Assembly (NCBI GenBank): GCA_021651055.1 | Contig: JAJHOH010000001.1 | Span: 1,798,001-1,862,000 of the forward strand | Direction: 5' to 3' | DNA from: Candidatus Manganitrophus morganii | GTDB taxonomy: Bacteria > Nitrospirota > Nitrospiria > SBBL01 > Manganitrophaceae | DNA length: 64,000 nucleotides | Part shown: positions 1 to 64,000 of the stretch, one piece after another | Layout: each line of letters begins with the position of its first letter | How positions within the stretch are numbered: the first letter of the stretch is position 1 | Made by a program: the position numbers and the translations under genes | The notes under the pieces: generated by a model | Told to the model about the DNA's origin: nothing | Seen by the model: only the letters and a program-made list of their open reading frames with translations | The model's database searches: none

Positions 1-33
1 CGCTGATTGCGCAATTTTTGTGGAAGGATCGAG

Positions 34-2262
34 ATGAACGCCGAAAAAACCATCAGACCGGGGCGGAACTGTTATCGCATCGCCCAAGCTGACCGGGTCG
101 ATCTCCTGGTCGACGCCGCCGCTTATTACAGGGCTCTTTACCACGCGATTCTCCAGGCGCAAGAGCGCCTTGTTTTCTTAGGATGGCAATTCGACAGCCG
201 TGTCTCCCTCCTTCGCGGAAAGGAGGCCGACCGGGCCCGTTATCCGGTTCAGTTCCTTCCTCTTCTGCAAAAAATCACCGAAGAGCGCCCCCATCTCCAG
301 GTCTACATCTTGGCCTGGGATCACTCCATTGTCTTCTCCCCCGAACGGGAATGGTTTCAGTCGTACCGGTTTCAACAAGGGACGGGAGATCAGATCCATT
401 TTGTCTTCGACCATTTCCATCCTGCGGGAGGAAGCCACCACCAAAAAATCGTTCTGGTAGACGGGGTCGCCGGCTTCTGCGGCGGGCTCGATATCTGCGG
501 CGATCGATGGGACACTCCGCAGCATCGCCGCCAGGATCCCCTTCGGAAAAACGAGGACGGCACCCCGTACAGCCTTTTTCATGACGTTCAGATCGCCGTT
601 CAGGGAGAAGCGGTCCCGGTCTTGGAAGAGATCTTTCTCGACCGATGGGCAGCCGCCACCGGAGAGCGCCTCGCTCCCGTCCGGCCCGATCGCATACGCC
701 GGTTCGATCTTTCCCATACCTTGCGCCTCTCCGGCGGGCCGGCCTCAATCTCAAGAACCGTTCCGGCGGGAACCTGCGGCCGGGAAACGCCGGTGCAAGA
801 GATCGCTCAGCTCTACGATGACGCGATCGCTTCCGCCGAGCGCTTGATCTTGATCGAAAACCAATACTTCACTTCGCGCCGCGTTTTCGATGCCCTCCAT
901 AAGCGGATCTCCGACACAAGCCGCCCCGGCATCGAGGTGGTTGTGATCTTGCCCCAGGCCGCACAAAACTGGAAGGAAGAGCTGGCGATCGGATTCGAGC
1001 AACGGCGCATGCTTCAACGACTAGAGACGGCCGCAAAGGCCAATCATTGCCCGCTCGGAATCTATACCCCGATTAAAACCGGGAACCCTCCCCTTCCGCC
1101 GACGCCGATTTACGTTCACAGCAAGGTGCTGGTGATCGACGACCGGATCCTCTCGATCGGATCGGCCAATACCAGCAACCGGAGTTTGGGGCTCGACACC
1201 GAGTGCAACATCAATATTGAAGCCGACGGGAATCAACGACGCCGGGAAATCGCGATGGTCTGTTATACCCTGTTGGGGGAGCATCTCGAACAGCCGGCGG
1301 AGGCAGTGGAATCATTCATTCAACAAAAACGGGGGTGGGTGACCGCCCTGGATGCCCTCTCCGGACAGAGCGGGCGGCTCCACAAGCTCAACGATACGTT
1401 TCCTGAAACCTGGATCGACCAGGTTCTGCCCGAGGGGATCTGCTTTGATCCGGAATCGCCGCTCAGTTCGGAAGATCTCTTTGAGAAACTCTTTTTCCCG
1501 CCGATCCCATCCGTTCAAGAAGAGGAAGCCCTGGAAGAAAAAGAGCAGGGAGAGCCTCAGAAGCCGGAGGCGCATCCGGAAGGTTCCAAAAAGAGGACTT
1601 TTCTAAAGGGAATTCCGTTGTTTCTCCTCCCCCTGATCGGCATTATCCTCTACTTTTTTTTGGAAAAGAAAGGAATTGATCTTCGCTCCTGGGTGACCAC
1701 CCTCGACGAAGCACGGGCCTCTCACTGGACCATTCCCCTCTTTATGATCGGAACCGTGATCGCAAGTGTGATCTCCTTTCCGATCACTTTCTTTTTAGTC
1801 CTGGGGGGGATCTTGTTCGGGGCGTATTGGGGGACGCTGCTGAATTGGACGGCGGCCCTCGCCGGCGCCACCGTCTCCTACTTCCTCGGCCTCTACCTCG
1901 GGAGGCCGCTCTTTCGCTTCGGCCAGAAGCGGGCCCCCGCGGCGGCCGACTGGATCAAACAGAAGGGATTCTGGGCGATCTTGATCCTCCGGGTCATCGG
2001 CGTTTTTCCATTTACCGTCGTCAATTTTATCGCCGGCGCCAGCAAGATCCGTCTCTCCAATTATCTTCTCGCCACAGCGCTGGGGATGCTTCCGGGAACC
2101 TTTCTGATCTCCTACTTCTCCGACGCCATTCTGCAAGGGACCGTCGACTTTAAAACGAAAAGCTCCCAGCTCCTCTGGGGCCTCTCGTTCGTTCTCCTTC
2201 TCTGGCTCGGCTCCGCCTTCATGAAGAGATGGTGGCTGCGCCGGCAGGAAGCCCTTTCCTAA
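34..2262 (+). CDS. Phospholipase D-like protein fused to a VTT (SNARE-associated/DedA-like) membrane domain
   Basis: 742 aa. The N-terminal half has two PLD catalytic HKD motifs, HQKIVLVD near residue 135 and HSKVLVID near residue 361, so both halves of a phosphodiesterase/transphosphatidylase active site are present. A charged Glu/Lys-rich linker (about 490-520) leads into a C-terminal hydrophobic region of about 200 residues that looks like a VTT domain (FPITFFLVLGGILFGAYWG; RVIGVFPFTVVNFIAG). The likely role is phospholipid head-group cleavage or exchange at the inner membrane, possibly with lipid scrambling or transport by the VTT part; the substrate is unknown. The ATG at 34 is chosen over an upstream in-frame TTG because GGAAGG lies 6 nt before it. 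It converges with the next gene after 21 nt. Confidence 0.85.
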   Translation: MNAEKTIRPGRNCYRIAQADRVDLLVDAAAYYRALYHAILQAQERLVFLGWQFDSRVSLLRGKEADRARYPVQFLPLLQKITEERPHLQVYILAWDHSIVFSPEREWFQSYRFQQGTGDQIHFVFDHFHPAGGSHHQKIVLVDGVAGFCGGLDICGDRWDTPQHRRQDPLRKNEDGTPYSLFHDVQIAVQGEAVPVLEEIFLDRWAAATGERLAPVRPDRIRRFDLSHTLRLSGGPASISRTVPAGTCGRETPVQEIAQLYDDAIASAERLILIENQYFTSRRVFDALHKRISDTSRPGIEVVVILPQAAQNWKEELAIGFEQRRMLQRLETAAKANHCPLGIYTPIKTGNPPLPPTPIYVHSKVLVIDDRILSIGSANTSNRSLGLDTECNINIEADGNQRRREIAMVCYTLLGEHLEQPAEAVESFIQQKRGWVTALDALSGQSGRLHKLNDTFPETWIDQVLPEGICFDPESPLSSEDLFEKLFFPPIPSVQEEEALEEKEQGEPQKPEAHPEGSKKRTFLKGIPLFLLPLIGIILYFFLEKKGIDLRSWVTTLDEARASHWTIPLFMIGTVIASVISFPITFFLVLGGILFGAYWGTLLNWTAALAGATVSYFLGLYLGRPLFRFGQKRAPAAADWIKQKGFWAILILRVIGVFPFTVVNFIAGASKIRLSNYLLATALGMLPGTFLISYFSDAILQGTVDFKTKSSQLLWGLSFVLLLWLGSAFMKRWWLRRQEALS

Positions 2263-2283
2263 TCGATCGATGCGGAAGAAACG

Positions 2284-3165
2284 TTATCTGAGGTAGGTCG
2301 GCAAGATCTCTTCCAGCCCCTGAAACGAGAGGCCCAGCTCCTTCGCGGCGGCACTCTCACTGCAAACGTTGTCTTCCTGAAGCATCGTCAGTTGATCGCG
2401 GGTGAGCGGGGGGCGGGGGAAGATCCGCTCGGCGAGGGCGGCGGGACCTTTGAGCGCCCAGATCGGAAGATGGACTTTCGGGCGGGAGATTTTCTTGATC
2501 CGGAGGATCAGACCGATAAGGTCATTGAGAGTGTAAACACGCGGACCGCAGAGCTCGTAGCGCTTTCCGTAAGCAATCTGGTTATGGAGCGATTGGACGA
2601 AAGCCTCGGCCACATCCTCCACCCAGACCGGCTGAAATCGATTTTCTCCAGGCCCGACGACCGGGACCACCGGCGAGTAGGAAGCGATCTTCGCAAGAAG
2701 ATTGATCGACCGGTCTTCCCGGCCGAAGACCAACGAGGGTCTGAAAACGGTCGCATCAAGCGGTTCGGCGCGGACGAGTTCTTCCGCCTGCCACTTGGTC
2801 CGGTGATAACGGCTCGTCGCCTTCGGACCGGTTCCGAGGGCGCTCATGTGGAGAAGGCGGCGCACCCCGGCCTGCCTCATCGCCTCCACCACATTTCGCG
2901 TTCCATCGACATGCAGTTTCTCGAATGTCTCTCCGCCCGGCTCGACCAGAATGCCGACGAGATGGATGACCGCATCGACCCCCTTCGCCCCGCGGAGCAG
3001 ACTCTCCCGCGAGCCGATCTCTCCGGGGATCCATTCGATTTTTTCATCCGGGATGAAGCGGCGCCGCTCGCTCCGATAAAGCACCCGGACCCGCTCTCCC
3101 TGAGAAAGGAGGCGGCGGACGATGCTCCGGCCGACAAAGCCGGTCCCGCCGGTCACTAGAACCAT
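2284..3165 (-). CDS. NAD(P)-binding epimerase-like protein, complex I NDUFA9-subunit family
   Basis: 293 aa, extended SDR/atypical-SDR fold. The Rossmann motif VTGGTGFVGRS is at the N-terminus and an SDR-type YHRTK lies near residue 118. The family includes the accessory complex-I subunit NDUFA9 and bacterial proteins acting on quinone, sugar or isoprenoid substrates; the substrate here cannot be read from sequence. ATG with GGAG 7 nt upstream. It probably forms an operon with the DUF2892 gene 49 nt upstream on the same strand. Confidence 0.85.
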   Translation of the reverse strand: MVLVTGGTGFVGRSIVRRLLSQGERVRVLYRSERRRFIPDEKIEWIPGEIGSRESLLRGAKGVDAVIHLVGILVEPGGETFEKLHVDGTRNVVEAMRQAGVRRLLHMSALGTGPKATSRYHRTKWQAEELVRAEPLDATVFRPSLVFGREDRSINLLAKIASYSPVVPVVGPGENRFQPVWVEDVAEAFVQSLHNQIAYGKRYELCGPRVYTLNDLIGLILRIKKISRPKVHLPIWALKGPAALAERIFPRPPLTRDQLTMLQEDNVCSESAAAKELGLSFQGLEEILPTYLR

Positions 3166-3214
3166 ACGGTTTCTCCGAGCCCGCTCTGCGAGCCTGCTTC
3201 AATGGGTCGACGGA

Positions 3215-3463
3215 TCATCTCGCAAATGGGAGAAGCCTTTTCCACTTCGGGTAGGTCGAGACCCCCAACAGATGATTCAGCGGGCTGAACCGGAAGAAAG
3301 CGGTGAGAAGCCCATCGAGTCCGATCATCCACATTGCCGTCCGCGCCCAACGGCTCTTCCCCGAAAAGAGGGCGAGGACAGGGAAGAGAAGACCAATTGT
3401 ATACCGAACCCCGCGATCCCAACCACCCACGTTATACGTCTTATAACCTTTATACGCTCTCAT
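3215..3463 (-). CDS. DUF2892 (YgaP-like) small membrane protein
   Basis: 82 aa with two hydrophobic stretches: a first around VRYTIGLLFPVLALFSG and a second around MWMIGLDGLLTAFFRFSP, ending in a PLNHLLG motif. This arrangement (an arginine-led first helix and a C-terminal NxLLGxxTC-like ending) is typical of DUF2892/YgaP transmembrane domains, which often carry a Cys near the end; here the site reads GVSTYPKW, with no Cys. Function unknown. Strong SD (GGAGG, 6 nt before ATG). First gene of a two-gene minus-strand unit. Confidence 0.75.
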   Translation of the reverse strand: MRAYKGYKTYNVGGWDRGVRYTIGLLFPVLALFSGKSRWARTAMWMIGLDGLLTAFFRFSPLNHLLGVSTYPKWKRLLPFAR

Positions 3464-3658
3464 GATGATCCTCCATGGTAAGGGTTACAACAATCCGGGT
3501 TATCTCACAGAATTTACTCCATCATACCGTCTCTCTTTCCGTCGATACAATCCCCTTTTTGGAGGAGACCCCTATTCCCCTTTTGGAGAGGGGTTCGAGG
3601 GGCTCACGCGTCATCTCTGAATTCGGGTATACTTATCTTTGACCCGAGGCCGCAATTG
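3464..3658. other. Divergent intergenic region with short direct repeats
   Basis: No supportable gene. A pyrimidine-rich segment contains two near copies of TCCCCTTTT(T)GGAG (about 3551-3564 and 3575-3587). A mature promoter for the rightward operon follows at 3659-3687. Confidence 0.5.
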
Positions 3659-3687
3659 TTGACTTCCCCCGTATGCTGGCCTATACT
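3659..3687 (+). promoter_or_regulatory. Sigma-70-type promoter of the APC/USP/RCK operon
   Basis: -35 TTGACT at 3659-3664, a 17-nt spacer and -10 TATACT at 3682-3687. It is very close to consensus and points at the permease gene. The expected start near 3694 leaves a leader of about 145 nt. Confidence 0.7.
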
Positions 3688-3693
3688 ATCGTC

Positions 3694-3838
3694 CTTTATA
3701 CGGGGAAGCCGGGTCGCTTCTTTGGATCGCGGGAACCAAATCGCCCAAGCAGAATGTCGCGTTTTCCTTATGGATAAAGAGACAGACCCAATCAAGAGAG
3801 CGGCCGCGGCCGTTTCTCCGGCGATTAGAGAATAGACG
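3694..3838 (+). promoter_or_regulatory. Long structured 5' leader, possible cis-regulatory RNA
   Basis: About 145 nt between the inferred start and the permease ATG with no ORF in a useful frame. A nested stem is visible: GGG-t-CG pairs with CGCCC and encloses TTTGG/CCAAA with the loop ATCGCGGGAA. A perfect palindrome CGGCCGCGGCCG follows near 3802. The string GGGAACCAAAT recalls a loop of c-di-AMP (ydaO-type) riboswitches, but the conserved CAGCUAAC segment of that class is not found, so the class is unassigned. Confidence 0.35.
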
Positions 3839-5407
3839 ATGGCATCTGAAGTTCGAGCGCCGTCCGCCGCGCTGCCCGGAACCCCTGTTGAGCTTCGAAG
3901 GGATGTTTCCATCTGGGGCTCATTCACCTGGGGCTACGCCGACGTCGGCGCCGATGTTTATGTGGCGCTCGGTCTGGTCATGGGCGCCGCCCATGGGGCG
4001 ACGCCGCTTGCCTTCGCCGCCGCCGGTTTCGTTTACATCTTAATCGGCTTCGCCTATACCGAACTTGCCTCCGCCTATCCGGTGGCGGGGGGAGGCCAAT
4101 ACTACACGACGCGGGGGCTGGGCGATATCTGGGGGTTGATCGCCGGCGCCGCGCTGCTGCTCGATTACACCATCTGCATTTCGCTCTTCGCAACCGCTTC
4201 CGCCGGGTATATCAACTTCTTCTTCCCGGCCATCCGCGAATTCGCAATCGATATCGGCCCTTTCCAAGGAATCAATCTGATCTGGGCGGCCGAATCGCTC
4301 TTCCTGATCGTCCTTCTGATGATTCTCAATATCCGGGGGATTCGAGAATCTTCTCTCTTCAATTCGCTCATCGGCGGCCTGGATATGGTCCTGGAAACGA
4401 TCATTATCGTTTTCGGTTTTCTCTTTGCCTGGAAACCGGAGATGGTCGTCTTTCAATTCAAAACTGAATTCCCTTCGACGGAGCAATTCTTTTACGCCGT
4501 CTCGGTCGCCATTATCTCTTACGTCGGATTGGAATCGGTCTCGCAGGCGGCGCAGGAGACCCGCCGTCCCGCGACGATTATTCCGAGAACATCGGTCTCA
4601 TTAATCTGTGTCGTCCTCCTCTTCGCGATGGCCTTTCCGATCCTGGCCCTGGGGGTCCTTCCCTGGCAGGCCCTGGCCGAGCGGGAGTCCGACCCGGTGG
4701 CGGTCTTGGCCAGCGCTATTCCCTATGTCGGTTTTCTGGCCGGTCATGCCGCCGCGGTCCTCGGTGCCACGATCGTCCTCATTTCGGCCAACACGGGGGT
4801 GATGGGGGCCTCCCGACTGAGCTACAGCATGAGCGAGAGCCACCTCTTGAGCCCTTGGTTCAGCGCGGTCCATCCGAAATTCCGGACCCCCGTGCGGGCG
4901 GTCGTCTTCTTCTCGGTTGTGGCGGCGGCTCAGGTGATCTTCAGCTTTCTCACCGGCCCCCACGCCATGGATACGATGGTCAATATGTATGCCTTCGGCG
5001 CGACGCTCGCCTATTTTCTGAGCTTCATCGCCCTGATCGCGCTCCGGATCAAAGACCCCTATACCCCGCGGCCCTATCGAATGCCGTTTAATATTAAGTT
5101 CAAAGGGATCTATATTCCGATCCTCGGCATCGTCGGCGCCTTTGCGACCCTGGCGATGATGGGGGTGGTGCTCTGGACGCATGCCCTCGGACGGGTCGCC
5201 GGTCCCGGTTGGGTCCTCCTCTGGCTTGCGGTTTATCTCTGGTATCGGTGGAAGAACAGGCACCCCCTCTTTTCCAACATTCCACGCGACTGGGAGAAGG
5301 AGCAGATCGCGATTCTGACCTCTGCGGAGGAATTCGATCTCCTGGAGCAATACAAGCATGCCTTGGCGGAACGGAATAAGAAAGAGGCCAAACATGCTTC
5401 ACAATAA
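3839..5407 (+). CDS. APC-superfamily permease, KimA-like candidate cation or amino-acid importer
   Basis: 522 aa with about 12 hydrophobic helices. The first helix reads GYADVGADVY (residues 32-41) instead of the GSG motif of classical amino-acid permeases, so it carries two Asp residues. The YPVAGGG, LLLDYTICIS and LNIRGIRES motifs in helices 2-6 resemble, by memory, the K+ importer KimA more than typical amino-acid permeases. The C-terminal tail after residue 460 is hydrophilic and short, with no USP domain. It is the first gene of a five-gene run with a small membrane protein, a USP and two RCK proteins, which argues for potassium or a nucleotide-gated substrate. An ordinary amino-acid permease remains possible. 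Confidence 0.8.
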   Translation: MASEVRAPSAALPGTPVELRRDVSIWGSFTWGYADVGADVYVALGLVMGAAHGATPLAFAAAGFVYILIGFAYTELASAYPVAGGGQYYTTRGLGDIWGLIAGAALLLDYTICISLFATASAGYINFFFPAIREFAIDIGPFQGINLIWAAESLFLIVLLMILNIRGIRESSLFNSLIGGLDMVLETIIIVFGFLFAWKPEMVVFQFKTEFPSTEQFFYAVSVAIISYVGLESVSQAAQETRRPATIIPRTSVSLICVVLLFAMAFPILALGVLPWQALAERESDPVAVLASAIPYVGFLAGHAAAVLGATIVLISANTGVMGASRLSYSMSESHLLSPWFSAVHPKFRTPVRAVVFFSVVAAAQVIFSFLTGPHAMDTMVNMYAFGATLAYFLSFIALIALRIKDPYTPRPYRMPFNIKFKGIYIPILGIVGAFATLAMMGVVLWTHALGRVAGPGWVLLWLAVYLWYRWKNRHPLFSNIPRDWEKEQIAILTSAEEFDLLEQYKHALAERNKKEAKHASQ

Positions 5408-5639
5408 AGAGCACATCATGACGACCCTTCGATCGTTGTCTCTTCGAGACAAGGTCCTGATGATTAATATGTTCCTCTACTTCGCCGTCGGCGGCGCAAT
5501 CCTCTACCGCGCCTTCTTCCGTCACGCCTCCTGGCCGGCCTATTTGATCGGATCTCTTTTTCTGCTGATCGGGAGTTATCGTTTTTATCTCATCTATAAA
5601 GCATTGTCGAAAGGGGGAGGGGAGGTTGCGGAGAGATGA
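5394..5639 (+). CDS. Small two-helix membrane protein of unknown function
   Basis: 81 aa. It has hydrophobic stretches around MINMFLYFAVGGAILY and WPAYLIGSLFLLIGSYRF, separated by a short basic loop. The ATG at 5394 overlaps the end of the permease and has AGAGG 6 nt upstream; an alternative ATG is at 5418. It overlaps the next gene by 4 nt (ATGA). The tight coupling on both sides suggests a small subunit or assembly partner of the permease. I recognise no family. Confidence 0.7.
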   Translation: MLHNKEHIMTTLRSLSLRDKVLMINMFLYFAVGGAILYRAFFRHASWPAYLIGSLFLLIGSYRFYLIYKALSKGGGEVAER

Positions 5640-6214
5640 TCGAGCTGATCGATCAGATCAACCCCCTGGGAGGGGTAATCGCCCTTTTCTTTGTTGTTTC
5701 GCTCATCTCGATCCTCTGGTGGATGCTTCATCCTCCGGATTACATCCCGGCGGCCGCCGCAAAAGCGCGCCACTCGGTTTTTGCCATCAAAAAGATCTTG
5801 GTCCCGACCGTCGGTCTCCCCTATGCGGAACGGGGGGTCGAATTGGCCTGCCGACTCGGCTCCGAACAGGGGGCGGAGATCCTCTTGACCTATGTGGTGG
5901 AAGTCCCCCGCACGATGCCGCTCGGGATCCCCCTCCCCGACGCGGAGCAGGAGGGAAACGAAGCGTTGGAGCGGGCCTGCTCCATCGTCAAGCTCCATGG
6001 GCTTCCCTCCCAGAAGATTCTCCAGCGGGCCCGTCTGGCGGGGGAGGAGATCGCCCGGATTGCGCGGGATCGGGATGTCGATCTGATCATCTTGGGAATC
6101 CGGTCCGAGCCGGGCTTACGGGACGCCATCTTGGGGAGAACATCGGACATCATCCTTCGGCATTCTCCCTGCGAGGTGCTCATTGATAAGTTGCCGAAGG
6201 GGGCGCAAGAGTAG
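5636..6214 (+). CDS. Universal stress protein with N-terminal membrane anchor
   Basis: 192 aa. Residues 12-30 are hydrophobic (a transmembrane anchor); the rest from about residue 50 is a single UspA fold (IKKILVPTVGLPYAERG at the start, HSPCEVLI at the end). The ATP-loop region GLRDAILGRTSD is partly conserved. UspA domains bind ATP/AMP, and some bind cyclic nucleotides. A membrane-tethered Usp directly after a permease is consistent with a cytoplasmic regulatory subunit. Start ATGA overlaps the upstream stop. Confidence 0.85.
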   Translation: MIELIDQINPLGGVIALFFVVSLISILWWMLHPPDYIPAAAAKARHSVFAIKKILVPTVGLPYAERGVELACRLGSEQGAEILLTYVVEVPRTMPLGIPLPDAEQEGNEALERACSIVKLHGLPSQKILQRARLAGEEIARIARDRDVDLIILGIRSEPGLRDAILGRTSDIILRHSPCEVLIDKLPKGAQE

Positions 6215-6328
6215 CGGCGCACATAACGCACCGATCACATGATGAGGCCGGGTCGTGATCGGGGACTCCCCTTTGAACTTCCCGGGCCAAACGATTATAC
6301 TGTAGACAAATTGACCCTTGGGGAAACG

Positions 6329-6733
6329 ATGCATATTGTGATTCTTGGCTCCGGAAGGCTCGGGTCGCGTCTGGCGAATGCCCTGGTTCAAAAAGGGCAT
6401 AAAATCACCATTGTCGATGCGGAAGAGACAAAATTCAAAAACCTCGAAGAACATGAAAACATCCAGCGGGTCGGCGGGAATATTTTTAATGAAGAAACGG
6501 CCGACCTGGTCTTCGCGGAACCGGTCGACGTCTTCATCGCCGTGACCGGAAGTGATAATATCAATTTGATGGTCTCTCAAGCGATGCAGAAGAAGTATAA
6601 GATCCCAAAGGTCCTCATCCGGGTCTTCGATCCGACCCTCTCTTCGGTCTATCGCGATCTCGGCCTTGAGACGGTCTGCCCCACAAATTTCGCCCTACAA
6701 GAAATGTTGAAGATGTTGGAGAAGGGGGTCTAA
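6329..6733 (+). CDS. TrkA/RCK N-terminal-domain protein (RCK_N only)
   Basis: 134 aa. It starts with the Rossmann motif MHIVILGSGRLGSRLA and continues as a single RCK_N (TrkA-N) domain to the end, with no RCK_C. These domains bind NAD(H) or ATP/ADP and gate K+ transporters as ring-shaped assemblies. The ATG at 6329 is used because the Rossmann strand begins immediately there. The next RCK gene starts 3 nt after the stop, suggesting a hetero-oligomer. About 115 nt separate it from the Usp gene. Confidence 0.85.
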   Translation: MHIVILGSGRLGSRLANALVQKGHKITIVDAEETKFKNLEEHENIQRVGGNIFNEETADLVFAEPVDVFIAVTGSDNINLMVSQAMQKKYKIPKVLIRVFDPTLSSVYRDLGLETVCPTNFALQEMLKMLEKGV

Positions 6734-6736
6734 CCG

Positions 6737-7390
6737 GTGTACATCATTATCGTCGGCGGGGGAAAGGTCGGATATAACCTAACGAAGCTGCTCCTGGCGG
6801 AAGAACATGAGGTCCTGCTGATCGAAAAAGACAAGACGAAAACCGCCGGCCTGGCGAGAGAGTTCGGGGAGTCGTTGATGGAGGGAAACGGCTCCCGCGT
6901 CAGCATTCTTCGAGAAGCGGGGGCCAATCGCGCCGACGTTCTCGTGGCGGTCACCGGGACCGATGAGGATAACCTCGTCATCTGCCAGGTCGCCAAGGCG
7001 GTTTTTAAATGCCCGCGCACCATCGCCCGCGTGAACGACCCGGGGAACGAATCGCTTTTTTCCACACTGGGGATCGATGCCACCGTCAGCTCGACCCGCC
7101 TGATCGATGCGTTGATTGAAGAACAGGTGAAGGCGGAGGATATGGTGATCCCGCTGGTAACCCTCCGCGCGGGGAATGTCGAGATCATCGAGGTCGACCT
7201 CTCCCGCTCCTCCGGAATGATGGGGAAGAAGATCCGAGAGATCCACCTCCCCGAGGGGGCGATCTTCATTTCAATTCTCCGGGGGGACGAAGTCGTCATT
7301 CCGAAAGGAGACACCGAGCTTATTCCCGGCGACAAAGTGGTCGCGCTCGTCAGGAAAGAGGCGGAGCAGGCGCTCCGAGAGATGCTCTGA
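6737..7390 (+). CDS. TrkA-family RCK protein (RCK_N + RCK_C)
   Basis: 217 aa from GTG. RCK_N (1-135) begins MYIIIVGGGKVGYNL and has a conserved EKD acidic end of beta-2 near residue 31. RCK_C (about 140-217) reads IHLPEGAIFISILRG...IPKGDTELIPGDKVVAL, the domain that binds c-di-AMP or ions in some KtrA/CpaA proteins. With the preceding RCK_N-only protein and the upstream permease it makes a likely nucleotide-gated transport complex. No TrkH/KtrB pore is in the window, so the APC permease is the obvious partner. Confidence 0.87.
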   Translation: MYIIIVGGGKVGYNLTKLLLAEEHEVLLIEKDKTKTAGLAREFGESLMEGNGSRVSILREAGANRADVLVAVTGTDEDNLVICQVAKAVFKCPRTIARVNDPGNESLFSTLGIDATVSSTRLIDALIEEQVKAEDMVIPLVTLRAGNVEIIEVDLSRSSGMMGKKIREIHLPEGAIFISILRGDEVVIPKGDTELIPGDKVVALVRKEAEQALREML

Positions 7391-7473
7391 CGCCCGTTTC
7401 TCCATTCGGTTCCGCCCGCTTCTCCTCCATGCACCCCTTTTGCTCTTCCGCTTTTTTCACGGCCCGATTCTCC

Positions 7474-7503
7474 TTGACAGGAGGAGGAGGGATTCGCTAC
7501 CAT
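7474..7503 (+). promoter_or_regulatory. Putative promoter of rpiB-glyA-nrdR
   Basis: TTGACA at 7474-7479, 18-nt spacer, TACCAT at 7498-7503, 24 nt before the rpiB start. The spacer is a repeated GGA tract. Confidence 0.45.
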
Positions 7504-7527
7504 CCCAGGACTTGATAGAGACCTATA

Positions 7528-7977
7528 ATGAAGCTTGCGATCGCCTCAGATCATGCCGGTTTCGGGCTGAAAAATCGGATCCTCCGGTACCTGTCCGAAA
7601 AAAAAGTGGACGCCGTCGATTTCGGCGCCGACGGTCGCGATTCGGTCGACTACCCCGATTATGCCATCCAGGTGGCCGAATCGGTTTCGAAGGGGACGCT
7701 CGACCGCGGCATTCTCATCTGCGGAACCGGCATCGGCATGTCGATTACGGCCAACAAGTTTCCCGGCGTCCGCGCGGCACTCTGCCATAACGCCGTCACC
7801 GCAGAGGCGAGCCGGCGTCACAACGATGCAAACGTCCTTGTTCTGGGAGAGCGGGTGCTCGACGAGGAGACGGCGGTCCAAATCGTCCGGATCTGGCTCG
7901 AAACCGATTTCGAAGCGGGACGCCATCAACGACGACTAGATAAAATTCGCGCCATCGAAAAGGCCCATCCCGATTGA
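7528..7977 (+). CDS. rpiB: Ribose-5-phosphate isomerase B
   Basis: 149 aa, normal RpiB length. SDHAGF at the N-terminus and the phosphate loop with catalytic Cys, ILICGTGIGMSI, followed by AALCHN (conserved His), identify it. It interconverts ribose-5-P and ribulose-5-P in the pentose phosphate pathway (some homologues act on allose-6-P). It leads the rpiB-glyA-nrdR cluster, an order common in many bacteria that links pentose/one-carbon supply to nucleotide synthesis. Confidence 0.95.
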   Translation: MKLAIASDHAGFGLKNRILRYLSEKKVDAVDFGADGRDSVDYPDYAIQVAESVSKGTLDRGILICGTGIGMSITANKFPGVRAALCHNAVTAEASRRHNDANVLVLGERVLDEETAVQIVRIWLETDFEAGRHQRRLDKIRAIEKAHPD

Positions 7978-8034
7978 TCGGCCCAAGAAGGAAACGGTTC
8001 ATCCACAATAGAAAATAGCGTTGAGGATTTCGAG

Positions 8035-9279
8035 ATGAGTGATCAAAAAGATTTCAGCTTAAAAGCGATCGACCCGGAGGTGGAACAGGCGATCCGCCAG
8101 GAGGAAAAGCGCGAGGAGGAGAAGCTTATCCTCATCGCCTCCGAGAATTACGTCAGCCGCGCGGTCCTGGAAGCGCAGGGATCGATCATGACCAACAAAT
8201 ATGCCGAGGGCTACCCCGGACGGCGCTATTACGGCGGCTGCCAATATGTCGATGTGGTCGAATCGCTCGCGATCGAGCGGGCCAAGCAGATCTTCGGGGC
8301 CGAACATGTCAACGTCCAGCCCCACTCCGGCTCGCAGGCTAACATGGCGGTCTACTTCTCCGTCCTCAAACCGGGCGATACGATTCTCGGGATGAACCTG
8401 GCCCACGGGGGACACCTCACCCACGGAAGCCCGGTCAATTTCTCCGGGATGCTCTATAAAGTGGTCTCCTATGGCGTTCGGAAAGAGACCGGCCGGATCG
8501 ATTATGATGAAGTTGCGGCGACCGCCGAGCGGGAACGTCCCAAGATGATCGTTGTCGGCGCGTCGGCCTATTCCCGCATCTTGGATTTTCCGAAATTCAA
8601 AGAGATCGCCGACCGAATCGGGGCCTATCTGATGGTCGACATGGCCCACATCGCCGGTCTGGTGGCGGCGAAGGTCCACCCCTCGCCGGTTCCCTATGCC
8701 GATTTCGTGACGACCACCACCCATAAGACCCTGCGCGGCCCGCGCGGCGGGATGATTCTCTCTCTTCAGAAACACGCCAAGATCATCGACAAAACGATTT
8801 TCCCCGGCATCCAGGGGGGGCCGCTGATGCATGTCATCGCGGCCAAGGCGGTCGCACTGAAAGAAGCGCTCCGTCCGGAGTTCGTCACTTATCAAAAGCA
8901 GATCGTCGCCAATGCCGCCGCCCTTGCAAATGGATTGATCTCCCGCGGCTATCAGATCGTCTCGGGGGGAACCGACAATCACCTGATGCTTGTCGATTTA
9001 ACCAAGCAGGGAATTACCGGAAAAGAGGCGGAAGATGCGCTGGAAGCGGCGGGGATCACCGTAAACAAGAATGCCGTCCCCTTTGATGAGCGCCCTCCGG
9101 CCCAGACAAGCGGCATCCGATTGGGAACGCCGAACGTCACCAACCGCGGGATGAAAGAGAAAGAGATGGATGAAATCGCCTCCTTCATCGATACCGTCGT
9201 TCGCCATCGGAAGGACGAGCGGGTCCTGGAAGAGGTTCGACGACAAGTTCAAGCCGTCTGTAAGCGATTCCCGCACTAA
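8035..9279 (+). CDS. glyA: Serine hydroxymethyltransferase
   Basis: 414 aa, full length. The PLP-lysine motif [14 protein letters not shown], the substrate-loop segment [14 protein letters not shown] and the C-terminal [11 protein letters not shown] match GlyA. It converts serine + THF to glycine + 5,10-methylene-THF in the cytoplasm, the main one-carbon source for thymidylate, purines and the methionine synthase found at 56.8 kb. SD GAGG precedes the ATG. It lies 57 nt after rpiB and 41 nt before nrdR. Confidence 0.97.
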
Positions 9280-9320
9280 ACAGCGATCCATACATACTGG
9301 ACTTCAATAAGGCTCTCATC

Positions 9321-9818
9321 GTGCAATGTCCATTTTGCAGCCATCTGGAAGATAAGGTGGTCGACTCCCGCCTCAGCAAAGAGGGAGAGGTCATCCGCCG
9401 GCGCCGGGAATGCCTCCATTGCCAGCGGCGCTTCACCACCTACGAACGGGTGGAGGAGATCTTTCCGATGGTGATCAAAAAGGACGGCCGGCGCGAGCCG
9501 TTCGATCGCCATAAAATTTTTTCAGGACTCAAGAAGGCTTGCGAGAAGCGGCCGGTCAGCGTCGATCTCCTCGAAGCGGTCGTCACCCGGATCGAAAAAA
9601 AAATCCAGGAGATGGGAGAGACCGAAATCGAAAGCCGGGTCGTCGGCGAGGAGGTCATGAGGCAATTGCACGCGATCGACCAGGTCGCCTATGTCCGCTT
9701 CGCTTCGGTCTACCGGGAGTTCAAGGATGTCAATCAGTTTATGTCGGAGTTGAAGGCGCTTCTCGGAGAGCAGAGCCAGGAAAAGGCGGCCAACGGGGAG
9801 ATCAAAAACAAGAAGTAA
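9321..9818 (+). CDS. nrdR: Transcriptional repressor NrdR
   Basis: 165 aa from GTG. The N-terminal zinc ribbon CPFCSHLED...[13 protein letters not shown] (residues 3-46) is followed by an ATP-cone domain (about 49-139; [16 protein letters not shown]). NrdR senses ATP/dATP and represses ribonucleotide reductase genes. The C-terminal 25 residues are a charged extension. The gene is closed by a perfect intrinsic terminator 17 nt after the stop. Confidence 0.96.
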
Positions 9819-9834
9819 CCGGTGAAAACAAAAC

Positions 9835-9868
9835 AAAAAAGGGATGGAGAGAACTCCATCCCTTTTTT
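9835..9868. terminator. Bidirectional intrinsic terminator between nrdR and hppA
   Basis: A perfect 15-bp stem (AAAAAAGGGATGGAG paired with its complement, AGAA loop) with an A tract on one side and T tract on the other. It can terminate both nrdR (+) and hppA (-). Confidence 0.92.
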
Positions 9869-9889
9869 GTTTCTCTTGATTCTCGTCTT

Positions 9890-11935
9890 TTAAGCAAACA
9901 GCAACACGCCGATCAGAACGGCCACGAGGTTGATTACCTTGATCATCGGGTTGATCGCCGGGCCGGCCGTGTCTTTGTATGGATCGCCGACTGTATCGCC
10001 GGTGACCGCTGCCTGATGGGCCGGACTTTTCTTCCCGCCGTGGTGGCCCTCTTCGATATATTTCTTTGCGTTGTCCCACGCCGCCCCGCCCGAGGTCATC
10101 GAGATGGCGACGAAAAGACCGGTGACAATGCTCCCGACCAAGACCCCGCCGAGCGCCTTCGGACCGAGGATCACACCGACGATCAAGGGGGCCAGCACCG
10201 GAATCAGCGACGGGACCATCATCTTTTGAAGCGCAGCGATCGTCACGATATCGACGCACCGGCCGTAATCGGGCTTGCCGGTCCCCTCCATAATCCCCTT
10301 GATCTCCCTAAACTGTCGGCGAACCTCTTCGACGATCGAACCGGCCGCCTCTCCGACCGCCTTCATCAAATAAGCGGCAAAGAGAAACGGGAGCATCCCG
10401 CCGATAAAGAGGCCGACCAGGACCAGCGGGTCGGAGAGATCAAAAACCATCGCCGTCCCCCCCTTGGAAACCGAGCGGGTATATTCGGAGAAAAGAACGA
10501 TCGCGGCCAATCCGGCCGATCCGATGGCATACCCTTTCGTCACCGCCTTGGTGGTGTTGCCGACAGCGTCGAGCGGGTCGGTCACATCGCGAACCTCTTT
10601 CCCCATGTTCGCCATCTCGGCGATCCCCCCGGCGTTGTCGGTGATCGGGCCGAAGGAGTCGATCGCCACGACGATCCCCGCCATCGTCAACATCGCTTCC
10701 GCCGCGATCGCCACGCCGAAGAGGCCGGCCAGCGAATAGCTGGCGAGAATCGCTCCGGCGATCACGAGCACCGGAAGGGCGGTCGACTGGAGAGAGACCG
10801 CCAGCCCGGCGATGATATTGGTGCCGTGGCCGGTCACCGACGCCCGCGCGATCTCTTGAACCGGGCTGAACTTTTTGGCGGTGTAATAATCGGTGATCAC
10901 CACCAGGGCAAGGGTCACCCCCAATCCGACCAGCGCCGTCAAATAATAGTTGATCACCGGGATGCCGCCGACCCCGTCCATGAGCCAAGCGGTCACCGGG
11001 TAGAAGGCGATCGCAGAGAGGATGCCGGTCGCGGCGAATCCTTTGTAAAGAGCCGGCATAATGCCCCCCCCCGGGCCCAGCTTCACAAACCAGCTTCCGA
11101 TGATCGTCATCAAAATCGCCACCCCGCCGAGGACCAGCGGGAAGAGAAGGGCATTCTTCGCTTCGGGGTAGAGAAGGTGGGCGAGCGCCATCGTCGCGAC
11201 CGTCGTCACGGCATAGGTCTCGAAGAGATCGGCCGCCATGCCGGCGCAGTCGCCGACATTGTCGCCGACGTTATCGGCGATCACCGCCGGGTTGCGCGGA
11301 TCGTCTTCCGGAATCCCCGCCTCTACCTTTCCGACGAGATCGGCCCCGACATCGGCCGCTTTCGTATAGATTCCCCCACCGACCCGGGCAAAGAGGGAGA
11401 TTAAGCTCCCCCCCAATCCCAACGAGAGAAGGGCCGGAATGGTTTTCTCTTCCCCGGCGATCGCGGAGGCGACGGCGTAGAATCCGGTCACGGCCAGAAG
11501 ACCCAAACTGATCAGGAGGAGCCCGGTGACCGCTCCCCCTTTGAAAGCGACCTGCAGCGCGGCATTCATTCCCTGATGGGCCGCCTGGGCCGTCCGTGCA
11601 TTGGCCCGCACCGCGACCATCATCCCGACGTAACCGGAGATCCCGGAGGCGACCCCGCCGATCAGAAAACCGGTGGCGGTCAGCAGGCCGAAATGCTCCG
11701 ACCAAATCCCGGAAACCCAGAGAAGAACAAAAAGGACCGCCGCGACAATGGAGATCGTTTTAAATTGCCGGATCATATACGCCTGGGCCCCTTCGTGGAT
11801 CGCGGCCTGAATTTTTCTCATCTCAGCGGTTCCCGCATCGAGTCTCATCACCCAGAAGGAAAGGTAGAGGGCGTAGGCAATCCCCACGCCGGCGCAGATG
11901 AGCGAGAAGAGTATGACGAACGATGTGTTCTCCAT
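9890..11935 (-). CDS. hppA: K+-independent membrane H+-translocating pyrophosphatase
   Basis: 681 aa, about 16 helices. The substrate-binding segments [13 protein letters not shown] and [18 protein letters not shown] are intact. The subtype-determining site reads [10 protein letters not shown]: Lys at the position that is Ala in K+-dependent enzymes, with Thr three residues later, which marks the K+-independent class (H+-pumping). It couples pyrophosphate hydrolysis to proton export, saving energy in biosynthesis. SD AGGAG lies 11 nt before ATG, a little far. Divergent from the two-component pair. Confidence 0.96.
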
Positions 11936-11990
11936 TGTGATCTGTTCTCCTATCTATATAGTCATGAGATTCCGGGCGTCAAAACCCCAC

Positions 11991-12020
11991 ATTTTACGGA
12001 GAGATCTCATTGTTTGTCAA
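11991..12020 (-). promoter_or_regulatory. Promoter of hppA
   Basis: On the minus strand: TTGACA (12020-12015), 18-nt spacer, TAAAAT (11996-11991), giving a leader of about 50 nt to the hppA ATG. Confidence 0.6.
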
Positions 12021-12038
12021 GGCATATTCTCCTCTACC

Positions 12039-12067
12039 TTGTCAGTCAAAACGAATTCGGATAGAAT
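12039..12067 (+). promoter_or_regulatory. Promoter of the Rossmann-kinase/NarL regulator pair
   Basis: TTGTCA (12039-12044), 17-nt spacer, TAGAAT (12062-12067), 55 nt before the kinase GTG. Its -35 lies 18 nt from that of the hppA promoter, so the two could share control. Confidence 0.6.
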
Positions 12068-12122
12068 GAGGCCGTTCCGGGATCGGGATCGAGATCGATC
12101 GTATTCAACAGGGGGGAGAAGC

Positions 12123-13160
12123 GTGACGAATGTGGCGATCATCGGCGGAGGACGCGGCGGGACCTCTCTGATTGAAATCTTCTACAACGATCCGCTGGTT
12201 CGAATCGTCGGGGTGGCCGATATTGACAAAAACGCCCCCGGGATTCGCCTCGCCCGGAAGTTGAAAATCCCTGTCACGCTCGATTATCAAAAACTCCTCA
12301 AGTCAAAAAAGGTCGACCTGGTCATCGATGTCACCGGAGATAAAGCCGTCGAGGAGATCCTTCTCACCTCGCGCCGGCCGGGGGTGGCGGTCATCGGCGG
12401 GCCCTCGGCGATGTTCATGTGGCAGCTGATCGAGGAGCGGATCAAAAGCAAAGAAGAGATCGAACGACACCTGCTGGAGTACCAATCGCTTTATCGGCTC
12501 TATGTCAAAGAGGTGGAGCTTGCGATTGCAGAAGAGCGGACGCGGATCGCATGCGATATCCACGATGGTCTCGTTCAGACCCTCGTCGGGCTGAACTACC
12601 GCCTCGATTATTGCGCCGACCAGCTCAATAAAAACCCCGCCCTGACCCTTCAATCGATCCAGGAGACCAAGGCGCTTCTCAAAGAGGCGATCTCCGAAGC
12701 AAGGGAGGTCATCTTCAATCTCCGTCCGATTTACCTCGACCGCGCCGGGCTTCTCCCCTCGGTGAAAAAATACCTCAAAACCTACGAACGGCAATACCAG
12801 ATCGAGACCCATTTGGAAAACGCCGGGAATGAAGGGACGGTCCCCTTGCAGGCGAAGATTTTTATTTTCCGGATCGTTCAAGAGGCGCTGGCCAACATTC
12901 AACGGCACGCTCGGGCAAAACAGGTCTGGATCAAGCTCGACATTCAACCGAGGCGGTTGACCGCCGCCATCATCGACGACGGGGTCGGATTTGATTTCAG
13001 GCCCAACGAAGTCGATCGGACCGACTCAAACTCCTTCGGCCTCAAGTCGATTATGGAACGGGCGCGCCTCTTGGGGGGGAAAGCGGAAATCCTCAGCCGC
13101 AAGGGGCAAGGGACCCAGGTCCGGATCGAGGTTCCCCTTTCGAAGGAGAAAAGGGGATGA
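12123..13160 (+). CDS. NarL-type sensor histidine kinase with N-terminal NAD(P)-binding Rossmann domain
   Basis: 345 aa from GTG (GGGGAG SD). Residues 1-110 form a dinucleotide-binding fold like DHDP-reductase/Gfo-Idh N-domains: VTNVAIIGGGRGGTSLIEIF, then VGVADIDKNAPGIRLA (acidic end of beta-2) and KKVDLVIDVTG. A short coiled-coil joins it to a HisKA_3 dimerisation/phosphoacceptor segment (RIACDIHDGLVQTLVG, His near residue 146) and a HATPase_c domain (VQEALANIQRH; DDGVGFDF; FGLKSIMERA). There is no membrane segment, so it is a cytosolic sensor, plausibly of NAD(P)(H) redox state or a bound metabolite. The overlapping next gene is its response regulator. Confidence 0.88.
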   Translation: MTNVAIIGGGRGGTSLIEIFYNDPLVRIVGVADIDKNAPGIRLARKLKIPVTLDYQKLLKSKKVDLVIDVTGDKAVEEILLTSRRPGVAVIGGPSAMFMWQLIEERIKSKEEIERHLLEYQSLYRLYVKEVELAIAEERTRIACDIHDGLVQTLVGLNYRLDYCADQLNKNPALTLQSIQETKALLKEAISEAREVIFNLRPIYLDRAGLLPSVKKYLKTYERQYQIETHLENAGNEGTVPLQAKIFIFRIVQEALANIQRHARAKQVWIKLDIQPRRLTAAIIDDGVGFDFRPNEVDRTDSNSFGLKSIMERARLLGGKAEILSRKGQGTQVRIEVPLSKEKRG

Positions 13161-13828
13161 CCAAGATCCGGATTTTAATTGCCGATGATCACCGGGTGGT
13201 TCGGGAAGGGCTCGTCGCGATTCTCAAGAGTCGAAGCGATATGGATGTGGTGGGCGAAGCGATCAACGGCTTCGAGGTGATCGAGAAAACCAAAGCGCTG
13301 AAACCCGATGTAATCTTGATGGATATCTCCATGCCGCAGATGAACGGCGTGGAAGCAACCCGGGCGGTCCGGAAAATCTCTCCCGAGATCGGAATCGTCG
13401 TCCTGACGATGCACGATGACGATGCAACGATCTTCGAGCTGGTTCGGACCGGGGTTCACGGCTATCTTCTGAAGGATGCCGACTCTTCTGAGATCGTCAA
13501 GGCGATCCAATCGATCTACAAGGGAGAGTCGATCATTCACCCTTCGATCGCCCGGAAGATTCTGGGCGAATTTTCACAACTCGAACCCGAACAGGTCAAG
13601 AAGGCCCCCCGCCAAATGTACAATCTAAGCGGGAGAGAAGTAGACGTCTTGCGGCGGGTGGCCAAAGGGAAAACCAACAAAGAAATCGCCAGCGAGCTGC
13701 ACCTCAGCGAGAAGACCATCAAAAACCACGTCCGGAACATCTTTCACAAGATGGGGGTTTACGACCGGACGGAGGCGGCGATGAAAGGGGTTCAGGAAGG
13801 AATTATTGATTTGGAGCAGAGAAAGTAG
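13157..13828 (+). CDS. NarL/FixJ-family response regulator
   Basis: 223 aa. REC domain (1-125: IADDHRVVREG, phospho-Asp in ILMDISMPQMNG, conserved TMHDDD and LKDA Lys), then a LuxR-type HTH (about 155-215: LSGREVDVLRRVAKGKTNKE, HLSEKTIKNHVRNIF). Start ATGA overlaps the kinase stop, so the two are translationally coupled. Targets are unknown; divergent hppA is a natural candidate. Confidence 0.94.
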   Translation: MTKIRILIADDHRVVREGLVAILKSRSDMDVVGEAINGFEVIEKTKALKPDVILMDISMPQMNGVEATRAVRKISPEIGIVVLTMHDDDATIFELVRTGVHGYLLKDADSSEIVKAIQSIYKGESIIHPSIARKILGEFSQLEPEQVKKAPRQMYNLSGREVDVLRRVAKGKTNKEIASELHLSEKTIKNHVRNIFHKMGVYDRTEAAMKGVQEGIIDLEQRK

Positions 13829-13855
13829 GGGCAGAAACCCTGCCCCTACTTTCTC
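13819..13855 (+). terminator. Long hairpin spanning the regulator stop codon
   Basis: 16-bp perfect stem GAGAAAGTAGGGGCAG/CTGCCCCTACTTTCTC with a 5-nt loop; the TAG stop lies within the left arm. No clean U-tract follows. It belongs to the GGGGC...GCCCC hairpin family seen at several gene ends in this window. Confidence 0.6.
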
Positions 13856-13891
13856 ATCGGGCTTAATTAGGTCGTATACGACTTATAGGAC

Positions 13892-14194
13892 CTATGATTT
13901 TCTGACTTCAATCTTTTCTGCCAGAAGCCGTTCCCCGTCCATTTTGAACGTTACCACCGCCTTGTCGTTGACCTTCACCCCTTCCAGCAGTTTAGCCGAC
14001 GCAACAAATTGGATCGGTTTCCCCGTTTCGGCATCAACGATGGTGAAGGCCCCCTCTGAGGTCCCGATCGCCTTCACGACCCCCATGTGTTTATCGGGTC
14101 CCATCGAAGAGCAGGCCCAACTCATTCCGGCCGTCGCCGCCGAAATCGAAACGGTTAATGCCAGCGCTACCAACATCCACCCTTTCTGACGCAT
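13892..14194 (-). CDS. Small exported protein of unknown function
   Basis: 100 aa with a clear Sec signal (basic MRQKGW, then a hydrophobic stretch to about residue 25, with a Cys at WACSS but no canonical lipobox). The mature part (about 70 aa) is a small beta-rich domain: MGVVKAIGTSEGAFTIVDAE, then VNDKAVVTFKMDG and LLAEKIEVRKS, like OB-fold or DUF5666-type metal-homeostasis accessory proteins. This is an inference; I do not assign a family. A perfect SD (AAAGGAGG) precedes the ATG. Monocistronic, convergent with the regulator gene. Confidence 0.75.
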   Translation of the reverse strand: MRQKGWMLVALALTVSISAATAGMSWACSSMGPDKHMGVVKAIGTSEGAFTIVDAETGKPIQFVASAKLLEGVKVNDKAVVTFKMDGERLLAEKIEVRKS

Positions 14195-14512
14195 CTCTCA
14201 CCTCCTTTGTTTTTTTCAAATCGTATCCTTTTCGAATCGTCGAGTCAACGGTTTTTCAGGCCCGAAATGTTCTTAATAAGAAATGGCTGAGGAAGAACTT
14301 TCCCTTTTCATGAAAAAGAATTCACATCCCAGAAAGAAAATGCGTCTCCTTCGCAAAGTATTAATGCCTTACCACGTAATGCACGCTACAAACCGCGACG
14401 ATAACGATCCCTCTGTGATGGTGCGCTCCTTGCATCTATCGAGCTTGGTTATGGAAATTTATCTTACATTATCTCTGATACGTCAATCGAACTTTCTGTA
14501 GGGAGGAGACAT
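14195..14512. other. Intergenic region without a supported gene
   Basis: AT-richer than its surroundings. A 72-codon open frame at 14283-14501 has no SD and no recognisable composition, so I leave it out. The ATP-grasp SD (GGGAGGAG) lies at the right end. Confidence 0.5.
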
Positions 14513-15721
14513 TTGTCACCCAAGCCGATGCCGGCCGTGGTGCTGGGTGAGATAGGCCTGGTACGTTGTCTCGGGGAATGGGGAGTTCCTTGCGTGGTGG
14601 TCGCCTGCAACAAAGACCACCTGGCCTTTGCATCACGCTATTGCATCGAATCGGTGGTGGTGCCGAGTTTCGACCCGGACTGCCGCGAGACGCTGGAGCT
14701 CCTTCTGATGATCGGGAGAAGACTGGGAAAGTCGGTTCTCTTCTGCAACGGAGAGCCTGATTTTCTCTTCGTCTCGAAGAACCGCGACCTCCTCTCTCGC
14801 TATTTTCTGATCGATCTCCCCTCGGAAAAGCAGGCCGATCTCTTGGTAGATAAAGGGCTCTTTTACAAGATGGGGGCCGAATATGGATTTCCAATCCCAA
14901 GAACCTGGCAGCCAAACGACCCGGGCGAGCTCGAAAAGATGATTTCCGAGATCCCCTTCCCCTGCATCCTCAAACCGATGCAGCAGGTCTTCTGGAAGAG
15001 CGCCGCATTCCAGAAGCAATACGGCGTCGGGATCAAGGCGATTCAGGCAAAAGATGCGGAGACTCTCCGTAGCCTTTACCGTGATATCTGGTCGCATCAT
15101 CCGGGGGTGTTGATTCAGGAATATATCCCCGGCGGCGACGATCAGCTCTATTTTTTTGATACCTACTTCAACGCCCGCTCGGAGCCGCTCGGCTACTTTA
15201 TCGCCCGCCGGATCCGGACCTATCCGATTCATTGCGGAATCAGCACCCTCGCCGTCACGGTGAATGATCCGGCCATTGCGAAAGCGGCGCTGCGCGTCCT
15301 CCAGTCGATCGAATACCGCGGGGCCGCTCATCTCGACTTCAAACGGGACAGCCGCGACGGCTCCCCCCGGCTCCTTGAGATCAATCCCCGGTTCGGTCTG
15401 GCGATCGACCTCGGCGCGCGGGCCGGGGTCAATCTTCCGATGCGGGCCTATCTGGCACAGCTTGGACGATCGCTTCATTTCAAGGAGGATTACCGCCCCG
15501 GAATCAAATGGATCGATACGAAGAGCGACCTGAAAGCCCTTCAATGCTACCGGAAAACCGAGGAGTGGACCCTTTCCCGTTGGGCACAGTCATTTGACGG
15601 CCCCAAGATGTTCCGAATCTGGAGCGCGCGCGATCCCGGCCCGGCGCTGACCGCCACCCGGCGGTTTCTAAAGCGGCAGGTCCAAAGATGGATCGGAGCC
15701 CCCCCCGCGAAAACATCCTGA
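14513..15721 (+). CDS. ATP-grasp carboxylate-amine ligase-like protein
   Basis: 402 aa from TTG, supported by a strong GGGAGGAG SD. The order is an N-terminal pre-ATP-grasp domain (1-115), a central ATP-binding domain (CILKPMQQ; LIQEYIPGGDD) and the C-terminal metal-binding signature LLEINPRFG near residue 295. Family members join a carboxylate to an amine or thiol through an acylphosphate; the substrate is not readable. There are no biosynthetic neighbours: the next gene is convergent ilvA. The TTG start suggests low expression. Confidence 0.82.
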   Translation: MSPKPMPAVVLGEIGLVRCLGEWGVPCVVVACNKDHLAFASRYCIESVVVPSFDPDCRETLELLLMIGRRLGKSVLFCNGEPDFLFVSKNRDLLSRYFLIDLPSEKQADLLVDKGLFYKMGAEYGFPIPRTWQPNDPGELEKMISEIPFPCILKPMQQVFWKSAAFQKQYGVGIKAIQAKDAETLRSLYRDIWSHHPGVLIQEYIPGGDDQLYFFDTYFNARSEPLGYFIARRIRTYPIHCGISTLAVTVNDPAIAKAALRVLQSIEYRGAAHLDFKRDSRDGSPRLLEINPRFGLAIDLGARAGVNLPMRAYLAQLGRSLHFKEDYRPGIKWIDTKSDLKALQCYRKTEEWTLSRWAQSFDGPKMFRIWSARDPGPALTATRRFLKRQVQRWIGAPPAKTS

Positions 15722-15741
15722 ACGTCGATGAAACGAATCCT

Positions 15742-16887
15742 TCAAAGGAGGAGATAACCGAGGTGTTCCAGGCCGGCGAGGATCTCCCGATTGTGGTCGG
15801 GACCGCGCGTTTCGAGCGAAAGCTCCACGCGGGTCTCCGAAAGGGGAAGGTTCAGTGACAGGCGGTCGTGAACGATGTGGACGATATTGGCGCCGAGGTG
15901 ACCGACGGCATGGGTCAGTCCGGCCAAGGCACCCGGGCGATCGGGGATCACGACGGAGAGCCGCAGCAGCCGGCCGGTCCGGACCAGGCCCCGCTCGATA
16001 ATCCGCTCCAGAAGGGTGACATCGATGTTCCCGCCGCTGATGATCAGGCAGACCGGGCCGCGGATGCCCCGGCCGTGGTTCAGGAGGGCCGCCAGGGGAA
16101 CCGCCCCCGCCCCCTCTGCGATGATCCGCTTGTGCTCCATGAGAAGAAGGACCGCTTCGGCAATTTCTTCTTCGCGGACCGAGATGATCTGATCGAGATG
16201 ACGCTCCAGGAGCGGCCGGGTCCGGCGCCCCGGATGTTTCACCGCAATGCCATCGGCGAGGGTCGGACGGGCGGGCGCCGTCACCCCGATCACCCGGATC
16301 TTCGGGTTGATCCCCTTCACCGCCGTCCCCACCCCGCCGGCGAGTCCCCCGCCGCCGATCGGAACAAGGATTGTCGCGACCTCCGGATATTCTTCGACGA
16401 TCTCCAGCCCCAGGGTCCCCTGTCCCGCGACGATCGCGTCATCATCAAACGCATGGATCAGGACTTTCCCTTCCGCTTCCGCGATCCGCCGCGCTTCCTT
16501 CATCGCTTCATCAAAACTCTTCCCCTTAATAATTATCCTTGCGCCATAGGAACGGGTCGCCTCCTGTTTGGCGAGGGAAGCCCCTTCCGGCATGACAATC
16601 GTGGACGCGACATGCAGGGTCCGCGCGGCGAGGGCGACCCCCTGGGCATGATTTCCCGCCGACGCGGCGATCACCCCCCGGCGCCGCTCCGCCGCCGTCA
16701 GAAGGGAGAGCCGATTGGCCGCACCCCGAATTTTAAACGATCCGGTCTTTTGGAGGTTCTCCAGCTTTAGGTAAACGGGAAGCCCGGCCCGTAGACTGAG
16801 CGAGCGGGATGTCACCAGCGGCGTTCGATCGACAGAGGAGGCGATCGCCTCTCGGGCAGACCGGATCTCTTTGAGTCCGATGGACAT
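15742..16887 (-). CDS. ilvA: Threonine ammonia-lyase (threonine dehydratase) with C-terminal ACT domain
   Basis: 381 aa. The PLP lysine motif KTGSFKIRGAANRL is near residue 50, the glycine-rich phosphate loop VPIGGGGLAGGV near 175, and an ACT domain covers about 310-381 (LSVVIPDRPGALAGL). It deaminates threonine to 2-oxobutyrate, the first step of isoleucine synthesis. The short form with a single ACT domain is the catabolic/TdcB-IlvA hybrid type, so regulation may be by valine/isoleucine or weaker. The ATG at 16887 with AAAGGAGG is preferred to a longer in-frame start. Confidence 0.92.
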   Translation of the reverse strand: MSIGLKEIRSAREAIASSVDRTPLVTSRSLSLRAGLPVYLKLENLQKTGSFKIRGAANRLSLLTAAERRRGVIAASAGNHAQGVALAARTLHVASTIVMPEGASLAKQEATRSYGARIIIKGKSFDEAMKEARRIAEAEGKVLIHAFDDDAIVAGQGTLGLEIVEEYPEVATILVPIGGGGLAGGVGTAVKGINPKIRVIGVTAPARPTLADGIAVKHPGRRTRPLLERHLDQIISVREEEIAEAVLLLMEHKRIIAEGAGAVPLAALLNHGRGIRGPVCLIISGGNIDVTLLERIIERGLVRTGRLLRLSVVIPDRPGALAGLTHAVGHLGANIVHIVHDRLSLNLPLSETRVELSLETRGPDHNREILAGLEHLGYLLL

Positions 16888-16959
16888 CCCCCTCCTTTCG
16901 CGCAGTGTCAAGGTTGAAAAACTGACGCCCAATGTATCACAGATCTTTATTTCAAAAAA

Positions 16960-16987
16960 GGTGGGGTTCAACATGTTGAATCCTACC
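16960..16987. repeat. Imperfect palindrome with TTCAACATGTTGAA core
   Basis: 28-nt near-palindrome (GGTGGGGTTCAACAT followed by ATGTTGAATCCTACC, sharing the central AT), with two wobble mismatches. A similar TCAACATATTGA-centred hairpin lies after metH at 60268-60307. Located between ilvA and tRNA-Leu, it could be a dispersed repeat or an operator. Confidence 0.55.
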
Positions 16988-17031
16988 AGAAACGCTGCCG
17001 GCCTGACCCGGCGCCTTCTCTTGCGGAATGA

Positions 17032-17060
17032 TTGCAGATTGGTCTCTTCCATGATATAAT
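17032..17060 (+). promoter_or_regulatory. Promoter of tRNA-Leu
   Basis: TTGCAG (17032-17037), 17-nt spacer, perfect TATAAT (17055-17060), 50 nt before the tRNA 5' end. Confidence 0.65.
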
Positions 17061-17110
17061 CCGTTCCTCTTTTCCGATTCTAGAAGGGACCTTCCTTCGG
17101 TACAACGTGT

Positions 17111-17194
17111 GCGAGAGTGGCGGAATGGCAGACGCGCCAGACTTAGGATCTGGTGGGTCACCCCGTGGGGGTTCAAGTCCCCCCTCTCGCACCA
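17111..17194 (+). tRNA. tRNA-Leu (anticodon TAG)
   Basis: 84 nt including encoded CCA. Acceptor GCGAGAG pairs with CTCTCGC; the anticodon loop CTTAGGA sits in a CCAGA/TCTGG stem; a long variable arm and the T-loop GTTCAAGTC are present. A class II tRNA reading CUN codons. Confidence 0.95.
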
Positions 17195-17358
17195 ACTCTC
17201 GATCCACAATACACGATCGATAGACGAAGCGTTCCACCGATCTTCCATGTCGGAGGCCGTCTATCGCATAGGGGGTAAGGAAGAAGTATGGCGATCCCCC
17301 AGCGAGACCGGATGAGAATCAGTTGATACGTAAGTCGAAGCGGCGTCAGGGTAAACAA

Positions 17359-17387
17359 TTGACAATCACACTGAGCAGAGATAGAAT
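17359..17387 (+). promoter_or_regulatory. Promoter of tig-clpP-clpX
   Basis: TTGACA (17359-17364), 17-nt spacer, TAGAAT (17382-17387). One of the best sigma-70 matches in the window; the start would be about 18 nt before the tig ATG. Confidence 0.72.
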
Positions 17388-17411
17388 GGAAACGTTTTTC
17401 GGAAGGAGCGT

Positions 17412-18683
17412 ATGAAAGTTCAGGTTGAAGAGATCACACCTGTCAAGAAATCCCTTAAGATCGAAATCCCGCAAGAAGTCGTCTCCAGCGAATTCGAAGT
17501 CGCTTATTCCGATTTGAAAAAAAAGGCGAAGGTCCCCGGCTTTCGTCCGGGAAAGGCGCCTCTCTCCCTTCTTGAAAAGAAATTCGGCCCTTCCGTCGAA
17601 GAAGATATCGTCCGGAAGCTGGTCCCGGAGTATTACCAAAAAGCGATTAAGGAGGCCGGACTCTCCCCCGTGGAATTTCCTTCAATTGAGAAGATCGAGT
17701 TAAAGAAGGGAGCGCCGCTTCTCTTTACGGCCACCGTCGAGATCAAACCGACGATTCAGCTTTCGAACTATTCGGGAATTCCGGTCCCGCGCAAAGAGAT
17801 CAAGGTGACCGATGAAGAGGTCGAACAGACGCTGAAACGGCTTCAGGATGATCAGGGGCGACTGGAGGCTTCTCCCGAGGAGCGTGCAATAGAATCAAAC
17901 GATTATGCTATAATCGATTTCGAAGGATCGATCGACGGAAAACCGGTTGATCAGGGCAAGGCAGAGGGGTACACTTTACAAATCGGCTCAAACACTTTTC
18001 CCTCCGAATTTGAATCTTCCCTCCTCGGCAAGAAGAAGGGAGATCAGATGGAAATCGATGTTCCCTACCCGGCCGACTATCCGAACAAGGAAATTGCGGG
18101 GAAGAGCGTCCGATTCAAAATCCATGTGAAGGAAATTAAGAACAAGGTCCTTCCTCCATTGGACGACGAGCTTGCGAAGGACATCGGTCTCTCCTCTCTT
18201 GAGGAATTAAGAGGCAAAATCAAAAATACGCTGCTGGAACAACGGACCGCTCAACAGGAGCACGACCAGAAGAACCTGCTCATGAAGAAGCTGGTCGAAA
18301 TGCATTCGTTTGACGTTCCCGAGTCGATGGTGGACCGTGAGCTGCACACCATGATTGATCGACTTCAGGAGCGCGTTCAGCAACCGCTCGATCACGAGTC
18401 GCTTCACAAAGAATACGAATCGACCGCCAAAGAACGGGTGAAGGGAACATTCCTCTTGAACGAAATTGCCGACGCGGAAAAAATTGAGGTGTCCGAACAA
18501 GAGATCGATGAGGAAATCAACCGCCTCGCGCAACGCGCCAAGGTGTCGCCGCAAGAAGCAAAGCGCGCCATCCATCAGCAACAAGGATCGTTGGAAGGGT
18601 TGAAAGCAAGGATCAGAGAGGAAAAAACCCTCAACCGGGTTTATTCTCTAGCCCAATTCGAAGACAAAGGGGAGACGGCATAG
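17412..18683 (+). CDS. tig: Trigger factor
   Basis: 423 aa. The ribosome-binding N-domain carries the signature FRPGKAPLSLLEKKFG (about residues 42-57, matching GFRxGKxP). The PPIase FKBP-like domain is at about 155-235 and the C-terminal helical chaperone arms run to the end. It binds L23 at the exit tunnel and shields nascent chains. SD GGAAGGAG lies close to the ATG. It starts the classic tig-clpP-clpX order. Confidence 0.96.
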   Translation: MKVQVEEITPVKKSLKIEIPQEVVSSEFEVAYSDLKKKAKVPGFRPGKAPLSLLEKKFGPSVEEDIVRKLVPEYYQKAIKEAGLSPVEFPSIEKIELKKGAPLLFTATVEIKPTIQLSNYSGIPVPRKEIKVTDEEVEQTLKRLQDDQGRLEASPEERAIESNDYAIIDFEGSIDGKPVDQGKAEGYTLQIGSNTFPSEFESSLLGKKKGDQMEIDVPYPADYPNKEIAGKSVRFKIHVKEIKNKVLPPLDDELAKDIGLSSLEELRGKIKNTLLEQRTAQQEHDQKNLLMKKLVEMHSFDVPESMVDRELHTMIDRLQERVQQPLDHESLHKEYESTAKERVKGTFLLNEIADAEKIEVSEQEIDEEINRLAQRAKVSPQEAKRAIHQQQGSLEGLKARIREEKTLNRVYSLAQFEDKGETA

Positions 18684-18786
18684 CGGCCGTCAGGCCGCCG
18701 TCCCCTTCGTCGAAAACAAAACGCAAACCCAATAGAGACCCTCCGGTCACACGACTCTTGGCCGAAGACAAAGGAGAAATGGCGTA

Positions 18787-19377
18787 ATGCTGGTACCCAT
18801 GGTCATCGAACAGACGACCCGCGGCGAGCGGGCCTACGATATCTACTCCCGTCTTCTCAAAGACAGGATTATCTTCTTAGGGACGGCGGTGGACGACAAC
18901 ATCTCGAATTTGATCATTGCGCAGTTGCTCTTCCTGGAAGCGGAAGACCCGGAGAAAGATATCAATCTTTATGTCAACTCTCCGGGGGGCTTGGTCACGG
19001 CGGGTCTTGCGATTTATGATACAATACAATATATCAAATCATCCGTCTCGACCATTTGCATCGGACAAGCGGCAAGCATGGGAGCCCTCCTTCTCTCAGC
19101 CGGAACAAAGGGAAAACGATATGCCCTTCCCAACGCGCGGGTTATGATTCACCAGCCGATGGGCGGCTTTCAAGGACAGGCGACCGACATTGATATCCAC
19201 GCCCGTGAGATCTTAAAGATGCGGGAACGCCTGAATGAAATCTTGGCGAAACACACCGGCCAACCGATCGAAAAGATCCGCACCGACACGGAGCGGGATT
19301 ATTTCATGTCGGGCGAGGAAGCGAAGACCTACGGCATCATCGATGAGGTCATTGAACGCGCGCCGGTACGGAAGTAA
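18787..19377 (+). CDS. clpP: ATP-dependent Clp protease proteolytic subunit
   Basis: 196 aa. The catalytic Ser lies in [14 protein letters not shown] and His in [12 protein letters not shown]; the Asp lies downstream. The hydrophobic N-terminal [18 protein letters not shown] matches mature ClpP, so little propeptide is present; ATG 18799 is an alternative start. It assembles in two heptameric rings with ClpX (next gene). The SD AAAGGAG is about 10 nt upstream of ATG. Confidence 0.96.
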
Positions 19378-19431
19378 CCATCACCACGCATCATCTTTAA
19401 TCTTAACTCCATTAGATATGGGGAGGAACGC

Positions 19432-20685
19432 ATGGCAAAACAGGAAAAAACCGATTCGCTTCTTCGCTGCTCTTTTTGTGGAAAGAGCCGGGATGAGGTC
19501 AAGAAGCTGATCGCAGGACCGACCGTCTACATTTGCGACGAGTGTGTTGACCTTTGCAACGACATTATTGCCGAAGAGTGGGAAGAAGAAAAGGAAGAGA
19601 CTTCATCGACCCTCCCCAAACCTGTTGAGATCAAGAAAATTCTCGACCAATTCGTGATCGGCCAGGAACGCGCCAAGAAAATCCTCTCCGTGGCGGTCCA
19701 CAACCACTATAAGCGGGTCGCCACCAACGCGCAGAGCGACGAGATCGAGCTGCAGAAGGGGAATATTCTGATGATCGGTCCCACCGGGACCGGGAAGACC
19801 CTCCTGGCGCAGACGATGGCGCGCATTCTTGACGTTCCCTTCACGATCGCCGATGCGACGACCCTGACCGAAGCCGGCTACGTCGGCGAGGATGTCGAGA
19901 ACATCATTCTGAAATTATTGCAGGCGGCCGATTATGACGTCGAGAAAGCCGAGAAGGGGATCGTCTACATCGACGAGATCGACAAGATCTCGCGAAAGAG
20001 CGAGTCTCCCTCCATCACCCGCGACGTCTCGGGCGAAGGGGTTCAGCAGGCCCTTTTGAAATTGATCGAGGGAACCGTCGCGAACGTTCCGCCGCAGGGG
20101 GGACGGAAACATCCGCATCAGGAATTCATCCAGGTCGATACCACCAACATCCTCTTCATCTGCGGGGGAGCGTTCGTCGGTCTGGAACAGATCATCGAGC
20201 AGCGGATTCACAAAAAATCGATGGGATTCGGCGCCGATGTAAAGGGCAAGACAGAGCGCCGCCTCGGAGATCTCTTGAGGATGTCTCAGTCGGAAGACAT
20301 GATCAAATTCGGACTAATCCCCGAGTTCGTCGGACGGCTTCCGGTCACCGCCACCCTGGAAGATCTGGAAGAGACCGCGTTGATGCGCATCCTCACCGAG
20401 CCGAAGAGCGCGCTCATCAAACAGTATGAGAAGCTCTTCTCTCTCGAAAAAGTGAAGCTGAAATTTACCGACAGCGCCCTTGCCGCCGTCGCGAAGAAAT
20501 CGTTCGCGCAGAAAACCGGCGCCCGCGGGCTTCGATCGATCTTGGAAGAGGTGATGCTCGAGCTGATGTACGAACTCCCCTCGCTCAAGAACGTGAAGGA
20601 GTGCGTCATTACCGAAGAGGTGATCAACGGAACCGGCCAGCCGGTCCTCCTCTACGAACGCGAGAAGGGAATCAAATCGGCGTAA
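19432..20685 (+). CDS. clpX: ATP-dependent Clp protease ATP-binding subunit ClpX
   Basis: 417 aa. A zinc-binding domain ([11 protein letters not shown]...CDECVDLC, residues 12-40) is followed by AAA+: Walker [13 protein letters not shown], pore loop GYVGEDVE, Walker [11 protein letters not shown]. The C-terminal small domain ends in the ClpP-docking region. It unfolds tagged substrates for ClpP. SD GGGAGGA precedes the ATG. Confidence 0.97.
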
Positions 20686-20708
20686 TCCACCCCAATAAAC
20701 GGATGATA

Positions 20709-20740
20709 AAAGAGGGGCACGGCAAACCGTGCCCCTCTTT
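20709..20740 (+). terminator. Intrinsic terminator/hairpin after clpX
   Basis: Perfect 14-bp stem AAAGAGGGGCACGG/CCGTGCCCCTCTTT with a CAAA loop, beginning 23 nt after the clpX stop. Another member of the GGGGC hairpin family. Confidence 0.75.
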
Positions 20741-20747
20741 GTATTTC

Positions 20748-22265
20748 ATGACTCCTTTTCTTTTTATCCTCTTCTTCTTTTTCGCCGGGTGCACTTCCTC
20801 CCCCCCGGCCGATCCCCCCTTCGTCGTCGCCATCGAAGCGGCTCCGACGCAGTTCGATCCGCGCCTCGCGACCGACGCTTATTCAGAACGGATCGGCCAG
20901 CTCCTCTTCAGCCGCCTCCTTCGGTCCGACGCCGCCGGTCAAAAGGTTCCCGATCTGGCGGAGCGCTGGGAAGTGGCGGGAGAAACCATCTACACTTTTC
21001 ATCTGAGGAAGAATGTCCGGTTTCACGACGGCCGTCCGCTCACCTCCGAAGATGTCCGCTATACCTTCGAGAGCATCCTCGATCCTGCATTCGCATCGCC
21101 CCATCGAAAAAGTTTCGAGATGGTCTCCCGGATCGAGACCCCCGACGCCGCGACGGTCCGCTTCATTTTAAAGAAACCCCACGCCCCTTTTCTCACCGAG
21201 ATGACAAAAGGAATTGTCCCGAAACATCTGGCGGAGAAAGGGGGCCCCGGCACGCTCGCCTCCCATCCGATCGGATCGGGACCCTTTCGATTCGTCCGGT
21301 ATGATCCGGATGAGGCCGTCGAGCTGGCCGCCTTCTCCGATTATTTCGACGGGGCGCCGGCGATCCCGCGGCTTCTCTTTCGAATCATCCCGGAAGATTC
21401 GGTCCGCCTGCTCGAATTGGAGAAGGGGAACATCGATCTCCTCCAGAATGCCTTCCCTCCCGACGCCCTTCCCCGTCTTCAGCAGAACCCGCGGCTGAAG
21501 ATCATTCAGGCCCCGAGCACCACTTACAGCTACCTCGGGTTTAATCTCAACGATCCGATCCTACAAAAAAAACCGGTTCGAGAAGCGATCGCCCTGGCGA
21601 TCGACCGCGATGCGATCACCGAGCACCTCTTCGAGGGGCTCGCCCGCCCCGCCGCCGGTCTCCTCTCCCCCTCCCACTGGGCTTATGCCGATTCGGTCAA
21701 AGTGTATCGATACGATCCGGAGCAGGCGAAGGAACGGCTTGACGAGGCCGGCTTTCCCGATCCTCCCGGACCGGCGCCGCGCTTTCATCTCGTCCATAAG
21801 ACCTCGCAAAACGACCTGGCCCGAAGGGTGGTCGAAGTGATCCAACGCCAGCTCTCGGAAATCGGCATCGCCGTGACGATTCGGAATTACGAGTGGGGAA
21901 CCTTCTACGGCGACATCAAATCGGGGAACTTCCAGATCTTTACCCTCTCCTGGGTCGGTGTGGACGATCCTGACATTTACCACAACCTCTTTCACTCGGA
22001 GAGCGTCCCGCCGAACGGGGCGAACCGCGTCCAGTATCGCAACCCAAAAATCGACACGCTGCTCGAAGCGGGAAGGATCACCCTGGACCCAGAAAAACGA
22101 AAAGCGGTCTATACTGAAATCCAACAAATCATCGCCGAGGATCTCCCCTATTTCAGCCTCTGGCACACGATGAACGTGGCGGTGATGAAGAACGAGGTCG
22201 AAGGATTTAGACTCTATCCCGACGGCGATTTTTACGGACTGAAGGAGGCGCGACGAAATCGATGA
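20748..22265 (+). CDS. Orphan peptide/nickel-type ABC substrate-binding lipoprotein (SBP_bac_5)
   Basis: 505 aa from ATG 20748, which gives a short signal MTPFLFILFFFFAG with a lipobox-like FAG-Cys. The mature protein is a full SBP_bac_5 (DppA/OppA-like) domain: PTQFDPRLATDAYS at the N-terminus, FHLRKNVRFHDGRPLTSEDV, then LNDPILQKKPVREAIALAID. It binds oligopeptides or other solutes in the periplasm. No permease or ATPase genes adjoin it. The SD is weak and the start lies 8 nt after a terminator hairpin; an earlier in-frame ATG at 20703 would overlap the hairpin. Confidence 0.85.
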   Translation: MTPFLFILFFFFAGCTSSPPADPPFVVAIEAAPTQFDPRLATDAYSERIGQLLFSRLLRSDAAGQKVPDLAERWEVAGETIYTFHLRKNVRFHDGRPLTSEDVRYTFESILDPAFASPHRKSFEMVSRIETPDAATVRFILKKPHAPFLTEMTKGIVPKHLAEKGGPGTLASHPIGSGPFRFVRYDPDEAVELAAFSDYFDGAPAIPRLLFRIIPEDSVRLLELEKGNIDLLQNAFPPDALPRLQQNPRLKIIQAPSTTYSYLGFNLNDPILQKKPVREAIALAIDRDAITEHLFEGLARPAAGLLSPSHWAYADSVKVYRYDPEQAKERLDEAGFPDPPGPAPRFHLVHKTSQNDLARRVVEVIQRQLSEIGIAVTIRNYEWGTFYGDIKSGNFQIFTLSWVGVDDPDIYHNLFHSESVPPNGANRVQYRNPKIDTLLEAGRITLDPEKRKAVYTEIQQIIAEDLPYFSLWHTMNVAVMKNEVEGFRLYPDGDFYGLKEARRNR

Positions 22266-23008
22266 GACCGATCATCGGCATCACCAGCGATTACAACAGC
22301 GGCGACCGCCCCGAGTTCGGCGGGAAGATCCCGACCTGTTTTCTGCGCGACCGGTATGTGCGAGCGATCGAAGTCACCGGCGGGATTCCGCTGATCCTCC
22401 CGCCGCTCGGGTCTCCTTCCACATCGGCGCGGTCGATCTTGGAGCGAATCGACGGTCTTCTCCTGACCGGAAGCGGACCCGACATCGACCCAGAGAGCTA
22501 CGGCGAGCACCGGCGATTCCCATTCAAGACGGTGCACCCGAAGCGGTTCTTACTGGAGCGGGAGCTCGTTCGACAAGCGAAGAAAAAAGGGATGCCGATC
22601 TTGGGAATCTGCGGCGGGATGCAGTTGATGAACGTGGCGGCAGGCGGGAGCCTCTATCAAGATATCAAAGGGCAAATCCCGAAAGCGATGCAGCACCAGC
22701 GCGGCGGGAAGCCGGCCCACATGATTGAGGTGAAAAAGGGAACGCTCCTTTCCAAAATCCTGAAGGGAGACCAGATCCGCGTCAACAGCGCCCATCATCA
22801 GGGGGTGAAGCAGGTCGCGCCGGGATATGTCGTCAACGCGGAAGCCGACGATGGCGTGATCGAAGGGATCGAGGCGGTCGGCTATCCGTTCGTCCTCGGC
22901 GTGCAGTGGCATCCGGAATTTCTTAACGCCGATGATCAGAGCGCGACCCTCTTTAAAGCCTTCCTCAAGATGGCCGCCCGGCACGGCAAAAATGGCATCC
23001 GGCGATAA
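22262..23008 (+). CDS. Class-I glutamine-amidotransferase-like hydrolase, PuuD/peptidase C26 family
   Basis: 248 aa. The nucleophile Cys sits in ILGICGGMQLMN near residue 119, the catalytic His-Glu in GVQWHPEF near 218. Members hydrolyse gamma-glutamyl-GABA (PuuD) or related gamma-glutamyl amides in the cytoplasm. ATGA overlaps the binding-protein stop, so the two are co-translated. The pair suggests import and cleavage of gamma-glutamyl compounds, an inference from context. The rest of a Puu pathway is not in the window. Confidence 0.87.
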   Translation: MRPIIGITSDYNSGDRPEFGGKIPTCFLRDRYVRAIEVTGGIPLILPPLGSPSTSARSILERIDGLLLTGSGPDIDPESYGEHRRFPFKTVHPKRFLLERELVRQAKKKGMPILGICGGMQLMNVAAGGSLYQDIKGQIPKAMQHQRGGKPAHMIEVKKGTLLSKILKGDQIRVNSAHHQGVKQVAPGYVVNAEADDGVIEGIEAVGYPFVLGVQWHPEFLNADDQSATLFKAFLKMAARHGKNGIRR

Positions 23009-23108
23009 CACCCTCTCTTCTTAGTCGTCATTCATTCCCATGCATGAACCGAGCGATCCGCCTGTTTTAAGACAGGAACGAAGCGGAGGCAAGTAACGCT
23101 TCGATTTG

Positions 23109-23138
23109 TTGACTCCTCACATGCCCCCTTGATATCCT
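23109..23138 (+). promoter_or_regulatory. Putative promoter of the GlcG/HbpS gene
   Basis: TTGACT (23109-23114), 18-nt spacer, TATCCT (23133-23138), 90 nt before the ATG. Confidence 0.45.
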
Positions 23139-23228
23139 ACGGTGGCTCCATAGTCAATCCAAAAATCAGATTTCGTCGATTCAGGTAGGTGCCGACGAAT
23201 TAAACCGATATCACAGAGGAGGAGCAAA

Positions 23229-23984
23229 ATGAACCGGAGAAGACAAGCGTTGCTCGCTTTATTGGCGATTCTCTCAATGATCATCCTAACCGTCCCGGCG
23301 GGAGCGGCGGGACCTTGTGGCGGACTTCCCACCGCCGCGCAGTTGAAGGGCTTTTTACAAAACGCCTCCGCGGGGGCCGGGATCAGCCCCGAATTGGGCC
23401 CCGGCGAAGGGGTCGGGGGGCTCTTCAACGGGGCGCGGATGTGGGGCGCGGTAGTGAATCGGGACGGAGAAATCTGCGCCTACACCACCTCCACGGCAGA
23501 CCCCGCGCAGACATGGCCGGGCAGCCAGCAGATTTCAAAGGCAAAAGCTTTTACCGCCAATGCCTTCAGCAACGACATTCTCCCCCTCTCCACCGCAAAC
23601 CTCTACCTTCTGACGCAGCCGGGCCATTCTCTTTATGGTCTCAATCAATCGAATCCGTTTGATCCCCAATTCCTGGCGCCCCCCGGAGGACAAGGAGGAG
23701 GACGGGGGAAAGTCGCGGGTGGGATTATCAGCTTCGGAGGAGGGGTCCCGCTTTACAACGCGGAGGGCCGGATCATCGGCGGGCTCGGCGTGAGCGGGGA
23801 TACCGCCTGCGCCGACCATGAAATTGCAAAGCGCGTCCGGGATCTGGCGCAGCTGAATCCAACGGGCGGCCCTTTGGTCGATGACATCAAATACATCGGC
23901 GCCGATCCTCCTCATCTCCTCTCTCACTCCCTCTGCATCAACACGGTGCGAAACGGTGATTTCGTAGGAGAGGAAGCGCCGTAA
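23229..23984 (+). CDS. Secreted GlcG/HbpS family protein (possible heme-binding)
   Basis: 251 aa. Sec signal 1-28 (LLALLAILSMIILTVPAGAA). The mature part has the GlcG/HbpS core: GAVVNRDGEICAYTTS, SKAKAFTANAF and GGVPLYNAEGRIIGGLGVSGD. Most relatives are about 140 aa; this one has an added N-terminal segment and a glycine-rich insert near 150-162. Extracellular members bind heme or modulate sensor kinases. SD AGAGGAGGAG. Stands alone, convergent with fpg. Confidence 0.85.
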   Translation: MNRRRQALLALLAILSMIILTVPAGAAGPCGGLPTAAQLKGFLQNASAGAGISPELGPGEGVGGLFNGARMWGAVVNRDGEICAYTTSTADPAQTWPGSQQISKAKAFTANAFSNDILPLSTANLYLLTQPGHSLYGLNQSNPFDPQFLAPPGGQGGGRGKVAGGIISFGGGVPLYNAEGRIIGGLGVSGDTACADHEIAKRVRDLAQLNPTGGPLVDDIKYIGADPPHLLSHSLCINTVRNGDFVGEEAP

Positions 23985-24007
23985 GGGAATCGGCGTTCAC
24001 AAGGGGT

Positions 24008-24841
24008 CTATTTCTTCGAAGGATCGGTCATTAATCCCGGCTGGCAGCGCCGGCAGAAATTGGTCGCGCGCTGCCAGGTTCCAACGGTGGCGATCTTCTG
24101 CTCGCATTTCGGACAGGGCTTTCCCCCTTTGCCATGGACCAGGAGAAAATCGCGGATCTTCAGATCGGTCCGGGCGCCCATTCGCTCGGCGACGATCTGC
24201 TTGGCCCGATTCAACACCGTCGGAATGGCGTCGTAGACTTTTTTCAGCTCTTCCTCCGAAAGATCGGTCTTCTTCCGAAACGGATAGATCCCCGCCTCAA
24301 ATAAAATTTCGTCGACGTAGGCATTCCCGATCCCCGAGATCACCTTGGCATTCGTCAGTAGCCCCTTCATCTCTCCCCGCCGCCCCTTCAACTGCTCCAG
24401 AAATCGCTCGAAGGTAAAATCGGCCGCCAGCGGGTCAGGGCCCTGATCGAGAAATCCTGGAATGGATGAATAGTCCCGCCCCGGCACCAGATAGAGCCGC
24501 CCCATCTGCTTCTCATCGGCATAACGAAGCACCTTGCCGGTCGAGAGGACAAACTCAAAGACCATCTCCCGCGGCGGTTTCTCCTCCGGGGCGACATAAT
24601 AAAATCGGCCGACCAGCATCGGGTGGATGACGAGGCTCGCTTCTTTCAGGCTGAAGAGGACATGTTTTCCGCGGCGGTCGATCGCCTCGATCTTCTCCCC
24701 CGGCAGGACCGACTCCGGCGTGATGGCGGGGGCGGAGCGGAGCATCCAGGGACGCTCGATGGTGAAAGAGATGATCGTCGCCTCGATGATCTGAGTGCGA
24801 AGATACGATACGATGGCGTCCAGATCGGGAATTTCGGGCAT
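24008..24841 (-). CDS. mutM: Formamidopyrimidine-DNA glycosylase / Nei family
   Basis: 277 aa. N-terminal MPEIPDLDA gives the catalytic Pro2-Glu3 of the Fpg/Nei fold. KHVLFSL supplies the beta-clamp Lys; VISGIGNAYVDEILFEAGI is the helix-two-turn-helix; and CPKCEQKIATVG...CRRCQPG is the C-terminal four-Cys zinc finger. It excises oxidised purines (8-oxoG) and nicks abasic sites. The HPMLVGR stretch differs from the usual Fpg HLGMSGR, so the substrate could be closer to Nei. SD AGGAGG 8 nt before ATG. Confidence 0.88.
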   Translation of the reverse strand: MPEIPDLDAIVSYLRTQIIEATIISFTIERPWMLRSAPAITPESVLPGEKIEAIDRRGKHVLFSLKEASLVIHPMLVGRFYYVAPEEKPPREMVFEFVLSTGKVLRYADEKQMGRLYLVPGRDYSSIPGFLDQGPDPLAADFTFERFLEQLKGRRGEMKGLLTNAKVISGIGNAYVDEILFEAGIYPFRKKTDLSEEELKKVYDAIPTVLNRAKQIVAERMGARTDLKIRDFLLVHGKGGKPCPKCEQKIATVGTWQRATNFCRRCQPGLMTDPSKK

Positions 24842-25019
24842 GTCCGCGTCCTCCTAAACCGCATCATAATGGATCTGCCTATTCTCAACAAGAATATCCT
24901 GAGCGAAGGGGAGTTCGCAACGGGATTAGTGGTGTTGCAAGACGACCCCCTTCAAACGGAGGCGCCGCTCATGGTATTCTTTTCACAGGGGGAACATCTT
25001 TAGCGAAAGGATGAGAACC

Positions 25020-25409
25020 ATGCCTGAGAAGAAAACAGTCCAGCGGGCCCGCAGAGCAAAAAGCCAAGGGAAGAAACCGAGTACGCAGGCGGGCGAATTT
25101 GTTCGTGAAGAAATCAAGCATGTTCGCAAGGGAAAACATGGCGCGCGATCGACCAAGCAGGCGATCGCCATCGGCCTCTCGAAGGCCCGCCGCTCCGGGG
25201 TCGCGATCCCGAAGAAGGGAAAAACCGCGGCCTCAAAAGCAACCGCGAAGAAATCAACAAGCAGTCAAAGCAGCCGAAAGCGGAAGCCCTCCGCAAAGCG
25301 CGCTCAAGCAGCAACACGGGCGCTGAAGCGGGAAGGACGGCAGGCCGCCTCCCACAAAGCGCTCTCCCGACAGGCGAAGCAGACAGCGCGAAGGAAGAAG
25401 ACGGCGTAA
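25020..25409 (+). CDS. Small lysine/arginine-rich DUF6496-like DNA-binding protein
   Basis: 129 aa from ATG 25020 (SD AAAGGA). Residues 20-60 read FVREEIKHVRKGKHGARSTK followed by QAIAIGLSKARRSG, the DUF6496-like core. The C-terminal 70 residues are a very basic Ala/Lys/Ser/Arg tail like histone H1 C-termini, likely unstructured. Such proteins are small nucleoid-associated or stress proteins. Two GGGC-type hairpins follow. Confidence 0.72.
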   Translation: MPEKKTVQRARRAKSQGKKPSTQAGEFVREEIKHVRKGKHGARSTKQAIAIGLSKARRSGVAIPKKGKTAASKATAKKSTSSQSSRKRKPSAKRAQAATRALKREGRQAASHKALSRQAKQTARRKKTA

Positions 25410-25419
25410 CATGTGGCAA

Positions 25420-25441
25420 GGGCGGCCCCCTGTGGCCGCCC
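25420..25441 (+). repeat. GGGCGGCC/GGCCGCCC hairpin
   Basis: 8-bp perfect stem with a 6-nt loop just after the DUF6496-like gene. A member of the dispersed GC hairpin family. Confidence 0.6.
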
Positions 25442-25468
25442 GCATTGAACGATTTCCAATGAAAAACA

Positions 25469-25490
25469 GGGCAGGCACAGAGGCCTGCCC
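25469..25490 (+). repeat. GGGCAGGC/GCCTGCCC hairpin
   Basis: 8-bp perfect stem, loop ACAGAG, followed by CTACAATAAATT. A second hairpin in tandem; it may serve as a terminator between convergent genes. Confidence 0.6.
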
Positions 25491-25514
25491 CTACAATAAA
25501 TTATAAAAACGTTC

Positions 25515-27194
25515 TTACCGGGTCAGCGGTCGGTATTTGATCCGGTGGGGCTGATCGGCCTCGGCCCCCAGCCGCTTGTGGCGGTCTTCCTCGTACTCTT
25601 GATAGTTCCCCTCAAACCAGACCACCTTGCTGTCTCCCTCGAATGCGAGGATGTGCGTCGCGATCCGGTCGAGGAACCAGCGGTCGTGGCTGATGACGAG
25701 GACGCAGCCGGCGAAATCGAGCAGCGCTTCTTCCACCGCGCGCAGCGTCTCCACGTCGAGATCGTTGCTCGGCTCGTCGAGCATCAAGACATTCCCGCCG
25801 CTTTTGAGCAGCTTCGCAAGATGGACCCGATTGCGCTCCCCGCCGGAGAGTTCTTTGATCAGCTTTTGTTGATCGGTATTCTTGAAGTTAAACCCGCCGA
25901 CATATGCGCGCGAGGGGAGTTCTCTTTTGCCGACCTGGATTACATCATTCCCGCCGGAGATCTCTTCCCACACATTTTTGTTGTCGTTGAGGGTATCGCG
26001 CGACTGATCGACGTAGGCGATTTTGACGGTCTCACCGACCCGAAGGGTACCGCTGTCCGGTTTGTCCAATCCGGCGATCATGTTGAAGAGGGTCGTCTTT
26101 CCGGCGCCGTTCGGCCCGATGATTCCGACGATCCCGCCGCGCGGGAGGTTGAAACTCAAGCCGTCGATCAAAAGCCGATCGCCGAACCCCTTCTTCAGAT
26201 CGACCGCTTCGACGACCAAATCCCCCAAGCGCGGGCCGGGGGGGATCACAATGTCTTTCGTCTCGTTTCGGGCCTGCGTTTCAACCGACGCCAATTCTTC
26301 ATAGGCTTTGAGGCGCGCCTTGCTCTTGGCGTGACGCCCCTTCGGCGCGGTCCGGACCCATTCCAACTCATGCTTCAACGCCCGCTGGCGGGCGCTCTCC
26401 TGCTTCTCTTCCACCGCGAGTCGCTGCGATTTCTGTTCGAGCCAGGAAGAATAGTTCCCCTCCCAGGGAATCCCGCGGCCCCGGTCGAGCTCCAAGATCC
26501 ACCCGGCGGCGTTGTCGAGGAAATACCGATCATGCGTCACCGCCACTACGGTCCCCGGAAACTTCGTGAGAAATTGCTCCAGCCAGGCCACCGATTCGGC
26601 ATCCAGATGGTTCGTCGGCTCATCGAGAAGAAGCATATCGGGCGCGGACAACAGCAGCCGGCAGAGGGCCACCCGCCGCTTTTCACCGCCGGAGAGCTTG
26701 GTGACATCGGCCTCCCACGGCGGAAGCCGCAGGGCGTCGGCGGCAACCTCCAATTGGCGATCGAGCTCCCAGGCGTTCACCGCGTCGATCCGCTCTTGAA
26801 GCTTTCCTTGTTTGTCGATCAGCGCCGCCATCGCATCGTCGGACATCGGCTCGGCGAACTTCGCGCTGACCGCGTTGAACTCATCGAGCAGCGCCTTGGT
26901 CTCGGCGACCCCCTCTTCCACATTGCCGCGGACATCTTTAGTCAGATCGAGCTTCGGCTCCTGCGGGAGGAATCCGATCTTCACCCCCTTCGCCGGTTTC
27001 GCCTCTCCCAAAAAGTCGGGGTCGACTCCCGACATAATCCGGAGCAGGCTCGATTTACCGGAGCCGTTGAGCCCCAACACCCCGATCTTCGCCCCGAGAT
27101 AAAACGACAGGGAAATATCCTCCAGAATCTTCCGCTTCGGCGGAACGATCTTTGTGACTTTATGCATCGTGTAGATGTATTGGTATGATGGCAT
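25515..27194 (-). CDS. ettA: Energy-dependent translational throttle protein EttA (ABC-F ATPase)
   Basis: 559 aa, two ABC cassettes: Walker [11 protein letters not shown] near 41 and [10 protein letters not shown] near 355, signatures [13 protein letters not shown] and [13 protein letters not shown], and Walker B/H-loop [12 protein letters not shown] and [13 protein letters not shown]. The inter-domain arm has [18 protein letters not shown]. It binds the ribosomal E site and gates elongation by ATP/ADP ratio. SD GGAAGGA precedes the ATG. Confidence 0.96.
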
Positions 27195-27269
27195 TACATT
27201 CCTTCCCTCTTTTTAGATTTCCGTTATGGTAACATAATCGCTTCGGTCCAGCCAGGGCGAAGCCTCAGA

Positions 27270-28832
27270 CTAGTGCCCGCCCGCCTTCTCCGCCCCAATC
27301 CCCGTATTCGCTCTCACGATCAATTCCGCAAACTTCGCCTCCGCCTGCGGCTCCCGGCTCATCCATGTTCCGATCACCGCACCGAGAAAACCAAGCGGGA
27401 TGCTCAGAATGCCGGGATTATCCAGCGGGAAGATCGGGTCGATTTTCATCACGCTGGGGGAGATCAGGATCAGACCGATGGAGGCGATCAGGCCCGTCGC
27501 CAGTCCGATCACCGCCCCCATTGTATTGAACCGCTTCCAGAAAAGCGACAGGACGATCACCGGCAGGTTCGCCGAGGCGGCCACCGCAAAGGCAAGCCCG
27601 ACCAGAAAAGCGACGTTGGCGGTGGGGCCGAGCAAGATCGCAATGGCAATCGAAACGGCCCCGACCACAAAGGTCGTGATCCGCGCGACACGGACCTCTT
27701 CGCCGTGGCGACGTTCCTTCCCGTGGTGCAGGACGTTGGTATAAAAATCGTGGGCGAACGAGGTTGACGCGCTGATCGTCAGACCGGCGACGACGGCCAA
27801 GATCGTCGCAAAGGCGATCGCCGAGATGAAGGCGAAGAAGATCTCACCGCCGAGCACCTGCGCGAGGATCGGCGCGCTCATGTTGGTGCCGCCGTTCACC
27901 GCGATCCGATCCGGCCCGACGATCGTCGCCGCGCCGAAGCCGAGAAAGGTCGTCAGGATATAAAAAGCGCCGATGATCCCCATCGCCCAGACGACGCTGA
28001 CGCGGGCCGTCTTGGCGTCGGGGACGGTATAAAAACGGACCAGGATGTGCGGCAGCCCGGCCGTGCCGAAAAGAAGCGCCATCCCGAGCGAGATCAGGTC
28101 GAGCGCCCCGTAGGGCGGCTTGAATTTCAACCCCGGCTGAAGAAAGTCTTGCGTCACCGCCACCCCGTTTTTGTCATGATAGGTCACATGAGAGATGGCG
28201 TCGAAAAAGCGGCCAAAGCTGAAATCGAAATGGGCGAGGACGAAAAAGCTCAAGAGAAGCGTCCCCCCCATCAGCAGCACCGCCTTGATGATCTGCACCC
28301 AGGTCGTCGCGAGCATCCCGCCGAAAACGACATAAATAATCATCAACACCCCGACCCCGATGACGGCGGTCTGATAGCTGAGCCCGGAGTCTTTCAACAA
28401 GAGGCTCACCAGCGCCCCGGCGCCGACCATCTGCGCGATCATATAAAAAGTGCTGACGGTCAGGGTGGAGAGCGACGCCATCGCCCGGACCGGGCGCGGG
28501 CTGAGGCGATAGGCGAGGACGTCGGCCATCGTATATTTCCCCGCGTTCCGGAGCGGCTCCGCCACAATCAACAGGACGGTGAGGTAGGCGACTAAAAACC
28601 CGACCGAATACATGAAGCCGTCGTATCCCTGAAACGCAATCATCCCGGCGATTCCGAGGAAGGAAGCGGCGCTCATGTAATCGCCAGCGACGGCAAGCCC
28701 GTTCTGCCAGCCGGTGATCTGGCGATTCGCCGTAAAAAAAGCCGACGCCCCGCTCGACCGCTTGGCCGCCCAATAGGTGATCGCCAGCGTAATTGCGATG
28801 AAGATCAAAAAGAGAAAAAGCGCGGTCGACAT
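27270..28832 (-). CDS. actP: Acetate/monocarboxylate:sodium symporter (SSS family, ActP-like)
   Basis: 520 aa, about 13 helices; SSS motifs include [13 protein letters not shown] (conserved in ActP), [20 protein letters not shown] and SSS-type Na+ site residues. ActP imports acetate and similar short-chain acids with Na+. SD GGAGG overlaps the stop of the upstream DUF485 gene (3-nt gap), so the two are coupled. No acs is seen nearby. Confidence 0.92.
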
Positions 28833-28835
28833 GGT

Positions 28836-29273
28836 CTACCTCCGCCGCTTCTTCAATTTGGCCAGGATCATCCCGATCATCCCATCGAACCGCCCCGCCG
28901 CCCGCATGTAAAGCGCGGCGACGATCCAGGCCATGAAAAACTGGGAGAGGGCAAAGAGATAGGCGAGGTTCACCGCGCCGATGACTTTGGTCTTCATCAA
29001 CCCCGGCGCATAGCCGACCAGGATCGGGAGGGCGAAGTAGTAAACGACGAAGAAAATCGTGGTGGGAAGAATAAACTTCCGCTTGGCGGCGAGCAGCGCT
29101 TTGAACTCCGCCATCGCTGCGACCTTCTCCCAATCGACGACATCGGCCTCTTCATCCGCCGTCCGCTCATGGGGCGGCTTGATGTTGCCCCGCCCGACCG
29201 GGGCAATATCGGTCGCGGCGCCGACCTTGGGCGTCAGATCTTTTGAAGCGGATTTCTTCTTCTTTCCCGCCAC
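28836..29273 (-). CDS. DUF485 membrane protein
   Basis: 145 aa from GTG (AAAGGA 8 nt upstream; a TTG at 29324 is less likely). A charged N-terminus (1-50) precedes two helices (IFFVVYYFALPILVG and FALSQFFMAWIVAALYM). DUF485 proteins are the usual small partner encoded before ActP and may stabilise the symporter. The charged N-terminus is longer than in the about 100-aa E. coli YjcH. Confidence 0.85.
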   Translation of the reverse strand: MAGKKKKSASKDLTPKVGAATDIAPVGRGNIKPPHERTADEEADVVDWEKVAAMAEFKALLAAKRKFILPTTIFFVVYYFALPILVGYAPGLMKTKVIGAVNLAYLFALSQFFMAWIVAALYMRAAGRFDGMIGMILAKLKKRRR

Positions 29274-29390
29274 CTTGCTGTTCCTTTGGACGATTCGTAG
29301 ACAATCGATTCCGGTCAACTTCAAGCAGAATACCGGCCCTCTTCTCCGGCGTCAAGGGATTTGTTTTTCAAGAAGAAACACCGTTTTATG

Positions 29391-29828
29391 TTATGGCTCG
29401 CCGCCCGTATCGCCGACCTCGCTGAATTCCCGCTCGCCGAAGATCGCCGATTCGTGCCGGTACCATTTAAATTCCAGAAGATTGTGCGAGGGGTCTTCCA
29501 GAAAAACGGTGGCATGCTCCAGCCGGGTCCCTTCGAACCGGCGGCGAGGCGCTTGATAAAACCGAAGCCCTTTCGCCTTCGCCCGGTCAACCAGCGCCTG
29601 CCAGGCGCTTTCCTCCTTGAAGATCAGGCCGAAATGCCGCGGGTAGATCCCCTTTTGCCCCTCGGCCGCCGGCGCAAAATGGCCGACCAGTTGATGCCCC
29701 GCCAACTCCAGCGTGATCGCCCTGGACGACTCCCGCCCCAGGGCACAGCCGAGGCCGTCGACATAAAACCGCTTCGCCTCTTCCAGATCGGAAACCGGAA
29801 AGGCGAGATGAAAGATCACCCCCTCCAT
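29391..29828 (-). CDS. VOC-family protein (glyoxalase/dioxygenase-like)
   Basis: 145 aa. Two beta-alpha-beta-beta-beta modules with IFHLAFPVSDLEEAKRFY at the start and LEHATVFLEDPSHNLLEFK near residue 112, giving the typical His/Glu metal ligands. The substrate is unknown (lactoylglutathione, fosfomycin or aromatic ring types all share the fold). Same strand as the DUF485 gene, 117 nt upstream of it. Confidence 0.85.
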   Translation of the reverse strand: MEGVIFHLAFPVSDLEEAKRFYVDGLGCALGRESSRAITLELAGHQLVGHFAPAAEGQKGIYPRHFGLIFKEESAWQALVDRAKAKGLRFYQAPRRRFEGTRLEHATVFLEDPSHNLLEFKWYRHESAIFGEREFSEVGDTGGEP

Positions 29829-29976
29829 CGATCAGCCCCCTTCTTCAATCTCGTTCGTTAGCAGCAGGATAGCGATTCGGAGGGACCGGCGTCAAGCACG
29901 TTTAAGAAAACCGATTGTTCCCCGCTTTCAGACCGAAAAAACATAATAAAAATAAGGTGATTCAAATCACATTTGC

Positions 29977-30005
29977 TTGATCCTTTCGATTTCCCTTGTT
30001 ATCAT
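29977..30005 (+). promoter_or_regulatory. Promoter of the SDR gene
   Basis: TTGATC (29977-29982), 17-nt spacer, TATCAT (30000-30005), about 28 nt before the ATG. Confidence 0.5.
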
Positions 30006-30033
30006 CGAGCACCCATTCCCCTCGGGAGCATCG

Positions 30034-31029
30034 ATGCGGTACTTCATCACCGGCGCAACCGGCTTTGTCGGCGGCGCGATCGCGCGTCAACTGGCGGCGG
30101 CGGGACACCAGGTCACAGCGCTTGTCCGCCGCCCCGCCCAAGCGCACGACCTCGCCCGCCTCGGCATCGCGCTCCATCCCGGGGACATCACCGACAAAGA
30201 GAGCATGCGCGCCCCGATGACCGGCGCCGACGGGATCTTTCATGTGGCCGGGTGGTACAAGATCGGCTCCAAAACACCCGTCTTGGGAAAGAAAATCAAT
30301 GTCGATGGAACGCGAAATGTCCTCGAGTTAATGAGGGAGCTCCGTATTCCGAGAGGGGTCTACACCAGCACCCTGCTCGTCTTCTCGGATACCCGGGAAA
30401 AGCTCGTGGATGAGGCGACCCATTATGAAGGTCCATGGCTTTCGGAATATGAGCGAACCAAGTGGATAGCCCACACTCAAATCGCCGAGCCGATGATGAA
30501 AGAAGGGTTGCCGTTGATGATTACGCTCCCCGGCCTGGTTTACGGTCCGGGCGACACCAGCTCCGTCCGGAATCTCCTCATCCAATATTTGAAAGGACAG
30601 CTCCCGATCTCGCCTCAGAAAACGGCTTACGCTTGGGGACACATCGAAGATATCGCCAAAGGCCATCTCCTCGCCATGGAGAAGGGACGGCCCGGGGAGA
30701 GCTACATTCTCGCCGGGCCGATACACACCTTGCAAGGAGCCTTGGCGATTGCCGAACAAATTACCGGTATCAAAGCCCCGCGGCTTCACCCCTCGCCGGC
30801 GCTCCTGCGCGGTCTTTCTCAAATCGTACGCTGGCTCGAACCGATCCTTCCTCTTCCCGAATTTTATCGGTCCGAGAGCATTCGCGCCATCGCCGGGGTG
30901 ACCTATATCGGAAGCAGCAAAAAGGCCCAACGGGAGCTTGGCTTCGCGGCGCGGCCGCTGGAGGAGGGGCTTTGCGAGACACTCCTTCATGAAATGAGAC
31001 TCTTGGGAGTCCGATCCAAGAAGATTTGA
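30034..31029 (+). CDS. NAD-dependent epimerase/dehydratase (extended SDR)
   Basis: 331 aa. Rossmann motif ITGATGFVGGAIARQL at the N-terminus and catalytic YERTK near residue 136. Relatives act on sugar nucleotides, dihydroflavonol-like or hopanoid-type substrates; none can be chosen. GGGAG 5 nt before the ATG supports this start over one further upstream. Confidence 0.86.
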   Translation: MRYFITGATGFVGGAIARQLAAAGHQVTALVRRPAQAHDLARLGIALHPGDITDKESMRAPMTGADGIFHVAGWYKIGSKTPVLGKKINVDGTRNVLELMRELRIPRGVYTSTLLVFSDTREKLVDEATHYEGPWLSEYERTKWIAHTQIAEPMMKEGLPLMITLPGLVYGPGDTSSVRNLLIQYLKGQLPISPQKTAYAWGHIEDIAKGHLLAMEKGRPGESYILAGPIHTLQGALAIAEQITGIKAPRLHPSPALLRGLSQIVRWLEPILPLPEFYRSESIRAIAGVTYIGSSKKAQRELGFAARPLEEGLCETLLHEMRLLGVRSKKI

Positions 31030-31099
31030 CCGGACGAGGGGATAACCTTAATTCGGGCTGAAATCACACCTAGAAAGCCGGAATGTCTCATTCCTCACT

Positions 31100-31127
31100 T
31101 TGTCCGATCTGTGCTTGCAGCTATAAT
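31100..31127 (+). promoter_or_regulatory. Promoter of mreB
   Basis: TTGTCC (31100-31105), 16-nt spacer, TATAAT (31122-31127). Confidence 0.6.
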
Positions 31128-31132
31128 GACCT

Positions 31133-31156
31133 GTTCCGGATTCCCGGAACGTTTTT
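31133..31156 (+). terminator. Hairpin plus T-run at the very start of the mreB transcript
   Basis: Stem GTTCCGG/CCGGAAC, loop ATTC, then GTTTTT. It lies just 6 nt after the -10, so it would form in the first 25 nt of RNA. It could be an attenuator or a 5' stabilising stem. Confidence 0.45.
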
Positions 31157-31170
31157 GAGAGAGGAAAAAC

Positions 31171-32220
31171 ATGACGCGTTTTAACAGACGGGCTCCCTGG
31201 TCGCGCCCATATGGCGCGGCGGACATCTCGATCGATTTGGGAACGGCGAACACCCTCGTTTACATTCGGGGGCGCGGGATTGTCCTCAATGAGCCGTCGG
31301 TGGTGGCGGTCCGAGAGGTCGCCGGCGGAAAACAAGAGGTCGTCGCCGTCGGACTGGAGGCGAAAGCGCTCGTCGGGAAAACGCCTCATTCGATCACCAC
31401 CATCCGCCCGATCAAAGAGGGGGTGATCGCCGATTACGATCTTGCCAAGGAGATGTTGGAGCATTTCATCCGCCGGTCCCGGCGGCCGTGGCAACTCGCG
31501 AAGCCCTCTATTGTCGTCACCCTTCCTCACGGCGTGACCGAAATCGAGAAGCGGGCCGTCGAAGAGGCCGGTTATTCGATCGGCGCAAAAAGGATCCTTC
31601 TGATTAAAGAGCCGATCGCGGCGGCGATCGGCGCCGGTCTTCCGGTGCTGGAACCGATCGGGAACATGCTCGTCGACATCGGCGGCGGGACGACGGAGGT
31701 GGCGGTCCTCTCCCTCGCCGGCATCGTCTACTGCCATTCGGTTCGGGTCGGCGGGGACGCGATGGATGAGAAGATCATCGAGATGGTGAAGCGGAAGCAT
31801 CGCCTCTATATCGGCGAGCAGACCGCGGAGAAGGTCAAGATCGCCCTCGGGAGCGCCTGCTCCGACGGCACCGTCTACCGGGCGCGCATCAAGGGGCGCG
31901 ATTCGGTCTCCGGCCTTCCGAAAATCGTGGAGGTCACCTCGGAAGAGATCGCGGAGGCGATCGCCGTCCCCCTGCGCGCCGTCGTCAATGCGATTAAAAC
32001 GGCCCTCGCAAACACCCCCCCCGCGCTGGCGGGCGACATCGTCGAGCGGGGAATCATCATGACCGGCGGCGGCGCCCTCATCCGAAACATGGATATTCGT
32101 CTTCAGCGCGAAACAGGGCTCCCGATCCTCATCGACAAGGACGCCCTGCTAAGCGTCGCCCTCGGGGGCGGCAAAGCGATCGAGGATCCGGAGCTGCTCG
32201 AAGCGATCTCCAACAGCTGA
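31171..32220 (+). CDS. mreB: Rod-shape-determining actin homologue MreB
   Basis: 349 aa. Phosphate-1 loop ISIDLGTANTLVYIRG, phosphate-2 LVDIGGGTTEVAVL and adenosine loop MTGGGALIRNMD are intact. It forms membrane-associated filaments guiding cell-wall synthesis. mreC/mreD do not follow; the next gene is convergent, with a 4-nt gap. A second MreB/Mbl paralogue elsewhere is possible. SD AGAGAGG upstream of the ATG. Confidence 0.95.
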   Translation: MTRFNRRAPWSRPYGAADISIDLGTANTLVYIRGRGIVLNEPSVVAVREVAGGKQEVVAVGLEAKALVGKTPHSITTIRPIKEGVIADYDLAKEMLEHFIRRSRRPWQLAKPSIVVTLPHGVTEIEKRAVEEAGYSIGAKRILLIKEPIAAAIGAGLPVLEPIGNMLVDIGGGTTEVAVLSLAGIVYCHSVRVGGDAMDEKIIEMVKRKHRLYIGEQTAEKVKIALGSACSDGTVYRARIKGRDSVSGLPKIVEVTSEEIAEAIAVPLRAVVNAIKTALANTPPALAGDIVERGIIMTGGGALIRNMDIRLQRETGLPILIDKDALLSVALGGGKAIEDPELLEAISNS

Positions 32221-32224
32221 GCGC

Positions 32225-32662
32225 CTACTTCAAGCTCCTCTCGTAGAGAACCGCCTGCCAGGCCTCTTCTTCGCTGATCAGGCCGGTGTTAACGGCGGCG
32301 ATCATTCCGGTGCCGGGAATTCCATTCTTCACCGCCCAGAACATCTCCCCCGCCGACTTGCATTGCTTGAATTGCGGATTGGTAAAATTCCGGGGCGAAG
32401 GGTTCAAGGAGGCCGCCAACGGTCCATCTCCTTTCCCCGCCGGCCCATGGCAGCCGGCGCAGGCCCCTTTCCCATTGTAGATCTCTTTTCCTTTTTGAAT
32501 CGTCTCCGGCGTTTCGGGAACCGGAGGCTTCATCCCCTTAAACTGCGGCAGCTCGCCCGCCGGCGCCCGCGGGGCGCAGGGATCTTTCTCGGCGGCGTCG
32601 GTGAACTCGGTCGTTACGGCCAGGAGAGTGATGAAAATAAATGTTGCGGTCAGATGTCGCAT
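32225..32662 (-). CDS. Exported mono-heme c-type cytochrome
   Basis: 145 aa. Signal peptide 1-24. One heme site CAGCH in GACAGCHGPAGKGDGPL, with candidate axial Met residues downstream (GTGMIAAV; AGEMFWAV). A small soluble periplasmic electron carrier, usually in respiratory or oxidase modules, though no partner oxidase is next to it. SD AGGAGG 7 nt before ATG. Confidence 0.88.
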   Translation of the reverse strand: MRHLTATFIFITLLAVTTEFTDAAEKDPCAPRAPAGELPQFKGMKPPVPETPETIQKGKEIYNGKGACAGCHGPAGKGDGPLAASLNPSPRNFTNPQFKQCKSAGEMFWAVKNGIPGTGMIAAVNTGLISEEEAWQAVLYERSLK

Positions 32663-32718
32663 TGGGTTTCCTCCTTACAACAAGTGGGATGAATCAGTGG
32701 CGCTTGGCAATCTCGACC

Positions 32719-32753
32719 CGCTTCCGTCGGACCAATGTTTGACCGACGGAGCG
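32719..32753. repeat. Inverted repeat upstream of the cytochrome gene
   Basis: CGCTTCCGTCGG and CCGACGGAGCG around a 12-nt centre; 8 bp perfect core. It lies about 60 nt upstream of the cytochrome start, so operator or hairpin is possible. Confidence 0.4.
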
Positions 32754-32870
32754 GCGAGGGAGGATCTCAGGGATATCTCGGTTTTCTTTGTGGGAAATTT
32801 TGAATGAAACGATGCTAAGAATATTTTAGCGGATTGGGCTGGAGGGGATCAAGGGAAGGAGTCCGGCTGC

Positions 32871-32906
32871 AGGGGCGCGGCGCTGCCTCGGCCTGGGTCG
32901 GCCCCT
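32871..32906. repeat. GGGGC...GCCCC element between cytochrome c and a hypothetical gene
   Basis: AGGGGC (32871-32876) and GCCCCT (32901-32906), followed by ACACC. Looser than the other copies but with the same GCCCCTAC end. Confidence 0.4.
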
Positions 32907-32912
32907 ACACCC

Positions 32913-33275
32913 TCACCCGCCGCGCAGCAGCGCCACCAGATCGCTCACCGTTTTGGCGCGTATTTCCAGCTCCGGGAGCATCCGCTTTGCGTCTTTCACC
33001 GCGGCGCCCCAGGTTTCCGGATGGCCGGCCTCCTGGCGAATCCGCGAGACCTCTTTTTCGATCTGCTCTATGTTTTGTTTCACGACGTGGTTCTTCGCGA
33101 GGGGAACCGCCAAATGATCTCGGAGCTGATCGAGCTGCCGGTTGAGAAGATCTTCCGGCAATTCGACCGGCCCCTCCGGGTTGATCACCGTCCGGAGCGC
33201 CTGCGCGAGATAAGCGTAATACATTCCGATCTGCATCGCCGCTTTCAGCCCCATCTCCTGTCGATCTTCGGTCAT
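32913..33275 (-). CDS. Conserved-looking small helical protein of unknown function
   Basis: 120 aa from ATG 33275 (AAGGAG at proper spacing; the GTG one codon upstream is too close to it). No signal peptide, no membrane segment. Sequence is amphipathic and helical throughout, with Glu/Lys/Gln-rich segments (LNRQLDQLRDHLAVPLAKNH). No family recognised. Next to the S1/P1 nuclease gene on the same strand (gap 23 nt). Confidence 0.6.
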   Translation of the reverse strand: MTEDRQEMGLKAAMQIGMYYAYLAQALRTVINPEGPVELPEDLLNRQLDQLRDHLAVPLAKNHVVKQNIEQIEKEVSRIRQEAGHPETWGAAVKDAKRMLPELEIRAKTVSDLVALLRGG

Positions 33276-33298
33276 CACCGCTCCTTTTTATTTTCCTT

Positions 33299-34153
33299 TT
33301 ATTTTCCGGTTTGGAACGCCTCGTTCAACACCCGCGCCAGCCGAACGCCGGCCTTGGCGAGAAGCGCGTCCATCACCGGACGACTCTTTTCAAGATAGTT
33401 CTTGGAAAGTCTTCGATTCTTCGGGAGGCGATACGCCACGTCGACCGCGGCGCGATGGGCCTCCAGCGCCCAATCGACCACCGTCCCTTTTCGGAGATCC
33501 ACGATGGACCGTTTCTTCAGCCACACCTGAAGATGCGCGACGTAGGCCGCCTCGCGCAAGCCGGTTTGATCGATCAGACCCGAATCCCAAACCGTGTGGA
33601 GGTTCCACGGCCTCTCACTGAAAGGATAAATTTTCTCTCCGAAAAAGATGACCTGCACATCGTTCCCGCCGCGGTCTCCCCGGTCGGCCGCGTGGAGCGG
33701 CTGGTGGAGATCGGCGATGAAGTGGACGAGAAATTTTAACGCTTCGGCCCGCTCTTCCGCAGGACGATCCCGATCGGAAAGAATCCGCCGGAACCGCTCG
33801 ACGGCGCCGATCACACATTCTCCCCCGGCGCAGTCCCGCTTCGGATCATAGCCCGATGCTTTGAATGGGATATCGACGAAATGCCAGGGGGCGGTCTCGG
33901 GGCGGTCCCCCCGAATCCGGTCGGCCCAGTCTGAGACCGATGCAAGGGAGGCCTCTCCGATCAACACCCGGATCTCTCTGCGCGCCTGCTCCCCCAGTAA
34001 GCGCTCCGCCACATCGGCGACGATCCGATGCCCCGTCTCGCCCCAGGCATAAAGAGCATGGGGAAAAAGGAGAAAAAGAAAGGAGAGGAAAAAGAGAATC
34101 GGTCGGCTTCGATGCCCCCGCGAGCCAGCCTGCGGTTTACATCTGCTCGACAA
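33299..34153 (-). CDS. Secreted S1/P1-type nuclease
   Basis: 284 aa. The signal peptide (LFFLSFLFLLFPHALYA) ends just before a Trp that starts the mature protein WGETGHRIVA, as in P1 nuclease, whose N-terminal Trp ligates zinc. Other ligand motifs are SDWADRIR, WHFVDI, HFIADLHQPLHAADRGDRGGN and NLHTVWDSGL. It cleaves single-stranded DNA/RNA with three Zn ions. No ATG fits; TTG 34153 with AAGG at 6 nt is chosen, overlapping the upstream stop by 17 nt. Confidence 0.88.
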   Translation of the reverse strand: MSSRCKPQAGSRGHRSRPILFFLSFLFLLFPHALYAWGETGHRIVADVAERLLGEQARREIRVLIGEASLASVSDWADRIRGDRPETAPWHFVDIPFKASGYDPKRDCAGGECVIGAVERFRRILSDRDRPAEERAEALKFLVHFIADLHQPLHAADRGDRGGNDVQVIFFGEKIYPFSERPWNLHTVWDSGLIDQTGLREAAYVAHLQVWLKKRSIVDLRKGTVVDWALEAHRAAVDVAYRLPKNRRLSKNYLEKSRPVMDALLAKAGVRLARVLNEAFQTGK

Positions 34154-35036
34154 CGTAGCCCTTCTTCCGAAGAAGATCGATGATGCTCCCTTTGCCGACG
34201 AGATGCCCGGCACCGACGACCACGAAAGTTCTGTTTTTTGCTTTGAGGAACTCCTCAATCCGGGAGGACATCTGAGCGTTCCGCTCATAGATCAGCTTAT
34301 CGTAAACCGGCGTTAATTCCGGCTCGTCGGTCATGCTCTGGAAGATCAACGCCTCGATCGCACTCCCATCCCCCGCTTGCCATCCCTTCATGATCGAATC
34401 CATCTGCTCGGCAAGCAGGTCCATATCGGAGAGGGTGTAGCGGAGAAAAAGCTCCTGGAGGCGATCGGAGAAGCTATCGAAGAGGCTCACCTGATATTCC
34501 ACCGTTTCGAACGCCGTGATCTGCTTTTTCCCCTTGGCCCGGGTGAGAAAATGGTCATCGATCCCATATTTTTTGTCGAACCCCAGACGCTGCAGCTCGA
34601 CCGATTGAAGCATGACCGCCAGGACCCACGGCTTGAACCGCTTGAACGGCTCCATCGGCATGCCGGCCTCTTGAAACTTCTTCTCCACCAGCGCGTAGGT
34701 CTCCGTTGAAATCTTCCGGTCGAGCGTTTCCGGCGGAGGATACGACCCATACTGCATAAAAAGGGACTGAAGCCGGCTCATATCGAATTCGTCGGGGTCC
34801 ACTTCGACCACCAGCGTGTCGGATTGGTCGAAAGCCGCTTCGATGGAAGGGTGGAGCGGATAGAGCTCCGGCTTGGCGACATGGATGGAGCCGAGGAGGT
34901 AAACCGCGGCGGTCTCCGACCGGACCGACCAGAGAAAGCTCTTCTGAGCGGAGGGGGCCTCTTTCGGCGCGGAGGCGCAGGAGAATTGAAAGAAACAGAA
35001 GAGTAAAAAAACAGCGCGCTTCATGATGATCTTCAC
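34137..35036 (-). CDS. TraB/GumN (Tiki-like) family exported protein
   Basis: 299 aa from GTG (AGAGG 6 nt upstream). Signal sequence with a Cys (FQFSCAS). The two TraB GxxH boxes are present: YLLGSIHVAKPEL near residue 49 and VVGAGHLVGKGS near the C-terminus. The fold is an erythromycin-esterase/Tiki-type metalloprotease scaffold; bacterial substrates are unknown. It overlaps the S1/P1 gene downstream by translational coupling. Confidence 0.88.
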   Translation of the reverse strand: MKIIMKRAVFLLFCFFQFSCASAPKEAPSAQKSFLWSVRSETAAVYLLGSIHVAKPELYPLHPSIEAAFDQSDTLVVEVDPDEFDMSRLQSLFMQYGSYPPPETLDRKISTETYALVEKKFQEAGMPMEPFKRFKPWVLAVMLQSVELQRLGFDKKYGIDDHFLTRAKGKKQITAFETVEYQVSLFDSFSDRLQELFLRYTLSDMDLLAEQMDSIMKGWQAGDGSAIEALIFQSMTDEPELTPVYDKLIYERNAQMSSRIEEFLKAKNRTFVVVGAGHLVGKGSIIDLLRKKGYVVEQM

Positions 35037-35082
35037 AGTGATCCTCTTTCTGTAAGCCCTCTGATCGGCCGCTGCAGAAAAC

Positions 35083-35922
35083 TTATTTCACGACAAAATC
35101 GAGCGTCATCCCCCGCTTGAAGTGAAACTCCCCCTTCTCGTCCGGGAAGAAACAGATCAGCCCATAATGGCCCGGGATAAAATTCGCCTCAAAATAGACA
35201 TCCATCCCCTTTTCAATCCCGACCACCCCGCCGATGAACTTGCCGGGAGGCAGCCCCCCCGCGGCCGGATCGAAATTTCCGAAATCGGCCGCCTTCTTTC
35301 CGGGGGCGACATGCAGCAAAACCAGCTCATGCGGCATCGTTCCGTTGTTGATAACTTTGACGGTATGCTTTCCGGCCGTGATCGGCTTGGAAAGGGAGAA
35401 ATTGAAATCATTCAGGGTCACGGTGAAATCGGCCTTCGGCTCCGGGACCTTGGCCGGAGGGGCCGTGACCGTCAGCGGCTGGGTCATCCCGTGGGTGAGA
35501 TGCAAGACCCCTTTTGGATCGGGGATCAGACAAGTGATCAAATAATGACCCGGCTCCAGATCCATGATCGCGGTCGCCCGGCCGCCGGGGATAACCGCGT
35601 TCGGCCCCCCGACAAACTTAACCCATCCCGGCATCGGACCATTCGGATTCTGTTTCATTCCGGCGACGAAATCGTCCGCCGTTTTCCCATCCAGGAGCCG
35701 AATCAGTTGGGCATGGTGGATATCCTTCCCCTCATTGTTGATCTGGAATTTGACCACCCCTCCTTGAATGCTGTCAGGCCCCTTGAAGCCGAAATCAAAC
35801 GCATCAAAGGTCACCGTGTTCTCTCCCGGCGTGCCCTTTGCGTGCACAACAAGCGGTTGAGCCGTCAGCGCGAGCGCCGCCACGGCAAAGCTCCATGCCA
35901 CGACCTGTCGCAATAAATTCAT
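35083..35922 (-). CDS. Exported tandem cupredoxin-like protein
   Basis: 279 aa with a Sec signal (1-28). Two repeats of about 115 residues. Repeat 1 has DIHHAQLIRL and GHYLITCLIPDPKG then HLTHGM; repeat 2 has MPHELVLLH and GHYGLICFFPDEKG then HFKRGM. Each holds a His upstream and a Cys-x-His-x-Met set compatible with a type-1 copper site. The Cu+ ATPase gene lies 110 nt upstream on the same strand, suggesting periplasmic copper delivery or electron transfer. Start with AGGAG 11 nt upstream. Confidence 0.8.
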   Translation of the reverse strand: MNLLRQVVAWSFAVAALALTAQPLVVHAKGTPGENTVTFDAFDFGFKGPDSIQGGVVKFQINNEGKDIHHAQLIRLLDGKTADDFVAGMKQNPNGPMPGWVKFVGGPNAVIPGGRATAIMDLEPGHYLITCLIPDPKGVLHLTHGMTQPLTVTAPPAKVPEPKADFTVTLNDFNFSLSKPITAGKHTVKVINNGTMPHELVLLHVAPGKKAADFGNFDPAAGGLPPGKFIGGVVGIEKGMDVYFEANFIPGHYGLICFFPDEKGEFHFKRGMTLDFVVK

Positions 35923-36032
35923 CTTTGGTTTTTCTCCTGTCATAAAAATGGCCCCGTGACGTGAATAGAACAGAGGTGAATTGATTATAAGGATTCGTAA
36001 AATGAAAGGAAAGGGAAAATCTTTTCTCCCGT

Positions 36033-38477
36033 CTAGAGAGAGATCTTCCGCAGCCGCAGCGCATTGCCGATGACGGAGACCGAGCTCAAGCTCATCGCTG
36101 CGGCGGCGAGCATCGGGCTGAGGAGGATGCCGAAGAAAGGATAGAGGACCCCGGCGGCGATCGGAACCCCCAGGACATTATAAACGAAGGCGAAGACCAA
36201 ATTCTGCCGGATGTTCCGCATCGTCGCACGGCTGAGCCTGAAGGCGCGGACCACCCCGCGAAGGTCCCCCTTCACCAGGGTCACATCGGCGCTCTCGATC
36301 GCCACGTCGGTCCCTGTTCCCATCGCGATCCCGACGTCGGCTTGCGCCAATGCAGGAGCATCGTTGATCCCGTCGCCGGCCATCGCCACGCGATGCCCCT
36401 CTGCTTGAAGACGTTTGATCCTCTCCCGTTTCTGATCCGGGAGAACCTCGGCGATCACTTCGTCGATCCCAAGCTTCCGGGCAACCGCTTCGGCCGTCGT
36501 CCGGCTGTCTCCGGTGAGCATCACCGTTCGAATTCCCTCTCCCTTCAACCCGGCGATCGCCTCGGGGGTCGATTCCTTGATCGGATCGGCCAGCCCCAGC
36601 AGCCCCGCCGGTTTGTCATCGACGGCGACGAAGACCACCGTCTGGCCGTCGCGGCGGAGCGTTTCGGCTTGCTCGATCAGATGATCGAACGGCACCTTCA
36701 ATTCTTCGAAGAGCGCCCGGTTGCCGAGCGCCACCTTCCGGCCGTCGATGGCGGCCACCACTCCTTTTCCGGTGATCGACCGAAAGTCCTTGGCTTCTGC
36801 CAGAGGCAAACCCTTTTCCGTCGCTCCCGCGACAATGGCACTTGCAAGCGGGTGCTCACTCCCCCGCTCCAGACTGGCGGCGAGCCGGAGGAGATCGGCC
36901 TCGTCCCATCCCTTTTCCGGAAAGACAGCCATCAAACGGGGACGCCCTTCAGTGAGGGTCCCGGTTTTGTCGCAGACGAGGGTATCAACCTTCTCCAAAA
37001 CCTCGAGCGCTTCGGCATTCTTGAAGAGGACCCCGGCGGTCGCGCCACGCCCGGTGGCGACCATGATCGACATCGGCGTCGCCAGCCCCAACGCGCAGGG
37101 GCAGGCGATGATCAAAACGGCGACGGCGTTGACGATCGCGTAGGCCAATCGCGGCTCGGGCCCGATCGCCCACCAGACGACGAATGTCACCGCGGCGACG
37201 GCGACCACGATCGGAACGAAGTAGGCCGAAACGACGTCTGCCAACCGCTGTATCGGGGCGCGGCTCCGCTGCGCTTCGCTCACCATCCGGACGATCTGGG
37301 CGAGCAGCGTGTCGGCGCCGACCCGCTCGGCCCGCATGATGAAGCTCCCGTTCCCGTTGACCGTTCCACCGGTCACCCGGCCCCCCGGCCCCTTTTCGAC
37401 CGGGATCGGCTCGCCGGTGATCATCGACTCATCGACGGAGCTGCTTCCTTCCACAATCACCCCGTCGACCGGAATCCGCTCCCCCGGCCGGACCCGGAGA
37501 AGATCTCCCGGCCGAACCGCATCCAGCGAAACATCCTCCTCCGTTTGATCCCGAAGCCGCCGTGCGGTCTTGGGGGTCAAGCCGAGGAGCGCGCGGATGG
37601 CGCTGCTCGTTTGGCTTCGGGCGCGCAGCTCCAATACCTGGCCGAGCTGAACCAGAACGATAATCGCCGCGGAAACCTCGAAATAAACCGGAACCTGACC
37701 ATGGTGTCCACGGAGCGTTTCCGGAAAGAGCTCCGGGAAAAGGACCGCCGCGACACTGTAGAGGTAGGCAATCCCAGTTCCGATGGCGATGAGGGTGAAC
37801 ATATTGAGCGAGCGGTTGACGATGGAGTTCCACCCCCGCTGAAAGAAGGGCCCTCCCCCCCAAAGAACAACCGGGGTCGCAAGGATAAACTGAATCCAGG
37901 CAAGGATCCGAGGTGACGCGATTCCCCCGAGCGGATTTCCCGGAATCATCTCCGACATCGACAGCAGCACCAGCGGGAGGGTTAGAACAGCGCTGATCCG
38001 GAAACGGCGGGTCATATCGACCAGCTCGGGGTTGGCCTCCTCTTCGACCGTGACCGTTCTCGGCCCCAGCGCCATCCCGCAGATCGGGCACGATCCCGGC
38101 GCATCGCGGACGATCTCCGGATGCATCGGGCAGACATACTCGGTTTTTGTCGCCGGAGGGGCGATCACCGCCGGCTCCAGGGCCATGCCGCACTTCGGGC
38201 AGGCTCCCGGACCAAGCTGCCGGACCTCCGGGTCCATCGGGCAGATATATTCGGTTCCAGGAGGGGGAGGGGGGGAGGGCTCGGACGCCGGCGGCGCTCC
38301 CTCCAAAAACCGGGCGGGCGATTCCCGGAACCGGTCGAGACAAAACTGAGAGCAGAAATAATAGGTCTCTCCCTGATAGTCAAACGTTCCCACCGACTCT
38401 TCCGGCGTGATCTCCATCAGACAGATCGGGTCGGTAAATGTTTTCTTCTTCTTTTCACCTTGTGCTTCGGAAGACAT
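36033..38477 (-). CDS. copA: Cu+-exporting P1B-1-type ATPase with YHS and two heavy-metal-binding domains
   Basis: 814 aa. N-terminal YHS-like domain ([24 protein letters not shown]) then two heavy-metal-binding modules of the YxCPMxPE...PGxCPxCGM type (about 70-105 and 112-140). The ATPase core follows: TM metal site CPC in [13 protein letters not shown], phosphorylation [30 protein letters not shown], and the Cu+ signature YN and MSLSSV in the last helices. It exports Cu+ (or Ag+) to the periplasm. No classical GMTCxxC domain; the modules replace it. Confidence 0.94.
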
Positions 38478-38545
38478 ACCGATTCCTTCGAGAAAATTAT
38501 CCTTACAAAGATCATTTTATGACAGGTCGGGCGTCAAATCTACCC

Positions 38546-39163
38546 TTAGGAGAAGATTTTCGAAGGGCCGATTTGGCGAACCTCCCCTTTGACCGATGCT
38601 CCGGCGGAGAGGGCAAAGGTGGCCCCTTCTTGCAGCGTCATCGCGGTCCGGACGATCCGCGCCCGATCGACGATATGGATTGCGCCGAGATAGAGGTGAT
38701 TGCTTGGAATGAAAACGGAAACGAGATTTCGCCGTGTTCCGTCTTCCTGCAGCAGACTGAACTCGCTGGTGAGGAATCCGGCGTCGAAACCCTCCCCATT
38801 CATCTTCTTGATCAAAACAAACTCTTTGAAACCGGAGGGATTGTTGGGGTTGAAGCTGTCGACGATTTGTTTGATGCCGCGGTAGAGTCCCTTCACGATC
38901 GGAAGGCGATCCAGGAACCGATCGATCCAACCGATGAACAGCGCGCCGCTCACGCTGGGAACGATCAGGCCGGCGATCAAAATGATCGCCACTGTCGCAA
39001 GGACCCCGAGCCCCCAAACCTCGACCCCGATGACGCGGCGGAGCCACGGTTGGGCGACGCTGTCGATCGCATGGAAGAGCCAGATCAGCAGGGTCACGGT
39101 GAGGTAAAGGGGCAGCAGGGCGAGCAGCCCCGTCAACATGGTATTGCGCAGTTGCTTCATCAT
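38546..39163 (-). CDS. DUF502 membrane protein
   Basis: 205 aa. Two N-terminal helices (LLALLPLYLTVTLLIWLF and VLATVAIILIAGLIVPSV) then a soluble domain with DUF502 features (PIVKGLYRGIKQIVDSF; FIPSNHLYLGAIHIVD). Function unknown, widespread in bacteria. GGAG 7 nt before the ATG. Confidence 0.86.
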   Translation of the reverse strand: MMKQLRNTMLTGLLALLPLYLTVTLLIWLFHAIDSVAQPWLRRVIGVEVWGLGVLATVAIILIAGLIVPSVSGALFIGWIDRFLDRLPIVKGLYRGIKQIVDSFNPNNPSGFKEFVLIKKMNGEGFDAGFLTSEFSLLQEDGTRRNLVSVFIPSNHLYLGAIHIVDRARIVRTAMTLQEGATFALSAGASVKGEVRQIGPSKIFS

Positions 39164-39239
39164 TCTTTTTCTCCAGGAATTATAAGGAGTCGTTGTATAT
39201 TTTAACTCCGGAATCCGAATTCCGCACGCTGCACTTTTC

Positions 39240-39974
39240 TTAAACTCCCCATCCCCCGCTTAGATGGATGTTCCCCCCGGTCACATAGCGGGCCTCGTCG
39301 GAGAGGAGGAAACGGGCAACCGACACCGCGTCGGAGAGCTCCCCGACGTAACCGGCCGGAATATTTTTGATCATCCCGGCCATCTCCGACTCCGGGGCGC
39401 TCCCCGATCGGATGAAGCCGGGGGAGATCGCGTTGACGGTGATTCCATGTGGCGCCAAAAGCTTCGCAAGAGATCGGGTCAGTATCAAAACGCCGACCTT
39501 GGCGATGTAGTGCGCCGTGATCTGCGGCTGGCCGATCATCTGGTCGGCGTTGGCCATGCTGAAGCTGACGATCCGTCCCCACCGGCGTTCCTTCATCCCG
39601 GGGGCGACCAGCCGGCTGAGATAAAAGAGAGGATGAAGATTGTGATCGAACATGGCATGCCATCCCTCGATCGTCTCCTCCAGGAGATTCACCCGATGGT
39701 AGGGGCCCGCCGCGTTGATGAGGGCGTCGATCCGCCCCCACTCCCGTTCGACCTGTTTTACAAAGGCCTCGGCCGCTTTCGGATCGGAAACATCGGCCCG
39801 GACCGAAAGGGCCCGCGCCCCCTTCTTCCGGATCGCCTCCGCCGTCTCGCTCCCCTCCTTCTCGCTCGTCCGATGACAGAGCGCCACCGACCATCCCCGC
39901 TCGGCGAGATCGAGCCCGACGGCGCGACCGATCCCTTTCGCCCCCCCCGCGATTACCGCAACCCGCTCCGACAT
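39240..39974 (-). CDS. Short-chain dehydrogenase/reductase
   Basis: 244 aa from ATG 39974. TGxxxGxG-like site AGGAKGIGRAVG; active-site segment near residue 140 reads SFSMANADQMIGQPQITAHY, with Tyr followed by IAK. NAD(P)-dependent oxidoreductase, FabG-like; substrate unknown. Divergent from terC with facing promoters. Confidence 0.87.
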   Translation of the reverse strand: MSERVAVIAGGAKGIGRAVGLDLAERGWSVALCHRTSEKEGSETAEAIRKKGARALSVRADVSDPKAAEAFVKQVEREWGRIDALINAAGPYHRVNLLEETIEGWHAMFDHNLHPLFYLSRLVAPGMKERRWGRIVSFSMANADQMIGQPQITAHYIAKVGVLILTRSLAKLLAPHGITVNAISPGFIRSGSAPESEMAGMIKNIPAGYVGELSDAVSVARFLLSDEARYVTGGNIHLSGGWGV

Positions 39975-40005
39975 GATCGCTCCCTCCCGTCCGACAACCG
40001 TTCTC

Positions 40006-40034
40006 TGTATAGTCTCATTTCCGATTTCAGTCAA
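40006..40034 (-). promoter_or_regulatory. Promoter of the SDR gene (leftward)
   Basis: TTGACT (40034-40029), 17-nt spacer, TATACA (40011-40006). Confidence 0.62.
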
Positions 40035-40044
40035 CACCGGACGA

Positions 40045-40073
40045 TTGACTTACGCTCGGTTTCATATTATAAA
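40045..40073 (+). promoter_or_regulatory. Promoter of the TerC gene (rightward)
   Basis: TTGACT (40045-40050), 17-nt spacer, TATAAA (40068-40073). Back-to-back with the leftward promoter, only 10 nt between -35 boxes. Confidence 0.65.
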
Positions 40074-40128
40074 TTCATGGCTTAGAAAACAACTCTATCG
40101 AACCACTTTTTATTATGGAGGCTCATCT

Positions 40129-40902
40129 GTGGACTGGCTCGCTGATCCTCAGGCGTGGATTGCGTTAACGACCCTTACGGCGCTGGAGATCGTTCTCGGG
40201 ATCGACAACATCATCTTTATCTCCATCCTCGCCGGAAAGCTCCCAGAGAGCGAACAGCCGAAAGCCCGCACCATCGGCCTGATGCTGGCGATGATCACCC
40301 GGATCGGGCTCCTTTTCTCCCTCTCCTGGATCATGCGCCTGACCGCTCCGATCGTGACGATCTTTTCCAACGAGATTTCGGGACGCGATGTCATCCTGCT
40401 GGCCGGCGGCCTCTTCCTTCTCGCCAAGAGCACGCACGAAATTCATGAGAAGCTGGAGGGGGAGGAGGGGCGCGCTTCGGCCAAAGCAGCCGCCTCATTC
40501 GCCAGCGTGATTGTTCAAATTCTTTTGCTCGACATCGTCTTCTCGCTCGACTCGGTGATCACGGCGGTCGGGATGGTCGATCGGATCTCGATTATGATCG
40601 TCGCGGTGATGATCGCCGTCGTTTTCATGATCTTCTTCGCGGGCGCGATCAGCGATTTCGTCCACCGCCATCCGACCGTGAAGATGCTCGCCTTAAGCTT
40701 TCTTCTCTTGATCGGGGTGACGCTGGTCGCCGAAGGGCTCGATCAACACTTCCCCAAAGGGTACATTTATTTCGCCATGGCTTTCTCCGTTTTTGTCGAG
40801 ATGCTGAACTTAAAGATGCGGGGACGCGCCGCGGCGCCGGTCAAGCTTCGGGAGCCTTATATTGAGGGAGAAGGCAAAGGGGTCGTGCCGGGACCGGATT
40901 GA
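40129..40902 (+). CDS. TerC-family integral membrane protein
   Basis: 257 aa from GTG (GGAGG upstream). About 7 helices; TerC acidic motifs ALEIVLGIDNIIFISIL and DIVFSLDSVITAVGM present. Family members export Mn2+ (Alx, MeeY/MeeF) or help metallate exoenzymes; tellurite resistance is secondary. An Mn2+ exporter role is the best guess; no Mn riboswitch was recognised in the 55-nt leader. Converges with dedA. Confidence 0.9.
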   Translation: MDWLADPQAWIALTTLTALEIVLGIDNIIFISILAGKLPESEQPKARTIGLMLAMITRIGLLFSLSWIMRLTAPIVTIFSNEISGRDVILLAGGLFLLAKSTHEIHEKLEGEEGRASAKAAASFASVIVQILLLDIVFSLDSVITAVGMVDRISIMIVAVMIAVVFMIFFAGAISDFVHRHPTVKMLALSFLLLIGVTLVAEGLDQHFPKGYIYFAMAFSVFVEMLNLKMRGRAAAPVKLREPYIEGEGKGVVPGPD

Positions 40903-40912
40903 GGGGATAAAC

Positions 40913-41557
40913 CTAGACCGCCCGAGCGCGCCGCGCCCGAACCAACTCGATGACCCCGGGTAAAATCGATACCACGATGATGCCGAGAATCACCAGGGTG
41001 AAGTTCTTCTTCACCACTGGAATGTTTCCGAAGAAGTACCCCGCATATAAAAATGAGCTGATCCAAACCAGCCCGCCGACGACGTTGTATACGGCGAAGT
41101 GCCAGTAGCTCATCCGGCCAATTCCCGCAACGAAGGGGGCGAAGGTCCGGATGATCGGGACGAATCGGGCAAAAATAATCGTCTTGCCGCCGTATTTCTC
41201 ATAAAACCGGTGTGTTCGATCGATATATTCCTTTTTGATGAATCGGCTGTCTTCTCTCTGAAGGAGCTTAGAGCCGATCTTGTAGCCGATCCAGTAGTTC
41301 ACCGCATCCCCGACAATCGCCGCAATACTCAGAAGGATAAAGAGCCACCCGACATTCAGCGAACTCCCGGCGGCGAGGGCGCCGACCCCGAAGAGGAGGG
41401 AGTCCCCCGGAAGAAAGGGGGTGACCACCAAACCGGTCTCGCAAAAAATAATCAAAAAGAGAATGAGATAGGTCCAGAGGCCGTAGTTCTCGAAGACCCA
41501 GGTAAGATGTTGATCAAGGTGGAGGAAGAGATCGATGAAAGTCTGAATCAGTTCCAC
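40913..41557 (-). CDS. DedA-family membrane protein (VTT domain)
   Basis: 214 aa from [23 protein letters not shown], then the [21 protein letters not shown] motif with its two conserved Arg, and a basic C-terminal tail. DedA proteins flip lipid carriers (undecaprenyl phosphate, PE) and act in membrane homeostasis. A second VTT protein is fused to PLD at the window start. Confidence 0.93.
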
Positions 41558-41671
41558 AACAATCCATTGGGGGGGTTCAACATTGCGGGCTTAGGTTTCC
41601 GTTCCAAAGCAGCATGATCCGATTGGATGGAAACGGAAGACATCCTAAAAGCGGACAGGCAAAGAATAAGC

Positions 41672-42778
41672 TTATCTCTTCACTCCGCGGACCGGCATCG
41701 TTTCGCTTCTCTTCTCGATCTCCTCGACCAAGGATCGATGCGCCTCGCAGCCCACGACCTGCTTGATCTTTTTCGGCTGCGGCGCCTGATGGGGAAGAAG
41801 GAACCGCTCTTTCAGGCTGAGGATTCGACTCAGCGACTCGTTGAGGCGCTCCTGAGTAATCGTTCCCTTCTCCACAGCGTGAATCAATGCCTCGAGGACC
41901 GCTTTCTGCTGATCGAGCGAATGACAGACCAAAATCAAATCCGATCCCGCCTGGACCGCCCTCACCGCCGCTTCGGGGACGGTGAAACCGTCGGTGATCC
42001 CCTTCATCTCCAGATCGTCGGTCACCACGAGCCCTTCGAACTGAATCGTTTTGCGGAGCAGTTGAGAGATGATCTTTTTAGAAAGGGAAGCGGGGTATTT
42101 TTCGTCAAGCTTCGTGTAGAGGACGTGGGCCGTCATGATGGCATGGAGACGGTTTTCGACCGCATGGATAAACGGCTTCAGCTCCAAATCGGCCATCCGG
42201 TGGAGAGAATGGTCGACGCGCGGCAGGGTCTTGTGCGAGTCGGCGGCGGTATCCCCATGACCGGGGAAGTGTTTGCCGCAGGCGATCACCCGCTGATCGT
42301 GCAGGGCGGCAATCGTCGCAAGCCCATGTTTCGAGACAAGGGTCGGGCTGGCCCCGAAGGCGCGGTCTCCGATGATCGGGTTCTTCGGATTGGTGTCGAC
42401 ATCAAGCACCGGAGCGAAATTCATATTGATACCGACCGCCGCCAGCTCCTTCGCCATCGCTTCCGCGCAACTGTAGGTGAGATCGACCGAGTCGCAGTGG
42501 CCGAGCGTCCGCGCCGGCGGAAACTGGGTGAAGGGGGGGGCGAGGCGCGAAACCCGGCCTCCTTCTTGATCGACAGCGATGAAGAGGGGCGCATCGGGCG
42601 CCGCCTTCTGTAACGATTCGGTCAGCTTGGCACATTGGGCCGGATCTTTGATGTTCCGAGAGAAGAGAATGACGCCGCCGATGTGGTGTTTTCGAATCAA
42701 TTCCTCCACCCCCTCGGAAGGGGCGGTTCCATCAAACCCCACCATCAGGAGTTGGCCGATCTTATGGGTCACTTTCAT
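41672..42778 (-). CDS. nagZ: Beta-N-acetylhexosaminidase NagZ
   Basis: 368 aa from ATG 42778. The GH3 NagZ signature KHFPGHGDTAADSHKTLP includes the catalytic His-Asp loop; the nucleophile lies in VTDDLEMKGI. It removes GlcNAc from anhydro-muropeptides in cell-wall recycling. The gene ends an apparent operon queE-pepA-nagZ (gap 79 nt). Confidence 0.95.
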   Translation of the reverse strand: MKVTHKIGQLLMVGFDGTAPSEGVEELIRKHHIGGVILFSRNIKDPAQCAKLTESLQKAAPDAPLFIAVDQEGGRVSRLAPPFTQFPPARTLGHCDSVDLTYSCAEAMAKELAAVGINMNFAPVLDVDTNPKNPIIGDRAFGASPTLVSKHGLATIAALHDQRVIACGKHFPGHGDTAADSHKTLPRVDHSLHRMADLELKPFIHAVENRLHAIMTAHVLYTKLDEKYPASLSKKIISQLLRKTIQFEGLVVTDDLEMKGITDGFTVPEAAVRAVQAGSDLILVCHSLDQQKAVLEALIHAVEKGTITQERLNESLSRILSLKERFLLPHQAPQPKKIKQVVGCEAHRSLVEEIEKRSETMPVRGVKR

Positions 42779-42857
42779 ATGAATCCTCCCCCGCTGGTAA
42801 CTGGTGTAAGGGGCGTGATTGATCCCGCCCACCCTGAGGCACAATTAAATTGCGCCT

Positions 42858-44375
42858 CTACTTCTTTTTCTGCTGCTTGGCGAGATTCGCCAGATACTGG
42901 ACCAAAAGGCGAAGGCCGGTTCCGGTCGATCCTTTGGGAATATAGGGACGCGGTTTCTCCCCGTTCCACGAGGTTCCGGCGATATCGAGATGAACCCACG
43001 GCGTCTCCCCGACGAACTGCTTCAGGAAGAGGGCGGCGGTGATGCTTCCGCCGGGACGGCCGCCGGTATTTTTCAGGTCGGCGATCTCGCTCTTGATCTG
43101 ATCGTGATACTCTTCCCAGAGCGGCATCTCCCAGACCCGCTCTCCGGTCTCGTCGCTTGCTTTCTGAATTTGGGCGGTCAGCTTTGGATCGTTTCCGAAA
43201 AGGGCCATTGCATGATGGCCGAGGGCGACGACGCAGGCGCCGGTCAGGGTAGCCAGATCGATCATCGCCGCCGGCTCGTAGCGCTTGGCATAAGCGAGCG
43301 CATCGGCCAGGCAGAGACGCCCTTCGGCATCGGTATTGATCACCTCCACCGTCTTTCCGGCGAGGGTCGTGAGGACGTCGCCCGGATGCATGGCGGTCCC
43401 GCTCGGCATATTGTCGGTGGCCGGGAGAACGCCGATGATATTGAGGGGGAGCTTCAACTGGGCGGCGACCCGCATCGTCCCCAAAACCGTCGCGCCGCCG
43501 CTCATATCGTATTTCATCTGCTCCATGTTCTCCGCCGGCTTCAGCGAAATGCCGCCTGAGTCGAATGTGACCGACTTGCCGATGAGGGCGACCGGGCGTC
43601 CTTTTTTCTTGGCGCCGTCATACTCCAAAACGATGAACTTCGGCGGCTCCACCGTTCCACGGGCGACGCCGAGGAGAGCCCCCATTCCGAGCCGTTCCAT
43701 GTCGGCGCGCTCGAGCACCTCCAGGCGAAGGTGGTAATCGGAGGCGATCTTCTTCGCCTCCTCCGCCAGGCGGCTCGGCGTGACCACATTCGAAGGGGTG
43801 TTGCAGAGATCCCGAACGTAATTGGCCGCCTCGGCAATCAACTTCCCCCGGAGGGCCCCCATCTGGATCTCGACGACCTTTTTGTCGTCCGGCTCGATCA
43901 GGGCGCATTCCCGGACCTCCTTCGGCGGGGTCTGCCGGTCGGTTTTGTAAACCTGGAACTGATACAGCCCCAATACCACCCCCTCCACCATCGCCTGCGC
44001 CATATCCTGGACCGACGTTCTGGGAAGTCCCTTGCCGTGAATCTGGGTCGCGAACTGGCGGAAGCCCATCTCACGAATCTGCGTGGCCGCCCGTCCCATC
44101 GCTTGACGGATCCGATCAAGGGTCGCCTCGGCCCGCTTGCCGAGCCCCAACAGAAGAAGCCGCGGCGATGCGATCTTTCGATCGGTCCGGACCAGGAGCG
44201 TCTGAAGAAATTTTCCGCCGAACTCCTCTGTGGAGAGGACCTCTTGGATCTTTCCGCCGATCGCCTTATCAATCGACATCACCTCGGGCAGGAGCCCCTC
44301 TCCTTCATAATGACCGAGGACAAGGATCTCCGTGGTTTGCTTCGTGAGCGGTCCCCTTTGAACCTTAAATTCCAT
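42858..44375 (-). CDS. pepA: Leucyl aminopeptidase PepA
   Basis: 505 aa. Metal-binding and catalytic motifs KSVTFDSGGISLKPAENM, NTDAEGRLCLADAL and PGGSITAALFLKQF in M17 order. It is a hexameric di-zinc/Mn exopeptidase; E. coli homologues also bind DNA. Start with GGGAG 5 nt upstream; 13-nt gap from queE. Confidence 0.96.
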   Translation of the reverse strand: MEFKVQRGPLTKQTTEILVLGHYEGEGLLPEVMSIDKAIGGKIQEVLSTEEFGGKFLQTLLVRTDRKIASPRLLLLGLGKRAEATLDRIRQAMGRAATQIREMGFRQFATQIHGKGLPRTSVQDMAQAMVEGVVLGLYQFQVYKTDRQTPPKEVRECALIEPDDKKVVEIQMGALRGKLIAEAANYVRDLCNTPSNVVTPSRLAEEAKKIASDYHLRLEVLERADMERLGMGALLGVARGTVEPPKFIVLEYDGAKKKGRPVALIGKSVTFDSGGISLKPAENMEQMKYDMSGGATVLGTMRVAAQLKLPLNIIGVLPATDNMPSGTAMHPGDVLTTLAGKTVEVINTDAEGRLCLADALAYAKRYEPAAMIDLATLTGACVVALGHHAMALFGNDPKLTAQIQKASDETGERVWEMPLWEEYHDQIKSEIADLKNTGGRPGGSITAALFLKQFVGETPWVHLDIAGTSWNGEKPRPYIPKGSTGTGLRLLVQYLANLAKQQKKK

Positions 44376-44388
44376 TCACACTCCCTAT

Positions 44389-45024
44389 TTAGACCCCCCG
44401 CATCGCCGGGTCCCAGATGTATTTGTGTAATTGCAATTGAAATCGGACCGGAAGCTTCTCTTCCAAGATCCACTCGGCCAGCTGCCGCGAATCCATCTGA
44501 TTAAAAACGGGAGAAAAAAGAACCGGGTGATCGAGCAAGCGCGGATGTTGCGACAAGACCTCCTTGGCCCAATCATAATCGGCCCGATCGGCAATGACGA
44601 ATTTGACTTCATCCCCTTTTTTTAATCGGCCGAGGTTCTCCCAATGGACGGCATGGCTCATCTTGCTGCCGGGGCACTTGATATCCATAATGATCACGGC
44701 GCGAGGATCGACCCGATCGATCGGAATGCTTCCGCTGGTCTCGATTAAGACAACGTACCCTTCATCGAGCAGCCGGGTCACGAGGGGATAGACCTCTTCT
44801 TGAAGCAGCGGCTCGCCTCCGGTGACTTCGACCAGGCGGCACCCGTGACCGCGGACTTCTTGGATAACCGATTCAACGGAGCGATCCGATCCTTCATAGA
44901 AAGCATAGGTCGTATCGCACCAGCCGCACCGAAGATTGCAAAAGGCGGTTCGTACGAACACACAGGTAAGTCCGGCATAGGTGGACTCTCCCTGAATGCT
45001 CTTGAAGATTTCATTTACTTTCAT
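44389..45024 (-). CDS. queE: 7-carboxy-7-deazaguanine synthase QueE (radical SAM)
   Basis: 211 aa. Radical-SAM cluster CNLRCGWCD (CX3CX2C) near residue 31, then VTGGEPLLQEEV (GGE motif). It converts carboxy-tetrahydropterin to CDG in queuosine/7-deazaguanine synthesis. Start overlaps the preceding small gene by ATGA. queC/queD/queF are not in this window. Confidence 0.92.
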   Translation of the reverse strand: MKVNEIFKSIQGESTYAGLTCVFVRTAFCNLRCGWCDTTYAFYEGSDRSVESVIQEVRGHGCRLVEVTGGEPLLQEEVYPLVTRLLDEGYVVLIETSGSIPIDRVDPRAVIIMDIKCPGSKMSHAVHWENLGRLKKGDEVKFVIADRADYDWAKEVLSQHPRLLDHPVLFSPVFNQMDSRQLAEWILEEKLPVRFQLQLHKYIWDPAMRGV

Positions 45025-45218
45025 AAATTATTGAAGATGCTTTCGTCGAGGGAATAAAGGGTAGGAAGGTCTGCTCTCCGGCGCTCGACCTGGCGCCGAT
45101 CTTTGATCCGCCGCTGATCGTGACGGCGATCCAAACCGGCGACGGGAAGAATCTGTGTCCGACGATCGGGGCCATAGCCGCGCGTCATCTGCCGCCGCTC
45201 TTGATTTCGTCGCTCCAC
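45021..45218 (-). CDS. Small arginine-rich protein coupled to queE
   Basis: 65 aa from GTG 45218 (GGAGG 5 nt upstream). Repeated RR pairs (VERRNQERRQ; DRRHDQRRIKDRRQVERRR) give a strongly positive first 50 residues with an acidic C-terminal tail. Reality is supported by a good promoter 22 nt upstream, the SD, and an ATGA overlap with queE. No known family; RNA binding is a guess from composition. Alternatively a translational coupling leader peptide. Confidence 0.65.
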   Translation of the reverse strand: MERRNQERRQMTRGYGPDRRTQILPVAGLDRRHDQRRIKDRRQVERRRADLPTLYSLDESIFNNL

Positions 45219-45239
45219 GCCTGCCTCCAAACCGTTGAG

Positions 45240-45268
45240 ATTTTAACAGGTCGTCTCATGGAGGTCAA
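45240..45268 (-). promoter_or_regulatory. Promoter of the Arg-rich ORF-queE-pepA-nagZ operon
   Basis: TTGACC (45268-45263), 17-nt spacer, TAAAAT (45245-45240). Confidence 0.62.
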
Positions 45269-45440
45269 GTTGGAAGATGGCGCCTGGAGGACGGTTCTGA
45301 GCGTACCTTAAGAAAGCGATGAACGACGGGGAGGGACCGGACTGCCGTCTAAGACAGCCGCATGTTCTCTTCGAATGATCATTCTCTGGAAGGGATAAGA
45401 CCGGACCGTTCCCTTTTTAAAGCAAAGAGAAAGAGAGGTC

Positions 45441-45638
45441 TTACGGATTCATTGTGGTGGAGATACGTTGCGCCTTCAGACGTTTTTTCCTCGCCTCTTT
45501 CTGCTTTCTCTTTCTTTTGACGGAGGGTTTTTCGTAGAAGCTTCTGCGTTTGAGTTCTTTTAAAAGACCCTCTTTGGCCAATTGCCGCTTCAGGGCTTTT
45601 AATGCTTTCTCGATCTGGTTCTCGTAGACTTTGATCAA
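45441..45638 (-). CDS. rpsU: 30S ribosomal protein S21
   Basis: 65 aa from TTG 45638 (AAGGAG 6 nt upstream). The family start IKVYENQIEKALKALKRQL and basic C-terminus identify bS21, which helps Shine-Dalgarno-dependent initiation. A longer in-frame start would add residues foreign to S21. It stands alone, behind a promoter and an apparent transcription attenuator. Confidence 0.93.
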   Translation of the reverse strand: MIKVYENQIEKALKALKRQLAKEGLLKELKRRSFYEKPSVKRKRKQKEARKKRLKAQRISTTMNP

Positions 45639-45699
45639 ACAGTTCTCCTTTCCGACCGGATGGAATCCCCGACGGATCAATGCTAAACAGTGTTAAATT

Positions 45700-45741
45700 A
45701 AAAAACCCCCAGAACGTGAGGAGCTCTCTGGGGGCAGAGCT
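45700..45741 (-). promoter_or_regulatory. Terminator/antiterminator pair in the rpsU leader (attenuator)
   Basis: On the minus strand, CCCCCAGA (45734-45727) pairs with TCTGGGGG (45713-45706), then T6 (45705-45700): an intrinsic terminator. An alternative stem AGCTCT (45741-45736)/AGAGCT (45727-45722) overlaps its left arm, so the two exclude each other. It lies about 62 nt before the rpsU start. The terminator loop contains CTCCTCA, reminiscent of the anti-SD. Confidence 0.65.
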
Positions 45742-45761
45742 GATGGCGAAGAGTGAACGCA

Positions 45762-45790
45762 ATTATTACCTAGTTTTTGATGATTGTCAA
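45762..45790 (-). promoter_or_regulatory. Promoter of rpsU
   Basis: TTGACA (45790-45785), 17-nt spacer, AATAAT (45767-45762; overlapping TAATAA). Leader of about 115 nt. Confidence 0.65.
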
Positions 45791-45903
45791 GAAAAATGAT
45801 GCCAAAAAAGGACGATCGATCGAACCTGCGCCGGGGATAAGCGATCATGACTTCATTGATAACGGGATCCATTCCCAATGTTACATGAAATATTGTACTC
45901 CCC

Positions 45904-47388
45904 TTAAGTCTCTTCCAGTTTCGGAAATCGAACAAAAAATGTGCTTCCTTCACCCTTTCTCGATTCGATCCAGACCTTTCCGTGAGCCAAGTCGACGACC
46001 TTCTTTACAATCGTCAGCCCAACCCCCGTCCCCTCCACATCCAGATCCTTCAATCGTTGAAAGACGCCAAAAATCCTGTCGTGGTAATCTGGATCAATTC
46101 CGATACCGTTGTCCTTCACATAAAATTCCACCCACTCTCCACTCTCTCTCCCGCCGATTTCAATTCGCGGACAGGGCTGATCTCCCATAAACTTTGCCGC
46201 ATTGGTAATCAGATTCTGAAACAACTCCATGATCTGTGTGCGGTCGAAGAGGAAGTTTGGAAATGTCGGATGGATGACGATTTCAATTCCCTTTCGGGCA
46301 AAACGCTCTTGATGGATTTCGAGAACTCTCTCAACGACCGACCGTACCTCGACCGGCTCCGCCCCCTTCTGCGCGCCCACGCGAGAGAGCGCCAGCAGAT
46401 CCATAATCATCAGTTCCATATAATCGGCATTGTCGATGACCCGCCGCAGGTAGTGCTTTCCTTTCTCATCGAACCGATCGGCATAATCCTCCATGAGAAT
46501 CGAAGCCATTCCCTGCATGGAGACCACCGGCGACTTCAGGTCATGAGAGATGGTATAAATGACCGATTCCAGCTCTTGCGTCCGTAGCTTGACCTCTTTT
46601 TCCAAATGGGTATGCGCCCGGTCCAACTCCTCACTCATCTGATTGAAACTGCGCGCCAGAACACCCAATTCATCGTTGGAAAAGGCCTGCACCATCGCGC
46701 CATATTCCCCGCGGCCGATCTTCTCCGTCCCTTCGACCAGAATCCGAACCCGCCGGAGAACTTTCCTCATCGACACCAAGGAAATTCCGAGGGCGATCAA
46801 GCCGGTCACCGCAAGAATCCAGGACATCTGCAGGGTAATTCGTTTCTCGGTCTCCATCATCTCCGCCATCGACAAACCCAATCTCAACGTCCCCAGGCGG
46901 GTCGTCTCCTTCAGCTCTTTTCCGCCGAACAAAAGAAACTCTTCTTCCGTGGAGGCTGCTTGAACCGACCAGACCGGGAGTGAGACATCGACCACCCTTT
47001 GATCGGCCATCCCGATCTCGCGGTACCCCGGCTGGGTCAATCGGAGGGCTTCCTGCGTCACAGGATCTTGGTAGACCTTTCCCTTCTCGACTACATTGGT
47101 GTGGGCCAAGACACGCCCCCTTTCATCGAGTGCAACGGCATAGAGCGCTTCCGTTCGCTCCATCGCCTCTTGCAAAAAGGCTAAAAGCAGATCTTCATCC
47201 TCCTCTTCGAAGGCCGAGACAATCTCACCCGGCTCACCCCGCAGGCCGGTGGTCTTTAAAATCCCCCGCTTGGCCACCTCTCCCACGAGAATGGAATGCA
47301 CCCCTCTTTTCGAAAGGAGGATACTGGCGCCCCCGGAAAGGAGCGCGATGGAGATGATAAAAATCAGAAACTTCGTTCGAAGCGTCAC
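45904..47388 (-). CDS. HAMP-type sensor histidine kinase of a TonB/periplasmic-binding-protein operon
   Basis: 494 aa. TM1 (about 7-25), periplasmic segment (about 26-190), TM2 (about 192-208), HAMP, a coiled-coil, HisKA (TISHDLKSPVVSMQGMAS) and HATPase_c (NLITNAAKFMGD; DNGIGIDPDYHDRIFGVFQR; GTGVGLTIVKKV). Start ATGA overlaps the binding-protein stop, so the two are coupled; the binding protein may dock on the periplasmic domain. Its kinase core strongly resembles the sensorless kinase at 53.1-53.9 kb. No rho-independent terminator right after it. Confidence 0.92.
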   Translation of the reverse strand: MTLRTKFLIFIISIALLSGGASILLSKRGVHSILVGEVAKRGILKTTGLRGEPGEIVSAFEEEDEDLLLAFLQEAMERTEALYAVALDERGRVLAHTNVVEKGKVYQDPVTQEALRLTQPGYREIGMADQRVVDVSLPVWSVQAASTEEEFLLFGGKELKETTRLGTLRLGLSMAEMMETEKRITLQMSWILAVTGLIALGISLVSMRKVLRRVRILVEGTEKIGRGEYGAMVQAFSNDELGVLARSFNQMSEELDRAHTHLEKEVKLRTQELESVIYTISHDLKSPVVSMQGMASILMEDYADRFDEKGKHYLRRVIDNADYMELMIMDLLALSRVGAQKGAEPVEVRSVVERVLEIHQERFARKGIEIVIHPTFPNFLFDRTQIMELFQNLITNAAKFMGDQPCPRIEIGGRESGEWVEFYVKDNGIGIDPDYHDRIFGVFQRLKDLDVEGTGVGLTIVKKVVDLAHGKVWIESRKGEGSTFFVRFPKLEET

Positions 47389-48275
47389 GGAAGCACTTTA
47401 TCGGCCCTCTGAAGGGCTTCTTTCGGAATCTCCAGCCCTGCTTTTTCAGCCGCCTTTACATTGATCGTTACTTCTGCCTTTTCAGGGTAAATCGTTTCGA
47501 GCGTCCACTCCCCCGAGAGCACCCTTTGGGCCGCAAGGCCGGCTGCGCGGCCCACCTCGCGAAAGCTGCTCGATACCGATGCGGTGGCCCCCTGCTGAAC
47601 GAATCCCGCCGTAGGGGCGTAAAAGGGGATCCGGTTGGACCAGGAATACTCTTTCAAAATGGAGAGATTCTGAGCGCTGACGAGGACGGGGTCTGGAAGG
47701 AGCCAAATGGCATCGGCCTTCCTAAAAAGGTTTCGAAGGCGATCGGGAAGATCACCCGGGTCGTTCAACCGTTCCGACAAAATGTCGATTCCGATCGACT
47801 CCGATGCCTTTCGAATCTCCTGGAGGTACGCCTCAACCGATTTTGAAGACCAGAGAACCGCAAGCCGCTTGAGGCCCGGCTGCATTTCCTTGACCCTCGC
47901 GAGAACGGTCGCGGCCCTCGGAAGGATATTTACTTCGATGGAGAGCCCTTTCCGATCCCGCAATCCCAGCTTCGTCCCGGGGGCCATGCCGTAGATCAGG
48001 ACGACCCTGTCGGGATAATCCCATTGTGCCGCCTTCCCCCCGAAGGCGACGACGACGCGGGTCTCCAGAGAGATCCGCGGAGGACCTTCCATGATGGGAA
48101 TGGAGGGGACGGGACGGCCGAACGCTTCTTGAAATCCCTCAAACGCCTCGCGATAGGGACCCCATTCGGCGCTGAGGATCGCGACGACCTCTTGTGCGGA
48201 CGCTATTTCAGGGGCGGTAAGGAAAAAACCAATCAGACAGGTGATTTGAATCCATTTTCCCGAGGTTTGCCTCAT
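47385..48275 (-). CDS. Periplasmic ABC-type substrate-binding protein (PF04392-like), orphan
   Basis: 296 aa, Sec signal 1-27 (FLTAPEIASAQ). Two-lobed type-I fold; the second half with AVLWSSKSVEAYLQEIR, ADAIWLLPDPVLVSAQN and AGLAAQRVLSGEW matches the TrpX-like family. Between the TonB receptor and the kinase, with no permease or ATPase genes, so it more likely serves sensing than transport. Overlaps the kinase start by ATGA. Confidence 0.85.
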   Translation of the reverse strand: MRQTSGKWIQITCLIGFFLTAPEIASAQEVVAILSAEWGPYREAFEGFQEAFGRPVPSIPIMEGPPRISLETRVVVAFGGKAAQWDYPDRVVLIYGMAPGTKLGLRDRKGLSIEVNILPRAATVLARVKEMQPGLKRLAVLWSSKSVEAYLQEIRKASESIGIDILSERLNDPGDLPDRLRNLFRKADAIWLLPDPVLVSAQNLSILKEYSWSNRIPFYAPTAGFVQQGATASVSSSFREVGRAAGLAAQRVLSGEWTLETIYPEKAEVTINVKAAEKAGLEIPKEALQRADKVLP

Positions 48276-48290
48276 TCATCGACTCATGAC

Positions 48291-50285
48291 TCAATAGATG
48301 ACCGAGACGCCGCCGTAATACGTCTTCGGGATTTCGAGGAAGTCGGGAAACTCGCGATGATTCGGACTCGCAAGATTTTTCCCCCCGATGAAAAACTCGA
48401 CATCTTTGATCGGATTGTAGGCAAGCCGGGCATCGACGCGCCAGTAGGGAGCCACCTCAACAATCTCGGATTGCCGTGAATTGGTGATCGCGTAGCTGCT
48501 TTTGTATCCGGCGTTGACGCTGGCGGAAAGACCGACGGCGATCCGGAAGATCCCGCCGAGGTTGACCTTGTGCTTCGGTGTCGCTTCTTCGATCAAGACC
48601 CGGTCGGCCTCGGTGAAGGTCGATCCATCGTCATCGATTGTTTCATAGGTATAGTTGACATAGACCGATCGCGCCGGAGCGAAGCGGTAGGCCAACTTCA
48701 GCTCAGCCCCTTTTGCAGTCGCCTCCCGGCTGTTATCGAATGAGAAGGTCGTGGGGGTTGGGAAAGGGAAGAAAGAACCTTGCTGCTTCACGAAGCTTGC
48801 GGTGAGATCGTCGAATTGCATATAAAAGAGGCTCCCTTCGGCCTGGAGACGCCGGTCGAGATAGGCGCCGTGATAGCCGATCTCATAGGAGTGAAGTTTT
48901 GACGGCTTCAAATCGGGGTTCCCTTCCATGATCACGGTGAAGTCCGACTGCCGGTCGACCCGGGCTTCCCACATAGAAGGGACCGTCGGTGCCGCTGAAT
49001 ACGACGCACGTAAAGCATGGTCGGTTCCCAGTGCATAGAGGGTTGCAATCTGATAGGCCGGCTCCGTTCCTCCGGTGTCCGACCGCTCGAGTGAGGCGGC
49101 CACCACAACGGTCAACGCTTCGATCACAACGATCGACTGTTGAACAAAACCGCGGACGAGGGCATTTTCCTGTTCCGGCTCCGATCGGAAAGCCTCGTCG
49201 GATTCCGCGACCGAAAGACGATAACTTCCTCCCCAGGTGGTCTTCAGCCGGCCCTCTCCCCAATTGATATGATGAACCGCCTCGACATCGCTCTGCGTGT
49301 AATCGACTTCAAAAGTCCCTTCAAAATCGGGCTCCGATTTCTGGGTGAATTTGTTGTAAGAAGCCATCAGCTCCAGCGTCGAATCGGCGCCGAGCGGCAG
49401 GGAGCCCTTCAACATTCCGAAGGCGTTCCGGAATTTTCCCTCCCGCTCGAAGGCCATCCCCATTTCATCCCAGGAGCTCCCCGCGAAGAATTCCAAGCCG
49501 AAACGGTCGGTCGGATTCCAGAAGCCCCTCAGATTGGTTTTATGAGAGGTCAGGAAATCTTCCGCCGGAGGGATGGTGAAAAAGGGATTCGGATCGGAGG
49601 GCGCGTTGTGGAAGCCATCCTCATTCCAGAAACCGTAGCTCAAGCGATAACCGAACCGATCCCCGGCCGACTCATACGCCGCTCCCGATTGAAAAAGATC
49701 AATATTGCCCCGAAGAAGGTATGCGGAAGCGGACCGCTCCGACGACGGCTTTTTCGTAATAATGTGAATGACCCCCAGCGCCGCATTCGAGCCGTAGAGG
49801 GCGGCGTTCGGACCCCGGACGATCTCAATCCGCTCGATGTCCTGAAGCTGGACCGGAAGCTGCTCCCAATAGACGCCCCCGGAATAGGCGTTGTAAACAC
49901 TGCGGCCATCGACGAGGACCTGGAGGCTGTCGACGAACTCTTCCGGAAATCCTCTCACCGAGACGATCGCCCGATTCCCGTCGACCGACCGCCCGTCAAG
50001 GACATCCACCCCGACGCGAAACCGCAGAAGATCCCAGAGGTTCGTCGCCCCCGAGGTCCGGATTTCTTCACCGGTGATCACCTCCACCGCCACCGGGGCT
50101 TCCCGCACCGGCTGCAAGCGCCGGGAAGCCGTGACCGTCTGCGCTTCGTGCGCAAAGAACTCCAACTCCGAACGCCCCTCTTCGGCCGCCGAGACCGAGG
50201 CCGCCGCACTGAAGAGCAAACACGCTCCGATGATTTTACTGCAACCGTTTCTCCATCGTTTCTTTTTACCAAAAAACAGACGCAT
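48291..50285 (-). CDS. TonB-dependent outer-membrane receptor
   Basis: 664 aa from ATG 50285 (AGAGGA SD). Signal peptide about 1-34, plug (about 50-175: VREAPVAVEVITGEEI, VLVDGRSVYNAY, IEIVRGPNAALYGSNA) and a beta-barrel ending in an aromatic residue (VSVIY). It resembles colicin-I/vitamin B12-type receptors; the ligand is unknown (no riboswitch recognised in the leader). First gene of the receptor-binding protein-kinase operon. Confidence 0.93.
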   Translation of the reverse strand: MRLFFGKKKRWRNGCSKIIGACLLFSAAASVSAAEEGRSELEFFAHEAQTVTASRRLQPVREAPVAVEVITGEEIRTSGATNLWDLLRFRVGVDVLDGRSVDGNRAIVSVRGFPEEFVDSLQVLVDGRSVYNAYSGGVYWEQLPVQLQDIERIEIVRGPNAALYGSNAALGVIHIITKKPSSERSASAYLLRGNIDLFQSGAAYESAGDRFGYRLSYGFWNEDGFHNAPSDPNPFFTIPPAEDFLTSHKTNLRGFWNPTDRFGLEFFAGSSWDEMGMAFEREGKFRNAFGMLKGSLPLGADSTLELMASYNKFTQKSEPDFEGTFEVDYTQSDVEAVHHINWGEGRLKTTWGGSYRLSVAESDEAFRSEPEQENALVRGFVQQSIVVIEALTVVVAASLERSDTGGTEPAYQIATLYALGTDHALRASYSAAPTVPSMWEARVDRQSDFTVIMEGNPDLKPSKLHSYEIGYHGAYLDRRLQAEGSLFYMQFDDLTASFVKQQGSFFPFPTPTTFSFDNSREATAKGAELKLAYRFAPARSVYVNYTYETIDDDGSTFTEADRVLIEEATPKHKVNLGGIFRIAVGLSASVNAGYKSSYAITNSRQSEIVEVAPYWRVDARLAYNPIKDVEFFIGGKNLASPNHREFPDFLEIPKTYYGGVSVIY

Positions 50286-50396
50286 CTTCGTTCCTCTGCA
50301 GAGTCGGCCTGACGCAATGAATGGATCAATCATCTGAAATACCTTATTGGAATCTAAACGGGATGGCGGCGGATCATCCCTATAAAGGATAGAAAA

Positions 50397-50424
50397 AATG
50401 TAACACAGAACTGCATCTTGTCAA
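50397..50424 (-). promoter_or_regulatory. Promoter of the TonB receptor operon
   Basis: TTGACA (50424-50419), 16-nt spacer, TACATT (50402-50397). Same spacing and similar spacer ends as the promoter at 54010-54037. Confidence 0.6.
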
Positions 50425-50572
50425 TGGAACGCGCTTCGCTCGCAAGATGACCTCCCGGTCGGGAAAGAGCGGCGACGTTCACCCGTGACCGCCGAAACGT
50501 TTTCCGCCATGGACGGCTAAAAACAAACCCGTTTTCTTTTTGTAGACGATCGGCCCTTTCATCGGGCGAAAA

Positions 50573-52597
50573 TCAGGCCGGCTTTCTTTTATCCAAGATT
50601 TCGAGGAAGGTTTTCACCACTCCCGGATCAAATTGGGTGCCGGCGTTCTTCCGGAGCTCTTGGACCGCCTCCTCATGCGACATCTTCGGTCGGTAGGGTC
50701 GAACCGAGATCATCGCATGATACGCCTCGACCACGCCGAGGACGCGGGCGAGAAAAGGAATCTCCTCTCCTTTTAACCCGTTCGGATAACCTTTGCCGTC
50801 GTAGCGTTCGTGATGGTAGAGAATGGCCGGAAGAACAGACTCCAGATTGTGTGATTCTTTGATCAGCATCTGCGCCAGGCCGGGATGGGCTTGAATGATT
50901 TTTCGCTCCTCGGTCGAGAGGGGGCCCGGTTTATTTAGAATGCTGTCGGGGATGCTCACAATGCCGATGTTGTGGAGGAGGCTCGCGAGCTGCAAACTTT
51001 GCTTCTCCTGCTCGCCGAGGTTCAACGCATCGGCAAGAAGAAGGGCATATTCGATCACCCCTTCGGAATGACCCCGCGTGTAGGGGCTCTTCGCATCGAT
51101 CACGGCGGCCAGATCTCGGATGGTTTTTATCTCCGGATTACGCAGGAGCTCGGTCAATTTGTTCTGATCCTTTTCGATCGCCGCCTTGAGCGTATCGCAG
51201 TAGCGACAGACCCGGTTGCGGCCGTCTTTTTTTGCGAAGTAGAGGGCCTGATCGGCGGAAAGGATCAACTCCTCTCGACGCCTTCCGTCTTCCGGGAAAG
51301 AAGCAACCCCGATGCTGATGGAAAGGTGAACCCGATGCCCTGTCGGCGTGATGAAGGGGCCGTCGTCGATTGCTTTTCGGATTCTCTCTGCGACCTTCGC
51401 GGCATGAATGCCGATCGTCTCGGGGAGAATGACCGAAAACTCCTCTCCTCCATACCGGGCCGGAAAGTCGACGTTACGGATGCACTTTTGGATCACCTTG
51501 ACGATCTCCTTCAGGATTGCGTCCCCGATCGGATGCCCATGGGTGTCGTTAAAAACTTTAAAATGATCAATGTCGAGCATCAGCAGCGAAAACCCTTTCC
51601 CATATCGGCTCGCCCGCTCCGTCTCCTCACCCAATCGCTTCTGAAACTCCCGATGGTTGTAGAGGCCGGTGAGGCTGTCGGTGGCCGCCCTTTTTTCGAC
51701 CTCCTCCAGAAAGCGGGCATTGTCCAGGGCCACGGCGGCATTGACGCAGAGGGTCGACAGGAAATCTTGGTCCTCGGAAGAGAACCTCCCCTCCTTCTGA
51801 TTGATCAGGTTCAATACCCCTAAAGTTCGAGCCTCGCGAACGAGCGGGATCGAAAAAACTTGGCGAAGCGGAGTTTGGAGAGAGGGCGTCGTCCCCTTCA
51901 AGGGATGCTCCCCCGGATTTTCGATCAGGACGGGTCGCTTTTCCTGGCACGCCAAACCGAAGAGACCGAGCTTCGAAAGGGGCCCTTGAGGAATCCCCCC
52001 CTCGAACGACACGCCGGCAAAGGCGGTCTGGGAAATATGCCCTTGTTCCGCATCGATGAGAAAGAGAAGCGCTCCTTCCGCCTCCATCAGCTCTTTTGCC
52101 CCTTCGACCAAGGTATCGCTTAAAACCATCGTTTTTCGCTCGGTCGCCAAAGAGAGGGAAAGTTCATACAGACGGTGAACCCGTTGCGCGTTCTTCTCCA
52201 GACGGCGTTTCAGCCTGGCTTGGTCGATGACCTTCCGGGTCACGGGGGGGAGGGTCTGGTGATAGTTCTGGCTCTTAATGATGTAGTCGCACGCTCCCCG
52301 CTTCATCGCCTCTACCGCAATCTTCTCATCCCCTTGTCCGGTCACCATGATCACCGGAACGGTATAGCCCTTCGTCTGAATTTCGCTCAAGACTTCGATT
52401 CCGTTCATCATCGGAAGGCTGTAATCGAGAATGACCGCATCGAAACGCCCTTTCCCCAGCGCCTCCAGGCAGGCCGGACCGGTTTCAACGGGGGTAATGC
52501 GGATGTCGGGATCCTTTTTCTGAAACGCGCGCAGGGTCAACTCCCTCTGATCGACATTATCTTCCACAAGTAAAATCTTGACCGGCTCATTCGCCAT
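50573..52597 (-). CDS. REC-GAF-GGDEF-(degenerate HD-GYP) response regulator
   Basis: 674 aa from ATG 52597 (GGAG 6 nt upstream). REC (1-125; VILDYSLPMMNG), GAF (about 150-310), GGDEF (about 320-480; RYGGEEFSVILP, the active-type GGEEF) and an HD-GYP-like domain (about 500-670; YTRGHSEGV, then HHERYDGKGYP). The HD-GYP metal ligands are altered: LLHNIGIV for LLHDIGK, and VVEAYHAM for VADAYDAM, so c-di-GMP hydrolysis is doubtful. It likely makes c-di-GMP or senses it, controlled by the kinase gene upstream. Confidence 0.9.
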   Translation of the reverse strand: MANEPVKILLVEDNVDQRELTLRAFQKKDPDIRITPVETGPACLEALGKGRFDAVILDYSLPMMNGIEVLSEIQTKGYTVPVIMVTGQGDEKIAVEAMKRGACDYIIKSQNYHQTLPPVTRKVIDQARLKRRLEKNAQRVHRLYELSLSLATERKTMVLSDTLVEGAKELMEAEGALLFLIDAEQGHISQTAFAGVSFEGGIPQGPLSKLGLFGLACQEKRPVLIENPGEHPLKGTTPSLQTPLRQVFSIPLVREARTLGVLNLINQKEGRFSSEDQDFLSTLCVNAAVALDNARFLEEVEKRAATDSLTGLYNHREFQKRLGEETERASRYGKGFSLLMLDIDHFKVFNDTHGHPIGDAILKEIVKVIQKCIRNVDFPARYGGEEFSVILPETIGIHAAKVAERIRKAIDDGPFITPTGHRVHLSISIGVASFPEDGRRREELILSADQALYFAKKDGRNRVCRYCDTLKAAIEKDQNKLTELLRNPEIKTIRDLAAVIDAKSPYTRGHSEGVIEYALLLADALNLGEQEKQSLQLASLLHNIGIVSIPDSILNKPGPLSTEERKIIQAHPGLAQMLIKESHNLESVLPAILYHHERYDGKGYPNGLKGEEIPFLARVLGVVEAYHAMISVRPYRPKMSHEEAVQELRKNAGTQFDPGVVKTFLEILDKRKPA

Positions 52598-52639
52598 GCC
52601 GTTCTCCATCTAAAAACGACCCTTCCATTATTCCGTTTT

Positions 52640-53077
52640 TTACGACGCGTCCGACTTCGGCGGCCGATTGACCAGCAGCCAATAGAGCTTCAGCGATTTG
52701 ACCTTCTCAGAAAATTCAGTAAATTTCACCGGCTTGGTGATGAAGCTGTTGGCGCCGAAACTGTAACATTTGAGCGCTTCTTCATCTCGATCCGACGTCG
52801 TCAACATGATAACCGGAATGACACGGAGATCTTCGGTCTCTTTTATTTTTTTTAGGACCTCAAGGCCGTTGACCTTGGGAAGATTGATGTCGAGGAGGAT
52901 CAGCCCGGGCCGGGGGGCGTTCGCATAAGGCTCTTTTTTAAAGAGATAATCCAGCGCCTCTTGGCCGTCTTTGACCCAAGCCACTCTGTTCGCCACGCTT
53001 CCGCTCTCCAGTGAACGGCGGGTCAATTCGGCATGGTCGGGATTATCTTCCACCAATAGAATTTCGATCGGCTCCAT
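52640..53077 (-). CDS. Single-domain CheY/Rcp-like response regulator
   Basis: 145 aa from ATG 53077 (AGGAG). EIEILLVEDNPD-type acidic start, phospho-Asp in ILLDINLPKVNG, TTSDRDEE and TKPVKF Lys. It carries no output domain, a phosphorelay or adaptor role as in Rcp1. 11 nt downstream of the kinase gene. Confidence 0.9.
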   Translation of the reverse strand: MEPIEILLVEDNPDHAELTRRSLESGSVANRVAWVKDGQEALDYLFKKEPYANAPRPGLILLDINLPKVNGLEVLKKIKETEDLRVIPVIMLTTSDRDEEALKCYSFGANSFITKPVKFTEFSEKVKSLKLYWLLVNRPPKSDAS

Positions 53078-53088
53078 TTCCCATTCTC

Positions 53089-53856
53089 CTAACATCGACC
53101 GACGGGCAGAGTGAAGTAAAAAACGGCCCCTTCTCCTTTGTTTGACTCGATCCATATATTGCCGCCTGCCAGATCCAGGATCTTCCGGACAAGCGCAAGT
53201 CCCATCCCCGTCCCATCCGTCTCAATCTCTTTAAGACGTTCGAAGACGCCGAAAATGATCTGATGATACGGCGGATCGATTCCGATGCCGTTGTCCCGGA
53301 CGTAGAAGGTAATGCCTGCATCGGCCGCAACGGCGCCGATCTCGATCACCGGATCGGGCTGATCGCCCATAAACCGAACGGCGTTGCCGATCAGATTCGA
53401 GAAGAGCTGCTCCAACGGCGTCCGAGCGAAAAGAATCTCCGGCAACGGCGAGCGGATTTCCACACGGATCTTTCTTTGCGTGATCTCCTTCGAAAACTTC
53501 CCCAAGACATCCCGGACGACGGCATCGGCTTGAAGCCGCTCCGGGTTTGCCTCTTTTCTTCCGACTCTGGAGTAGGCAAGCAGATCGGCCAAAAGGCGCT
53601 CGATCATCCCCGCGTTCGCCATCAGCCGGCTCAGGTAGTGCTTCCCCTGCTCGCCAAGCTTTTCGCCGTAATCTTCAGAAATGATCGATGCCATCCCGTA
53701 AAGGGAAACGACCGGAGCCTTCAAGTCGTGCGATACCCGATAAACGAAGGTGTCGAGCTCCGCCCTGTTTCGATCGAGCTTTTGACGCAACGCCTCGCAT
53801 TCCGTCTGCAGAGGAGCACATTTCGGACAGGCCTGGCCGTTCGGGATAGGGGTCAT
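53089..53856 (-). CDS. Soluble sensor-less histidine kinase
   Basis: 255 aa from ATG 53856 (AAGG at 5 nt). A Cys-x-x-Cys pair (ACPKCAP) near residue 10 and a short coiled coil precede HisKA (YRVSHDLKAPVVSLYGMAS) and HATPase_c (NLIGNAVRFMGD; DNGIGIDPPYHQIIFGVFER; GTGMGLALVRKI). No membrane segment or sensory domain. Paralogue of the HAMP kinase gene at 45.9 kb. First gene of kinase-CheY-GGDEF. Confidence 0.9.
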   Translation of the reverse strand: MTPIPNGQACPKCAPLQTECEALRQKLDRNRAELDTFVYRVSHDLKAPVVSLYGMASIISEDYGEKLGEQGKHYLSRLMANAGMIERLLADLLAYSRVGRKEANPERLQADAVVRDVLGKFSKEITQRKIRVEIRSPLPEILFARTPLEQLFSNLIGNAVRFMGDQPDPVIEIGAVAADAGITFYVRDNGIGIDPPYHQIIFGVFERLKEIETDGTGMGLALVRKILDLAGGNIWIESNKGEGAVFYFTLPVGRC

Positions 53857-54009
53857 CCTCACCTTCTCGTTTGCAGGAAGAAAAAATCGTGATTACGCGA
53901 GGCACCGCGGGCCGTGATCGACCTACGGAGGATTATATTCTTTCTCGGACACCTCTCCTCCGGGAGTGCCCTACCTCATTGGGATATAGCAGGAAGACAT
54001 CCAAGAGAA

Positions 54010-54037
54010 AATGTAACATAGATTGTCTTCTTGTCAA
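54010..54037 (-). promoter_or_regulatory. Promoter of the kinase-CheY-GGDEF operon
   Basis: TTGACA (54037-54032), 16-nt spacer, TACATT (54015-54010). Nearly the same design as 50397-50424: both continue TTGACAAGA and have TCTNTGTTACATTTT around the -10. Confidence 0.6.
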
Positions 54038-54162
54038 CGAACGGCAAAACGGATGCAAGGTAAGGAAGGTCGAAGCGTCTACAGTGGACTCTTAAAGGAG
54101 TTGGTGCGGATTATTCCTTTGGGTGGAACCCGGGTGCGTGCAGTCGTAAAAGAGGAAAAGGA

Positions 54163-54239
54163 TGGTGCGCCCAGAGAGATTTGAACTCCCGACCCCTTGA
54201 TTCGTAGTCAAGTGCTCTATCCAGCTGAGCTATGGGCGC
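54163..54239 (-). tRNA. tRNA-Arg (anticodon ACG)
   Basis: 77 nt with encoded CCA. Acceptor GCGCCCA/TGGGCGC, anticodon loop CTACGAA in a CTTGA/TCAAG stem, T-arm with GTTCAAATC. ACG becomes ICG and reads CGN. Confidence 0.95.
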
Positions 54240-54251
54240 GATGGAACGATC

Positions 54252-54788
54252 TTAAGCGGAAACCACATCCTTGAGGGTAACGGCAAAACGGGGATGCTGG
54301 AAGGGGTGCATCGTTGGGAAGAGAGAGAAGAGCCATCCCTTGAACAGCTCTTTGCCGTTCTCCGAAATGATGACGCGGACGGCGGGATTCTTCAGCTCGT
54401 TGCTCACCGAGGTAAACACCGTCCCTTGAATAATCAAATCGGGGAGAAACTCGCCGACCTTCACCTTCACCGCCGAATCGGGAAGGGTATACTCCTCCCC
54501 CAAATTGATGGTGTGCTCGGTGATCTGATGGGTCTGTTTGTCTTCGACCATCAATTTCACCGCCTTCCATTTCCCCTTCACCATATCCGGGATGACGATC
54601 TCGGCATTGCTCAGATCAGGGACATCGGAAGGCCGATTCGTCGGAGGGTGCTCACTTCTTTGAACCTGCTGCGCCTGCGGAGCCGGCGGCGGCGCGGAAA
54701 CCTCCTCCATGTAATTCGCTTCCTTCTTATCGCATGCAGCAAAAAGAAGGAAGATGACGAGAAGCAGGGCGGTCTCTTTCTGTTTCAT
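54252..54788 (-). CDS. DUF2155 lipoprotein
   Basis: 178 aa. Lipobox LLFAAC after a 17-residue signal, a Pro-rich linker (PPPAPQAQQ; HPPTNRP) and a C-terminal DUF2155 domain (KLMVEDKQTHQITEHTINL; AVRVIISENGKELFKGWLFS). Function unknown; envelope located. SD AAGGAG. Between tRNA-Ser and tRNA-Arg, likely in the same transcript. Confidence 0.85.
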   Translation of the reverse strand: MKQKETALLLVIFLLFAACDKKEANYMEEVSAPPPAPQAQQVQRSEHPPTNRPSDVPDLSNAEIVIPDMVKGKWKAVKLMVEDKQTHQITEHTINLGEEYTLPDSAVKVKVGEFLPDLIIQGTVFTSVSNELKNPAVRVIISENGKELFKGWLFSLFPTMHPFQHPRFAVTLKDVVSA

Positions 54789-54835
54789 AATACTCCTTCA
54801 TTCATCAACATCCCCAAAAACGCGCCTGGGGAATT

Positions 54836-54929
54836 TGGCGGAGAGGCAGGGATTTGAACCCTGGATAGAGGTTTAAGCCCCTATGACGGTTTAGCAAACC
54901 GTTGCCTTCAGCCGCTCGGCCACCTCTCC
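54836..54929 (-). tRNA. tRNA-Ser (anticodon GCT)
   Basis: 94 nt with CCA. GGAGAGG/CCTCTCC acceptor, G discriminator, anticodon loop TTGCTAA between ACGGT and ACCGT, long variable arm (CATAGGGGCTTAAACCTCTA), T-loop GTTCAAATC. Reads AGU/AGC. Confidence 0.95.
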
Positions 54930-54936
54930 ATTTATA

Positions 54937-54986
54937 TGTAGGGCCCGTGCGGCAACGGAAAAAGAACGGTCCTCCGATGCCCCACA
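54937..54986. repeat. Stem-loop copy 1 at the 5' side of tRNA-Ser(GCT)
   Basis: Arms TGTAGGGC (54937-54944) and GCCCCACA (54979-54986). A near duplicate lies 5' of tRNA-Ser(TGA), see 55200-55266. Confidence 0.5.
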
Positions 54987-55107
54987 CCCGCGGCTCGGAC
55001 AGGCTAAGCCTGTTCCTCGCCTTTATTTTCTGAGCCCCGCGTTTCGCGACGGGTAAAGCCAGTCGCTTATTCTAATCGCGCGCGAGGCGCATTTCAAGTT
55101 TTAAGAT

Positions 55108-55193
55108 TGGCGGAGGGGGTAGGATTCGAACCCACGACCCTTTCGGGTAACGGTTTTCAAGACCGCCGCCTTAGGCCACTCGGCCACCCCTCC
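55108..55193 (-). tRNA. tRNA-Ser (anticodon TGA)
   Basis: 86 nt with CCA. GGAGGGG/CCCCTCC acceptor, G discriminator, anticodon loop CTTGAAA between GCGGT and ACCGT, long variable arm, T-loop GTTCGAATC. Reads UCN. Confidence 0.95.
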
Positions 55194-55199
55194 ATTATA

Positions 55200-55266
55200 T
55201 GTGGGGCCCGCGCTAAGTGCTGCCTGTTGATTCCAGATCTTCACACCAGATGCGCGATGCCCCACA
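55200..55266. repeat. Stem-loop copy 2 at the 5' side of tRNA-Ser(TGA)
   Basis: Arms TGTGGGGC (55200-55207) and GCCCCACA (55259-55266). It shares ATATGTNGGGCCCG and GATGCCCCACAC with copy 1. On the minus strand it sits immediately before the tRNA, so it might guide 5' processing. Confidence 0.5.
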
Positions 55267-55335
55267 CGCTACAATCGAGTCTTCTGATCTCAGATCTTCT
55301 CACCAGGTGAACCTTGGCCCACATCCGTTGCCTCG

Positions 55336-56649
<1,314 letters not shown>

Positions 56650-56651
56650 TC

Positions 56652-56680
56652 AATCTAACATGTTGATGGGAGAGAGTCAA
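56652..56680 (-). promoter_or_regulatory. Promoter of serS
   Basis: TTGACT (56680-56675), 17-nt spacer, TAGATT (56657-56652). Confidence 0.6.
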
Positions 56681-56723
56681 TCGGAAGAACGAGGGAACAC
56701 CCCCGCTTTTGCATAGAAAATCA

Positions 56724-56752
56724 TAAAAAAAGATGGAGGTGGACCTCTCTTT
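56724..56752 (-). terminator. Terminator-like hairpin upstream of the serS promoter
   Basis: On the minus strand: AAAGAGAGG/CCTCCATCTTT with a bulge, tetraloop, then T7. It lies upstream of the serS promoter and facing away from metH; role unclear (insulator or chance). Confidence 0.35.
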
Positions 56753-56794
56753 CTGTTAGAATTAAAATTCATTTTTCACGGAGGGATTACTTAC

Positions 56795-59700
56795 TTGGGA
56801 AGCGATCAGATAAAAGCACGCCTGCGCGAGCGAATCTTGGTCCTGGACGGGGCGATGGGGACGATGATCCAGGCCAGAAATTTGACCGCCGCCGATTTCG
56901 GCGGGCCGGAGTTGGAAGGATGCAACGAGAACCTGAATCTCACCCGCCCGGACGTCATCCAATCGATCCATGAGGCCTATTATGCCGCGGGAGCCGATAT
57001 CGTCGAGACCAACACTTTCGGCGGGACCGGAATCGTTCTGGCGGAGTACGGCCTTCAGGATCAGGTCCTAGAGATCAACCGCGCGGGGGCGCAGGTCGCG
57101 AAAGCTGCCGCAAAGAAATATTCCACCCCTGCCAAGCCCCGGTTCGTCGCCGCCTCGATGGGGCCGACGACCAAGGCGATCACCGTCACCGGCGGGGTCA
57201 CTTTCGATCAATTGGTCGAGGCCTTCGCGCTGCAGACCCGTGGATTGATCGAGGGAGGGGTCGATCTTCTCTTGTTGGAAACGGCCCAGGACACGATCAA
57301 TCTGAAGGCGGCCGGGATCGGCATCCTCCAGGCCCAGAAAGAGATGGGGATCGAGGTCCCGATCATGATCTCGGCCACCATTGAACGGACCGGAACCATG
57401 CTCGCCGGTCAAGGGGTGGAAGCCCTCTACGCCTCGCTGGAGCATCTCCCCCTTCTTTCGATCGGCCTGAATTGCGCCACCGGTCCGGAGTTTATGACAG
57501 ACCACATTCGCTCGCTCGCCAACATGGCGACCTGCCTCGTCTCGGTCTACCCCAACGCGGGCCTTCCGAATGAAGAAGGAAAGTACGAAGAAACCCCCGA
57601 ATCGCTCGCCGCCAAGCTTTCCCGGTTCGTCGACGAGGGGTGGATCAATCTGATCGGCGGCTGCTGCGGGACCACCCCGGCGCATATCACGGCGATCTCA
57701 AAAATGGTCGAAGGGAGAAAACCGCGCACCCCGAAGGGCGCGCTGAAACCGGCCGTCTCCGGGATCGACTTTCTTCTGATCGAGGAAGAGAACCGTCCGG
57801 TGATCGTCGGCGAGCGGACCAACGTGATCGGAAGCCGGAAATTCAAAGAGCTGATCATCGACGGGAAAATCGAAGAGGGGGCCGAGATCGGCCGGGCGCA
57901 GGTCCGAAACGGCGCGCAGGTGATCGACGTCTGCATGGCCAACCCGGACCGGAATGAATTGGCCGACGTGGAGGCCTTTCTCCAGATCCTGAATAAGAAG
58001 GTGAAAGCGCCGATCATGATCGACTCGACCGATCATCGGGTGCTTGAAGCGGCGCTCAAGCTCTGTCAGGGAAAGTGCATCGTCAACTCGATCAATCTGG
58101 AAGACGGCGAGGAGCGCTTCGAGCTGGTCGTCCCGCTCTTGAAGAAATACGGCGGCGCCGTGGTGGTCGGTTGCATCGATGAAGACCCCGTCCAGGGGAT
58201 GGGGGTCACCCGCCAGCGGAAGATCGAGATCGCAAAACGCTCCTACGACCTGCTCGTGAACAAATACGGCCTGGCCCCGCGGGATCTGATCTTCGACGCC
58301 CTGGTCTTTCCGGTCGGAACCGGCGACGCCAACTACATCGGCTCCGCCCCGGAGACGATTGAAGGGATCCGACTGATCAAGGAGACCTTCCCGGAATCCA
58401 AAACGATCCTGGGGGTCAGCAATGTCTCCTTCGGTCTTCCGACCGCCGGCCGCGAAATCCTCAACTCCGTTTTTCTCTACCATACCGTCAAAGCGGGACT
58501 CGACTATGCCATCGTCAACGCCGAGAAGCTGGAGCGTTATCCCTCCATCCCGGAGGAGGAGCGCCGTCTCGCCGAAGACTTAATCTTCTGGCGGGGAGCG
58601 GACCCGGTCGCCGCCTTTGCGGCCCACTTCAAGGACAAGAAGGGAATCGCCAAGAAGGTCCGCGCCGACCTTCCCCTCGATGGGCGGCTCGCCCGCTACA
58701 TCGTCGAAGGCTCCAAAGAGGGTCTTATTGACGATTTGGAGCTGAAGCGGAAGGAAGCGACGCCGCTTGAAATTATCAATGGCCCCTTGATGACCGGCAT
58801 GGATGAGGTCGGACGGCTCTTCAATAATAACGAGCTGATCGTGGCGGAGGTGCTGCAGTCGGCCGAAGCGATGAAGGCGGCGGTAAGGCACCTGGAGCAA
58901 TTCATGGAGAAGAGCGATACCGCTGCGCGCGGGACGATTCTCCTGGCGACGGTGAAAGGGGATGTCCACGACATCGGGAAGAACCTCGTCGAGATCATCC
59001 TGAGCAACAACGGCTACAAGGTGGTCAATCTCGGGATCAAGGTCCCGCCGGAGACGCTGATCGAGGCGATCCGGAAGGAGCGGCCCGATATGGTCGGCCT
59101 CTCCGGGCTGCTGGTGAAATCAGCCCAACAGATGGTGATCACCGCCCAGGACTTCAAGACCGCCGGCGTCACCGTGCCGATCCTGGTCGGCGGAGCGGCC
59201 CTCACCAAGCGCTTTACCGACACCAAAATCGCTGCGGAATATCCGGGACCGGTCTTCTACGCCAAGGATGCCATGAACGGGCTCGACCTGGCCAATCAAT
59301 GGGTCGATGAAACGCAGCGCCCCGGGCTTCTGAAGAAGACCGAGACGGAGCGGAGCGCGATGGTGAAGATCGCCGAGGGGATGGAGAAGAAGCCGCAGCC
59401 GGCGGCGCAGGCCCGCGCCCGATCGAACGTGCGGCGCGATGTCCTCCTACCGAAGGCCCCTGATTTTAATTTTCACGCAATCGACGAGGGGCCGCTCCGG
59501 GAGATCTTCGCGTACATCAACCCGTCGATGCTTTACGGAAAGCACTTGGGGCTGAAAGGAAATCTCGAACGGCTCCTCGCCGACCACGACGAGCGGGCGG
59601 AAAAGCTTCATGCCTCCGTGGTGGCCATGCAGGAAGAAGTTCTCGCAAAGCGAACCCTCACCGCTCAGGGGGTCTATCGCTATCTTCCCTGCCAGGCGCG

Positions 59701-60250
59701 GGGAGAGGATCTGCTGATCTACGATCCCGCCGATCCGGCACGTCTGCTCGAAACATTCACCTTTCCCCGGCAGCCGGGGGGAGAGCGGCTCTGCCTTTCC
59801 GACTACTGCCGCGATGTGGACTCGGGCGAGATCGACTCGGTCGCCCTCTTCGTCGTAACGATGGGAAAAGGGGTTCGCGCCCTCTCCACGCAGCTGAAGG
59901 AGGCGGGAGAGTATCTCCGCTCGCACCTGCTTCAGGCGATCGCCATCGAGGGAGCCGAAGGCTTCGCCGAGTGGGTGCACCAAAAAATTCGGAACGACTG
60001 GGGCATTCCCGATTCTCCGGAGATGACAATTCAAGATGTCTTGAAGAACCGATACCGCGGCATCCGGGTCAGCTTCGGCTACCCCGCCTGTCCGAATCTC
60101 GCCGACCAGCGAAAGCTCTTCCGGCTGCTCGACGCCACCGCCAAGATCGGCGTGGAGCTGACCGACGGCGACATGATGGACCCGGAGGCGTCGGTCTCCG
60201 CCCTCGTCTTCCACCACCCCGAGGCAAAATACTTCCGGACCGACACGTAA
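56795..60250 (+). CDS. metH: Cobalamin-dependent methionine synthase
   Basis: 1151 aa from TTG (GGAGG upstream). Domain order: homocysteine-binding (zinc ligands in LNCATGPE and GGCCGTTPAH), folate/pterin-binding (about 335-600; RTNVIGSRKF), cobalamin cap and Rossmann (about 640-860; DVHDIGKNLVE with the axial His), AdoMet activation (about 900-1140; RVSFGYPACPN). It transfers methyl from 5-methyl-THF to homocysteine. The protein is slightly shorter than E. coli MetH. No cobalamin or SAM riboswitch was recognised in the 155-nt upstream gap. Confidence 0.96.
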   Translation: MGSDQIKARLRERILVLDGAMGTMIQARNLTAADFGGPELEGCNENLNLTRPDVIQSIHEAYYAAGADIVETNTFGGTGIVLAEYGLQDQVLEINRAGAQVAKAAAKKYSTPAKPRFVAASMGPTTKAITVTGGVTFDQLVEAFALQTRGLIEGGVDLLLLETAQDTINLKAAGIGILQAQKEMGIEVPIMISATIERTGTMLAGQGVEALYASLEHLPLLSIGLNCATGPEFMTDHIRSLANMATCLVSVYPNAGLPNEEGKYEETPESLAAKLSRFVDEGWINLIGGCCGTTPAHITAISKMVEGRKPRTPKGALKPAVSGIDFLLIEEENRPVIVGERTNVIGSRKFKELIIDGKIEEGAEIGRAQVRNGAQVIDVCMANPDRNELADVEAFLQILNKKVKAPIMIDSTDHRVLEAALKLCQGKCIVNSINLEDGEERFELVVPLLKKYGGAVVVGCIDEDPVQGMGVTRQRKIEIAKRSYDLLVNKYGLAPRDLIFDALVFPVGTGDANYIGSAPETIEGIRLIKETFPESKTILGVSNVSFGLPTAGREILNSVFLYHTVKAGLDYAIVNAEKLERYPSIPEEERRLAEDLIFWRGADPVAAFAAHFKDKKGIAKKVRADLPLDGRLARYIVEGSKEGLIDDLELKRKEATPLEIINGPLMTGMDEVGRLFNNNELIVAEVLQSAEAMKAAVRHLEQFMEKSDTAARGTILLATVKGDVHDIGKNLVEIILSNNGYKVVNLGIKVPPETLIEAIRKERPDMVGLSGLLVKSAQQMVITAQDFKTAGVTVPILVGGAALTKRFTDTKIAAEYPGPVFYAKDAMNGLDLANQWVDETQRPGLLKKTETERSAMVKIAEGMEKKPQPAAQARARSNVRRDVLLPKAPDFNFHAIDEGPLREIFAYINPSMLYGKHLGLKGNLERLLADHDERAEKLHASVVAMQEEVLAKRTLTAQGVYRYLPCQARGEDLLIYDPADPARLLETFTFPRQPGGERLCLSDYCRDVDSGEIDSVALFVVTMGKGVRALSTQLKEAGEYLRSHLLQAIAIEGAEGFAEWVHQKIRNDWGIPDSPEMTIQDVLKNRYRGIRVSFGYPACPNLADQRKLFRLLDATAKIGVELTDGDMMDPEASVSALVFHHPEAKYFRTDT

Positions 60251-60267
60251 TCCAGGCATTTCCAAGG

Positions 60268-60307
60268 GGTTTGGCAGGGGCTCAACATATTGAACCTCTG
60301 CCAAACC
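60268..60307 (+). repeat. Long hairpin after metH with TCAACATATTGA core
   Basis: Stem GGTTTGGCAG (60268-60277)/CTGCCAAACC (60298-60307), and inside it TCAA/TTGA. It is followed by AAAACCC rather than U's. Resembles the 16960-16987 palindrome in its core; could terminate metH transcription weakly. Confidence 0.55.
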
Positions 60308-60338
60308 AAAACCCGACAGATAAAATGGGGCGCCATCC

Positions 60339-60650
60339 ATGTTTAAAAACGTCACGGTAAAAAAAGCGGCCAATGTCTTCTTCGACGGAAAGGTCACCAG
60401 CCGGACGGTTCTTTTCCCGGACGGCAGCCGCAAGACCCTCGGCATCATGCAGCCGGGCGAGTTCGAATTTAAAATCGGCGATCAAGAGATCATGGAGATT
60501 CTCTCCGGCGATCTGGAAGTGTTTCTGGAGGGAGAGAAGGGATGGAAGCGGATCAAAGGGGGAGAGCAGTTTACCATCCCCGCCCGAACCACATTTAAGC
60601 TAAAGGTCCACAGCCTGACCGATTATTGCTGCAGCTTCGTCAAGGCGTAA
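60339..60650 (+). CDS. ppnP: Pyrimidine/purine nucleoside phosphorylase PpnP (DUF1255)
   Basis: 103 aa, single cupin. Motifs VFFDGKVTSRTVLFPDG, LGIMQPGEFEF and YCCSFVKA match PpnP. Phosphorolyses purine and pyrimidine nucleosides. In a rightward run after metH and before the J-domain gene (24-nt gap). Confidence 0.93.
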   Translation: MFKNVTVKKAANVFFDGKVTSRTVLFPDGSRKTLGIMQPGEFEFKIGDQEIMEILSGDLEVFLEGEKGWKRIKGGEQFTIPARTTFKLKVHSLTDYCCSFVKA

Positions 60651-60674
60651 TCTTCTCGAAAATGATCGCATGCC

Positions 60675-61259
60675 ATGGATGAAGATTTCCTTAAAAAGCT
60701 CAGTGACCGAAAAGGCCGCCTCAAGCGTCGCCTGATCGAGCTGAATGAAACGATCGAAATCGATCTCGCCTTCGCGGTCGATCGATACGACGATGCCCGG
60801 GGTCACTCCTTCTTCACCCTGGAGGAACGGCTTCAAGACTTTCAAATGCTCTTCCAAAAGATTTTAGAACAGGTCGATGAAGCGACGACCCTCGCCGACC
60901 TCGACCGGACCGCAGGCCGCGTCTCCTACGTGGAAGATCGCCTCGACGAGTTGGAAAGCCAGCTCTATAACCGGCCCCGAAGGAAACGCCGGCGGCCGTT
61001 CAACCTCGCCGATTTTTTCAGTCAGTTCAGCCAAAATGGCTCGGAAACCGCTTCCCATGGAGAGATTTCCTCTCTGACACAGGCCTACCAAATCTTGGGG
61101 GTGGAGGAGGGAACCGGCATGACTGAAGTGACCGCCGCATTTCGCCGCTACGCAAAGGAGTATCACCCCGACGCCCGCGGAGGGGATCGAAGCACGGAAG
61201 CCGAGCTTCGAAGGGTCGTCGAAGCGTATCAAATGATCAAACAGCACCTGGCCGATTAA
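60675..61259 (+). CDS. J-domain protein with N-terminal coiled coil
   Basis: 194 aa. The C-terminal J domain (about 131-194) has the HPD triad in KEYHPDARGGD. The N-terminal 110 residues are helical and charged (DFLKKLSDRKGRLKRRLIEL; VEDRLDELESQL), probably a substrate or location domain, followed by a basic linker PRRKRRRP. Likely stimulates DnaK. No known subtype; J domains at the C-terminus are less usual. Confidence 0.8.
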   Translation: MDEDFLKKLSDRKGRLKRRLIELNETIEIDLAFAVDRYDDARGHSFFTLEERLQDFQMLFQKILEQVDEATTLADLDRTAGRVSYVEDRLDELESQLYNRPRRKRRRPFNLADFFSQFSQNGSETASHGEISSLTQAYQILGVEEGTGMTEVTAAFRRYAKEYHPDARGGDRSTEAELRRVVEAYQMIKQHLAD

Positions 61260-61353
61260 GTGGCGCATCGATGAATAAGGAGGATCCGGAAGAAGATCTT
61301 CATCTCCCCTCTTTCCGCTCGGCCGTTCCCCTCGAGCATCGGCCAAAATGTAC
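61260..61353. other. Intergenic region before the multi-PAS gene
   Basis: No gene seen. It continues into a weak promoter (61354-61381) and a 61391-61411 hairpin (AGCCgCCTT/AAGGtGGCT). Confidence 0.5.
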
Positions 61354-61381
61354 TTGATTTTACTGGCCAGGATGGTACGAT
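61354..61381 (+). promoter_or_regulatory. Weak putative promoter of the multi-PAS gene
   Basis: TTGATT (61354-61359), 16-nt spacer, TACGAT (61376-61381). Confidence 0.35.
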
Positions 61382-61457
61382 AGAGCACCCAGCCGCCTTG
61401 GCAAGGTGGCTCTAATGCCATCGAAATCGGAATCTGACATAAGGAGTACACACGCTC

Positions 61458-64000
61458 TTGAAGGCAGCCCCTCTTCAGAAGAGGACACCAGGAGCATCCA
61501 TTCACCCTCTGCAGAAATTCATCCATTCTCTTTTCCTTGCCCCTTCCGCCGTTATTGTCCTCTCACTGACCCTGACTCTCACCGGGATCGCCTGGTATTT
61601 TACACAGCGGAGTATTGAAAATAACGCACACGCCCGTTTTGATAGACGTGTCGTAAGAGCATCCAGGGCAATTGAGGAACGCATTCAGACCTACATCGAT
61701 ACCCTTCTGTCCATGCGCGGTCTCTTTGCGGTAAACCAAAATATCACCCGGGCCGACTGGAGAAGATATATCGAATCGCTCCAGTTACAAAAACGTTATC
61801 CCGGCATTTACGATCTGATCTTTGTCAGATACGTACCTAAATCGGAACGGGCTGAATTCGAAAGACAGGTGCGCAACGATACGAGCATCGATCCAAAAGG
61901 TTATCCCGATTTTTCGATTCATCCCGAAGGAGATCGCCCCGAGTACTTCCCCGTTGAATTTACAGAGCCGTTCTCACCCATTCCGGTACAGTTCGGCTTC
62001 GATATCGGAAGCGAGCCGGTCCGACGGCAAGCCCTCGAACAAGCGCGCGATACAGGTCATCCCGCCTCGACCGGACGGATTATCCTGGTCGGGACCGAGG
62101 AGGTCGGATTTTCCATTCGGGTCCCGGTCTACCGCAATGGGCTGCCTCAGACCACAGTGGAGGAGAAACGCCGCGCCCTGATCGGATTCGTCGCCTCCGC
62201 GTTCACCACGAAGAATCTCATGGAGGAGGTCCTCGGCGGCAATTCCATGCTCGACTTTCAATTTGAGATTTTCGACGGTGGAATGGAGAAGACAACCAAT
62301 CCCCTTCCCCTCCTAACGAAAGAGAGACTGCTTTACGACAGCAATGACATTCTGGGCGCCAACACCGGCAACAATCCCCCCCGATACACACAAATCGCCT
62401 CTTTGGATATCGCAGGTCGCCATTGGTACATCTACTTTTCCACCCATGCCTCCTTCCTATCGGAAATAGAAGAAACCCTTCCTTTCCTTATTCTTTTCGG
62501 CGGGGCGACGTTCTCCCTGTTGCTCTCGTACATTACCTGGTCGACGACGACCGCGCGCCGGCGCGCCATCGACCTCGCGGAGAGCATGACCGTCGATCTT
62601 CGGGATAGCGAAGAGCGCTTTCGGGCGATTTTCGATCGGGCCCCTTCCGGAATCGGCGTGGTCGATCTGGAAGGACGTTTTATTCAGGTGAATCAGAGTT
62701 ATGCCGCCTTCCTCGGCTATACGCGGGAAGAGCTGCCGGGACGGACGTTCCAAGAGATGACCCATCCGGACGACCTGACGGCGAGCATGACGGTGAAAGA
62801 GGAGCTGGCGGCCGGAAAGGCTGATAAACATCGATTTGAAAAACGCTATATCCGCAAAGACGGTCGGATCGTTTGGGGCGATATCACGGTCTCTCAGATC
62901 AACGACCCCTCGGGAAAGCCGAAGTATTTTGTTGCAGTCGTGGACGACATCACCGAGCGGAAACAGATGGAAGAAGCGCTGCGCGAGACCAACCACACCC
63001 TTCAAGCCCTCATTGAGGCCTCCCCCCTGGCCATTATCACCCTCGATCTGGATGGTACGGTCAAAAGCTGGAATTCCGCCGCCCAACAGATTTTCGGATG
63101 GAGTCCGGAAGAGGTCATCGGCCGCTTCAATCCCATCGTCCCCAAAGAAAAAGAGAATGAGTTTAAAGGATTGGTAAAGGCGCTTCTGCAAGGAAAAGTT
63201 TTTTCCAATCTCGAAGTCAACCGTCAAAGAAAGAACGGCTCCCGGGTCGATGTCAGCTTATCCACCGCACCGTTGCGGGACGGGCAAGGTCATATCCGAG
63301 GGATCGTCGGAATTCTGGCCGACATGACGGTGCAGAAGCGGGCGGAGGAAGCGCTGCGGAATAGTGAAAGTCGCTTCAGACGGGTCATTGATTCCAACAT
63401 GATCGGCATTGTCTTCTCGGACGTCAACGGAAATATCACGGAGGCCAATGACGCTTTTCTTCAAATGGTTGGATATACCCGCGAGGAGCTTCGCTCGGGG
63501 GAAATCAGCTGGAAAGAGATGACCCCCTCCGAATATCATCCTCTGGACATGAAAGGCCTCGATGAGATGACCGCCACCGGGGTCTGCGCTCCTTTTGAGA
63601 AAGAATTTATCCGCAAAGACGGAAGCAGGGTGCCTGTGATGATCGGCGCCGCCTTCCTTGAAGGCTCTCAGGAGAAGACGGTCGGTTTTGTCGTCGATAT
63701 CACCGACCGCAAACGGGCCGACGAACGGCTGCGGGAAAGCGAAGAAAAATATCGGCTTTTGTTCGAGAACAATCCGTACCCGATGTGGGTGTTCGATCTG
63801 GAGACGCTCGCTTTTCTGGCGGTCAACGAAGCGACCGTATCCCGCTACGGCTATCATCGGGAGGAGTTTCTCTCGATGACGATCACAGATCTCTGCCCCA
63901 CCGAAGATATACCTCTTCTCCTCAAGAGTCTTCCGGAGATCAACACCCGGGTCGGCCCGGGGGGGATCTGGCGAAACAGAAAAAAAGACAGGACGGTGAT
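61458..64000 (+). CDS. CHASE/multi-PAS sensor protein (5' part; truncated by window end)
   Basis: At least 847 aa, open to the window edge. TTG 61458 is the only in-frame start after the TAA at 61440; AAGGAG lies 11 nt upstream. TM1 about 27-48, CHASE sensor about 75-270 (YIDTLLSMRGLF; FDIGSEPVRRQALEQ), TM2 about 340-360, then four PAS repeats (about 383, 511, 635, 760; each beginning like SEERFRAIFDRAPSG). Output (kinase, GGDEF or EAL) lies beyond the window. Confidence 0.85.
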   Translation, partial: MKAAPLQKRTPGASIHPLQKFIHSLFLAPSAVIVLSLTLTLTGIAWYFTQRSIENNAHARFDRRVVRASRAIEERIQTYIDTLLSMRGLFAVNQNITRADWRRYIESLQLQKRYPGIYDLIFVRYVPKSERAEFERQVRNDTSIDPKGYPDFSIHPEGDRPEYFPVEFTEPFSPIPVQFGFDIGSEPVRRQALEQARDTGHPASTGRIILVGTEEVGFSIRVPVYRNGLPQTTVEEKRRALIGFVASAFTTKNLMEEVLGGNSMLDFQFEIFDGGMEKTTNPLPLLTKERLLYDSNDILGANTGNNPPRYTQIASLDIAGRHWYIYFSTHASFLSEIEETLPFLILFGGATFSLLLSYITWSTTTARRRAIDLAESMTVDLRDSEERFRAIFDRAPSGIGVVDLEGRFIQVNQSYAAFLGYTREELPGRTFQEMTHPDDLTASMTVKEELAAGKADKHRFEKRYIRKDGRIVWGDITVSQINDPSGKPKYFVAVVDDITERKQMEEALRETNHTLQALIEASPLAIITLDLDGTVKSWNSAAQQIFGWSPEEVIGRFNPIVPKEKENEFKGLVKALLQGKVFSNLEVNRQRKNGSRVDVSLSTAPLRDGQGHIRGIVGILADMTVQKRAEEALRNSESRFRRVIDSNMIGIVFSDVNGNITEANDAFLQMVGYTREELRSGEISWKEMTPSEYHPLDMKGLDEMTATGVCAPFEKEFIRKDGSRVPVMIGAAFLEGSQEKTVGFVVDITDRKRADERLRESEEKYRLLFENNPYPMWVFDLETLAFLAVNEATVSRYGYHREEFLSMTITDLCPTEDIPLLLKSLPEINTRVGPGGIWRNRKKDRTV

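Follow-up and report, generated by a model that had tools for sequence, protein, structure and literature searches.

Bacterial K+ uptake transporters are usually listed as five classes (PMC6488665), and several described systems resemble parts of the locus presented here. In the Trk system of Thermotoga maritima, a ring built of TM1088A and TM1088B works with the TrkH K+ transporter TM1089 (PMC4380455). KimA, a carrier of the APC fold, requires Asp36 and Glu233 for K+ transport, with Tyr377 being important as well (PMC6994465), and its cytosolic domain has been described as PPAT-like (PMC10284832). In Mycobacterium tuberculosis, two TrkA proteins, CeoB and CeoC, have been described as a K+ uptake system without mention of a TrkH (PMC6375644, PMC13163235), and mutants in ceoB and in the adjacent Rv2690c share the same survival phenotype (PMC12216072). 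Finally, TeaD of Halomonas elongata is an ATP-binding Usp protein which modulates the adjacent TeaABC transporter (PMC9006882).

Here we analyse a five-gene cluster in a 64,000-nucleotide stretch of the Candidatus Manganitrophus morganii genome (the window). Our reading is that this cluster is probably a K+ uptake system in which an APC (LeuT-fold) permease, in place of a TrkH/KtrB channel, is under the control of a two-subunit Trk-type RCK ring. What we observe is the order and domain content of the genes, conserved site residues, the placement of the riboswitch and the fact that TrkH and other importers are missing in many carriers; from these we infer that K+ is the substrate and that its transport is coupled to H+, as well as the formation of a complex, its gating and its ligands.

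Five genes on one strand form the locus

The initial annotation described a five-gene rightward run, tightly coupled at two places, and this description holds. All five are encoded by the + strand, at 3839-7390 (Table 1). The permease and small protein genes overlap by 14 nt if the latter begins at ATG 5394, the small protein and Usp genes meet in an ATGA overlap, and RCK2 begins with GTG 3 nt downstream of the RCK1 end. A gap of 114 nt separates Usp from RCK1. The position at which the annotated region had been made to start, 3659, is the start of a promoter-like match recognised by consensus only.

Table 1. Features of the locus, in window coordinates
Feature	Position	Strand	Basis
Promoter-like sequence, 5' of permease	3659..3687	+	TTGACT-17-TATACT, 10/12 consensus match only
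APC-superfamily permease, 522 aa	3839-5407	+	Pfam AA_permease_2, 147 bits
Small protein, two predicted membrane helices	5394..5639, start ATG 5394 or ATG 5418	+	no Pfam/NCBIfam family
Usp, one N-terminal membrane helix and Usp domain	5636-6214	+	Pfam Usp, 77.5 bits
RCK1, TrkA_N only, 134 aa	6329-6733	+	Pfam TrkA_N, 66 bits, without TrkA_C
RCK2, TrkA_N and TrkA_C, 217 aa	6737-7390	+	Pfam TrkA_N, 97 bits, and TrkA_C, 52 bits

The gene arrangement is kept across about ten phyla

Nine further genomes of the class have the genes in this order, and the arrangement recurs in loci of about ten phyla; it is thus not a product of chance, and the five genes do stay together across genomes, the point on which a co-occurrence check had been suggested. 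As the cluster lies between glyA and nrdR in two of the nine class genomes, the five-gene unit moves as a block. Among the 63 permease loci with enough downstream DNA, Usp is present in 51 and RCK genes in 39, with two genes in 33 loci and one longer RCK ORF in six; the one fused protein that was checked (locus L125) contains two TrkA_N domains and one TrkA_C domain.

The remaining 24 of these 63 loci are without RCK genes, and such relatives are scattered across the permease tree. Where their neighbours were inspected, these were unrelated genes, with no alternative partner. Several of the RCK-less relatives are, by record names, second copies in genomes that also carry a full cluster (L057 with L059, L058 with L131 and L065 with L126). 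A search for plasmid copies of the permease returned distant amino-acid-type permeases only, and in Rhodococcus, Streptomyces and Leptolinea, plasmids carry KimA-like copies for which no RCK neighbour is annotated.

The permease is nearer to amino-acid permeases and has KimA-like site residues

The permease had been tentatively labelled KimA-type in the initial annotation, which itself proposed a profile comparison with amino-acid permeases as one way to refute this, and the comparison speaks against the label. The HH score is 252 for GkApcT and 132 for KimA, the sequence search gives E values of 1e-30 for CAT/ApcT and 2.4e-6 for KimA, and no match to PF02705 (KUP) was found with Pfam profiles; KimA/KUP membership was therefore rejected. 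The CAT/ApcT amino-acid permeases (TIGR00909, PDB 5oqt) stand closer in sequence, being its best sequence and profile match across the full length. The permease forms a separate clade in the tree, with its score of 167 bits for TIGR00909 falling below the cut-off of 557 and every other NCBIfam amino-acid transporter likewise remaining below cut-off. The AF2 model (pLDDT 90.6) has LeuT-type structural matches, and KimA, with which it shares the APC fold, is tied with ApcT as the top structural alignment (Z 41.3 and 40.1). Unlike KimA with its fused PPAT-like cytosolic domain, the 522-aa protein ends shortly behind its membrane part, and neither Pfam nor the AF2 model shows a fused C-terminal cytosolic domain; RCK and Usp are here separate proteins.

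Although the label was lost, key residues of the KUP site are nonetheless present. Helix 1 reads WGYADVGADVY, so that the two Asp residues and the missing GSG noted earlier are indeed there: Asp35 occurs in 73/73 permease relatives and Asp39 in 71/73, including the 45 relatives whose helix-1 motif fails the search pattern (45/45 and 43/45, respectively). The site residues are Asp35, Asp39, Asp109, Tyr110, Glu232, SANTG 316-320 and Tyr384, and among the 73 relatives Asp35, Glu232 and Tyr384, which belong to the K+/H+ sites in helices 1, 6 and 10, are invariant, with the SANTG-type helix 8 invariant or nearly so. In the alignment, Asp35, Glu232, Tyr384 and SANTG correspond to KimA Asp36, Glu233, Tyr377 and AANTG, Asp35 also to Kup Asp23, and equivalents of KimA Asp117 and Tyr118 are found as well. 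Other positions differ from KimA: Thr121 is not kept (Asp in the relatives, Cys in the window permease), nor is Ser125 (Phe in the permease family), and with helix 1 aligned on Asp35, Tyr41 falls one position short of KimA Tyr43.

In comparison with CAT/ApcT, the permease has lost the GSG/GTG motif, and the site motifs of helices 8 and 10 differ. Asp39 occupies the position of the last Gly of that motif (GAD in 71/73 relatives, GAN in 2), and GAD in place of GTG would set a negative charge where the carboxylate of an amino acid would bind. This bears on the possibility that the cluster imports an amino acid or another organic solute under osmoregulation, its activity being set by K+ or nucleotide status via the RCK pair and Usp. 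The highest family scores, which belong to amino-acid permeases, agree with such a role, as does an APC-Usp gene pair in Haloarcula with an amino-acid-type permease and without RCK genes. Nevertheless, we regard it as unlikely, given the replaced carboxylate-binding motif, the KimA-like motifs of helices 8 and 10, the K+ systems for which TM1088-type RCK rings are known and the lack of other K+ importers in many carriers.

Metal transporters of the same fold (NRAMP) also use an Asp in helix 1. This, together with three acids at the presumed site (Asp35, Asp39 and, in most relatives, Asp113), more than in KimA, could fit an importer of another cation, such as ammonium, a polyamine or a divalent metal, under RCK control; however, the importer census and the c-di-AMP riboswitch described below point to K+ and make this improbable. 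If the permease is indeed a K+ importer, K+ would enter the cell, probably together with H+, by way of a transport site to which helices 1, 3, 6, 8 and 10 contribute acidic and polar residues.

The RCK pair corresponds to TM1088A/TM1088B and probably acts on the permease

RCK rings are known from channels and antiporters. The RCK1 protein matches TM1088A (3l4b_A, E 7.8e-17) and RCK2 matches TM1088B over its full length (3l4b_C, E 2.4e-37); a TrkA_N-only partner thus adjoins a TrkA_N/TrkA_C partner, the two-subunit composition of the Thermotoga regulator (PDB 3l4b), to which the pair corresponds in domain content and by sequence match. By analogy, RCK1 and RCK2 would assemble in the same manner and bind nucleotide. 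What differs is the membrane partner, which is TrkH (TM1089) in Thermotoga and here an APC permease with Usp and a small protein. As already stated in the initial annotation, the cluster is without a TrkH/KtrB membrane subunit, and because most carriers have no TrkH partner for the RCK pair, the latter probably acts on the permease. In this arrangement, the ring would control opening and closing of the permease from the cytosolic side. In the literature we found no biochemical demonstration that an RCK ring acts on an APC permease.

It had also been suggested that c-di-AMP binds via RCK_C. The signature of c-di-AMP-binding RCK_C domains, (I/L)(I/L)X2DX1RX5N(I/L)(I/L), as quoted in PMC10117811, is present in 0/45 RCK2 proteins, which leaves that suggestion unsupported.

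Known K+ importers are missing from many carriers

We compared 45 genomes with the RCK-bearing cluster, from many phyla, with 31 non-carriers from one class, counting the four importers TrkH, KdpA, Kup and KimA. All four importers are missing in 24/45 carriers and in 1/31 non-carriers (p 3e-6, uncorrected for kinship and with completeness stated for 10/45 carriers); among carriers with a known completeness of at least 90%, 1/7 is without all four. Counted by itself, TrkH/KtrB is missing in 36/45.

The window's genome has TrkH and KdpA too, and one may thus suppose that the RCK pair belongs to a TrkH from another locus and lies next to the permease by coincidence. We find this highly improbable: the single TrkH of this complete genome lies outside the cluster directly beside its own TrkA, 36/44 further carriers are without TrkH (completeness being 94% or more in four of these), and gene order is kept across phyla.

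We somewhat favour the broader idea that the RCK-gated permease represents a further bacterial K+ uptake class beside Kdp, Trk, Ktr, Kup and KimA, in which a Trk-type RCK ring would gate an APC carrier of the amino-acid-permease branch, Usp and an unnamed two-helix protein would be further subunits, and many uncultured bacteria would depend on the whole as their main K+ importer. If true, an RCK ring would here be joined to a LeuT-fold carrier, a combination new to so elementary a cellular task, and K+ acquisition would be explained in many bacteria seemingly without every known importer. Poreless "Trk" systems described as a pair of TrkA proteins, like that of M. tuberculosis, could be read in the same way. 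There, the likeness lies in a TrkA pair without a named TrkH; Rv2690c, the neighbour of CeoB/CeoC, is an APC permease.

Usp and the small membrane protein

The membrane helix of Usp spans residues 13-31 (by hydropathy) and its domain residues 51-183. The AF2 model (pLDDT 87.5) matches Usp structures with Z 17-20, which together with the Pfam score confirms the fold. Usp had been seen as the detached USP-like domain of KimA; as the KimA domain is PPAT-like and the present protein matches true Usp structures, it is not simply that domain split off. The best structural match is TeaD (Z 19.6), whose gene likewise stands beside a transporter, and by analogy the anchored Usp may add a second nucleotide input, as TeaD for TeaABC. 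TeaABC, however, is a TRAP transporter for ectoine, and the match covers the soluble domain only, with Usp here being membrane-anchored in addition.

The small protein matches no NCBIfam model and no Pfam family above cut-off, and a small hydrophobic ORF with a common Gly/Arg pattern lies between permease and Usp in 47/48 loci. The cluster thus provides a first context for a membrane protein outside any described family, which could be a structural or coupling subunit.

A c-di-AMP riboswitch precedes the permease gene in some relatives

Transcripts of ktr, trk, kdp, kup and kimA carry c-di-AMP riboswitches, either predicted or demonstrated (PMC6488665); amino-acid transporters too stand behind them (PMC7266159), which also suits an organic-solute importer. 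In the window, none was found between 2000 and 8000 even at a loose threshold; one snoRNA match in this interval, below its cut-off, was taken as chance. Of 76 loci, 11 from five phyla have a c-di-AMP riboswitch immediately 5' of the permease gene, a further likeness to KimA/KUP, and it would control synthesis of the system in some lineages. Control by c-di-AMP thus appears, judging from sequence, as a riboswitch upstream of these 11 relatives and not via RCK_C. Together with the census and the KUP-site residues, this favours the earlier proposal of a K+ importer, which the permease probably is. In the 11 loci, the riboswitch is found 55-275 nt upstream of the permease gene on the same strand, with 71-98 bits, and at no other place.

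The five genes stay together across phyla

In the window, whose host genome is closed (4.29 Mb) and belongs to a Nitrospirota lineage near Candidatus Manganitrophus as judged by its closest named relatives, genes for an APC permease, a small membrane protein and Usp overlap or abut, and are followed after 114 nt by two RCK genes spaced 3 nt apart. Permease orthologues were found in nine further genomes of the same class, where the order permease, small protein, Usp, RCK1, RCK2 is retained wherever the contig is long enough. The unit lies upstream of rpiB in the window and between glyA and nrdR in two genomes of another family, and it has therefore moved as a block. Scanning 84,980 species genomes gave 80 loci at 51-99% identity, spread over Nitrospirota, Zixiibacteriota, Chloroflexota, Bacillota, Acidobacteriota, Armatimonadota, Methylomirabilota, Myxococcota and others. 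In relatives the genes stay together, as the reading of the initial annotation requires.

Features of the window and of related loci
Location	Feature	Coordinates	Strand	Content
Window	PLD-VTT protein	7-2262	+	PLD-like domains and VTT membrane domain joined in a single protein
Window	Permease	3839-5407	+	Pfam AA_permease_2
Window	Small membrane protein	ends 5639	+	No Pfam family over cut-off
Window	Usp	5636-6214	+	Pfam Usp
Window	RCK1	6329-6733	+	Pfam TrkA_N
Window	RCK2	6737-7390	+	Pfam TrkA_N, TrkA_C
Window	Histidine kinase	11898-13160	+	HisKA_3, HATPase; N-terminal NAD-binding oxidoreductase-like domain, a possible sensor
L132 (window's genome, at about 1.54 Mb)	Protein with DacZ-like diadenylate cyclase domain	1450-2733	-	Adjoins ORF resembling DHH-type phosphoesterase
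L069 (Zixiibacteriota)	Tandem permease pair	5868-9113		Ahead of Usp/RCK genes; one riboswitch before first copy
L073 (Zixiibacteriota)	Tandem permease pair	4208-7533		As L069
L058, L061, L065	Lone permease and large gene, tail to tail	about 6000-9935		No Usp/RCK; large gene is H+-pyrophosphatase (checked in L058)
L058, L061, L065	Fluoride riboswitch	near 3950	opposite	

Neighbours were counted at the 63 loci that have 2.6 kb or more of downstream DNA: 33 have Usp, RCK1 and RCK2, six a single longer RCK ORF, 13 Usp without RCK genes and 11 neither. The one longer ORF checked (L125) holds two TrkA_N domains and one TrkA_C and is a natural RCK1-RCK2 fusion. Between permease and Usp, 47/48 loci have a small hydrophobic ORF; the criterion was loose, yet the sequences are plainly similar, with a common pattern of Gly/Arg positions. 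In a tree all 73 permeases formed one clade, separate from KimA and from GkApcT, and since the RCK-less ones are dispersed through it, they are better explained by loss or second copies than as a group of their own. In isolate GAC4 (L040/L052), matches to RCK2, rpiB, PLD-VTT, kdpA and trkH are fragmented over several reading frames, a pattern that suggests sequencing error more than gene decay.

The permease is nearer to amino-acid permeases by sequence, with an unlike site

The permease had initially been read as part of a possible KimA/Ktr-type system. KimA/KUP membership is ruled out, because sequence scores favour CAT/ApcT, to which it is nearer by sequence: a family-profile search of solved structures gave 1e-30 for GkApcT versus 2.4e-6 for KimA (HH scores 252 and 132). 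The TIGR00909 score was 167 bits, far under cut-off. In structural alignment of the AF2 model (mean pLDDT 90.6), KimA (Z 41.3, rmsd 2.4 over 394) and ApcT (Z 40.1, rmsd 2.5 over 415) came close to a tie, and Foldseek ranked CAT structures top; the fold leaves the substrate undecided.

As aligned, however, the site does not resemble the one in amino-acid permeases. Helix 1 has GAD in place of GTG. The counterpart of Asp35 is Kup Asp23 and, via Kup, KimA Asp36; Asp109-Tyr110 aligns with KimA Asp117-Tyr118, Glu232 with Glu233, Tyr384 with Tyr377, and SANTG of helix 8 with KimA AANTG. KimA cannot do without Asp36 and Glu233, and its affinity depends strongly on Tyr377 (PMC6994465). All 73 relatives keep Asp35, Glu232 and Tyr384, and 71 keep Asp39, the helix-1 motif having been imposed by the search pattern in only part of this set and being equally conserved in the remainder. 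The helix-10 Tyr alone proves little, because YjeH, one reference amino-acid exporter, has it too. KimA Thr121 is replaced by Asp in most relatives but by Cys in the window permease, and Ser125 by Phe.

Two independent pointers to potassium

We counted TrkH, KdpA, Kup and KimA-like importers, K+ channels being outside the census, in 45 genomes carrying the RCK-bearing cluster (TrkH in 9, KdpA in 13, Kup in 2, KimA-like in 5) and in 31 same-class non-carriers. All four were missing from 24/45 carriers versus 1/31 non-carriers (Fisher p 3e-6), and TrkH, Kup and KimA from 31/45 versus 1/31, or 4/10 versus 1/31 within the class alone (p 0.009); these p values treat related genomes as independent, and carriers span phyla while controls come from one class. 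Completeness is known for 10/45 carriers, and among those of at least 90% only G021 (96%) lacks all four. The census is one pointer to potassium.

The c-di-AMP riboswitch is another. An Rfam scan of 76 loci gave 11 occurrences, each on the permease's strand and 55-275 nt ahead of its gene; these loci belong to Nitrospirota, Zixiibacteriota, Bacillota, Methylomirabilota and Acidobacteriota. None was found upstream of the window permease gene. Transcripts of ktr, trk, kdp, kup and kimA are known or predicted to carry this riboswitch (PMC6488665), which also precedes amino-acid transporters (PMC7266159). The window's genome encodes a DacZ-like cyclase, and since its gene adjoins a DHH-type-phosphoesterase-like ORF, this organism probably synthesises c-di-AMP.

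A Trk-like regulator beside a different permease

RCK1 and RCK2 match, respectively, TM1088A and TM1088B of Thermotoga. Together these two proteins form the octameric gating ring of a Trk system, known from a crystal structure; the ring pairs in the membrane with TM1089, a TrkH, and in complementation tests low-K+ survival depends on the ring (PMC4380455). There is no TrkH in the window cluster, the genome's single TrkH adjoins its own TrkA, and TrkH/KtrB is missing in 36/44 further carrier genomes, four of them at least 94% complete. Trk-like in its regulators but without TrkH, and KUP-like in its presumed site but with a permease failing the KUP sequence test, the cluster is a member of neither.

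The suggestion that the RCK_C domain binds c-di-AMP is not supported, the signature being missing from the C-domain in 45/45 RCK2. In Usp, a single membrane helix at the N-terminus precedes a domain whose model is nearest to Usp proteins, TeaD first (Z 19.6), which modulates a transporter (PMC9006882); the c-di-AMP-binding Usp domain of KdpD (PMC6488665) lies further off in structure (Z 13.6).

Most likely, the permease imports K+ in a complex with these regulators. Import would probably be coupled to H+ via Glu232, the RCK ring would act as a nucleotide-dependent gate, and Usp would provide a further input. What the analysis observed directly is the gene order and content, the site residues, the riboswitch and the census, from which substrate, coupling, complex and gating are inferred. 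We found no description of the five-gene set in the open-access literature, most subscription papers lying outside the search. CeoB and CeoC of M. tuberculosis are termed a K+ uptake system with the pore unnamed (PMC6375644, PMC13163235), and Rv2690c, adjacent to ceoB, has a phenotype in common with it (PMC12216072); likened by gene position and phenotype, the three may be a parallel to our cluster. Streptomyces venezuelae has a KimA-like gene, Vnz_27465, whose locus number neighbours that of an RCK_C gene, Vnz_27460 (PMC10117811).
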